Under the pieces are notes generated by a model. That model did not search any database and had not been told where the DNA came from. It worked only from the letters and a program-made list of their open reading frames with translations. From a virus: a DNA stretch of 30,377 nt. Each line of letters starts with the position of its first letter. Position 1 is the first letter of the stretch. Shown piece after piece: positions 1 to 30,377 of the stretch. The stretch covers positions 1 to 30,377 of IMG/VR virus record IMGVR_UViG_3300022562_001861. The stretch is one strand, 5' to 3'. The translations under genes and the position numbers were made by a program.

Positions 1-10
1 CTCATTAACT

Positions 11-85
11 GCGGATATAGTTCAATGGTAGAACGCTAGCCTTCCAAGCTAGATGTTGAGGGTTCGATGCCCTCTATCCGCTCCA
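11..85 (+). tRNA. tRNA-Gly (anticodon UCC)
   Basis: This is a complete cloverleaf. The acceptor stem GCGGATA (11-17) pairs with TATCCGC (75-81). The anticodon stem is CTAGC/GCTAG with loop CTTCCAA, which puts anticodon TCC at 43-45. The T-loop is TTCGATG. The discriminator T82 is followed by an encoded CCA at 83-85. It should decode glycine GGA codons. It lies just upstream of a run of short co-directional genes, and its CCA end is only 8 bases from the next start codon, so it is probably cut from a longer transcript. No integrase gene or duplicated tRNA end is visible nearby, so it looks like a translation-support tRNA rather than an attachment site. Confidence 0.96.
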
Positions 86-93
86 GGTGAAAC

Positions 94-300
94 ATGGACT
101 ACGATAGAAAAGAAGTAAGACACTATCTAAGACTTAATGAAGCCAAGATCAAAGAGTTGCTGGTTGAAGCTGGCATGGCTTCAAAAGATGATGAAGTAGA
201 GTGTACTTTCGTAGGACCATATCACTCACGTGAACCACTAGACTACACAGCTCCAGAACCAGGATACGTACAAGTCAAGGTCATACCTGCGAAGTCCTAA
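94..300 (+). CDS. Small hypothetical protein (68 aa)
   Basis: Not recognised. The ATG has an AGGTGA ribosome site 3 bases upstream that overlaps the tRNA CCA end. The product is an acidic soluble protein with a predicted N-terminal helix (residues 3-26) followed by a beta-prone part rich in proline and tyrosine. No membrane segment, cysteine cluster or catalytic motif is seen. Position, ribosome site and tight spacing to the next gene (13 bases) support it as a real gene. Confidence 0.7.
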   Translation: MDYDRKEVRHYLRLNEAKIKELLVEAGMASKDDEVECTFVGPYHSREPLDYTAPEPGYVQVKVIPAKS

Positions 301-313
301 GGACGGAGGTTCT

Positions 314-517
314 ATGTATATAGTCACAGTTTGGAAGCAGCATAATGAGACTGCTTTATTAGACGTAGTGAGACATGTTTGCTGGAACTGGGAAGTTACC
401 AAGCAAAACTGTCTCCTTATCTACGTGGGCGAAAACTCTAAGGAGGATCACAAAATTGTGTATCCTCCTGGAGTTTGGAAGGAAATCAAAGCCTACCGAG
501 AAATTAATGAAGATTGA
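314..517 (+). CDS. Small hypothetical protein (67 aa)
   Basis: Not recognised. A strong GGAGG site lies 5 bases before the ATG. The protein is small and soluble, with several tryptophans and two cysteines and no known motif. Its last 11 bases overlap the start of the HerA-like ATPase gene, so the two are probably translationally coupled. Confidence 0.68.
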   Translation: MYIVTVWKQHNETALLDVVRHVCWNWEVTKQNCLLIYVGENSKEDHKIVYPPGVWKEIKAYREINED

Positions 518-1805
518 GCTAGGTAAGAACACCAAAGGTGTAGTGGAGATGGACACTGGGTTCCTGAACCACCACGTTGCTGTTTTTGGCTCCACTGGCT
601 CTGGTAAGACAGGCCAAGTCATCAGCATGATTGAACAGGCAATGCAGCAAGGCGTTCCTGTGTTCATGGTTGATGTGAAGGGAGACCTAATCAATGCTCT
701 TCAACAAGAAGAGTCCATACTTCAGAAGTTGGATGTCAGGATACTTACTCCCGGCGCCACCCACGGTACCTCAGTCAATCTTTTTCTGGGTCTCAATGAT
801 CCTAACACTGGTATGGCTACTCTTGGAGAGTTGTGCGAGTTGATTGGCATTAGTCGCAATCCTATGCGTAGCAAAGGGTTTGCGTTTCTTGCAGCAGTCG
901 TACAGGATCTACATAAGCGTAAAAAGCCTTGTAGTTTGAGGATACTCATGGAGCAGTGCCAGGAGCCTCAAATCAAAAAGGTTGGTGTGCTACCAGTCGA
1001 AGAAGCAATCTCGCCTAAGATGCGAAAGGACTTGCTTCTTAGGCTCAATGGTTTATTCTGTGATCCAGACATGGCTGACTGGATGCAAGGGATAGACTTG
1101 GACATACCCTGTCTACTCGACTCTAACCCTGATAAGACGCCTGTTATCGTTTACTCGGTCGTGCACCTGGTAAATGATGATGAGCGTCTATTCGCGTTGA
1201 CACTCTTCTTTGAGAAGATGGTGGCATGGATGCGAGAGAAGGGCGGAAAAGAGAAGATGCGTGGGGTCCTCGTCGTTGACGAATGCTACGGCATGATGCC
1301 TCCGCACCCGCAGAACCCTCCTACCAAGCCTCTACTCATGACCATGTTCAAGCAAGGTCGTGACTACGGGCTTGGAGTCATTTGTGCCACTCAGAACCCC
1401 AAAGACGTGTGCTACAAGGTTCTGGGTAACTGCCATACATGGATCGTAGGTAAGCTGCAAACTGACAATGACCGCGGACGCGTCCTAGAAGGTGTTGTTA
1501 GTGCTAGTGGCGGGGATAGGCGTGTACTAGGTAAGGTCATGGCTGGACTAGGCAAGCGTGAGTTTGTCCGTATCCACAATGGAGAAGCTTCCAAGTACTA
1601 CTCTCGTCAGTGCCAAGCTCTTCTGACTGGTCCTTGTTCGATTCCTGAAGTTGAGACTATCCACGCTTGGTTTGACCCTAAGTCTTTTGCCAAGAGGATG
1701 TGGGAGAAGGCTCTAAGTGTCTTCAACAAGGATAAAAGCGATCAGAGCCTCCTTTCTCTGCTACATGCGGAGAATAACTACAGAAAGGCTGGAGGCAGTC
1801 CCTAA
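507..1805 (+). CDS. HerA/FtsK-superfamily ATPase (DUF87-like)
   Basis: A 432-residue P-loop ATPase of the HerA/VirB4/TraG branch. Walker A is GSTGSGKT (28-35). A DVKGD strand motif lies at 56-60, Walker B is VLVVDE (254-259), and the sensor region GRDYGLGVICATQNP (284-298) carries the typical ATQ. Relatives form hexamers that move DNA, in end resection with NurA, in conjugation or in packaging. No NurA-type nuclease is visible next to it. The frame is open upstream to 375, but the ATG at 507 is chosen because it places Walker A at the usual distance from the N-terminus and gives an 11-base overlap with the previous gene. The long HAS-barrel of archaeal HerA is missing. The large terminase lies on the other strand, so this is a second possible DNA-translocating motor. 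Its function is inferred from the fold only. Confidence 0.85.
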   Translation: MKIELGKNTKGVVEMDTGFLNHHVAVFGSTGSGKTGQVISMIEQAMQQGVPVFMVDVKGDLINALQQEESILQKLDVRILTPGATHGTSVNLFLGLNDPNTGMATLGELCELIGISRNPMRSKGFAFLAAVVQDLHKRKKPCSLRILMEQCQEPQIKKVGVLPVEEAISPKMRKDLLLRLNGLFCDPDMADWMQGIDLDIPCLLDSNPDKTPVIVYSVVHLVNDDERLFALTLFFEKMVAWMREKGGKEKMRGVLVVDECYGMMPPHPQNPPTKPLLMTMFKQGRDYGLGVICATQNPKDVCYKVLGNCHTWIVGKLQTDNDRGRVLEGVVSASGGDRRVLGKVMAGLGKREFVRIHNGEASKYYSRQCQALLTGPCSIPEVETIHAWFDPKSFAKRMWEKALSVFNKDKSDQSLLSLLHAENNYRKAGGSP

Positions 1806-1957
1806 TGAAGGACTTTCTGTTTGTAGTTTGCTTTTATGTAGTGATCATCCTATCATTGATAGGACTTCAATCCCTAATGCCTACTCTCACGTGTTTGGAT
1901 TGTACCAAACCTGAGGGCTGGAAAGCGTTTAGATGTTACATTTGCGAGGAAGAATGA
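1805..1957 (+). CDS. Small membrane protein with CxxC pairs (50 aa)
   Basis: A short gene whose ATG overlaps the stop of the ATPase gene by one base (TAATG). Residues about 4-24 form one hydrophobic membrane segment. The C-terminal half has two CxxC pairs, CLDC (30-33) and CYIC (44-47), which would suit a zinc ribbon. One base separates its stop from the next ATG. The layout is a membrane anchor plus metal knuckle, but no family is recognised. Confidence 0.6.
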   Translation: MKDFLFVVCFYVVIILSLIGLQSLMPTLTCLDCTKPEGWKAFRCYICEEE

Positions 1958-1958
1958 C

Positions 1959-2144
1959 ATGGATCAGTCTCAGCGTAAGGAAGTTGTCAAGCGTTTTCCC
2001 GATTCCACACGGCGTGGCTTCATGGAAGGCTTGTTAGGGAACGAGATCATTGCTAATGGAGCAAACTCAGCAGAAACTCAAGCTTTCCTCCTTGGATATC
2101 AAGTAGGAGAGCAGCTAAGAGAAGGTAAGGTCACTTTTGAATGA
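1959..2144 (+). CDS. Small hypothetical protein (61 aa)
   Basis: Not recognised. A short, charged, mostly helical soluble protein. It begins one base after the previous stop, with an upstream purine-rich GAGGAAGA ribosome site, and its stop overlaps the next ATG (ATGA). The repeated glycine and alanine pattern in the centre suggests a helix pair, but nothing points to a function. Confidence 0.6.
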   Translation: MDQSQRKEVVKRFPDSTRRGFMEGLLGNEIIANGANSAETQAFLLGYQVGEQLREGKVTFE

Positions 2145-2347
2145 ATAGAGTCACTACAGGAGAGTTATGGGTGGATAAGGAGTATTGGGAGAAATCTCTT
2201 GGTAATCCACCCTTTTCTGCATCCTGGAAAGTAGTCTCTATCACTTCTGAGCAGGTAGGCTTATCTGGTCCTGGTCCTTGTCGCTCCTATAAGGTAGAGC
2301 TCATAGATGAGTTCTTCAAGAATTACAGAAAACTATCAGACGGATAA
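2141..2347 (+). CDS. Small hypothetical protein (68 aa)
   Basis: Not recognised. It starts within an ATGA overlap with the previous gene and has the ribosome site AAGGTCA. The product is soluble and aromatic-rich with mixed strand and helix, and no known motif is seen. It is kept because of the tight coupling and good coding composition. Confidence 0.58.
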   Translation: MNRVTTGELWVDKEYWEKSLGNPPFSASWKVVSITSEQVGLSGPGPCRSYKVELIDEFFKNYRKLSDG

Positions 2348-2394
2348 CCTACTTAATGGAACTACAGCCTAAAAAGCTCAAGGTCAGGGTAAGA

Positions 2395-2658
2395 ATGTCC
2401 AAAGATACTATAAATGTCTATCATATAGTCATGTTAGGCATTCTCTGCATCACGTTTTTGGGTACAATAAGTCAATGCGAAAGCTCTCCAACTTTATACT
2501 ATGACTGCACCAACCTATCTTCTTCTGAAGAAGAAGATAAGCTAAAAGCAACACTAGCTTGTGTTGAGATTGGTTGGAATCAGTATAGAAGCGATTGTTT
2601 GAGACAAGTACGTCAGAGTTTTTGTAAGCCAACAACGGAGAAGCCTAGAAAGAAGTAA
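2395..2658 (+). CDS. Signal-anchored cysteine-rich small protein (87 aa)
   Basis: Unknown. The frame is open from an ATG at 2356, but the ATG at 2395 has AGGG upstream and starts directly before a hydrophobic stretch (residues about 8-24) that looks like a signal anchor. The rest is hydrophilic, with cysteines at roughly regular spacing (CTN, ACVE, DCL, FCK), as expected of an exported disulphide-bonded protein. A lipobox reading at the first cysteine (TISQC) is poor. It ends 5 bases before the phosphoesterase start. Confidence 0.5.
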   Translation: MSKDTINVYHIVMLGILCITFLGTISQCESSPTLYYDCTNLSSSEEEDKLKATLACVEIGWNQYRSDCLRQVRQSFCKPTTEKPRKK

Positions 2659-2663
2659 CAAAG

Positions 2664-3260
2664 GTGATAGATCAACGAATAACATCTACTTTTAGAGGAT
2701 TCTATAGCGACCCACATTTCGGTCACAAGAATATCATTTCGTTTTGTGATCGTCCGTTTGCAAACGTACAAGTACAGACAGATGAGCTTATCTTGCGTTA
2801 CAACAAGCTCATAAAGCCTGATGACTGGGTCCTATGGCTAGGTGACGTATTCTTTAGTCACAGTGCTTGGGAGGGCCGCAACGTTCTAGAACGAATGAAC
2901 GGACAGAAGGTGCTAGTCAAGGGAAATCACGATGGTAGCGACTCCAAGATGCTTAGCATGGGATTTGCTCTCGTAGTACCTGAAATGCACATCATGATTG
3001 CGGACAAATTGTGCAAGCTATCCCATTACCCTTATGCTCTCACGCCTGATGAAGTCAACAGGCTCAAGAAAGAGGGCAAGCACGTAGATTTGCGTTATGC
3101 AGGTAGGCGTCCTAAGCGGGTAAAGGATGAGATTCTGATTCACGGACACACTCACTCAGCTGAGAAGTACCGGAATAACATGGTTCATGTTGGTGTTGAT
3201 GCGTGGAACTACGGACCAGCACTAATGGAAGAAGTCGCTTCAATCGTTGAAGATCTATAA
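2664..3260 (+). CDS. Calcineurin-like metallophosphoesterase
   Basis: A 198-residue protein with the full metal-binding set of the family: SDPHFGH (D16, H18), GD at 60-61, GNHD (87-90), a lone histidine at 121 and HGHTH (160-164). Such enzymes use two metal ions to hydrolyse phosphomonoesters or phosphodiesters in the cytoplasm. The substrate cannot be read from sequence; compact phage members are often annotated as phosphatases. The start is GTG at 2664, and no ATG occurs before the second motif. Its 3' end overlaps an alternative TTG of the next gene, but the next true ATG lies 10 bases after the stop. It sits in the same transcription unit as the NAD+ salvage genes and might act on a nucleotide phosphate, which is only a guess. 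Confidence 0.9.
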   Translation: MIDQRITSTFRGFYSDPHFGHKNIISFCDRPFANVQVQTDELILRYNKLIKPDDWVLWLGDVFFSHSAWEGRNVLERMNGQKVLVKGNHDGSDSKMLSMGFALVVPEMHIMIADKLCKLSHYPYALTPDEVNRLKKEGKHVDLRYAGRRPKRVKDEILIHGHTHSAEKYRNNMVHVGVDAWNYGPALMEEVASIVEDL

Positions 3261-3270
3261 AGAGGGAACA

Positions 3271-3690
3271 ATGTCAAACTACAGCTGCAACTTCGTCAAG
3301 CTCCACATCCACGGCACCGATCACGAGACCATTGATCGCAATACTGAAGCAAAGAAAATTGCCAACTTCCTCCAGCAGCATCTGGAGGAACCTCTCATGA
3401 ATCATCCGGTCTACGAGTTCTACGGCATTGAATGCGACATGGAGATCCATGAGGGAGAGCTGCCTGCAGCACCTGCAGCACCTCCTGCTCTCCCTGTCGA
3501 TGTAGAGGGGATCAAGTCTTCACTCAAAGAAGCTATGAGTGACGTGCTTGGTGCAGACGCTAATGTGGACGTCAAGGTCTTCACTGTAGGTGACGGAGCT
3601 GAAAACTCTGGTGCCATTCTCAGGAGAATGACGATTGAAGAGCTTACCTCTCTTCGTGATCGCCTCAATAGCGAGCTGGCGCAACGCTGA
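3271..3690 (+). CDS. Hypothetical protein upstream of NAD+ genes (139 aa)
   Basis: Not recognised. The ATG at 3271 is chosen over an upstream in-frame TTG because AGAGGG lies 5 bases before it. There are two parts: an N-terminal region with HIHGTDHE and an acidic-aromatic stretch (1-70), then a proline/alanine linker (PAAPAAPP, about 73-83) and a C-terminal helix-rich region (85-139). Its TGA overlaps the ATG of the NMN adenylyltransferase (TGATG), so the two are probably co-translated. Whether it helps NAD+ synthesis is unknown. Confidence 0.62.
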   Translation: MSNYSCNFVKLHIHGTDHETIDRNTEAKKIANFLQQHLEEPLMNHPVYEFYGIECDMEIHEGELPAAPAAPPALPVDVEGIKSSLKEAMSDVLGADANVDVKVFTVGDGAENSGAILRRMTIEELTSLRDRLNSELAQR

Positions 3691-4658
3691 TGAGTGTACG
3701 AAGACCTGGAGTGGGTGTTGTTGTTGGGCGATTCCAAGTACCGGAACTAACAGAAGGGCATGTCGCGCTTCTTGAAGAAGCTGGCAAGCATGCCAAGATG
3801 TGTGTAGGTATTGGAGTCTCAAGTCAAACTGTCACTCAGGATGATCCACTAGATTATCCTTCTCGTGAACAGATGCTTCGAGAACAATACTATAAAGCCC
3901 AGATACTACCTATCCACGATCAGCCCCTAGACAGGATGTGGGTACAGACGCTTGATAGGATGGTAAGCACCATCTATCAGTTTGCTCCCATCACATTCTA
4001 TCATGGACGTGATAGTGGTTTTGAAAAGGTCTACAAGGCCAATGGTGGTAGATACGAAGTAGTAGCTATCGATCCCGTAAACAACGTTTCAGGGACGGCG
4101 GAACGTGAAAAAGTCGCACATGGTGTGGAAACATCGCGTGCTTGGCGCGCTGGAGCTATTCATGCTGCTTACAATCAGTGGCCTCGCATTAACTTCTGCG
4201 TGGATATTGGGGTTACCAGGCTCCTCAAGACCGTCAACATGCAGTTTGGTCGATTTGAGCTTCTCGTGGGTTCTCGTGTCGATGAAGGGGGCGCTGTTAG
4301 GCTCCCTGGCGGTCATGTGGATATCACTGATAGTGGCTCATTGGAATCTGCGGTTCGGGAGCTACAGGAAGAGACAGGACTAGAAGCTCTTCCTAGTGAT
4401 CTACACTACGTAGGTAACTTCCGTGTTAAGTCTTGGCGTAAAGCTAAGAACAGCGCCCTCTTCACTAGCTTGTACCATGCTGATTACAAGTTTGGTGCTG
4501 CAAAGGCGATGGATGATATTGATCGCGTTCATTGGATCCCTATAAACGCGATTGATGAAGTAAAGTGGGCAGACGATCACTACATGCTCGCAACCCAGAT
4601 CCGAAGTTACCTATTTCGGGAGACATCAAATGAATCTAAACCTACTGAAGAAGACTGA
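3690..4658 (+). CDS. Bifunctional NMN adenylyltransferase / Nudix hydrolase
   Basis: A 322-residue two-domain enzyme. Residues 1-165 are a nucleotidyltransferase with GRFQ (13-16), TEGH (21-24, the T form of the (H/T)xGH signature) and VSGTAER (133-139, the family's ISxTxxR motif). Residues 166-310 are a Nudix domain with PGGHVD at 206-211 and the metal-binding RELQEETGL at 223-231. The first domain joins NMN and ATP to make NAD+. The second should cleave ADP-ribose or a similar nucleotide. The same fusion occurs in Synechocystis, Francisella and as NatV of Vibrio phage KVP40. The Nudix loop between the two motifs differs slightly in length from the consensus, but the REXXEE core is intact. 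It is followed by and overlaps (29 bases) the NadV gene that makes its substrate. Confidence 0.93.
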   Translation: MSVRRPGVGVVVGRFQVPELTEGHVALLEEAGKHAKMCVGIGVSSQTVTQDDPLDYPSREQMLREQYYKAQILPIHDQPLDRMWVQTLDRMVSTIYQFAPITFYHGRDSGFEKVYKANGGRYEVVAIDPVNNVSGTAEREKVAHGVETSRAWRAGAIHAAYNQWPRINFCVDIGVTRLLKTVNMQFGRFELLVGSRVDEGGAVRLPGGHVDITDSGSLESAVRELQEETGLEALPSDLHYVGNFRVKSWRKAKNSALFTSLYHADYKFGAAKAMDDIDRVHWIPINAIDEVKWADDHYMLATQIRSYLFRETSNESKPTEED

Positions 4659-6036
4659 CTCCTACAAAGTAAGTCAGGCGGTTCAGTATCCTCCTGGTAC
4701 CACACAGATCTATACATATCTTTCAGCACGAGGCTTAGCAGACGACTGGCCTTTTGGAGATGACCTCCCTGAGATGACTTTCTTTGGTCTTCAGTACCAG
4801 ATCAAGAAGTACTTCGAGGGTCAAGTAGTCACTGAAGGAAAGGTGACTGAAGCCAAGAAGTTCTGGGACGCACACTTTGGTGCTCCTGTGTTCCAGGCTG
4901 ACAAGTGGATGTATATCGTTGAGAAGCACAACGGTTACCTTCCCATCCACATCAAGGCTCTCCCTGAAGGTACGGTGGTGCCTGTAGGAACGGTTCTCAT
5001 GACTATTGAGAATACCGATCCTGAATGTTTCTGGCTTACCAACTACCTGGAGACTCTTCTCGTACAGCTTTGGTATCCAAGCGTCATTGCTTCACGCTCT
5101 CGGGAGATGAAGAAGATGCTGTATGCTGCTCTCAAGAAGTCAGGAGATCCTTCTCTTATCGACTTCAAGCTGCATGACTTCGGTTACCGAGGATGCACAT
5201 GTGATGAGCAAGCTGCGATCGGTGGTGCTGCTCATCTCATCAACTTCATGGGCACAGATACAGCTCCAGGACTGGACATGCTCATGGACTACTACAATAC
5301 AGAAATGCCCGGATTTAGTATTCCTGCGACTGAGCACAGCACGATCACCAGTTGGGGTCGTTCACGTGAATCTGATGCTATCCTCAATCACCTCAATCAA
5401 TATCCATCAGGGCTGATTGCGTGTGTAATGGACAGCTACAACGTCTATGATGCTACCCGTGATATAGTGGGTGGTAAGCTCAAAGACAAAATCATGGAGC
5501 GGGACGGTACATTTGTGGTTCGTCCTGATTCAGGGTATCCGCCTTATGTAGTTATAGACCTGCTAGAGATCCTTAGGGATACTTTCGGATGCAAACTGAA
5601 CGAAAAAGGTTACGAAGTACTAGACCCACACGTTCGCATCATTCAGGGTGATGGTATTGACCCTGCGATGCTAGAAAAAGTCTTGACTAGAATGATCGAT
5701 CATGGCTGGAGCGCTGACAACATCGCTTTCGGGTCAGGAGGTGGTCTACTACAGAAAGACGCAAACCGAGATACCTTCAAGTTTGCTGCTAAGTGCAGCT
5801 CCGTTACCATTGATGGTATGGATTTTGAAGTGTATAAGGATCCTGTCACGGACACTGGTAAGCGTTCGTTGAGGGGAAAACGTGCAGTTGTACGTGATGC
5901 TGCGGGACTACCAGTCAATGTCCATGAAGACGACATGGAGGGGCGAGAGAATCTCCTCAAGACTGTCTTCATGAACGGTAAGCTCCTGAAGGAGACCAAC
6001 CTCTCTGAAATGCGGAATCTCAGCACTGTGTGGTAG
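4630..6036 (+). CDS. nadV: Nicotinamide phosphoribosyltransferase (NadV/NAMPT)
   Basis: A 468-residue full-length enzyme converting nicotinamide and PRPP to NMN. Active-site strings match human NAMPT closely: SRSREMKK (about 155-162), GTDTAPGL (D210), PATEHSTITSWG (H236), VVRPDSG (R298 and D300) and GSGGGLLQK near 368. The ATG at 4630 has CGGGAG upstream and lies inside the end of the preceding adenylyltransferase gene, indicating coupled synthesis. The two enzymes complete a two-step route from nicotinamide to NAD+, the pathway known in KVP40 and described as NARP2 in studies of phage resistance to NAD+-depleting defences. A GC-rich inverted repeat follows the stop codon by a few bases. Confidence 0.97.
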   Translation: MNLNLLKKTDSYKVSQAVQYPPGTTQIYTYLSARGLADDWPFGDDLPEMTFFGLQYQIKKYFEGQVVTEGKVTEAKKFWDAHFGAPVFQADKWMYIVEKHNGYLPIHIKALPEGTVVPVGTVLMTIENTDPECFWLTNYLETLLVQLWYPSVIASRSREMKKMLYAALKKSGDPSLIDFKLHDFGYRGCTCDEQAAIGGAAHLINFMGTDTAPGLDMLMDYYNTEMPGFSIPATEHSTITSWGRSRESDAILNHLNQYPSGLIACVMDSYNVYDATRDIVGGKLKDKIMERDGTFVVRPDSGYPPYVVIDLLEILRDTFGCKLNEKGYEVLDPHVRIIQGDGIDPAMLEKVLTRMIDHGWSADNIAFGSGGGLLQKDANRDTFKFAAKCSSVTIDGMDFEVYKDPVTDTGKRSLRGKRAVVRDAAGLPVNVHEDDMEGRENLLKTVFMNGKLLKETNLSEMRNLSTVW

Positions 6037-6041
6037 TTCTG

Positions 6042-6072
6042 GAGGAGGAGTAATATTGATGTACTCCTCCTC
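6042..6072 (+). other. Perfect 11-bp hairpin after nadV
   Basis: GAGGAGGAGTA (6042-6052) pairs perfectly with TACTCCTCCTC (6062-6072) around a 9-base loop. No run of T follows on either strand, so it is not a standard intrinsic terminator. It could be an mRNA-stabilising 3' structure, an RNase processing site or a pausing site. The left arm resembles a tandem ribosome-binding site that is sequestered in the stem. Confidence 0.7.
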
Positions 6073-6098
6073 ATCTCCTAAAATGTCAATAATGATCA

Positions 6099-6112
6099 TG
6101 CTATATTATAGC
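6099..6112 (+). promoter_or_regulatory. Possible extended -10 promoter element
   Basis: TGCTATATT (6099-6107) matches an extended -10 box and sits inside a 13-base palindrome. No good -35 is seen at the right distance. It precedes the short secreted-protein gene group starting at 6183. This is a weak call. Confidence 0.3.
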
Positions 6113-6182
6113 AAGAGTGACTGCAGTATACCAATCGTTTGGAAGGGACCACGTCTTGTGCGTCGATATTAAAAGGGAGCAT

Positions 6183-6524
6183 ATGTTTGCTCCTATTTAC
6201 GTGCGAGTGACTTGTATTGATGAAATTGTAGCCGCTGGGGTCAATCTAGAGATAGACGACTGGTATTTTGAGTATCAAATCCCTCCTTCCATCTACATTT
6301 CTGAGGAATCGTTTAGTGTGCTAAGACGTTACATACTAAACGAGATCGCAAAGACCTCAGCAGAGCTAGCGGGGCATAATTGCACTGAAGAGATGCTTAC
6401 TGCGGCAAAACTTGCGTTTTACAAAGCGACTATCAATGCTTGTGAAGATTTCTATGGCATGACACGTGATGAAGTAGACATGTTGTCCATAGAATGGACA
6501 TTTGAAGATATAGGAAGGTTATGA
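6183..6524 (+). CDS. Hypothetical protein (113 aa)
   Basis: Not recognised. The start was set at the ATG at 6183, because AAAAGGGAGC lies 2-11 bases before it, rather than at the in-frame GTG at 6117, which has no ribosome site and would overlap the promoter-like palindrome. It is an acidic soluble protein: N-terminal strands with aromatic residues, then helices (about 50-113). No motif is seen. It overlaps the next gene by 4 bases (ATGA). Confidence 0.6.
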   Translation: MFAPIYVRVTCIDEIVAAGVNLEIDDWYFEYQIPPSIYISEESFSVLRRYILNEIAKTSAELAGHNCTEEMLTAAKLAFYKATINACEDFYGMTRDEVDMLSIEWTFEDIGRL

Positions 6525-6949
6525 AAACACTATTCTGGACAGTACTCTTGACGTGGTTCACTGCTTGCAGTGTAGACACAGAAGGGACGAACAATAATGA
6601 CTCTCCCACCACGGTCACAACAGAGCGTGAAGACGGCGAGTTTGCTGAAGGCTTGTTTGAGGATGGAGGAGTGGAGCGCCCTATCAGGCTTGGGGAAGAG
6701 CTGGACAGACCTTCAGAGGGTGGTGTAGAAGAGGACAGCAGCCTTCCACCTATTACTAGCGATGATTGCTCGCAATGTGAGAATCCTGCTGACTCTCTTG
6801 TAGGGCTAATGTGTGCTAGTGTGGGTTGCGATGTAGGCCCTATTCAAGCCCCTACACCTCCTCAAGAGCCTGAACCCTCTATCTGTGATGGTTGTGATGA
6901 ACCAGATTTAGTCACAATAGCGGAGTGTCAGAAAAACGGCTGTATATGA
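6521..6949 (+). CDS. Predicted lipoprotein, acidic and cysteine-rich (142 aa)
   Basis: The N-terminus (1-16) is a short hydrophobic signal ending in FTAC, a fair lipobox, so the mature protein may be lipid-anchored at C16. The remainder is very acidic, low in complexity, rich in Pro, Glu and Gly, and has paired cysteines (CSQCENP, CDGCDEP, CQKNGC) suggesting disulphides or metal binding. AGGAAGG lies 4 bases before the ATG. A phage lipoprotein of this type could sit in the envelope and act, for example, in superinfection exclusion. That role is inference; no family is recognised. It is coupled to the next membrane-protein gene by an ATGA overlap. Confidence 0.6.
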   Translation: MKTLFWTVLLTWFTACSVDTEGTNNNDSPTTVTTEREDGEFAEGLFEDGGVERPIRLGEELDRPSEGGVEEDSSLPPITSDDCSQCENPADSLVGLMCASVGCDVGPIQAPTPPQEPEPSICDGCDEPDLVTIAECQKNGCI

Positions 6950-7203
6950 AGGCAAAACTGCTCACATATTTGACGTTCTTTTTGAACACTGCCACCATCT
7001 TATGGTCATATAGGGGGAAGTTAGGAAACATGCGTGAAATCTGGTATGCGGTAGCCTTCTTCTTGTTTATCGCAAGTATTGGCGTAGTTGGAGGGCATAA
7101 TGACGCTCGCCAAGACTGTGTTAATAGGTGTAAACCAAGGGTAGCTATCAGTTACTCTGTTCTGCATTGTGAGTGTGATAATGGCCCTATCAGCTGCGAA
7201 TAA
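6946..7203 (+). CDS. Small membrane protein with cysteine-rich tail (85 aa)
   Basis: Unknown. The ATG at 6946 overlaps the previous stop (ATGA) and is preferred to an upstream GTG at 6925. Two hydrophobic segments (about 4-20 and 33-52) suggest two membrane passes. The tail has cysteines in DCVNRC and HCECDNGPISC. It resembles its neighbours in combining a hydrophobic N-terminal part with cysteine pairs. The next gene starts inside its last 23 bases. Confidence 0.55.
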   Translation: MKAKLLTYLTFFLNTATILWSYRGKLGNMREIWYAVAFFLFIASIGVVGGHNDARQDCVNRCKPRVAISYSVLHCECDNGPISCE

Positions 7204-7942
7204 AAAGGTAGCTTTCCGTGTTGACTGCAACATACCTGCATATTGGTATAATGCAGGTGTCAGAGATGTATTTCGGTTTTCAAACGATTTTGGTCAGTTC
7301 TTTCAAGATGACGATGTGGAAGAGTTAGTCAAACACTTTCACTATCCAGATAACTATCTTACGCCATATAATGTTTCCACTGTCAGTTTTCCTTCTGCTT
7401 CTCTAAGAAGGTCGCTTTCTTGGCGTGAGAAGCCTAAGCTTCGTAAGTCATATTTTCAAGGTATGTTAGAGCAGATTGCGATCCAGCAAGATATCTCTGA
7501 CATCTACCATTCTGTCAATCTCATAAACAAGACTGAACCCCTTTCTAAGATCAAAGAGGAGACAAAACCAATGCCTGCCAAGAATCGTACTATCAAAGCA
7601 GCCCTGCATGGCACCAAAGCCGCAGCTGCGGGAGAGGCAGCTGACAATGCTGTCAAAGCTTTGGAACGAGCAGTGGGTACTTCTTATCCAGAAGTGCTCA
7701 AGACACCCTTCGGGAGGCAGATTGCCAAGTTCCTGCTGTCCACAGCAGTCCTCGAAGTCCACACCAGGGCTCCAGGTACCCTTCCCGTCTCAGAGGGCCT
7801 AGCGAACGCTTGTGAGCTGGTTATCGATGAGTCGGCACGCCAGACGATTGCCCCTTTGCTGAAGAAGCTAACTCCTGCGCTCAAAAGGTTGGCTAAGGCT
7901 GGTGTTGAGCTACAGAAGGTAGCGGGAGATGTCGAAGAGTAA
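7181..7942 (+). CDS. Hypothetical two-part protein (253 aa)
   Basis: Not recognised. The ATG at 7181 overlaps the preceding gene, and a GTG at 7169 is an alternative. Residues 1-125 are aromatic-rich and appear globular. From about residue 131 the composition changes to alanine/lysine-rich helices (AAAAGEAADN, LLKKLTPALKRLAKAG). An in-frame ATG at 7571, at the junction, has a strong AAAGAGGAGA ribosome site 8 bases upstream, so a 123-residue C-terminal protein may also be made. The two halves may be separate domains fused in frame. Confidence 0.62.
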   Translation: MALSAANKKVAFRVDCNIPAYWYNAGVRDVFRFSNDFGQFFQDDDVEELVKHFHYPDNYLTPYNVSTVSFPSASLRRSLSWREKPKLRKSYFQGMLEQIAIQQDISDIYHSVNLINKTEPLSKIKEETKPMPAKNRTIKAALHGTKAAAAGEAADNAVKALERAVGTSYPEVLKTPFGRQIAKFLLSTAVLEVHTRAPGTLPVSEGLANACELVIDESARQTIAPLLKKLTPALKRLAKAGVELQKVAGDVEE

Positions 7943-8120
7943 TCGAGAGCATAGGTTTAACAGCTTGATGATGCCTTTTGGCAAATATCACGCTACTAAT
8001 CTAGCAAATGTCCCTGATGACTACCTTTACTGGCTCTATAAGAACCTAAAGGTACATCAGCAACAACTCCACAAGATCGTTGAAACTCTCTTGAAGGAGA
8101 GAGGTCATTCACTCAAATAA
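7929..8120 (+). CDS. DUF3820-like small protein (63 aa)
   Basis: Residues about 14-35 carry MPFGKYHATNLANVPDDYL, the hallmark of the DUF3820 / putative quorum-sensing-regulated virulence factor family, whose members are small and common in phages. The molecular role is not established. The gene overlaps the previous one by 14 bases and ends the rightward transcription unit. A structured RNA region and a strong terminator follow its stop. Confidence 0.78.
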   Translation: MSKSNREHRFNSLMMPFGKYHATNLANVPDDYLYWLYKNLKVHQQQLHKIVETLLKERGHSLK

Positions 8121-8216
8121 CACCAGCGCCTAAAGGACGCCATTCGGAAACTTTAGGTGAAGACGCGGCCCATGGTTACTGCGGCTGGTGAAAGACCTGA
8201 CTGCTGGAAAGACAGC
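8121..8216 (+). ncRNA. Putative structured RNA before the terminator
   Basis: Directly after the last rightward stop, CACCAGC (8121-8127) pairs with GCTGGTG (8184-8190). Inside it, CCTAAAG (8129-8135) pairs with CTTTAGG (8151-8157), and CGC/GCG (8164-8166, 8181-8183) can form a third short arm, giving a three-way junction. A further small hairpin, GCTG/CAGC (8203-8206, 8212-8215), follows. No matching known riboswitch or ribozyme core was recognised. It may be a stand-alone small RNA or a 3'-UTR element released with the terminator. Confidence 0.5.
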
Positions 8217-8217
8217 T

Positions 8218-8269
8218 CTGGGGGCCAGACTATATTGGATTTTCCAAAAGTTTGGCCCCCAGATTTTTT
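8218..8269 (+). terminator. Intrinsic terminator, rightward arm
   Basis: CTGGGGGCCA (8218-8227) pairs perfectly with TGGCCCCCAG (8253-8262), with a second inner stem TTGGA/TCCAA (8235-8239, 8243-8247), followed by six T (8264-8269). This is a textbook Rho-independent terminator ending the rightward genes. Confidence 0.93.
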
Positions 8270-8286
8270 GTGTTCATGGAAATGTA

Positions 8287-8356
8287 AAAGACGTGAGATT
8301 AGAGTTAGAGTACAATAATATGTTAAAATTTAACTAACTGCTTAAATCTCGTCTTT
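8287..8356 (-). terminator. Long hairpin ending the leftward arm
   Basis: AAAGAC, GAGATT and AGTTAG (8287-8308) pair with CTAACT, AATCTC and GTCTTT (8334-8356), giving a bulged stem; on the minus strand it is followed by a T-rich run. The stem overlaps the end of the last leftward small gene. It may serve as a leftward terminator facing the rightward one. Confidence 0.5.
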
Positions 8357-8446
8357 CAGGCGCGCGCGTTCTTGCATCTGCTGTTTAGTACTGTACCACT
8401 CATTACTTGAGTTCTTGTACGAGTTGCTCTTATGAGGTTTGCACAT
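8342..8446 (-). CDS. Small basic protein (34 aa)
   Basis: A short gene at the end of the leftward arm. The minus strand has AGGAGG 7-8 bases before its ATG at 8446, a strong ribosome site. The product is hydrophilic, begins MCKPHKSNSYKN and ends in a charged helix (QQMQERARLKDEI). Function unknown. It begins 17 bases after the stop of the hydroxylase gene. Confidence 0.5.
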   Translation of the reverse strand: MCKPHKSNSYKNSSNEWYSTKQQMQERARLKDEI

Positions 8447-8462
8447 AAGGCATCCTCCACGT

Positions 8463-8960
8463 CTATTCTTTGGTCGCTTTCTTTTGTGATGGGCCATACT
8501 CTCTTGTTCCTAAGATGTAGTCAAATAGAGGAGACGTTACTCCCCAGTTAGCGTCTTGATTCTTACCCATATGGTGGTCATAATGCCACGGTACCCACTT
8601 CATCGCCCACTCTGGATGCAGGTGAGAATAACGGTGGATAAGGTAGTAGGAAGCTGCCCCACTAATAAGTGAAGATAGCAGTAGAGGACTGAGAAAGTAG
8701 ATAGGGCTGTGAAGGAGAGCCACACCACAAAGTGCTGCAATCTCCTTGCCCGAAGCGCTCCACGTTGGCCAGCCTGCATAATCATCATCCTTGTAATGAT
8801 TCATTCTGGCCTTTCTGTGGTGCTGTCTCCAATGGAAACTGAAAGGACTGTTAGGTTTCTTACCTAATCCTTTTCCGTGCAAGACATATTTGTGTAAGAA
8901 CCACTCTAAAAACTGGACGTACACTGTCCCCAAAACAATTACAGCTAAATCAGTTCCCAT
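8463..8960 (-). CDS. Fatty-acid hydroxylase / sterol-desaturase superfamily protein
   Basis: A 165-residue membrane di-iron enzyme. The histidine boxes are HKYVLH (23-28), HWRQHH (43-48), HRYSHLH (109-115) and HYDHH (126-130), followed by NWGVTSPLFD (138-147), which is typical of the PF04116 family. Hydrophobic segments around 4-20 and 74-106 would place it in the host membrane. Relatives add hydroxyl groups to fatty acids, sterols or carotenoids using O2. The substrate is not readable here. The size is near that of bacterial beta-carotene hydroxylase, but the C-terminal motif favours the fatty-acid group. The ATG at 8960 overlaps the terminase stop (TAATG); a longer open frame up to 9023 lies inside the terminase gene and is discarded. 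Confidence 0.87.
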   Translation of the reverse strand: MGTDLAVIVLGTVYVQFLEWFLHKYVLHGKGLGKKPNSPFSFHWRQHHRKARMNHYKDDDYAGWPTWSASGKEIAALCGVALLHSPIYFLSPLLLSSLISGAASYYLIHRYSHLHPEWAMKWVPWHYDHHMGKNQDANWGVTSPLFDYILGTREYGPSQKKATKE

Positions 8961-10747
8961 TAATCTTCTCCTGCAAACGCGAACACCGCCCTCCTTGACA
9001 GACGCTCTAACGCAATGTTGCAATAATTGATTGCATGCGTGAAGTGGTCTTCACCAGTAAAGACCCACTCAAACTTTCCTGCTCCTGTATCAGGATTAGT
9101 TTCATTCCATCTCTTGATGTAACGGTGCAAATGAATGAAGAACTTTTCTCTACCAATCGCATGTGCTCTAAGACGTCCTGACTTTTCATCAGTACATGTC
9201 TGTACCAGCGCATCAGGATTAGGGATCTGCCAATCACCGTTCCTGAAGCTAGACAGAGTGAGAACAATACTAAGGTAGCGTCCTAACATAGCTGTGTACT
9301 TGAAGCGTAACTTATCTCCTGCTTTACGGAGACCTGCTTTAGGTTGGGGTCTATCCATCCATTGTACTGCAGATGTTCCTTGTGGATTGTAGAAGGAGAT
9401 GAATGCTCTACCTGGATAAGCTGTACAAAAGTCAATAGCTTCATCATAATTAGGCATACCATCTACGAGCGCCATTTGAACGTTATATTCCCTCATTAGC
9501 TCATGGGCTCTAAACCACGGTGAACGTGGACCATTAGGTCCGTAGTATACTGGATTATTTCTCTCTACAATCTCAATATGTCTGAGACGCTTCTGATTCT
9601 TATACTTAGGATCGATATCAGCGATAGTGATGTAAATGTAACCACCACCTTGATCGATTCCCATAGCAGTCTGTGTCTTGCTGACATCATCACTGCCCCA
9701 ATGTAGCTCAGGATTGATGCATGCTTCTAGCTGCTCCAGTGTGACACCACGATTCTGCTCATCTACGTATGGGATACCAAGCTTAGCGTTGTAGAACTCT
9801 TCCTTGTTGGTAGTTCTCATGAAAGTGTCCCAAATCTCTCTCAGAGAGATGTACTTGGACGCTAACTGTGACACATGGAACGACGTATAGTGTGCTGTAG
9901 GGTCTTGTGCGATATAACGCCCATTCTGTGAGTCTATGATCTTGTACTTGCATCTAGGACACCTAAGGTAAAGCTCCCCACGCTTCTTGTCGTCGACGAC
10001 GCAGTCAGGGAAGGTAGCAGCCAGGTCTACGCCGTCTGGACAGCCACAGAAGCTATGCCAGGTGTGCCTGGTGCCTTCCTGAAATCTCATGTCGATGTCA
10101 GCGCCTGGAAGGCCCGCTGTGGACATGTAGATACGAGGAGCTTTGCCTTCACGTTGGGAGTGAGACATACGCTCTAGGGCCTGGTCGATGTCCTTGCTGT
10201 TACAAAGACGTACCTCATCGAAGGCCATAAAATTCATAGGCATGGAGTCTTTTGAAGCCTGACCACCTAAGTGGAAGACATACAAAGTAGACTGACCTAT
10301 TCTACGCAAAGCTAGTTTAGATCTGTCAGCTTGGTACAAAGACTTGACTGTGGGACATGAGTCAATGACGTCACTGAGGCGGTTCTGTGAAGTGATGTCT
10401 GCTAGGTCTCGTGTTGGCATGTATAGACCCGCAGCTCGGCCTTGATTCTTTTCACAGAACCATAGCAACTTCAAAAGCATGTAGCTCGTTGCACCTAACT
10501 GGGCAGCTTTTCGCCATACGATTTCTTCGTCATCACACAAGTAAATTGGTAATAAATACCTGTGATATTCAAAGTCTATTTTATTACCGTCGATAGTAGC
10601 GCCGCTGGTCTGGGTCCATAGCGCAAACGAGTCATCAGAAAGCTTTGCCAAGTCGGCGATGCTGACATCCTCTGGCTTGATCTTAGGCTTGCTGACTATT
10701 ATTGACGAGTTGTACTTTGACTGTCTATTCTCCAGTTGTGTTGTCAC
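8960..10747 (-). CDS. Phage terminase large subunit (gpA-like)
   Basis: A 595-residue packaging motor and nuclease of the lambda gpA family. The Walker A-like region is RKAAQLGATSY (79-89), aligned with lambda's non-classical KSARVGYSK. Walker B is FMAFDE (173-178). A zinc knuckle is seen with C234/C236 and CPRC (263-266). Acidic residues fitting the RNase H-like nuclease are D365 (GIDQG), D429 (LVDG) and D567 (EDH). The start is GTG at 10747 with GAGGGA 6 bases upstream. It drives ATP-dependent DNA filling of the prohead and cuts the concatemer. No portal or capsid gene follows it inside the window, which is unusual for lambda-like packaging blocks. A hydroxylase gene follows instead. Confidence 0.92.
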   Translation of the reverse strand: MTTQLENRQSKYNSSIIVSKPKIKPEDVSIADLAKLSDDSFALWTQTSGATIDGNKIDFEYHRYLLPIYLCDDEEIVWRKAAQLGATSYMLLKLLWFCEKNQGRAAGLYMPTRDLADITSQNRLSDVIDSCPTVKSLYQADRSKLALRRIGQSTLYVFHLGGQASKDSMPMNFMAFDEVRLCNSKDIDQALERMSHSQREGKAPRIYMSTAGLPGADIDMRFQEGTRHTWHSFCGCPDGVDLAATFPDCVVDDKKRGELYLRCPRCKYKIIDSQNGRYIAQDPTAHYTSFHVSQLASKYISLREIWDTFMRTTNKEEFYNAKLGIPYVDEQNRGVTLEQLEACINPELHWGSDDVSKTQTAMGIDQGGGYIYITIADIDPKYKNQKRLRHIEIVERNNPVYYGPNGPRSPWFRAHELMREYNVQMALVDGMPNYDEAIDFCTAYPGRAFISFYNPQGTSAVQWMDRPQPKAGLRKAGDKLRFKYTAMLGRYLSIVLTLSSFRNGDWQIPNPDALVQTCTDEKSGRLRAHAIGREKFFIHLHRYIKRWNETNPDTGAGKFEWVFTGEDHFTHAINYCNIALERLSRRAVFAFAGED

Positions 10748-10763
10748 AAACTTCCCTCATATT

Positions 10764-11207
10764 CTATAGCTGACTCGTAGCCTCCAGGTAAAGGACAGCA
10801 CGGTCATTAGGATTCATCTCTACAAAGTCATAGACAAAGTCTAGATAGCTATCCCAACGGTCTCTACCAATCTTATTCCAAATCTCTAAAGCATACTGAA
10901 GAGAGTTCTCAGGAAGGTTATTAAACATTGAACCTGCGATGGTGATCTTGGGTTGAGGTAGCATATTTAGTACTTTTTCAAGTGAATTGAATATTGTAGT
11001 GGTTGGACCTAAAGCTCTACCTTTATAAATCGTTATCGTCTGTGTCTCCAGGTCCAGACTCACCTGTCCCGATAGATTCGAGATTGCGCTCAGGTAGGTT
11101 GGTTTCAACTTCTCGTTCAGCGCTTTTAACTCTTGTACTGTCTCCTTTAGGTTGGAGGAAGGAGGTTTGGCTGATACCGATTTGGAGGAGTCCTGTGAGT
11201 GCGACAT
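10764..11207 (-). CDS. Hypothetical protein, possible small terminase subunit (147 aa)
   Basis: Not clearly recognised. The position just before the large terminase suggests a small terminase subunit or packaging accessory. The N-terminus is Ser/Lys-rich, then a helix (LKETVQELKALNEKLK, 21-36), a strand-rich centre and a C-terminal helical part (100-147). The first 62 codons overlap the end of the ParB-like gene in another frame (185 bases). The ribosome site GGAG lies about 13 bases from the ATG, which is rather distant, but no later in-frame start looks better. Confidence 0.55.
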   Translation of the reverse strand: MSHSQDSSKSVSAKPPSSNLKETVQELKALNEKLKPTYLSAISNLSGQVSLDLETQTITIYKGRALGPTTTIFNSLEKVLNMLPQPKITIAGSMFNNLPENSLQYALEIWNKIGRDRWDSYLDFVYDFVEMNPNDRAVLYLEATSQL

Positions 11208-11919
11208 TGATGTCTATATTCTCCTGCAGACAACGTTCTGCGATAGGTGCAAGCACCTTCTTTAGGGAGTTAGTTGCTTGAACAAACATATGATGTTTTC
11301 CTGAAGCAGGAAAGACAATAAAGCTGCAAGGTACACTACCGCCAAACTCATCAAAGATGTGACTAAGAACAATACCAAGATCATCCAGCATCTTTGTCTT
11401 ATGGGCAGAGTCGGGTGTGGAGTTACGAGATCCACCATTTTGCGAAGGCGGTGTTGTACCTCCACTCTCTGTCTCAATCTGATACAGTCTTGCAAAATCT
11501 TCGTCATCAGCAAATGCCATACCTTCCATAATGGTGTCAACATCCGTATCAAAGTCTAACTTAAGATGATCAACAAGGCTAGTGAATGCTCCAGCATCCT
11601 GAGCACCACGAGAAACATTTCGTCTTACGTTTTGAAGGGCAGCCTCCAGCTCATCCCATCTGTGGACAATGCATGGGAAGTCTACCATTCCTAAAGACTT
11701 GCCAGCACGGAAGCGGTGGTTGCCAGAGCGGATAGTGTAAGTGTCATCCTCGTTCACGGTCACTAAGAGAGGTTCATCAAAGCCGTGCTTCCGGATATTC
11801 TCCTTTAGGTCGTTAAAAACCTTTCGACTTTGCTTCTGTGTGTTCCGTGGATCTTCCTTCAGCTGCGTAACTGAGAGCAGACTGATGTCATGGACTTCTA
11901 TTTGTTCCCTCTTGCTCAT
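11023..11919 (-). CDS. ParB/sulfiredoxin-domain protein
   Basis: A 298-residue protein whose residues 10-90 fit the ParB N-terminal fold: DPRNTQKQS..., helix, strand and the conserved GNHRFRAGKSLG (66-77), which in ParB/Srx proteins binds nucleotide. Phage members include DNA-modification partners and transcription modulators rather than true partition proteins, and no partner ParA is seen. The middle region has acidic stretches and helices. The C-terminal 60 residues are polar, low in complexity and overlap the next gene in another frame. The ATG at 11919 has GAGGAAT upstream and overlaps the DegT-like gene by 32 bases. Confidence 0.82.
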   Translation of the reverse strand: MSKREQIEVHDISLLSVTQLKEDPRNTQKQSRKVFNDLKENIRKHGFDEPLLVTVNEDDTYTIRSGNHRFRAGKSLGMVDFPCIVHRWDELEAALQNVRRNVSRGAQDAGAFTSLVDHLKLDFDTDVDTIMEGMAFADDEDFARLYQIETESGGTTPPSQNGGSRNSTPDSAHKTKMLDDLGIVLSHIFDEFGGSVPCSFIVFPASGKHHMFVQATNSLKKVLAPIAERCLQENIDINVALTGLLQIGISQTSFLQPKGDSTRVKSAEREVETNLPERNLESIGTGESGPGDTDDNDL

Positions 11920-12889
11920 TGTATTCCTCTAAGATAAGTTTGATAAGAAGCTTAAGAGACGTTGATCTAAAGTCCAGTACTGGGACAGTGATAACACGGT
12001 TCATTACAGCTTCCGCATTAGGGTAACTTGCTTTTTCTCTATATCTAGCAGCTACCATAGGCTCCTTATGGAGCGGATTGATTAAGGTTTGTGCCATGAA
12101 CTTATGCTCTTTGAGCTTAGCCACAGCTTTCTGTGCATCAGGAACTACTATCCCGAACTCTTCATTGTAAAGTGAACTTTCCCACAGTACTCCTACTCCT
12201 GTACCTTTAAATGCTTTAGAAATACGCTGGAAATCTGCTTTACGACTATCTACAAGGTAAACCCTGTCATTGTCTAGTAGCCTCTCAAGATTCTGTTCTT
12301 GAGCTTTGGAGAGCTTGGCATCGTGTCCTAGAACTCCGTCTCTGGCTGCATAAATCATTGACAGCTGCTCTTCATAATCATGATAGATAACCGCACCCTT
12401 GTCAATCATCTTATTGAGATCTTTGATCATAAAGGTGTACGGATAAGCTTGTGCTTCGTTTCGAGGATGTGTAGGAGAGTATAGTATGGTGACTGAGTAG
12501 GGTTTGAGTATATCTAAGAGTTCCTTAGGAATAGGTTGCCCTCCTATCTCACAGAACAATGTAACCATACCATCCCCAAGTTCATTTATGGCTTCCTTGA
12601 ACAAAGAAGGATCCATATTGAACGTGGACTTGTCGATGTCGAGTAGCAAAGGTACTGCACCAGAACGCAAAACGCCCCCTACAACAGCAGGAGGCGCAGT
12701 AACTGGCATGACGACAGGGAAACCCTTTACACCACTATTTAGTAGCTCCAATGAAATTTGAATGGCACGCTGAGCACTGTCAACAACAACGCTCTTTTTA
12801 CCGAAGTATCTTTCCCAGTGTCTGTCTCTCTTTAGATGATAAAGATGACTTAGCTCGGGTGTCTTATCTACATCGCTCTCGCAGGACAT
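11888..12889 (-). CDS. Degenerate DegT/DnrJ/EryC1-family (PLP aminotransferase-fold) protein
   Basis: A 333-residue protein with the N-terminal DegT pattern: SAQRAIQISLELLNSGVKG (38-56), a strand-turn equivalent to the family's VIVPSFTF, then GAVPLLLDIDKSTFNMDP. The C-terminal part INPLHKEPM... YPNAEAVMNRVITVPV also fits the family. Family members transfer amino groups to nucleotide-linked keto-sugars with PLP. The usual central lysine loop (SFHxTKxLTTGEGG) is not evident; only VYLVDSRKADFQ lies in a comparable place. It may therefore be inactive, have a shifted lysine, or do another job. A sugar epimerase-like gene lies 7 kb away on the same strand, so a sugar-modification link is possible. 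GGAG precedes the ATG by 10 bases. Confidence 0.62.
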   Translation of the reverse strand: MSCESDVDKTPELSHLYHLKRDRHWERYFGKKSVVVDSAQRAIQISLELLNSGVKGFPVVMPVTAPPAVVGGVLRSGAVPLLLDIDKSTFNMDPSLFKEAINELGDGMVTLFCEIGGQPIPKELLDILKPYSVTILYSPTHPRNEAQAYPYTFMIKDLNKMIDKGAVIYHDYEEQLSMIYAARDGVLGHDAKLSKAQEQNLERLLDNDRVYLVDSRKADFQRISKAFKGTGVGVLWESSLYNEEFGIVVPDAQKAVAKLKEHKFMAQTLINPLHKEPMVAARYREKASYPNAEAVMNRVITVPVLDFRSTSLKLLIKLILEEYNEQEGTNRSP

Positions 12890-13244
12890 GTGAATCGAAC
12901 TCCATTTCCAAGTGATTGTCCTCCGCGAATAAGTAGTAGTGGGTGTGCATGAATGAATGATACAATGCAGACCTGAGCATCTTATCTATTACACTCGCGA
13001 TGGCCAAGGAGAAGCCTAGCACAAGTGATGCGAAAAGTATTAGTACCCACGCCTTTTGTATTTCAAAGAAATACAAGACAAAAACCCAGGGAAACCCTAG
13101 CAATACAGTCAGTCCATACTTGACTGTAGTGGTGAAGAAATCAGGAGCAACATAGTGATACTTTGATAGTGACAGCATGGTGTTACGAAACCTGGTGCTG
13201 AAGTCGTCAATATCAATCTTCACTTCGTGTGTTTCCTGATTCAT
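12864..13244 (-). CDS. Two-pass membrane protein (126 aa)
   Basis: Unknown. The ATG at 13244 is chosen because GGAGAAGAAG precedes it; a longer open frame to 13298 has no such site. Two strong hydrophobic segments at about 43-60 and 65-83 imply two membrane passes with both ends on the same side. The tail is rich in histidine and aromatic residues (ALYHSFMHTHYYLF). It overlaps neighbours at both ends (26 and 32 bases). Confidence 0.6.
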   Translation of the reverse strand: MNQETHEVKIDIDDFSTRFRNTMLSLSKYHYVAPDFFTTTVKYGLTVLLGFPWVFVLYFFEIQKAWVLILFASLVLGFSLAIASVIDKMLRSALYHSFMHTHYYLFAEDNHLEMEFDSHVLRERCR

Positions 13245-13959
13245 TCTTCTTCTCCAGAGCTTGACGGATACGATCAATATAGGTTCTGTGAATGTCACAA
13301 GGACCGTGATGATTCAACAGCTGCATGTGAACTTGCGTTCCATATCCTTTGTGAACGCCAAACTTGTATCCAGGATACTTCTTATCCATAGAAGACATGA
13401 TACCGTCTCTATGAATCTTGGCTATGACACTTGCTGCTGAAATAGGGACAACATGCGCGTCGCCCTTAATCAAGGTTACTTGCGGGACTTCGGTGAGGAT
13501 GGCCACCTTTCCGTCCATGGCAATGAGTAAGTTTTCATACTCATTGCCCAGCGCACGGACTACGCGGTCCACTAACCTAGTATACCCCAATCGCATCGCC
13601 TCGGCCTGACCTTTTTCAATCAACTCCTCAGTTTCTACGACCTCAAGTGCCTGAAATATAATACCTTCCGTCGTTTGGATACGCTGGTAGGCTTCCAGCC
13701 TCTTCTTCGGGCTAGGGTTGTAAGCTTTCGAGTCCTTGACATCCATCTCAAAGTTTGGAGCAGTCACCACTGCTCCGATGACCACAGGGCCTGCTAGAGC
13801 GCCTGTCCCAACCTCATCGATCCCGATGATGACCTGAGCCCTGGCAGCCTTGACGGCCTGCTGCAGCTCGGCTCTGATGGTATCCTTCTCTGCCGCTGCA
13901 GCAGCAGCTTTTTCAGCACGAATACGGGCTAAGCGTTCTTTACGCTTCTCTACAAACAT
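13213..13959 (-). CDS. rnhB: Ribonuclease HII
   Basis: A 248-residue enzyme cutting RNA in RNA-DNA hybrids, as in primer or ribonucleotide removal. The core motif IGIDEVGTGALAGPVV (45-60) holds the catalytic D48/E49. D149 (AMDG) and the KGDAHVVPISAASVIAKIHRD block (165-185, with D167) follow, then GVHKGYGTQVH. The usual GRG is GTG here, with a threonine at the arginine site, as in some other bacterial lineages. The N-terminal 40 residues form a charged alanine-rich helix not found in the minimal enzyme. The ATG at 13959 has GAGGGG 9 bases upstream; a TTG at 14004 with AGAGAGG is an alternative that adds 15 residues. Confidence 0.94.
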   Translation of the reverse strand: MFVEKRKERLARIRAEKAAAAAAEKDTIRAELQQAVKAARAQVIIGIDEVGTGALAGPVVIGAVVTAPNFEMDVKDSKAYNPSPKKRLEAYQRIQTTEGIIFQALEVVETEELIEKGQAEAMRLGYTRLVDRVVRALGNEYENLLIAMDGKVAILTEVPQVTLIKGDAHVVPISAASVIAKIHRDGIMSSMDKKYPGYKFGVHKGYGTQVHMQLLNHHGPCDIHRTYIDRIRQALEKKNESGNTRSED

Positions 13960-14015
13960 AAATTCGTTCCCCTCGTATGGTGACCTAACTTTACGCCAGC
14001 TCAAATGAACCTCTC

Positions 14016-16958
14016 TTAGTCGCGCCAGACTCGGGTACCAATTATGACATCGTAGATGGAGCTATTATCTACTAAGGAGGCTACTGAAGCTACTGGCTGG
14101 TTCTTTACTTCAATATCATTCCCAGGTGTTCCACCAATTAAAGTAAATGCTGTACCATATGAAGATAGAACGGCACCTCTATCTAGATAGTATCCACGCT
14201 TACTTGCATTAGTTGCTTGTCCGGAATCAGCACCTAGAACACGCATAGTGGCGTTACGAGTCAGCGTAATAAGATGTGCATTACCTCGTGCTACTACACT
14301 ATCAATACCATAAGTTGTAATATTACCACTATCTGTAGCATAGATAGGAGAAGTAGTACCACCACAGTCAGCAATGTTATTAGAAGATCCAAAAGTACAA
14401 TAACCATTCTGCAAAACTTGTGCGTATACGGTACGACATCCTGAGAGAAAAAATGTTCCAGTATTTGCAGTTTGAACAAAGTTTAGAACAGCATAGCCAA
14501 TTATTGTAGCAGATGTTGATATAAAGAGATAGTTATCTGTATAAACTGGATTACCTTGAGTCAGGTCTTCCATGTTAAGTCCATTACCTTTCCAAACATC
14601 TTGGTAAGCAACACCTGCAATTGTAGGTGGATTACATAAACCTAGGGAAGCATCCCATCGTTCAGTTTGTCCACCAAACCAGTTTGGAGAGGCAAATATA
14701 AGAACATGAGTAATCTCACAATAAACCCCGCCAGTAAAACTACAACCAGACATCAATATGGTTGAGCTGTAAAACAGTAGTAGATGATAATCACCTGGAA
14801 GTGCCTTATCAGCATGGAAACGAATGTTTCTAAAAAGGAATCCACGGTCATAAGACACAGGACCATAAAGACCATTAATTAGTATACGGTAATCAGGTAC
14901 ATCCAGGATAACTGTGGGGCGTCTTAGCTCGAACGTTGTACCCGCAACGAATGCAGCTTCTAGATCAGATGTGAACTCCATCACGTTGGTAGTGTTGTTG
15001 CACCGTGAGACTGCAGTCTCACGCCCTATCAAGTTACTTGTAAGGTAAACCTGAAGGCCGGAATACTGGTCGTAGCTTGTAATGGCAGGAGACACTGTAC
15101 AAGTATGAGAGTCTGTAACTGTGAGAGCTGTAAGAGTTTCAACAACCTCGTAACCAGTGTCTCCCACCTGACCTGCACCATCACCAAGATGGATAAGGAA
15201 AGCGTTCTCTCCAAGTACCATATTAGGGATGGTCGTAGTTTCATACGTACCTGAGCCCATATGAATAACAATGCTTGCATTTGCACGCTGAGGTAACAAA
15301 CTGTACACACCTGCAAGAGTCTGCTTTGGTGTAAGTGAAGTTAAACCATCGTTAGCATCTGAACCGTTTGCATCAGACACGTACAAGTGCAGTACAGAAT
15401 TAGTAATTGCTTTGTTATGTGTCCATTCATTTGTAGCTGTGCTGTATATTAGAGTATCACCATCTTCAGCTGTATCAAATGTTCTACGAAACTCATTAAT
15501 AGATTGGTTCATAGACATCGTATTGATATCCGGAAGATCATAGAGAACAGAGCTATTAGTCCCTAGAAAGTATCCTCCAGAAGCTGAAACGATGGTGACT
15601 GCATCTAGAATAGTTGTAAAGGGTGAGTCAATAACACCTGCTCCAGCTAGGCGAATTACAGGTACAGCACCATCTACAATGAAAGAACCTTGGGAGCCTA
15701 GCTCTAGAGTGCCTTCTACTGTAATAGCTTGTCCAGAAGTTGGATTCAGTTCAACTTCACCGTTAACAAGCATCTGTCCACCATGTCTAATATCTATACT
15801 ACGCATAGATATTAGAGCATCTGTTAGACTACTACCTAATACCACACGAGATAAATTAGTGAGAGCTGCAACACCTCCACCATAATATCCACTTTGGAAA
15901 GAAGCATTCATAGTGGAATAAAACAGAGAAAATGCATAGAAGCTACCTGTTAAATCTTTACATCTTCGGATGGTACTTCCAGATGTTAATGCAACTAAAC
16001 CACAACCACTCCACTGAATAAGACTTGTAGGAGGACCCCAGGTACTTAGCCCAGCAAAATTAATAGCGTCATTCGCAGGCACAGATGTAGCTGAACTAGT
16101 AGGTCCTGCAATAACTGAACAGGCATCTTGAACACCAGCAGATAAGAAGTTTAGGTAAGAACATCCCCAGAATAGGTGCGTATTATCAAATACGTATACT
16201 GGTAATGCAACAGCAGCAGCACCAGTACCTACTAACTTAATGTTTCTCCACTGTACAAGACCTGCGGAAGGTGGCCAAAACAGATCAGAAAATGGAGGCT
16301 GAACATTAGAGACGACAGGAAAAGTACTACCAGCTGCAATAGCTCCTGTGTTCAGATCAACAGCAGTATCATCTGAAGGCAGGTAGATATCGTAGCTATC
16401 TCCAGTAGAAGGTGCGCCTGATAGAGCAATGTTTAGACGAAGTCGATCAACAAGAGTCTCTACAACGAAGCGCTCTTCACCTACTTGAGCACCACTAGTA
16501 ATTTCAACGAACTCTCCGTCATATTGTCCTGCAGTAAACGTACCAAAGATCTCCATATCTGTGGTGCCTGCAGCTGCCGTAAGGGAGGCAGTAACAGTCT
16601 TCTCACCAATAATGGTAATTGGTGCACGAACCTCACTAGGGTCTAAGCCTAACCAGACATATCCTCCAGGAGATTCTTCAAACTTAACAGTAACAGGGTG
16701 CTCTACAACCAGCCCTTGGAGTGCTGCTGCTAGTGGTGCACAGGTAGCCCATGCAGTAGCAAGAGTGGTACCATCGTTACTATCACTACCACTAGTACCG
16801 TCGATGTAGTAGAGAAGAGCAGCAGTTGTTACGTCCTCATTGGAGAACTCATTAATAGTAGCCTTACGTGTTATTCCGCTCTGTACGACCGGGACATACT
16901 CATCGCCAGTTAGAGGGAGACTAACGTTAGGCAGTTCAGAAATCTTGATGTTTGCCAT
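14016..16958 (-). CDS. Tail fibre / spike with parallel beta-helix
   Basis: A 980-residue structural protein. The N-terminus MANIKISELPN... LTGDEYVPVVQSG is a common leader of phage fibre and baseplate appendage proteins. The body contains two similar module starts, LYYIDGTSGSDSNDGTT (about 49-65) and LHLYVSDANGSDANDGLTS (about 525-543), each followed by many short Val/Ile/Thr strands and glycine turns, as in parallel beta-helices. The end (residues about 965-980) is short and polar. Its role is host-surface binding, possibly with enzymatic attack on a polysaccharide, but no catalytic residues can be named. ATG at 16958. It begins 3 bases after the preceding gene's stop. Confidence 0.82.
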   Translation of the reverse strand: MANIKISELPNVSLPLTGDEYVPVVQSGITRKATINEFSNEDVTTAALLYYIDGTSGSDSNDGTTLATAWATCAPLAAALQGLVVEHPVTVKFEESPGGYVWLGLDPSEVRAPITIIGEKTVTASLTAAAGTTDMEIFGTFTAGQYDGEFVEITSGAQVGEERFVVETLVDRLRLNIALSGAPSTGDSYDIYLPSDDTAVDLNTGAIAAGSTFPVVSNVQPPFSDLFWPPSAGLVQWRNIKLVGTGAAAVALPVYVFDNTHLFWGCSYLNFLSAGVQDACSVIAGPTSSATSVPANDAINFAGLSTWGPPTSLIQWSGCGLVALTSGSTIRRCKDLTGSFYAFSLFYSTMNASFQSGYYGGGVAALTNLSRVVLGSSLTDALISMRSIDIRHGGQMLVNGEVELNPTSGQAITVEGTLELGSQGSFIVDGAVPVIRLAGAGVIDSPFTTILDAVTIVSASGGYFLGTNSSVLYDLPDINTMSMNQSINEFRRTFDTAEDGDTLIYSTATNEWTHNKAITNSVLHLYVSDANGSDANDGLTSLTPKQTLAGVYSLLPQRANASIVIHMGSGTYETTTIPNMVLGENAFLIHLGDGAGQVGDTGYEVVETLTALTVTDSHTCTVSPAITSYDQYSGLQVYLTSNLIGRETAVSRCNNTTNVMEFTSDLEAAFVAGTTFELRRPTVILDVPDYRILINGLYGPVSYDRGFLFRNIRFHADKALPGDYHLLLFYSSTILMSGCSFTGGVYCEITHVLIFASPNWFGGQTERWDASLGLCNPPTIAGVAYQDVWKGNGLNMEDLTQGNPVYTDNYLFISTSATIIGYAVLNFVQTANTGTFFLSGCRTVYAQVLQNGYCTFGSSNNIADCGGTTSPIYATDSGNITTYGIDSVVARGNAHLITLTRNATMRVLGADSGQATNASKRGYYLDRGAVLSSYGTAFTLIGGTPGNDIEVKNQPVASVASLVDNSSIYDVIIGTRVWRD

Positions 16959-16961
16959 AGT

Positions 16962-17435
16962 CTATGTGATCGCAAGAACGTCAATACCGTTCTCGGCTAG
17001 TAGGAGGTTAAGTCCGGTCTCAGTAGTCATCACAGTTACGAAGTTGGGCGTAAGCATGCCTTCTGTTCGTAAGATGTCTTCATCCTCTGTAGTAATCCAA
17101 TCCTCTGCTACCTCTGTAATAAGAGCATAGAGAGGGAAGTAAGGACGAAGTCTACCTGCCAGACCTATACGTGATCCTCCTAAACGGCGACCATTGATAT
17201 AGACATATTTAACCATCTCCATAAGAGGGCTGATCCTAGGATCCCCTGTTCTGGAGCCAAAAAGAACGACAACCTGAGCTATCTTTGAACTATTTGTAGC
17301 ACTCTCATGGCGTGCATAAGCATCCATTGAGTTGTAATCCAAAGGCCCAAAGAGAGGTTGGTTGTCGTTTTCTCTCACATAAAACTGGTTAGGTCTACCT
17401 ACTTCAGTCAGTCTAGTGGGTAACGGGTCTGGCAT
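16962..17435 (-). CDS. Hypothetical tail-associated protein (157 aa)
   Basis: Not recognised as a family. Its C-terminal tail (TETGLNLLLAENGIDVLAIT) resembles the short repeat tails of phage structural proteins, and the gene is read just before the fibre gene, separated by only 3 bases. It is mostly beta-rich with an aromatic N-terminus. The likely role is a virion or fibre-linked protein. No clear ribosome site is visible before the ATG. Confidence 0.55.
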   Translation of the reverse strand: MPDPLPTRLTEVGRPNQFYVRENDNQPLFGPLDYNSMDAYARHESATNSSKIAQVVVLFGSRTGDPRISPLMEMVKYVYINGRRLGGSRIGLAGRLRPYFPLYALITEVAEDWITTEDEDILRTEGMLTPNFVTVMTTETGLNLLLAENGIDVLAIT

Positions 17436-17445
17436 GAATACCAGT

Positions 17446-18444
17446 TTAGCATAAACTTCCTATCTTTTCAAAGTACCATTCTCTAGCTCTAGTACTTACC
17501 TGCTTACTTACTTCATTAGGCTCAAGGTCTGAAGCTTTCATGAGATCCATCTCCTCTGAGACAACATCGTCTATGAACCACTTGAGATAGGCACCCGTGC
17601 TGGAGCGATCTAGAGGCTTTTCCATTTCTTTAAGGTATTCAATACCTTGCAGAAGACGGGGTTCTGTTACCACAGCCTTAGCAAATTCAACAGCACTCTG
17701 GATCTTTTCCAGGTTAGCGCCTATGCTCTTCACACTCTTCACCTTGGTGACTGAATGCTTCTCTCCCTTGGTTTTGAACCAGTAATCACTACTCATCATA
17801 GGATTAACAGGACGCCAAACGATGCCCTCACCAATACCTTCGTGACCAAATGCCTTTCCGACTGGGCACATGTTTTCCACTTTGTCAGTCAGAGCAGCTA
17901 AAATAGGTGTCACATCAGCAGGCTTCGTGAAGTCAATGATGAGATTATATCTCTGGAAGTGTGCAATGTTGTAGATCCTAGAAGGCTTGTGACTGAGAAC
18001 GGCAAACTCTCCTAAGGTCTCATAGTAGTGATCGTCTTCATTAATCTTCTGTTTGACACCGAAGATGACAAAGAACTTCTCTTTCTCCTGATGGATGGCA
18101 CAACCTTGGTTGATACCAGCACCACACCACTCACCATAGATGATAGCCTGGATCTTGCCATTCAATGTCTGAGCCCTGGCACAGAGCTTGCGCACCTCTT
18201 CCTCATGGGAATGTACGAAGAAAGCAAAACCGTTGTTATCAGAGTTAGGTGTGATTATACGGTTTCGTGATTGAACTATTAGTTCCCCTGTTTTGATATC
18301 CACATAGAAGGATCCGTTGGTACCATGGAGCTTTACAGATCCCTCATACTCCACAACAGGTATAGGCATTCCCCTATGCTCAGCATCCTCTTTGATAAGC
18401 TTTACTACGTTCGCATACTGTGCAATTTTAGGCCACTTTTCCAT
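17446..18444 (-). CDS. RNA ligase (Rnl2-like family)
   Basis: A 332-residue nucleotidyltransferase. Motif I is KLHGTNG (38-44) with nucleophile K38, motif III IIYGEWCG (101-108), motif IV EGIVWR (206-211) and motif V WFKTKGEKHS (222-231). The enzyme forms a lysyl-AMP and joins RNA 5'-phosphate and 3'-hydroxyl ends, as in repair of tRNAs cut by host anticodon nucleases. A polynucleotide kinase partner is not seen in the window. Residues 235-332 are a helical C-terminal domain. A few bases separate it from neighbours on both sides. Confidence 0.92.
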   Translation of the reverse strand: MEKWPKIAQYANVVKLIKEDAEHRGMPIPVVEYEGSVKLHGTNGSFYVDIKTGELIVQSRNRIITPNSDNNGFAFFVHSHEEEVRKLCARAQTLNGKIQAIIYGEWCGAGINQGCAIHQEKEKFFVIFGVKQKINEDDHYYETLGEFAVLSHKPSRIYNIAHFQRYNLIIDFTKPADVTPILAALTDKVENMCPVGKAFGHEGIGEGIVWRPVNPMMSSDYWFKTKGEKHSVTKVKSVKSIGANLEKIQSAVEFAKAVVTEPRLLQGIEYLKEMEKPLDRSSTGAYLKWFIDDVVSEEMDLMKASDLEPNEVSKQVSTRAREWYFEKIGSLC

Positions 18445-18447
18445 AAG

Positions 18448-18663
18448 CTATGTCCTCTCATACTTGAACTCTAGACCATCCCATACGTATCTGTGATCGA
18501 TATCAGCGTCAGGTTGGTCTAAAGGCATTGCCACCAATGCAGTGTTAAATGGTTCAAGCTCCGCTTTGGTGGCAAACTCTGTTGCTGATTCTAAACAGCT
18601 AAAGGCAAGGTATCCTACATCTTCATCTTCATTCTCGTGAAACATCATGTAGATTTTGTTCAC
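18448..18663 (-). CDS. Small acidic hypothetical protein (71 aa)
   Basis: Unknown. The start is GTG at 18663, with GGGGAG 6 bases upstream, and it overlaps the preceding gene by 35 bases. The protein is acidic and soluble, with a mixed strand-helix-strand layout and no motif. Three bases separate it from the RNA ligase gene, so the two are likely to be co-translated. Confidence 0.62.
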   Translation of the reverse strand: MNKIYMMFHENEDEDVGYLAFSCLESATEFATKAELEPFNTALVAMPLDQPDADIDHRYVWDGLEFKYERT

Positions 18664-19462
18664 TATAAGCTCCCCTAATACCCGCAGGTGACATAATCCT
18701 GCGAGCCTTATTAACCGCTTCAGCTACTCTCTTGATGTGTCCCTGTCCTATGACATGGGAACCCATATTGAAGAATGTTCGATCGCAGAACAAACAGTCT
18801 TGGGACTGGGCATTGCTGTGATGAAACTTATGCTTCGTAGCAGTCCAACTTTGATGATTACGCCGATTAGTTTCCAAGTCAAGTCCACAAGTTAGAATCT
18901 TTGTCGTCCCCATGAGGAGTGATAACTTCTCGTCACTCGTATCATGTGGGTGGACATGGAACATCGGCGCACAAGGTCCCATCTGCCTGCGGATGAACTT
19001 CTCTAATAGAAAAGCTTTTCTACTAGTATAGGAGAAGGGGCGATATTGTTTGTAGGGTCTAAGCTTTACCCCACGCACATGGTTCGCGCTCTCATGAAAC
19101 GAGTAGACCAGGCTCACAAAGAAGTGTTCCTCTTGTGTATCCTTGAAGCGAGAAGGCTCTACAGCGCCAGGAATATGGCCTCTGACGTTCGTGAGTGCGG
19201 GACCTAGCCCATACTTTCTGGCGCCTGAGGTGTATGACTTGCTGAGCAGGTTACGTACGTGAACCATTGCAGCATAACAAGTATTGTATTCACCTGTAAC
19301 TTGATTCTCTACAGCACAAAAGGTTTTACCTTCCTCTTCCAAACATTCACAGGAGAGGTACGTGACTTGCTTGTCAATAGATCCTAGTGTGAGGTAGTGA
19401 AATTCATGGGGTGAGTGTATGCAACGTACTGGTTGACGAACCCATTCGATCGGAAGTGTCAT
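18629..19462 (-). CDS. Hypothetical zinc-finger-like protein (277 aa)
   Basis: Not recognised. The ATG at 19462 has GGAGG 7 bases upstream and is preferred over a frame open to 19522. The C-terminal part holds CLFCDRTFFNMGSHVIGQGH, a C-x2-C-x9-H-x5-H pattern like a C2H2 finger. The N-terminal third has CEC, FC and TCYAAMVH, vaguely like a SWIM-type Cys/His arrangement. Several further His and Cys clusters occur (HVHPHD). Probably a metal-binding nucleic-acid or regulatory protein, an inference from motifs only. It overlaps the epimerase-like gene by 59 bases. Confidence 0.6.
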   Translation of the reverse strand: MTLPIEWVRQPVRCIHSPHEFHYLTLGSIDKQVTYLSCECLEEEGKTFCAVENQVTGEYNTCYAAMVHVRNLLSKSYTSGARKYGLGPALTNVRGHIPGAVEPSRFKDTQEEHFFVSLVYSFHESANHVRGVKLRPYKQYRPFSYTSRKAFLLEKFIRRQMGPCAPMFHVHPHDTSDEKLSLLMGTTKILTCGLDLETNRRNHQSWTATKHKFHHSNAQSQDCLFCDRTFFNMGSHVIGQGHIKRVAEAVNKARRIMSPAGIRGAYSEQNLHDVSRE

Positions 19463-20213
19463 GTAGTAGCCTCCATATTCCTCTACGGATAGTGGTCTTA
19501 GGCTGCCATCTGACGAACGCACGGATACGGGTTGTATCTGCTAGCTTCCAGCTATCAATACGCTGCCTTGCATACATTATTTCTATAGGAAGATCCTTAC
19601 CAGTTAACTGCACGATACTTTCAGCTAGATTCTTTAGTGTTATCTCCTCGTTATTCCCCACATTGAATATACCAGCTCTCAGTTTAAGTAACCGCTTTAT
19701 TGATTTCTTCACACAGGTAAGGAAGTCTTCTTCATGTAAGAAGGAGCGTACCTCATAGCCTGAACCTAGCACGGTGAGCGTTTCATCATGCGCAGCTTGG
19801 TCTAAAAGGTTATGCACAATACCATGGTTGATGTTAGGCCCATACACATTGAAGGGTCTAAGCACCATCACATGTCTTGCATTACAAAGCATGGCAGCTT
19901 CGCTCTTGATATAAGAAGCCTGCATCCATGCTCTAAGATCTAGAGATGAGGGGATAAGCAATGGCCAGTCTTCGCTCATTAGCCCCTTGGGGCGAGACTC
20001 TAAGACGGTATCCAATGCAGTGTAAACACAACTTGAGGAGAGATGAAGGACAGGGATTTCAAGAGCCTTGGTAGGTTCTACAAGCCCACCCCAAACACAG
20101 AACTCCGGATCCTCATTCCAATCCACGAGATGATACCCTGATAGAATGAGACTGTCTCGGACTAAATACAGTAGAGGGTGTTTGCCCTGCACTACAAACC
20201 GAATGTGCCTCAT
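19404..20213 (-). CDS. NAD-dependent epimerase/dehydratase-like protein
   Basis: A 269-residue member of the extended short-chain dehydrogenase group. SSSCVYT (59-65), RPFNVYGP (119-126), SFLHEEDF (157-164) and a family-type FNVGNNEEITLKNLAE region are clear. The N-terminal glycine-rich NAD loop (GGxGFIG) is replaced by VVQGKHPLL, and the Tyr-Lys pair is displaced (YIKSE at 101-105 instead of YxxxK). Family members change nucleotide sugars. This copy is short and may be altered in cofactor use or inactive. Start ATG overlaps the preceding small gene (ATGA). Confidence 0.78.
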   Translation of the reverse strand: MRHIRFVVQGKHPLLYLVRDSLILSGYHLVDWNEDPEFCVWGGLVEPTKALEIPVLHLSSSCVYTALDTVLESRPKGLMSEDWPLLIPSSLDLRAWMQASYIKSEAAMLCNARHVMVLRPFNVYGPNINHGIVHNLLDQAAHDETLTVLGSGYEVRSFLHEEDFLTCVKKSIKRLLKLRAGIFNVGNNEEITLKNLAESIVQLTGKDLPIEIMYARQRIDSWKLADTTRIRAFVRWQPKTTIRRGIWRLLHDTSDRMGSSTSTLHTLTP

Positions 20214-20377
20214 TCGTCTAGCTTAGCACCACAGGTACAGTTTGCCAACTGGGCTTTTACATACTCAAGGCGCTCCTGAGTATCGAGCAAAGTTAGTGCT
20301 AGCTTGGCAGCCCTCTCACGGGCTTCCTTCACATCATTCCTCAGCTTCTTCATCTCGTCTTGAAACACTTTGTTCAT
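20210..20377 (-). CDS. Small coiled-coil protein (55 aa)
   Basis: A short gene filling the gap between two longer ones. The ATG is at 20377 and the stop overlaps the epimerase ATG (ATGA). Residues 1-45 form a strongly charged helix with heptad-like spacing (MKKLRNDVKEARERAAKL), and the end has CTC (47-49). It overlaps the nuclease gene by 44 bases. Function unknown. Confidence 0.6.
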   Translation of the reverse strand: MNKVFQDEMKKLRNDVKEARERAAKLALTLLDTQERLEYVKAQLANCTCGAKLDE

Positions 20378-20744
20378 TTTCATACTGGTCCTTCATCCAA
20401 GTAAGCATGCTTAGGAAGGTGGGCATATCCATACTCACTAACCATCCTGCAGGGTCGTTAGTCTTCTTAGTAAAGACTAACGGGGGTCTACCATCACTAT
20501 CATTCCTGGCCTGATGGTAGGCTTTGAATATGTTTGGAGCTTTCATGTTCTTGCATTCAGCCCAGAACTTGAACCACTCAGGTCCTACAATATCAGGTTC
20601 ATCTGCTTGAACACGTCTCTGATAGCCACGACGGAAGTCTTCATTGAAAGCTTTCTTGAGAGTGTTACACACTTCACGCTCTCCTCTAGCTCCCTTTTGT
20701 CTAGAAGCCTTACCTATCTGTGACTTTGTTTTCTTTACCGCCAT
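20334..20744 (-). CDS. PDDEXK-fold nuclease (Holliday-resolvase-like)
   Basis: A 136-residue protein with the restriction-endonuclease-like core: E22/E24 in the first helix (GARGEREVCNTL), PDIV (D51) and ECK (E63, K65), then a helix with Q78. This is the PD-(D/E)xK motif of archaeal Holliday-junction resolvases and small phage nucleases. It would cut branched DNA or act in recombination, but some members are mismatch or structure specific. The N-terminus is basic. Tight overlap with the methyltransferase gene ahead (10 bases) links it to DNA metabolism. Confidence 0.78.
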   Translation of the reverse strand: MAVKKTKSQIGKASRQKGARGEREVCNTLKKAFNEDFRRGYQRRVQADEPDIVGPEWFKFWAECKNMKAPNIFKAYHQARNDSDGRPPLVFTKKTNDPAGWLVSMDMPTFLSMLTWMKDQYENEQSVSRRDEEAEE

Positions 20745-21304
20745 TCTGCCATCCCCAATACTTTGAAGTCTACGGGGAGTGGCACATCTTCACAATGATG
20801 TGTGGATTGCAGATGAACAACACAGACGTCATGCCTCAATGTCCCCTTAGACTCACTGAATCTGGGCCTCGTTGCAAATGGGTAGAATCCAATGAGGTTG
20901 CAATGGGACCAGATTTTCAAATACCTTTCCTTAGACGCAAAGATGTTTACTCTTACGAGCGCGATTACCTCACGGGCATGCTCCAGCGCCCGAGCTACGT
21001 GCAGAGTATCCTGTCCTTTTGAGTACGGAGGATTCATGACAGCGAGGTCATACACTTTATCCTTAGCATGTGTCAAGAAGTTAGAGCCCACAACAGTGTG
21101 GCCCTTATCTCTAAGCACCTTAGCGAAGTAGGGATCCAGCTCGATACAGTCAGGCATGAATCCAGTTTCTACTAACGCATCAGCCAAGCTGCCATCACCA
21201 GCAGAGGGCTCAAGGATTGTATGAACTGTGGAAGGCACGAGGTCAGTCATAAAGTCTGCTACGTACCGAGGGGTGAAGTGTTGGTCGAGTTCTGAGCTAG
21301 GCAT
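20735..21304 (-). CDS. DNA adenine methyltransferase (NPPY type)
   Basis: A 189-residue class I methyltransferase. QHFTPRYVADFM (8-19) precedes motif I LEPSAGDGSLADAL (31-44), then DPYF, and catalytic motif IV NPPY (91-94). These match N6-adenine DNA methyltransferases. It is short and has no evident target-recognition domain, and no partner restriction nuclease is certain. It could protect phage DNA from host restriction, or modify RNA. ATG at 21304 overlaps the HNH gene stop. Confidence 0.84.
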   Translation of the reverse strand: MPSSELDQHFTPRYVADFMTDLVPSTVHTILEPSAGDGSLADALVETGFMPDCIELDPYFAKVLRDKGHTVVGSNFLTHAKDKVYDLAVMNPPYSKGQDTLHVARALEHAREVIALVRVNIFASKERYLKIWSHCNLIGFYPFATRPRFSESKGTLRHDVCVVHLQSTHHCEDVPLPVDFKVLGMAEWR

Positions 21305-21917
21305 TCTTTTTCCTTATTGGACGAGTTAACGCTTCCTTAGGATCCATTCCTTTGGCAATGCGTTTGTAGATTGTGCTCTTGGCCAATCCTAACTCTTGTA
21401 CCCACTCAAAGACTGTCTTCGTTACACCCTCTAACTCCACGTGGATGTTGTCGCGTCTGTTGTGGTTCTGCTCTGTCCGGGTTATCCAGCGGACATTGCC
21501 AGGTTCATAGTGACCGTTAGTATCGATCCTATCTATTGTGAATTCAGGTCCAGGGCGCTCTCCGACGCACATGACGAAAGCTTCAAAGCTTTCTCGGAAC
21601 ATTTCACATACCTGGATACCTCGCCCACCGTAGTTTTTGTAGTTGGGGGCATGGGGGTTGGTACATCTTTGTACCATGTTCGTCCATGAAGAGTAAGTGC
21701 CAGCAAAACGATCGTCAGAAACAACAGAAGAATTTCTACGAGCCACGCTGGCAGCACAAGCTTTGCACATAGTGCTTTTAGCTTTGATAAGATCATGTAG
21801 TCTTACATCTTTCTTTTCACCACAGTCACACTCACACAAATAGTATTGACGGCCCTTAGAGGATTCCTCTAGGACCGTCCAACAACCAAATCTCTGTCCA
21901 GGCTCTGTGGTCTTCAT
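21297..21917 (-). CDS. HNH endonuclease with zinc ribbon and HTH
   Basis: A 206-residue nuclease typical of free-standing homing genes in phages. Residues about 26-55 have CECDCG and CKAC, a zinc ribbon. The HNH-like core is in SSWTNMVQRCTNPHAPNYKN through FTIDRIDTNGHYEPGN and the adjacent RWI. The C-terminal part TVFEWVQELGLAKSTIYKRI is a helix-turn-helix DNA-binding segment. It would cut a specific site to copy itself, or act in packaging. The ribosome site before the ATG at 21917 is weak, and a 38-base gap follows the neighbour on its upstream side, in keeping with a later insertion. Confidence 0.85.
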   Translation of the reverse strand: MKTTEPGQRFGCWTVLEESSKGRQYYLCECDCGEKKDVRLHDLIKAKSTMCKACAASVARRNSSVVSDDRFAGTYSSWTNMVQRCTNPHAPNYKNYGGRGIQVCEMFRESFEAFVMCVGERPGPEFTIDRIDTNGHYEPGNVRWITRTEQNHNRRDNIHVELEGVTKTVFEWVQELGLAKSTIYKRIAKGMDPKEALTRPIRKKNA

Positions 21918-21955
21918 AGTAATGATGTTTTACCGCATGAAGATCAGCAGGTCAA

Positions 21956-22222
21956 CTAATAATCTGTATCAGTTTCCCCTTTTCTATTCTTCCAAGTCAA
22001 CCCATCAGTGCTTACTAACCAAGATGGATCATTCCAGAGACAGTTCCAAAGGTTGAAGTCTGGGAGGATACCCCAGCTATCTCCTTCATTCTCACTTGCC
22101 CATACCTTGAAGTCTCGATAACAAAAAACGAAAGGGTAACCAGCACAACGTGCCCAGCTACCCTCTTCCTTCATTGCTTTGTATGCTTCGATAAAGGTAT
22201 AGGTCTTATACCTAACCATCAT
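21956..22222 (-). CDS. Hypothetical tryptophan-rich small protein (88 aa)
   Basis: Unknown. The frame is open to 22342, but tandem ATGs at 22222 and 22219 follow AGG and overlap the lysin stop by 11 bases, the usual pattern here. The product is rich in Trp and Phe (ten or more aromatics), with two cysteines. No known motif. It may interact with the upstream exported hydrolase, inferred only from overlap. Confidence 0.5.
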   Translation of the reverse strand: MMVRYKTYTFIEAYKAMKEEGSWARCAGYPFVFCYRDFKVWASENEGDSWGILPDFNLWNCLWNDPSWLVSTDGLTWKNRKGETDTDY

Positions 22223-22742
22223 ACCTGAAGCCTTTGATCCTATAGAAGATGTTTGCAGTACGCCCACAACTAATAGGAGCCCAATGCCCTGCTGGCTTAT
22301 CCATCGTGCCGCCCCAGTGGAGAGCCTGAGGACAAGGATCAACTACCTCGCCATGTCCCCATCTCCATACAAAGTCGATGACCTTGTTCCAGCGTGATCC
22401 TCCCCATGGGTTCTTGACCCTTGGAATAGGTCCCCATGGCAGCTTCCTGATGGTTTCTTTACGGGAGTTAGAGTCCTTCCACACTGCACTGTACATGCGA
22501 ATGAAGCGCTCGAAACTCCTCTTACCACCCTTCCTTTGGTAAATGGAATACCTTTTTGAAAGGACGTAGGCAATAGGGGCGTCGTCCGCACGATTCCTAT
22601 CCGACTCTCCCATGAGAGTACGAGCTAGAGTATGTTGGGCCTTCACAGTCCACTGCTCAGCCGATATTGGTACTGCTATAGCAGTAGAAGCAAATGACAC
22701 CATCAATACCGATAGTAACAAAACTTGCAGACAACGTCCCAT
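22212..22742 (-). CDS. Exported SleB-like cell-wall hydrolase (predicted)
   Basis: A 176-residue protein with a clean N-terminal signal peptide (about 1-23, ending AIA before VP). Following it is LARTLMGES with a candidate catalytic Glu, then DDAPIAYVLSKR, similar to the SleB cell-wall hydrolase pattern of an Ala-rich helix followed by VxxxR. The C-terminal region has CPQALHWGG and a second Cys in PISCGR, comparable to the C-terminal Trp/Cys-rich part of SleB proteins. It would cleave peptidoglycan after export, as an endolysin with a signal peptide. A holin is only a candidate elsewhere (24426-24716). This assignment is by pattern memory, not by search. Confidence 0.55.
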   Translation of the reverse strand: MGRCLQVLLLSVLMVSFASTAIAVPISAEQWTVKAQHTLARTLMGESDRNRADDAPIAYVLSKRYSIYQRKGGKRSFERFIRMYSAVWKDSNSRKETIRKLPWGPIPRVKNPWGGSRWNKVIDFVWRWGHGEVVDPCPQALHWGGTMDKPAGHWAPISCGRTANIFYRIKGFRYDG

Positions 22743-22752
22743 GTTCTCCCCC

Positions 22753-23046
22753 TTACAACTTCAAGTTTTTGAGATCTGCAGCAGAGGGTACGTGAATTTC
22801 CACTTCACCCTCTGGAGTACTGAACAGCTGTATGAGGCGTGCCTGTACTTCATCGTCAGGAACTTCCATAACTACTGTGCGTACTTCCTTGATCTCTTCA
22901 TCTTTCACGATTTTGATATCATAGTTGCAAGCAACAAAGCGCTGGAAGCGCTCAAACTGCATAAGTTGATGAAATAGATCACCCCAAGCAGTTAGTAGGT
23001 TGATTTGAATCTCTTCGGGGGTCTGTTCTTTATTCTCGTCTACCAT
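22753..23046 (-). CDS. Hypothetical acidic protein (97 aa)
   Basis: Unknown. A mostly helical, charged soluble protein starting with an acidic patch (MVDENKEQTPEE). A strand-rich part (VRTVVMEVP, EVEIHVP) follows near the C-terminus. The ATG at 23046 overlaps the previous stop (TAATG). It lies 10 bases ahead of the exported hydrolase gene. Confidence 0.58.
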   Translation of the reverse strand: MVDENKEQTPEEIQINLLTAWGDLFHQLMQFERFQRFVACNYDIKIVKDEEIKEVRTVVMEVPDDEVQARLIQLFSTPEGEVEIHVPSAADLKNLKL

Positions 23047-23309
23047 TACAACTCCGTTAGTACGTAGTACACAGCTAAACTAAATATTTGTAAGGTAAGT
23101 ATGAGAGCAACTAGATACACTACCCAATCTCGCTCAGTCTTACCTTTGTACTTTAGACCTCTATGGTTGACTTGAAAGTCAACATCACCAGAGGTTATAG
23201 TGATAGCTCCAGGAGTAATGTCTTGTGCATAAACACCTCCATTACCTAAGAGTATTTCACCACAAGGGTTTGCACTCTGTATAGAGGCAGGTTTAGGAGG
23301 CTGTGCCAC
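23046..23309 (-). CDS. Tail-anchored small protein with NPCGE motif (87 aa)
   Basis: Function unknown. A GTG at 23309 within the ThyX 3' end is the start, with AGG nearby. Residues 14-20 read NPCGEIL, the string that forms the radical-cysteine loop of ribonucleotide reductases, but no other reductase part is present. The middle is beta-rich (ITPGAITITSGDVDFQV), and residues about 64-85 form one membrane segment at the C-terminus. It is probably a tail-anchored membrane protein. Confidence 0.55.
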   Translation of the reverse strand: MAQPPKPASIQSANPCGEILLGNGGVYAQDITPGAITITSGDVDFQVNHRGLKYKGKTERDWVVYLVALILTLQIFSLAVYYVLTEL

Positions 23310-24234
23310 GAAGACCTAGCATGTCTTCTTCATGGTCGATAGTCTTACGATATTGTACAAAGCCTTTGAAGTTGCCATACCACACCTTGTGAGGAGCTAT
23401 CTGAAACAACGTATCAGGGTCAACTACAATATCTCTTACAGGAATCAATCCTCGATACACGTCTCCAGGAAGACTACCACGAGCAGCATGCTCAAAGGGA
23501 GACATATGACCTGAGGTAAAGAGCCGTTCAAACAACTCTATGTCTGCTGCAAAGTCTCTCCTACCATCGTGTGTCAAATAACTGACACGAGCGCATCGAC
23601 CGATAGAAACTTTGATTAGATCTTCAATGTCTAGCTCATCATACTCTTCATCTAGGATGAGAGGAAGATGCCATTCATTGGGCTCTAGTTCCTTAGGAGT
23701 ACCCTGCGCATATAGACCCTTCATCAGCTGAGCTACAGCTTCAATATCCGGATGAGCTTCAGGGTGTGCACGAAGGTTGAAGAAGTTGCTCCACTCTGTG
23801 GCTGTCACGATGACTGTGTGAAGCATGAAGGGCTCAAGCAGACGATTAGTAATCTGCTTATGAACCCCTTCTTCACTAAGGGCTGAAGCTACTTCTACAG
23901 CATGACCAGTTCCAAGGCCCCATAGCATACGGAGCCTACCTATTTGGTCTAGGTCTGTGATCTCTTCCTCAGCTTGCATGCCCTTCTGATTCTTACCCCA
24001 GTGCCAAGGGATGTATCCTCGCTCAAGAACCATCTTGATCATCTTGCTGACTGGGATGGCACGAGAGGATCCTGAGTTGCGAGAGAATATACGATGTGTA
24101 TTGAACTCTGCTAAGACAATGCGAGGGAACATGATCTCAAACGTGGTGAGCCTGTTCCCTGCAAAGAAAGAGTCTTTTAGAATACGTGCTGAATGTAGCC
24201 CGCTTTGACTATATATAGGATTAGGAAGGTTCAT
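23293..24234 (-). CDS. thyX: Flavin-dependent thymidylate synthase ThyX
   Basis: A 313-residue enzyme making dTMP from dUMP with FAD, NADPH and methylene-folate. The ThyX signature is THRIFSRNSGSSR (46-58, counted from the ATG at 24234), the divergent form of RHRxxSxxxxSxR used by many phages. The ARVSYLTHDGRRD region and FEHAARG fit the family. A start 5 codons earlier (24249) is also possible; 24234 has AAGGCG 6 bases before it. It supports DNA precursor supply together with the dNMP kinase downstream in the map. Confidence 0.9.
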   Translation of the reverse strand: MNLPNPIYSQSGLHSARILKDSFFAGNRLTTFEIMFPRIVLAEFNTHRIFSRNSGSSRAIPVSKMIKMVLERGYIPWHWGKNQKGMQAEEEITDLDQIGRLRMLWGLGTGHAVEVASALSEEGVHKQITNRLLEPFMLHTVIVTATEWSNFFNLRAHPEAHPDIEAVAQLMKGLYAQGTPKELEPNEWHLPLILDEEYDELDIEDLIKVSIGRCARVSYLTHDGRRDFAADIELFERLFTSGHMSPFEHAARGSLPGDVYRGLIPVRDIVVDPDTLFQIAPHKVWYGNFKGFVQYRKTIDHEEDMLGLRGTAS

Positions 24235-24436
24235 ATTTCGCCTTATCATCGACTTGAGTTTGAGTAGTAATAAGGCGCTTCACCTGTTCCAAATACATCA
24301 GCACCATTGTAGCATCCAGTCCTCTAGCAAATGCTACATTAAGCATAGTAACTGCAAGGACTGCAAGAGCAGTAGGGGACATCCCTTCTACTGCTTCCTT
24401 GGCTTTTAGAAAGCATTCTTCATCTTTACTTGACAT
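24221..24436 (-). CDS. Small hydrophobic-helix hypothetical protein (71 aa)
   Basis: Unknown. The centre (ALAVLAVTMLNVAFARG, about 22-38) is a short hydrophobic helix between charged ends. The ATG at 24436 overlaps the previous gene's stop by 11 bases. A role in the membrane is possible but not certain. It ends inside the ThyX start region. Confidence 0.55.
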   Translation of the reverse strand: MSSKDEECFLKAKEAVEGMSPTALAVLAVTMLNVAFARGLDATMVLMYLEQVKRLITTQTQVDDKAKYEPS

Positions 24437-24716
24437 GCAGATTCAGCCAATCAAGGCATCCACGGGCGAACTTGATAGCAGGCCACGACCAAGTAGGTGC
24501 GTTGAAATCAAGCCAGTCAAACGCCTTCTTGAGATTCTTCTCCACCGCCTTCGTCCACTCAGCAGGAACAAAGTTGCCAAGGCAGTACAGGACTACAGCC
24601 AAAACAATGAGGGGCATGAACAGCCATGCCAGGAACGCTACAAGCTTGATCACATACCAAGCTCCAATGATGGCACCCAGAATGACGGCACCAGATACGA
24701 ATGATTTATAGTTCAT
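24426..24716 (-). CDS. Two-segment membrane protein (possible holin)
   Basis: A 96-residue protein with hydrophobic segments at about 7-23 and 25-46, then a tryptophan-rich amphipathic C-terminal half. The size and topology are within the range of holins, and an exported hydrolase lies 2 kb downstream on the same strand. No charged-tail signature proves it. ATG at 24716 overlaps the preceding stop (TAATG). Confidence 0.55.
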   Translation of the reverse strand: MNYKSFVSGAVILGAIIGAWYVIKLVAFLAWLFMPLIVLAVVLYCLGNFVPAEWTKAVEKNLKKAFDWLDFNAPTWSWPAIKFARGCLDWLNLHVK

Positions 24717-24889
24717 TACCTCTCCTTAGGCATCGTTAGTTGTTCTATGATGCGCTTCTGTTGTTCTATTACTTGTTGTTGAGCATTGTAAGCTCTGATG
24801 AGAACCCCGTACTTAGCACTGAGGTTTCTCTTCTTGGTCAGCTCATTCTTCCAACGACTGGTCAGAATCTTTAGTTTTCGACTGTACAT
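24716..24889 (-). CDS. Small basic coiled-coil protein (57 aa)
   Basis: Unknown. The ATG at 24889 is preferred to a GTG at 24901. A lysine/arginine-rich N-terminal half is followed by a heptad-like helix NAQQQVIEQQKRIIEQLTM. It lacks a membrane anchor, so it does not fit a classic spanin. It overlaps the cysteine-rich gene ahead by about 47 bases. Confidence 0.5.
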   Translation of the reverse strand: MYSRKLKILTSRWKNELTKKRNLSAKYGVLIRAYNAQQQVIEQQKRIIEQLTMPKER

Positions 24890-25088
24890 CGTAGGCTTCA
24901 CTTAGAGTAAACTCTATACGATCAAAGCACTCAGTACAACCATCACAGTAATCCTGAAAGTGACAGTCTTTGATCGTTTGACCTTCTTTAGTCCACCCAT
25001 CAGACCAAGAGTTTAGAGACCACCCATGCATTGTCACGTATGCTATCTGGTGTATCTCAAAGTGAGAGGGAACGTCTATAGAAGCCAA
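24843..25088 (-). CDS. Small protein with cysteine cluster (81 aa)
   Basis: Unknown. GGAGG lies 6 bases before a TTG at 25088, inside the end of the exchanger gene, so TTG is taken as start; a GTG at 25106 has no such site. Residues about 42-54 hold CHFQDYCDGCTEC, a likely metal-binding knuckle. The acidic end is low in complexity. It may be translationally coupled to the exchanger. Confidence 0.55.
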   Translation of the reverse strand: MASIDVPSHFEIHQIAYVTMHGWSLNSWSDGWTKEGQTIKDCHFQDYCDGCTECFDRIEFTLSEAYDVQSKTKDSDQSLEE

Positions 25089-26089
25089 CCTAATCCTCCT
25101 AGCCACAACCCGAATAGCCCGAGGAGCATCACACCGTGGTGTACCTTGAGCTTCTTTGGTATCAGGAATAGTGCCAAGACGACAGCCGTGACACAGACTA
25201 ACCCGATACGCAAAGATTGGACATGAGCAGCCGTGCCTGCAGCACTGATATGGACGTCCCCATAGACTAGCCCATACACGAGCAGAGGCAAGCCCAGACA
25301 GACCGTGATATCGAAGATGTTGGAACCTATAGCGTTTGCAATAGCGTCGTCGTAATCACCCTTCTTGGCGTCTTTCAAAGAGATGATTGTGTCAGGAACT
25401 GAAGTGGCAGCTGCACCAAATACTACAGCTGTAAGGAATGCAGGTACTTCCCAAGCCTGTGCCAGGGCGACAACTGCCCACGAGAGTCCGTAACATAGGA
25501 CACCAATGAATGTGGCAGACACACTAAGGTAAAGCCATGCTTTACCTGCAGTCATCTCTTCCTCGTCATCATCATCATCATCATCTTCTTCCTGTGGATT
25601 GGCGCGTCTATAGTTGCGAGTCTGCAACCACAAGAAGGATAGATACCAGAGATATACACACAACAACCCCAGTCCCATGTACCAGTCAAGAGTGGTTCCT
25701 GAGAGAAGTGCGATAAGGATCAGTTCAGCTGCAATGAAGAAGAGACCGTCTCGTATGACTGTCTTCTTATCCAATGTAATGGACGTATGCTGCTTTCCCC
25801 AAGTCACCGTCAGAACAATCAATGCAGGGATGATGACTGCATTGAAAACAGCGCTTCCTGCACAAGTAGCAATGCCTGCAGAGAAGCCGTCTACATCTTT
25901 GAAGAAGAACAGCAGACAGAAGGTGGTCAGTAACTCTGGAAGGGAGGAACCAATGGCGTTGATAGTTGCCCCTCTAACTCCTGGTGGGAAAGCTTTCCCA
26001 ACAAAGTCAGAGCCAGCCTCGAAATAATCACAAGCCTTTGCTATTCCAATAGATGCGCCGACGATCATCAGCAACGCAATTAATGTCAT
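25076..26089 (-). CDS. Sodium/calcium exchanger family (CaCA) membrane antiporter
   Basis: A 337-residue, about ten-pass membrane protein with the two inverted alpha repeats of the CaCA family: NAIGSSLPELLTT (44-56) with GSAVFNAVI (78-86), and GAAATSVPDTIISL (225-238) with NAIGSNIFDITV (252-263). The central cytoplasmic loop has a run of acidic residues, EEDDDDDDDEEE (167-178), reminiscent of Ca2+-binding loops of eukaryotic exchangers. It would move Ca2+ (or another cation) across the host membrane in exchange for Na+, H+ or K+. The start ATG overlaps the preceding gene by 4 bases. Phage-encoded cation exchangers are rare. It stands in the same leftward region as TerD, vWA and TerB-like genes, which suggests a shared Ca2+ role. 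Confidence 0.92.
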   Translation of the reverse strand: MTLIALLMIVGASIGIAKACDYFEAGSDFVGKAFPPGVRGATINAIGSSLPELLTTFCLLFFFKDVDGFSAGIATCAGSAVFNAVIIPALIVLTVTWGKQHTSITLDKKTVIRDGLFFIAAELILIALLSGTTLDWYMGLGLLCVYLWYLSFLWLQTRNYRRANPQEEDDDDDDDEEEMTAGKAWLYLSVSATFIGVLCYGLSWAVVALAQAWEVPAFLTAVVFGAAATSVPDTIISLKDAKKGDYDDAIANAIGSNIFDITVCLGLPLLVYGLVYGDVHISAAGTAAHVQSLRIGLVCVTAVVLALFLIPKKLKVHHGVMLLGLFGLWLGGLGWLL

Positions 26090-26214
26090 TTGATACTCTC
26101 CTCTAGATCCATTAACACTCCAAGCACAACAAAGATTCCCCGGAGTGGCAGGCTAAGCGCGTACATCACAGGGAAAAGGGCTACGAATGCTATAAAACCT
26201 ATTACACCATACAT
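26086..26214 (-). CDS. Small membrane protein (42 aa)
   Basis: Unknown. The ATG at 26214 is chosen because GGAGG lies 4-5 bases upstream, and the longer frame to 26268 would run into the terminator at 26246-26281. It has one long hydrophobic stretch (residues about 2-34, possibly two helices), ending acidic. It is coupled to the exchanger by ATGA, so it may be a partner subunit. It is the first gene after a terminator, so it would rely on read-through or on its own promoter in the 30 bases between. Confidence 0.55.
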   Translation of the reverse strand: MYGVIGFIAFVALFPVMYALSLPLRGIFVVLGVLMDLEESIK

Positions 26215-26245
26215 AGAGCCTCCATTAACATAATTACCCCCAACT

Positions 26246-26281
26246 AAAAAACCCCCTGTAACCTTCAAAAGTTACAGGGGG
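26246..26281 (-). terminator. Intrinsic terminator after the TerB-like gene
   Basis: CCCCCTGTAAC (26252-26262) pairs perfectly with GTTACAGGGGG (26271-26281). On the minus strand six T follow (26246-26251). It ends the transcript that carries the gene at 26302-26979. Confidence 0.95.
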
Positions 26282-26301
26282 CCGACCTTACAGGTAGGTC
26301 T

Positions 26302-26979
26302 TCAGTTCGACGAGAGATACATGTCGAACAAGAACTGTACATCCGCAGGAATGTCACCCTGCGCATTGGTCTTGAGATTGCTCAGAAGAGCCTTCTCCGT
26401 CTCATCCACCTGCCCATCTCCATGGATCTTCTCCTTGAGGTACGCAGCCTCATCGGAATCGATCACACCGGGACTGGTGTCATCTTCCAACACGTAGCTG
26501 GAGATGCTGTCCACAAACAGCTGAGTCCAGCTCGGGTCATTGGCACGACCCGACACAACGTCATTGAGATCGAAGATGAAGTCTGCTTCCTCACGGTCGA
26601 TCTTGCCATCTGCATAGATGGCGGTGCGGATCTGAGTGACCTCCTCCGCATCGATCACACCATCCGCAAGGACGGCAGCCTTCAAACTCTCCAAAGTTAC
26701 TTCTTGTTGTTCAGTCATGTTTTTTCTCTCTCGTTCTACTACCTGTGTTATTTCGTACAGATGGAAAGCACGTTCATCCTCTCCATCGAAGCAGCCTTTC
26801 CAAGGGTCTCCCAGAAAGTCTACTACGTACACTATCTTGTCTCCACACCTTGGAATACTCGCATAGAGTTGTCCATGTCGGAGACGAACATATGCTACTT
26901 GTTCCCCGTCATAATAAACATCGTACTGTTCAGGACAAGCAGTACATGTTTGTACAAAACGGTAAGGGCCTATGTTCAT
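26302..26979 (-). CDS. Fused CPEQYDV-domain and TerB-like/EF-hand-like protein (225 aa)
   Basis: Residues 1-87 are a small beta-rich domain with ACPEQYDVYYDGEQVAYVRL and DGEDERAFHL, a pattern seen in other phage and bacterial hypothetical proteins. Residues 88-225 hold four units of the form DGxIDxxE (LADGVIDAEE, YADGKIDREE, PGVIDSDE, GDGQVDETE), in the manner of TerB-like or EF-hand-like proteins of tellurite-resistance loci. The DG-ID-E pattern suggests Ca2+ binding. The ATG at 26718 (residue 88) has GAGAGA upstream, so a separate TerB-like product may also be made. It is followed by a terminator and then the exchanger block. TerD and vWA genes lie upstream. Confidence 0.72.
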   Translation of the reverse strand: MNIGPYRFVQTCTACPEQYDVYYDGEQVAYVRLRHGQLYASIPRCGDKIVYVVDFLGDPWKGCFDGEDERAFHLYEITQVVERERKNMTEQQEVTLESLKAAVLADGVIDAEEVTQIRTAIYADGKIDREEADFIFDLNDVVSGRANDPSWTQLFVDSISSYVLEDDTSPGVIDSDEAAYLKEKIHGDGQVDETEKALLSNLKTNAQGDIPADVQFLFDMYLSSN

Positions 26980-27347
26980 AGCCTACTTATTCCTTCGAGT
27001 TTTAGTTCAACTCGAAACTGTTCTATCTCATATTCATCTAAGTAAGTAGGTTCCCTATTGATATACATCACACGTTTAGGTGAAATGCGTTTTAGTTCTT
27101 CCCACTCACCTTCTTCAGTCAGGCAGTAAAGGAAATGATAGCCTGACTGCTCAATGACGCGATAGTACTTTTTGTCGAGGTACATTGCACACTCACCGCG
27201 CAAGAACTCCCTCTTGACTTTTACCTTCTTGCTAATGGTCTTATGCCTAGTCAATGGTGTTTTTACAAAGGTGCCAGCGTCTGGACTCACCCACCAGTCA
27301 ACCTTATGTTTCTTGATTTTGTACAGGCTATGTGACAAAATAGGCAC
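26976..27347 (-). CDS. Hypothetical protein (123 aa)
   Basis: Not recognised. It begins with a GTG at 27347 that overlaps the last bases of the tRNA-like RNA, and the true start may lie later; no good ribosome site is seen. It has a basic N-terminal half (KISKKVKVKREF) and a strand-rich, aromatic C-terminal half (YHFLYCLTEEGEWEELKRI). It ends in an ATGA overlap with the fused TerB-like gene. Confidence 0.5.
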   Translation of the reverse strand: MPILSHSLYKIKKHKVDWWVSPDAGTFVKTPLTRHKTISKKVKVKREFLRGECAMYLDKKYYRVIEQSGYHFLYCLTEEGEWEELKRISPKRVMYINREPTYLDEYEIEQFRVELKLEGISRL

Positions 27348-27527
27348 CCGGGGCAGGAGTCGAACCTACTAAACGTCTTTCAACACAGTAAGTCTCGTCG
27401 TATCTATTCTCTTACTGACAAAGCCGTCACTTTGCTTTCAGACCAACAACAAGATATTTCACTACCTTAGGTGCACCTTAGGGTAGCTTTACCGTGTTTC
27501 GCTGTCCACCGCCAGCGTTGCCCGAGT
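27345..27527 (-). ncRNA. tRNA-like structured RNA with long insert
   Basis: On the minus strand, ACTCGGG (27527-27521) pairs with CCCGGGT (27352-27346) as a 7-bp acceptor-like stem with one wobble. A T-arm GTAGG-TTCGACT-CCTGC (27369-27353) has the canonical T-loop. A D-like arm CGCT/AGCG (27500-27503, 27514-27517) and an anticodon-like stem AACAC/GTGTT (27498-27494, 27386-27382) enclose about 107 bases. The enclosed part has its own hairpins, including CAGTAAG/CTTACTG (27417-27411, 27392-27386). The discriminator would be G27345 and no CCA is encoded. Options are a tRNA with an insert, a reduced tmRNA-like molecule or a processing signal. It is probably functional, as the pairings are perfect or near perfect. 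Confidence 0.5.
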
Positions 27528-27583
27528 AAAAAACCAGCAGGGTAGGCTAAGGATTGATTCTGTTGAATCACCTACCCTGCTGG
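27528..27583 (-). terminator. Intrinsic terminator after the vWA gene
   Basis: CCAGCAGGGTAGG (27534-27546) pairs perfectly with CCTACCCTGCTGG (27571-27583). An inner hairpin GATTC/GAATC sits in the loop. Six T follow on the minus strand (27528-27533). It ends the TerD-vWA transcript, directly at the 5' base of the tRNA-like RNA. Confidence 0.95.
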
Positions 27584-27592
27584 TACAACGAA

Positions 27593-28261
27593 CTAAGCGT
27601 TACGTGCCAACCACGCTAGCTGTCCATAGCTCAGTCCTTCGGCTTCTGCGGCAGTAACACAAGCGACCACATCGATCGAACCCATGTCATTGTCGAGCTT
27701 GTCCAGGAACTGAGCTGCACCTGGATCGTTACCCACCTGTACTAGCGTGAAGCCGATCCTTGGACGTCCAAACTCCTTGGCTGCTGACTTGATGGCTTTG
27801 ATGACAGCTCCTTCGCTGTCAGGACGACCATCTGTGTAACCAATGATGACGACATCCTTATCGGACATACGTGCTTTGGATACAGCGTCATTGATTGCAG
27901 CTGCAAGGTTAGTGCTTCCCATGTTCCCGAAGCGACTGAAAGCGTCATGGACGTTTGCAGCAGTGACTCCGTCGAACATACGAGACATTGAGCCGAAGGC
28001 GACCAACGTAAGTCCGTCGTCGTCGTACTGTTCAGCCTCGCGTGCAATGGCTCCTGCCACCTCTTCTACCTCACCTAGACGATCACGTCCGGGCATACGG
28101 TTGGAGGCAATACCCATGGAACCTGAGCAGTCCACGAGCATGATGGCATCGAGCTTGGAAAGCTCTTCAGCCGAAAGACTTGGCGTTACATCTTTGCCAA
28201 TCGGATCTTTCGGCTTGATCTCCTGACCTTGGTCAGGTTCTTTCTTTGAAAACCAACCCAT
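27593..28261 (-). CDS. von Willebrand factor A domain protein (Ter-associated)
   Basis: A 222-residue protein with a complete metal-ion-dependent adhesion site: D44-C-S46-G-S48 (MLVDCSGSMG), T117 (GSTNLAAAI) and D144 (GYTDGRPDSEG). The first 30 residues are hydrophilic (MGWFSKKEPDQG). It resembles TerF/TerY-type vWA proteins that accompany TerD, which bind divalent metal and act as scaffold partners in stress responses. It is read after the TerD gene with 37 bases between, and it is followed by a strong terminator. Confidence 0.85.
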   Translation of the reverse strand: MGWFSKKEPDQGQEIKPKDPIGKDVTPSLSAEELSKLDAIMLVDCSGSMGIASNRMPGRDRLGEVEEVAGAIAREAEQYDDDGLTLVAFGSMSRMFDGVTAANVHDAFSRFGNMGSTNLAAAINDAVSKARMSDKDVVIIGYTDGRPDSEGAVIKAIKSAAKEFGRPRIGFTLVQVGNDPGAAQFLDKLDNDMGSIDVVACVTAAEAEGLSYGQLAWLARNA

Positions 28262-28298
28262 TCTGCTTCTTTCGTAAAGGTTTGCGAAGAAGCAGTGT

Positions 28299-28841
28299 TC
28301 AGGCTGCTGTGACGATGTCCCAGAGCTGCTGGGAGTTCTGGAGACCCTTGAGCGTGCCGACCTTGCTCTCGTTCACCAGCTGCGCACCGATGGGAGAGGT
28401 GTTGTCGATCTTGGCAAGCACAAGCACGTTGCCTACGTCACCCGTATCGAGAGCAACCATGTTGGTGTTGCCCTTGTCATCCACGATGGAGACCTGGACA
28501 TCACTTCCTGCGAAACGAGCCTTGTCACCCTTCTGAATGGCACCGTAGTCCCATACCACGAGGTGAACCTCGCTCATCTCTTCCAAAGAAGTGATGCGCA
28601 TGGTCTCTTCATTGCCGCCCGAATCGACTGTGTCACCCACACCCGCATCGCCAGAGAGCTTCATGTAAGGGTAGCCCTGCAGGTCACCCTTCTCACCGAA
28701 GTAGACCATACCAGTCTTGCCCGTCTTGTCTTTGTAGATGGCTGCGAGATCGAAATCTGCACCCGTCTTCCAGCTCATCTTGACCATGAGCTGCTTCAAG
28801 GACTCCAACGTTGCTGCTCCACCCTTTTGCTTGATATCCAT
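28299..28841 (-). CDS. TerD-family stress/tellurite-resistance protein
   Basis: A 180-residue protein of the TerD/TerE/CabC group. MSWKTGADFDLAAIYKDK, then YFGEKGDLQGYPYMKLSGDAGVGD and the NEETMRI strand match the family's Ca2+-binding core with its many conserved acidic and glycine residues. A second half VVALDTGDVGNVLVLAKIDNT continues the fold. TerD proteins bind Ca2+, act at the inner membrane and confer resistance to tellurite, colicins and some phages in bacteria. ATG at 28841 has AGGAGAGAG upstream. It is the first gene of the Ter block and is followed by the vWA gene. Confidence 0.9.
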   Translation of the reverse strand: MDIKQKGGAATLESLKQLMVKMSWKTGADFDLAAIYKDKTGKTGMVYFGEKGDLQGYPYMKLSGDAGVGDTVDSGGNEETMRITSLEEMSEVHLVVWDYGAIQKGDKARFAGSDVQVSIVDDKGNTNMVALDTGDVGNVLVLAKIDNTSPIGAQLVNESKVGTLKGLQNSQQLWDIVTAA

Positions 28842-28852
28842 GTATCTCTCTC

Positions 28853-29614
28853 CTAATGTTGTACTACACTCATGAAGACATCTATACTACTATGCAAGTC
28901 TTCAATCGTACCATTGTTAGAGAGCAGGCAATCAAAAAGCTCTGGCTCCATGGACCGCTGCTCCCGCTCGGATTTATGATTAGTTATCCCAGGCTCACCC
29001 ACGTCGTCAAGAACTTTCCTGTCAAGCTTGACGATTTTGCCGCCCCGCTTTGAAAGCTGTTCAATTTCGTTTCTGAACCTGATGTCGCTAATCACAACAC
29101 CGGGCGGGGCGGATTGTTTCAACAATCCCTGACTTTTCTCATAGACGTAAGCTGGCTGGATAACCTTTGGCATTACGACGTTGAGAGCGTAATCAATCCA
29201 TACATTCTCAAAATAGGTTTCTCGCCCCCACTCTGTACCGAGAGACTGTAATACGATGCGGGGAGATGTCTCACCTTTTGCTAAATGGAAACATTTGTCC
29301 TTAAAGTCGACGTACCATTCCAGGAGCTGGGCCTGGTGTACCGTGCCGGCAGAATCTTGCGTCAGCTCTGCAAGCCACGCCTTATAGTAGTGGTGGAACT
29401 GCGCCGTGACTGCATCCCAATCTGGCATGGCTTTTGCATTACGAAAGTCACTGGCGCCCCACATCTGTTTGTCAGTGTAGTTCCACACTTGTCTAACAAA
29501 ACGCTTGAGAGGATCAGCTAAAGCAATGTGTACATAACCATAGTCTTTACTGATGTAAGAAGCTACAGTGTCCTTACCTGATCCTGCTAGTCCACATATT
29601 CCAAGAGCGGTCAT
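28853..29614 (-). CDS. Deoxynucleoside monophosphate kinase (T4 gp1-like)
   Basis: A 253-residue P-loop kinase. Walker A is GLAGSGKDT (8-16), followed by an adenylate-kinase-like layout with ADPLKRFV, and the late motif VVISDIRFRNEIEQL with a GGKIVKLDR strand typical of T4 dNMP kinase. It would phosphorylate dNMPs (in T4: dGMP, dTMP and hydroxymethyl-dCMP) to dNDPs for phage DNA. ATG at 29614 overlaps the preceding stop by 4 bases. Eleven bases separate it from the TerD gene. Confidence 0.86.
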   Translation of the reverse strand: MTALGICGLAGSGKDTVASYISKDYGYVHIALADPLKRFVRQVWNYTDKQMWGASDFRNAKAMPDWDAVTAQFHHYYKAWLAELTQDSAGTVHQAQLLEWYVDFKDKCFHLAKGETSPRIVLQSLGTEWGRETYFENVWIDYALNVVMPKVIQPAYVYEKSQGLLKQSAPPGVVISDIRFRNEIEQLSKRGGKIVKLDRKVLDDVGEPGITNHKSEREQRSMEPELFDCLLSNNGTIEDLHSSIDVFMSVVQH

Positions 29615-29970
29615 AGTCCGTAATACCTTGCCTGCTCGTCAGTGAGCTTCACAATAACATCACCACGAGGAAGAGTATTCATGGTTCTGTTCAAGTCTTC
29701 TACTTCTACTTCAAGCATGTGAATACGCTCTAGACATGCGTCCACATACAAAGCCTTCTCGCTGTACTCAGTCTTGTCACGTCTGAGAGCTATCAACAGG
29801 TTGACTGCGTTGTCTCTACTCTTGACTAATTTGGTGAGCTTCTCTTTAAGTTCACTCAGCTCAGGTAGCATAGAGTTACGAACCTTGTGCTCAATAGCTG
29901 CAGCAAGATCTGCTCTATTTATATACAACGTCTTACCGTTGGTAAAGTCTAGTACATTCTTTTCACTCAT
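29611..29970 (-). CDS. Coiled-coil hypothetical protein (119 aa)
   Basis: Unknown. A long predicted coiled coil covers residues about 30-95 (LPELSELKEKLTKLVKSR, LEVEVEDLNRTMN), with an acidic N-terminus. It follows the SbcC-like gene with a 4-base overlap and may assist it, a positional guess. Confidence 0.58.
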   Translation of the reverse strand: MSEKNVLDFTNGKTLYINRADLAAAIEHKVRNSMLPELSELKEKLTKLVKSRDNAVNLLIALRRDKTEYSEKALYVDACLERIHMLEVEVEDLNRTMNTLPRGDVIVKLTDEQARYYGL

Positions 29971-30377
29971 ACATCAATCTCCACAGTAGACAGCGCATTC
30001 TCTTTGGTTACAGTAATAGTCTTCTTGAACTGAGATTGAACACGAGGACTGTGTGTAACTACAAAGACAGTACCATACTGTGCCTTCTGATCCTTGAGCA
30101 GCTTGATAATAGCGTCAGAACCAGTCTCATCCACATGTGAGAAGACTTCATCCAAGAAGCGAAACCGTAGTTTCTTGTGGCTTCTGTATGCAGCAAGGTC
30201 TCCAAGTGCTAAAGCAATCACAAGATTGGCTCTAGCCTTTTCTCCCTCGCTCACTCCCTTCCAGCTCTTAGCTCCATGCTTGAAGGAAGTCTTGATCTGA
30301 AACTTGTCTACGACCTTCTTCTTCTGCGCTGTCTTAGTCGTAAACTCAACGGACATTTCTCCGTTGGATAGCAAGGT
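29967..30377 (-). CDS. SbcC/Rad50/gp46-like ATPase, C-terminal part (cut by window edge)
   Basis: An incomplete gene running off the right edge: the open frame continues past 30377, so the true start is outside. The visible 130 or so residues hold the ABC signature SEGEKARANLVIALAL, Walker B FLDEVFSHVD and the histidine switch VVTHS, which form the C-terminal lobe of SMC/Rad50/SbcC-type DNA-repair ATPases. In phages the pair gp46/gp47 trims DNA ends for recombination. The nuclease partner is not in this window. Confidence 0.85.
   Translation of the reverse strand, partial: TLLSNGEMSVEFTTKTAQKKKVVDKFQIKTSFKHGAKSWKGVSEGEKARANLVIALALGDLAAYRSHKKLRFRFLDEVFSHVDETGSDAIIKLLKDQKAQYGTVFVVTHSPRVQSQFKKTITVTKENALSTVEIDV

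Follow-up and report, generated by a model that had tools for sequence, protein, structure and literature searches.

If a virus encodes both a nicotinamide phosphoribosyltransferase and an NMN adenylyltransferase (NMNAT), does it rebuild NAD+ in the infected cell, and to what end? NARP2, reportedly described by Osterman et al. 2024, is said to be such a pairing of enzymes in phage. The question is raised anew by two overlapping genes in the IMG/VR virus record IMGVR_UViG_3300022562_001861, whose whole length of 30,377 bases was analyzed and is called the window here. The record is likely an incomplete piece of a virus genome, and no direct DNA match of the window to phages was found; a gene for a terminase large subunit (8960-10747, minus strand) is consistent with phage origin. 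A fatty acid hydroxylase-like gene (8463-9023, minus strand) overlaps the terminase gene, and a HerA/FtsK-like ATPase gene (375-1805, plus strand) has PADLOC matches to HerA and mad8 as well as a phage terminase-like match. We consider it likely that the two overlapping genes form a module with which a tailed phage would salvage nicotinamide and rebuild NAD+ by two enzymes. The basis for this reading is homology, fold, kept core residues, and the conserved pairing of the two genes in phages and bacteria.

The first gene of the pair (3690-4658, plus strand) encodes a bifunctional NMNAT-Nudix protein of 322 amino acids, recognized by Pfam, profile and structure matches. The second (4630-6036, plus strand) encodes a NadV of the Nampt type with 468 amino acids, recognized through Pfam, PHROGs, NCBIfam and solved structures. 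Read from the sequence, the two genes share 29 bases (4630-4658). The N-terminus of NadV aligns with solved Nampt from residue 3, so the start at 4630 is right and the overlap is real; a GGGAG lies a short way 5' of the NadV ATG. The overlap suggests that translation of the two proteins is coupled. Among the 85 phage loci of the window clade, NadV is present in the fetched stretch in 83, and in 46 of the 85 it overlaps NMNAT-Nudix or lies within 100 bases of it.

Does the module extend further upstream? The preceding ORF (139 amino acids; 3271-3690, plus strand, with its ATG at 3271) ends in a stop codon that overlaps the NMNAT start in the junction TGATG (3688-3692). The original prediction had given these coordinates, both genes of the pair, their 29-base overlap and this junction, and all are present in the sequence. 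It had also joined the upstream ORF to the pair; the junction stands, but conservation with the pair and hence a functional link do not, since no relatives of this ORF were found in the related loci, phages or viral_contigs. The ORF is thus translationally adjacent only, and it was rejected as a module member. A calcineurin-like metallophosphoesterase gene (phrog_547; 2664-3260, plus strand) is a possible neighbor of the module. In 15 of 29 strong-match phage records, such a gene and the pair are no more than 8 kb apart, against 4.1 expected from random placement, a count inflated by the relatedness of the records to each other; we therefore treat it as a lead only and have not adopted it.

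NadV is readily identified. It matches Pfam (E 1.5e-46 and 3.4e-32), PHROGs (E 3.3e-155) and solved Nampt (E about 1e-134), and its full-length NCBIfam match of 543.5 bits lies above the cut-off of 405. The active-site blocks, which were checked across relatives, are all kept (TDSYK, HDFGYRG, GTDT, EHST, RPDSG, QGDG and FGSGGGLLQK). Elsewhere in the family some unusual forms were seen. One NadV ORF of 787 amino acids (L060:1007-3370) carries an intein-like insertion within the catalytic His motif (PA/SEHST). In seven other loci (L002, L040, L067, L070, L072, L080 and L083), a divergent NadV relative with 25-27% identity adjoins the NMNAT-Nudix gene and reads AHRN for EHST and TDFGDRA for HDFGYRG; in L067 and L072 this protein has 878 amino acids.

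The NMNAT-Nudix protein is harder to place. Pfam finds the Nudix domain (E 1.2e-8), with a CTP_transf_like match below threshold, and the single protein gave no match either among solved structures or in viral_contigs. An alignment of the protein and its relatives found 80 loci in viral_contigs. A profile built from six phage relatives matched solved structures, with the Francisella NMNAT/Nudix protein 2qjt aligned over its whole length (E 4.4e-25) and Synechocystis 2qjo also found (E 3.8e-14). The adenylyltransferase domain occupies residues 1-163, with the motifs TEGH (21-24) and SGTAER (134-139), and the Nudix domain about 164-314, with RELQEE at 223-228. The predicted model has a pLDDT of 93.2 for the full protein and 94.4 for the NMNAT part alone. 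Full-length superposition gave an rmsd of 14.8 A, which probably reflects a different domain arrangement, and the NMNAT domain alone was compared instead. It matches Synechocystis NadM 2qjo best (Z 16.4 over 155 residues, 3.2 A), followed by Francisella 2r5w and 2qjt (Z 15.1), archaeal NMNAT 1ej2 (12.9), NadR (12.6) and the CoaD group (about 12). The Nudix part matches ADP-ribose-bound NrtR 3gz8 (Z 18.1, rmsd 5.4 over 149) as well as other Nudix enzymes, and such structural matches leave the substrate unfixed. As judged from these models, the window protein is an NMNAT domain fused to a Nudix domain, with both folds matching. Its 55.7 bits do not reach the NCBIfam NadM equivalog cut-off of 397, and neither do the 272 bits of KVP40 NatV, which we take to be an assayed enzyme. 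No enzyme assay of any window-clade member was found in the literature searched.

The original prediction had called the pair the KVP40 NatV type, and on this point the tree led elsewhere. In a quick tree with some long branches, a branch (SH-aLRT 100) separates KVP40, RaK2 and Kabachok from the window clade, which is marked by a two-residue insertion ahead of the HxGH motif and by a shorter linker between NMNAT and Nudix. The rows nearest the window are the phage locus L011, at 45% identity, and L127, whose bacterial contig also holds genes for NrtR and CoaD.

Where else does this clade occur? A scan of bacterial genomes yielded 42 cellular loci, mostly from Bacteroidota, plus Myxococcota and candidate phyla; most have NadV next door, and the usual operon order is NrtR-NMNAT/Nudix-NadV. 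An NrtR-like gene is near the pair in 26 of the 42, nearly always directly upstream, as opposed to only 2 of 88 phage loci; three such genes that were tested contain Pfam NrtR_WHD (E 2.4e-21 or better). It appears, then, that phages usually have the enzymes but lack the ADP-ribose-responsive repressor, in a module that otherwise looks like an NrtR-linked salvage operon of bacteria. The two phage exceptions (L005:2855-3517 and L015:9895-10563) raise the possibility that some phages induce salvage as ADP-ribose rises. In two Hymenobacter loci (L126 and L131), an NMNAT-only ORF of 182-198 amino acids, apparently without Nudix, lies between NrtR and NadV. In another cellular locus (L118), NadE adjoins the pair downstream; that genome yielded no NadD or other PF01467 enzyme in a search with PF01467, which misses the window clade there too. 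There are thus weak indications that some candidate-phylum genomes, which are small and possibly incomplete, have no NMNAT besides a window-type protein. Of what is added here, the link to NrtR-linked operons is of most use, and it renders testable both whether phages gained the genes from such operons and why the repressor was lost.

How secure is the predicted chemistry? NadV would convert nicotinamide and PRPP to NMN, and the NMNAT half would convert NMN and ATP to NAD+. One departure from this scheme would be a NadV of the Namat type, the enzyme of NARP1, with ADP-ribose pyrophosphate as its substrate. Namat and Nampt do belong to one superfamily with a common catalytic core, and Namat is marked by a selectivity-clamp motif, GSX6TRD (PMC12774641). 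This signature was not found in the window NadV (GSGGGLLQKDANRD), which instead has the Nampt sequence FGSGGGLLQK; a viral control locus (L001) does bear it, as GSFTYQYNTRD. Moreover, the partner in the window is an NMNAT and not Adps. Namat activity is therefore extremely improbable, and because Nampt motifs are kept and the Namat signature is absent, the window NadV should use PRPP and make NMN; it is predicted from its sequence to be an enzyme of NARP2 rather than NARP1 chemistry. Perhaps, however, it is the adenylyltransferase half that is impaired or has another substrate, with NadV, with or without Nudix, still useful and the host completing NAD+ synthesis. The subthreshold Pfam match would fit such a defect, as would the window's TEGH, which has Thr for the first His of the strict HxGH motif, and the replacement of the second His by Gln (HEGQ/HDGQ) in five relatives (L005, L057, L063, L082 and L090), all with NadV still close by. 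Yet R14, R59, D77, W84 and R139 are present in 112 or 113 of the 113 rows compared, from phages and cells, and the second His, H24, in 108, and the window keeps R14, H24 and R139; the loss of core residues that might have accompanied TEGH is not seen. Thr takes the first position in 8 of the 113 rows, one of them the window, and the tree shows no fewer than 6 H/T changes; the CoaD near L127, of the same superfamily and fold, reads TAGH. With Thr recurring in this way and the rest of the core intact, TEGH is not the sign of a dead enzyme; in sequence terms it is a recurring substitution and probably a working variant. The top structural matches are also NadM and NMNAT. The Nudix box offers a further point: intact in the window (R223, E224, E227 and E228 of REUxEE), it has lost one or both residues of its Glu pair in 10 of the 113 rows, through 4 changes, and these rows retain the NMNAT motifs, as seen in six loci whose proteins have lost catalytic Glu residues (L006, L020, L026, L034, L036 and L037), which makes NMNAT look like the more constant function. 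An impaired NMNAT half is accordingly improbable. The complete route from nicotinamide through NMN to NAD+, as originally predicted for NARP2 chemistry, is borne out by homology for both enzymes, and the predicted salvage chemistry is very likely. The clade also offers a set of TxGH, HxAH and HxGQ variants of NMNAT for assay.

To what end, then, would NAD+ be rebuilt? The most likely purpose is that NAD+ would be restored during infection, also after host NADases act, in the manner of NARP2. The same two enzymes may instead serve general metabolism during phage replication, with the additional NAD+ going to host enzymes and energy supply and no particular anti-NADase role, and we regard this tentatively as a real possibility. 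After all, bacterial chromosomes carry the same pair in NrtR-linked operons as part of ordinary metabolism, and neither the pair nor its direct neighbors have a match in PADLOC, a defense library that does not test for counter-defense. However, phage NadV with NadM or NadR has been proposed to restore NAD+ against NADase effectors (PMC9503650), NARP1 and NARP2 are cited as NAD+-replenishing counter-defenses in PMC11984713, and phage NAD+ rebuilding has been shown to counter NADase defenses, as cited in PMC11984713 and PMC12774641. Moreover, NrtR is missing from almost all phage copies, which is what one would expect if nothing may restrain their output. The sequence traces of a general metabolic role would be no different, so the counter-defense use of the pair, as originally suggested, is held as plausible. 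The Nudix half would hydrolyze ADP-ribose or NAD(H), and could thereby send ribose-5-phosphate back to PRPP or cap NAD+ levels. In the window it lacks the ADPR-type FDxPxRS loop that KVP40 and Francisella show in their Nudix halves, so ADP-ribose is only a putative substrate. A bolder version, which we think unlikely, is that phages captured the ADP-ribose-responsive NrtR-linked operon, mostly dropped its repressor, and run the two enzymes as a closed loop of repair. In this loop, Nudix would turn ADP-ribose into AMP and ribose-5-phosphate, and the latter would pass via PRPP to NadV and NMNAT. If this were true, both products of NADases would be rebuilt into NAD+.

How does the window pair, read as a salvage module, compare with systems already known? 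It is real and conserved and is ordinary in kind, phage NAD+ salvage being an established strategy; its interest comes from its separate clade, from the recurrence of the TxGH change and from the tie to NrtR-linked bacterial operons. NARP1 (Adps and Namat) likewise rebuilds NAD+ using a Nampt-like enzyme, but with another substrate and partner and with the Namat signature that the window lacks. NARP2 is much closer, as a phage pair for the same steps from nicotinamide to NMN to NAD+, by homology and context; the window pair differs in that its NMNAT-Nudix falls outside the clade of the Vibrio phage type. KVP40 NadV and NatV share the two reactions and the NMNAT-Nudix domain order, whereas NatV falls in the other clade, has no two-residue insertion and has a longer linker, and nadV is not within the 3 kb examined on either side of natV. 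The bacterial NadM-Nudix proteins of Synechocystis (2qjo) and Francisella (2qjt/2r5w) have both domains, the fold and the core residues in common with the window protein, at about 20% identity, while the window linker is shorter and the FDxPxRS loop is missing. The NrtR-NMNAT/Nudix-NadV operons of Bacteroidota, Myxococcota and candidate phyla have the same pair from the same clade, and differ in the presence of NrtR, no gene for which adjoins the window pair. The pair resembles the bacterial chromosomal operon more than it does the KVP40 pair. With it, phage NAD+ salvage extends past the KVP40 type and takes in a large clade present in huge and uncultivated phages.

Follow-up and report, generated by a model that had tools for sequence, protein, structure and literature searches.

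A phage-borne Ter gene set with a CaCA-type exchanger in the apparent position of TerC

The bacterial Ter systems (terZABCDEF; B. subtilis yceCDE-meeF) combine TerD paralogues, TerB and/or vWA proteins, and one integral membrane transport protein in a single gene cluster. In B. subtilis, yceCDE is joined to a TerC protein with Mn efflux activity, and TerC proteins (MeeF/MeeY) act in the metalation of exported enzymes (PMC10550928). The yceCDE products are TerD paralogues. The function of Ter proteins has remained open for decades, and “tellurite resistance” is widely thought not to be their real role. Tailed phages also carry Ter operons, as in Caulobacter phage CcrColossus, Rhizobium phage RHph_TM39, and Klebsiella phage FBKp34, where TerD and vWA genes lie next to a TerC/DUF475 transporter gene, TelA is present, and no CaCA gene is found (PMC7824862). 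The Jug phages encode a Ca2+-translocating P-type ATPase in genomes that also carry terD genes, although this transporter belongs to an unrelated family and is not reported as adjacent to terD (PMC12363816). The CaCA superfamily exchangers, such as human NCX1, NCX_Mj, NCLX, and CAX, share two alpha repeats and the same fold. Here, we describe a Ter gene set in which such an exchanger accompanies the Ter genes and TerC is absent.

We analyzed a 30,377-nucleotide stretch of viral DNA (IMG/VR record IMGVR_UViG_3300022562_001861, positions 1 to 30,377; hereafter called the “window”). A preliminary description, based on the sequence alone, had noted that a TerD protein, a vWA protein with a full MIDAS, a TerB-like protein with four DGxIDxxE units, and a CaCA antiporter with an acidic loop lie within 3.8 kb on one strand, interrupted by two terminators. 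This observation is confirmed: all four genes are present on the minus strand between positions 25076 and 28841, and both terminators are real by sequence (Table 1). The account of the acidic repeats requires correction, however. Of the four units, two fit the motif exactly (DGVIDAEE and DGKIDREE), while the other two are degenerate (PGVIDSDE and DGQVDETE). We rejected their reading as EF-hands, because loop positions 1 and 3 are not acidic, and they are instead TerB-type motifs.

Table 1. Features of the Ter-exchanger region in the window
Coordinates	Strand	Feature	Support
28299..28841	-	TerD-family protein (180 aa), divergent	profile of phage TerDs, 1.8e-9; predicted structure
27593..28261	-	vWA protein of TerF-like type (222 aa), complete MIDAS	PF10138, 6.3e-6, below cut-off
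27528..27583	-	intrinsic terminator after vWA (CCAGCAGGGTAGG...CCTACCCTGCTGG-TTTTTT)	read from the sequence; loop too long for the terminator scan
26976..27347	-	123-aa protein of unknown function between vWA and TerB	ORF; no convincing family; not found conserved in the other loci
26302..26979	-	TerB-like protein (225 aa): residues 1-85 phage-specific domain, residues 95-217 TerB/DUF533-like with four acidic motifs	TerB/DUF533, 2e-4 and 4e-4, below cut-off
26246..26283	-	intrinsic terminator after TerB (15-pair stem, then TTTTTT)	terminator scan and sequence
26086..26214	-	putative 42-aa hydrophobic membrane peptide, GGAGG ribosome site, overlapping the exchanger start by 4 nt (ATGA)	sequence alone
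25076..26089	-	CaCA-superfamily exchanger (337 aa), NCX/NCKX-like alpha repeats, acidic loop DDDDDDDEEE at about residues 168-178	PF01699, 2 stretches, 2.4e-34

The TerD-like protein is not detected by the Pfam TerD profile (PF02342) even at E<=1, but it is found by a profile that we built from 19 Pfam-confirmed phage TerDs. Its predicted structure (pLDDT 85.9) has the TerD fold, with TerD 3ibz as the top Foldseek hit (1.8e-6) and Z scores of 14.2 to 3ibz and 12.3 to 2kxt, the latter of which is titled a calcium-binding protein. The residues W24, D29, D31, D65, G69, and E78 are invariant across 37 homologues, and the acidic residues D29, D31, D65, and E78 among them are the proposed Ca2+ ligands, by analogy with TerD structures. 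In the vWA protein, the MIDAS residues D44-x-S46-x-S48, T117, and D144 are all invariant in five homologues. Its PF10138 (vWA-TerF-like) score of 26.9 bits lies below the cut-off of 29.4, while the homologues in three of the 17 exchanger-phage records (L008, L012, and L016) exceed it. Similarly, the TerB-like protein scores 21.2 bits against the Pfam TerB cut-off of 24.4, and its homologue in L012 reaches 27.4; we therefore call it TerB-like only. Residues 7-85 of this protein form a separate phage domain (phrog_21607, 5.5e-20). The TerB-like family is shared by 7 of 15 phage loci. An Rfam search found no RNA at positions 27300-27640.

The predicted structure of the exchanger (AF2 pLDDT 91.9) matches the fold of human NCX1 (Z 38.0, rmsd 2.7 over 323 residues) and of NCX_Mj (Z about 25). 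Its residues E52, N83, D233, and D260 align with the ion-site positions E54, N81, E213, and D240 of NCX_Mj, and are invariant in 95 homologues. The exchanger differs from these proteins in that it lacks the NCX regulatory domain, has D233 in place of the NCX_Mj Glu (as in NCX1), and is genetically tied to Ter proteins.

How widespread is this gene arrangement? Single-protein scans of IMG/VR with the window exchanger, TerD, or vWA found nothing, and megablast revealed no near relative, whereas alignment queries did find related sequences. Searches with the exchanger gave 13 other dereplicated phage loci. In 12 of them, TerD and/or TerB, sometimes with vWA, lies within about 3 kb upstream on the same strand, while the 13th starts at its contig edge. 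Pfam searches over whole records placed TerD or TerB next to the exchanger in all of the phage lineages found. The gene order and strand are conserved, and the exchanger is usually the last gene. One contig, L016, has the same order as the window, TerD-vWA-TerB-CaCA, and there TerB stops right before the CaCA start. TerD itself is rare in phages, as tblastn searches with two TerDs found 48 and 97 of 50,697 records. The vWA and TerB genes are each missing from several loci, so not all of the parts are essential. Exchanger hits in human-faecal “Bacteriophage sp.” records were rejected as bacterial contamination, based on their gene content, and were used only as an outgroup, and a plasmid search gave only distant haloarchaeal exchangers. 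In the exchanger tree, the 15 phage sequences require 4 to 6 label changes, but several branches are long, and thus the number of acquisitions is unsure. The exchanger phages among isolates are from marine hosts, and Pseudoalteromonas phage J2-1 is an example of an isolated marine phage carrying the module.

The same exchanger subfamily is present in the Ter clusters of marine bacteria. Among 80 bacterial exchanger loci, 23 have TerD within 10 kb. Of 39 genomes with an unlinked exchanger, 35 have no TerD, and the ordinary CaCA paralogue in the same genomes is not TerD-linked. The window TerD, TerB (over 123 aa), and CaCA proteins are 53%, 58%, and 50% identical, respectively, to the products of consecutive genes of one bacterial locus, L037, indicating their co-inheritance. 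We found no paper in the literature searched that links TerD, phage, and an exchanger, although part of the bacterial linkage may already be described in the 2012 survey of Ter systems (Anantharaman et al.), which this search did not cover.

The most informative result is the mutual exclusion of the exchanger and TerC, which the preliminary description missed. No TerC profile (PF03741) hit was found in the window, which is a fragment, or in any of the 16 other exchanger-phage records, which also include fragments. In contrast, 11 of 11 TerD-phage records without the exchanger have TerC, and 0 of 11 have CaCA (Fisher p = 4.7e-8 by record, 1.2e-6 after dereplication, and 2.8e-6 for records of at least 70 kb). 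Within the N4-like Vibrio phages, BUCT194 has TerD-TerB-TerC, while K479 and D520 have TerB-CaCA. Moreover, no exchanger locus, phage or bacterial, gave a TerC profile hit. The exchanger thus appears to occupy the slot of TerC as the membrane arm of a Ter module.

We consider it more likely than not that this is a phage-borne Ter module in which a CaCA exchanger replaces TerC as the membrane transport arm. The comparisons establish that the module is conserved, that the exchanger is its usual last gene, and that CaCA and TerC exclude each other, whereas the activities of the proteins, including transport by the exchanger and metal binding by the Ter proteins, are inferred. In this view, the exchanger would use the Na+ (or H+) gradient of the host to move Ca2+, or another divalent cation, out of the cytoplasm. 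TerD, the MIDAS vWA protein, and the TerB-like protein would bind that metal at or near the inner face of the membrane, and buffer it, sense it, or gate the exchanger. During infection, this would hold cytosolic Ca2+ low and keep the damaged envelope working long enough for the phage to finish, and any effects on competing phages would be a by-product. Calcium export is the best inference from the parts, but the direction of transport cannot be deduced from sequence, and the cargo could be Mn2+ or another divalent ion, since TerC moves Mn2+. In addition, the two terminators in the window separate TerD-vWA, TerB, and CaCA, so they are not one simple transcript. The interpretation in the preliminary description is partly supported. 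Its central proposal, that these genes form a functional set, passed the test that it had itself set, as the neighbourhood recurs in unrelated phages and in bacteria, and the exchanger retains its acidic ion-site residues. Its suggestion of calcium handling fits the parts only by inference, and its suggestion of superinfection exclusion found no support here.

A broader reading is possible but remains tentative: TerC and the CaCA exchanger may be interchangeable membrane arms of one system whose real job is the export of divalent cations, mainly Ca2+, under membrane stress, with TerD, TerB, and vWA as metal-sensing or metal-delivering regulators. Several phage lineages would then have acquired the exchanger version to control host cytosolic Ca2+ during infection. 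Ter clusters with TerC are already known in bacteria and phages, and the membrane protein here is a CaCA exchanger, not TerC. The swap of TerC for a transporter of a well-understood superfamily provides a concrete hypothesis about the cargo (Ca2+ or a related divalent ion) and simple, two-gene phage systems in which it can be addressed. It also adds a calcium-exchanger route to the few known ways in which phages might control host ions.

Among the alternatives, superinfection exclusion or envelope defence survives best, although it is unlikely and remains speculative. The module would change the membrane of the infected cell or its Ca2+ balance, so that competing phages or colicins cannot enter. 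Bacterial ter operons are linked to phage inhibition and colicin resistance, and jumbo-phage Ter genes were proposed to act against superinfecting phages (PMC7824862). However, no PADLOC defence model matched any of eight module proteins, and the same exchanger-Ter unit occurs in bacterial chromosomes as an ordinary gene cluster. Second, and slightly less probable, the exchanger may deliver a metal across the membrane to load exported or envelope proteins useful to the phage, as in the metalation role of TerC, whose place it takes. CaCA and TerC are different families, though, and no exported metalloprotein partner was seen in the loci. Third, and about as doubtful, the module may be a host-fitness moron, a captured bacterial stress cluster that raises the tolerance of the host to Ca2+, metals, or osmotic stress during slow or carrier-state infection, with no role in lytic growth. 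The closest relatives of all three genes lie in one bacterial locus and the isolates come from marine hosts, but the module is present in presumably lytic phages, such as the N4-like group, and is maintained in many lineages. Finally, a chance or hitch-hiking neighbourhood within a variable accessory region, to which the two terminators and the differing other neighbours between loci might point, is very unlikely and is already contradicted by the same-strand co-location in all informative dereplicated loci, the near-constant order, the TerC/CaCA exclusion, and the bacterial linkage.

The 30,377-base window, an IMG/VR virus record, is a tailed-phage fragment that encodes a terminase large subunit, an RNA ligase, ThyX, a dNMP kinase, an SbcC-like end and NAD-salvage genes. 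The four genes named in the preliminary description are all present where it placed them on the minus strand, and its observation therefore holds. In the transcribed order, they form the arrangement TerD, vWA, a 123-aa protein, TerB-like, a small peptide and CaCA. The TerD protein is too divergent to be detected by Pfam, while a profile of Pfam-confirmed phage TerDs finds it at 1.8e-9. In addition, its predicted structure matches solved TerD structures with Z scores of 12 to 14, far above the unrelated entries at about 4.5. The TerB-like protein is a fusion, in which residues 7-85 match a phage domain (phrog_21607) and residues 95-217 are TerB-like. This phage-specific domain is annotated as “F-box domain protein” in Acinetobacter and Cronobacter phages, and it stands alone in other phages. 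The vWA and TerB-like proteins of the window miss their Pfam cut-offs, and are named by homology to clearer relatives. The acidic repeats, which had been described as EF-hand-like, are not EF-hands. Two intrinsic terminators split the block, and we infer from the sequence that the exchanger probably has its own short message, together with a 42-aa hydrophobic peptide that overlaps its start codon by 4 nt. Neither ARAGORN nor Rfam calls a tRNA at the tRNA-like sequence in this block.

Additional features of the window and of the bacterial contig L037, with their positions
Sequence	Position	Strand	Feature
Window	375-1805		Protein with a terminase-type PHROG match; also matches FtsK-like families
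Window	3690-6036		Adjacent nucleotidyltransferase/Nudix protein and nicotinamide phosphoribosyltransferase, an NAD+ salvage pair
Window	8960-10747		Protein with a terminase-type PHROG match; clear terminase large subunit
Window	26725-26979	minus	Residues 1-85 of the TerB-like protein, phage-specific domain (phrog_21607)
Window	27340-27470	minus	Sequence resembling the 3′ half of a tRNA (GGTTCGACTCC...CCGGGTGCC), between vWA and the 123-aa gene
L037	74-3679		Tubulin-like protein (PF13809) gene, upstream of the TerD-TerB-CaCA-TerD cluster

Is the association of the exchanger with the Ter genes more than chance? First, a tblastn search with the exchanger found only 38 of 50,697 phage records at E<=1e-5, all of them from Vibrio or Pseudoalteromonas phages. 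These records fall into a handful of groups according to the size of the genome and the match, and we read one or two representatives of each group. Each of these representatives has TerD or TerB beside the exchanger: three TerDs in D69, D93 and 1.084.O, two TerDs plus vWA in J2-1, and TerB in K479 and D520. The phage exchangers (loci L002, L003, L006 and L007) are annotated only as “hypothetical protein” in public records, so the module has been easy to overlook. The “Bacteriophage sp.” faecal records in the phage collection (L010 and L011; MT835791, MT835841 and similar) look like bacterial genome fragments, with ABC transporter, oxidoreductase and sensor genes, and would mislead surveys of phage transporters. 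Second, alignment-based scans of IMG/VR, some records of which are fragments, gave ten further contigs. Nine of them have TerD and/or TerB within 3 kb of the exchanger, while the tenth (L019) starts at the exchanger and thus lacks the upstream side. After near relatives were merged, there are 14 phage loci including the window, of which 13 are informative, and all 13 are linked. The Ter genes are on the same strand and upstream in every informative locus, and one locus (L025) has a further TerB downstream. The locus L016 has TerD-vWA-TerB-CaCA, the same order as the window, with the TerB stop codon immediately before the exchanger start. By contrast, two TerD queries reach only 48 and 97 of the 50,697 phage records, so linkage by chance is not plausible. 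No paper found in our literature search, which did not extend to the principal survey of Ter systems, mentions the exchanger linkage for phages, although the linkage in bacteria may have been noted before.

The exchanger appears to take the place of TerC. None of the 17 exchanger-phage records, which include the window and other fragments, has a TerC (PF03741). We then took eleven phage records that carry TerD but no exchanger of this kind, including the jumbo phage ME3. All eleven have TerC, within about 3 kb of TerD, and none has any Na_Ca_ex protein. These records were chosen on TerD and not on TerC, although TerC in the Caulobacter jumbo phages was already reported (PMC7824862). Fisher's exact test gives 4.7e-8 by record, 1.2e-6 after dereplication, and 2.8e-6 with only the records of at least 70 kb, although relatedness between the phages makes these values optimistic. 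Moreover, the swap is seen directly among the N4-like Vibrio phages: BUCT194 (Schitoviridae) has TerD-TerB-TerC, while K479 and D520, which are annotated with N4-like RNA polymerase, have TerB-CaCA.

Next, we investigated whether the same unit occurs in bacteria. A scan of 84,980 species genomes returned the 80 best homologues of the exchanger, mainly from marine Bacteroidota and Proteobacteria. In 23 of the 80, TerD lies within 10 kb, and a TerC profile hits none of the exchanger loci. Of the 39 genomes tested in which the exchanger is not linked, 35 have no TerD at all, and the exceptions are three Flammeovirga and one alphaproteobacterial MAG. In the genomes with linkage, the ordinary shorter CaCA paralogue is not near TerD. 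The TerD, TerB and CaCA of the window are 53%, 58% and 50% identical, respectively, to three consecutive genes of the bacterial contig L037, so the unit seems to travel as a whole. In a tree of 97 exchangers, 13 of the 15 phage sequences fall in one supported group, together with L037 and a few other bacterial loci. At least four label changes are needed, so acquisition was probably repeated, though long branches make the number unsure.

How does the module probably work? The predicted structure of the exchanger is confident (pLDDT 91.9), and matches human NCX1 (Z 38.0, 2.7 Å over 323 residues), NCLX, CAX and NCX_Mj. The residues that align with the NCX_Mj ion ligands (E52, N83, D233 and D260) are invariant in all 95 homologues. 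TerD from Klebsiella was solved as a calcium-binding protein, according to the title of the 2kxt entry. The MIDAS sites of vWA proteins hold a divalent metal. In addition, TerC proteins have Mn efflux activity, and one of them is encoded in the B. subtilis stress operon yceCDE-meeF (PMC10550928). The simplest reading is that the cytosolic Ter proteins handle a divalent metal and pass it to, or gate, one membrane exporter, which is TerC in most systems and a CaCA exchanger here. In this view, the gene content, conservation, order, mutual exclusion, predicted fold and ion-site residues are what our analyses establish, while the cargo, the direction of transport, the physical contact and the benefit to the phage are inferred. 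The interpretation in the preliminary description is partly supported, in that the genes appear to form a linked set, but no result here speaks for its suggestion of superinfection exclusion. This role was proposed for the jumbo-phage Ter genes (PMC7824862), and it remains possible.

The window has an NAD+ salvage pair that includes a nicotinamide phosphoribosyltransferase. Vibrio phage D69 also has NMN adenylyltransferase and PnuC genes about 6 kb from its exchanger, and Aeromonas phage BUCT695 has the phosphoribosyltransferase just upstream of its TerC-TerD genes.
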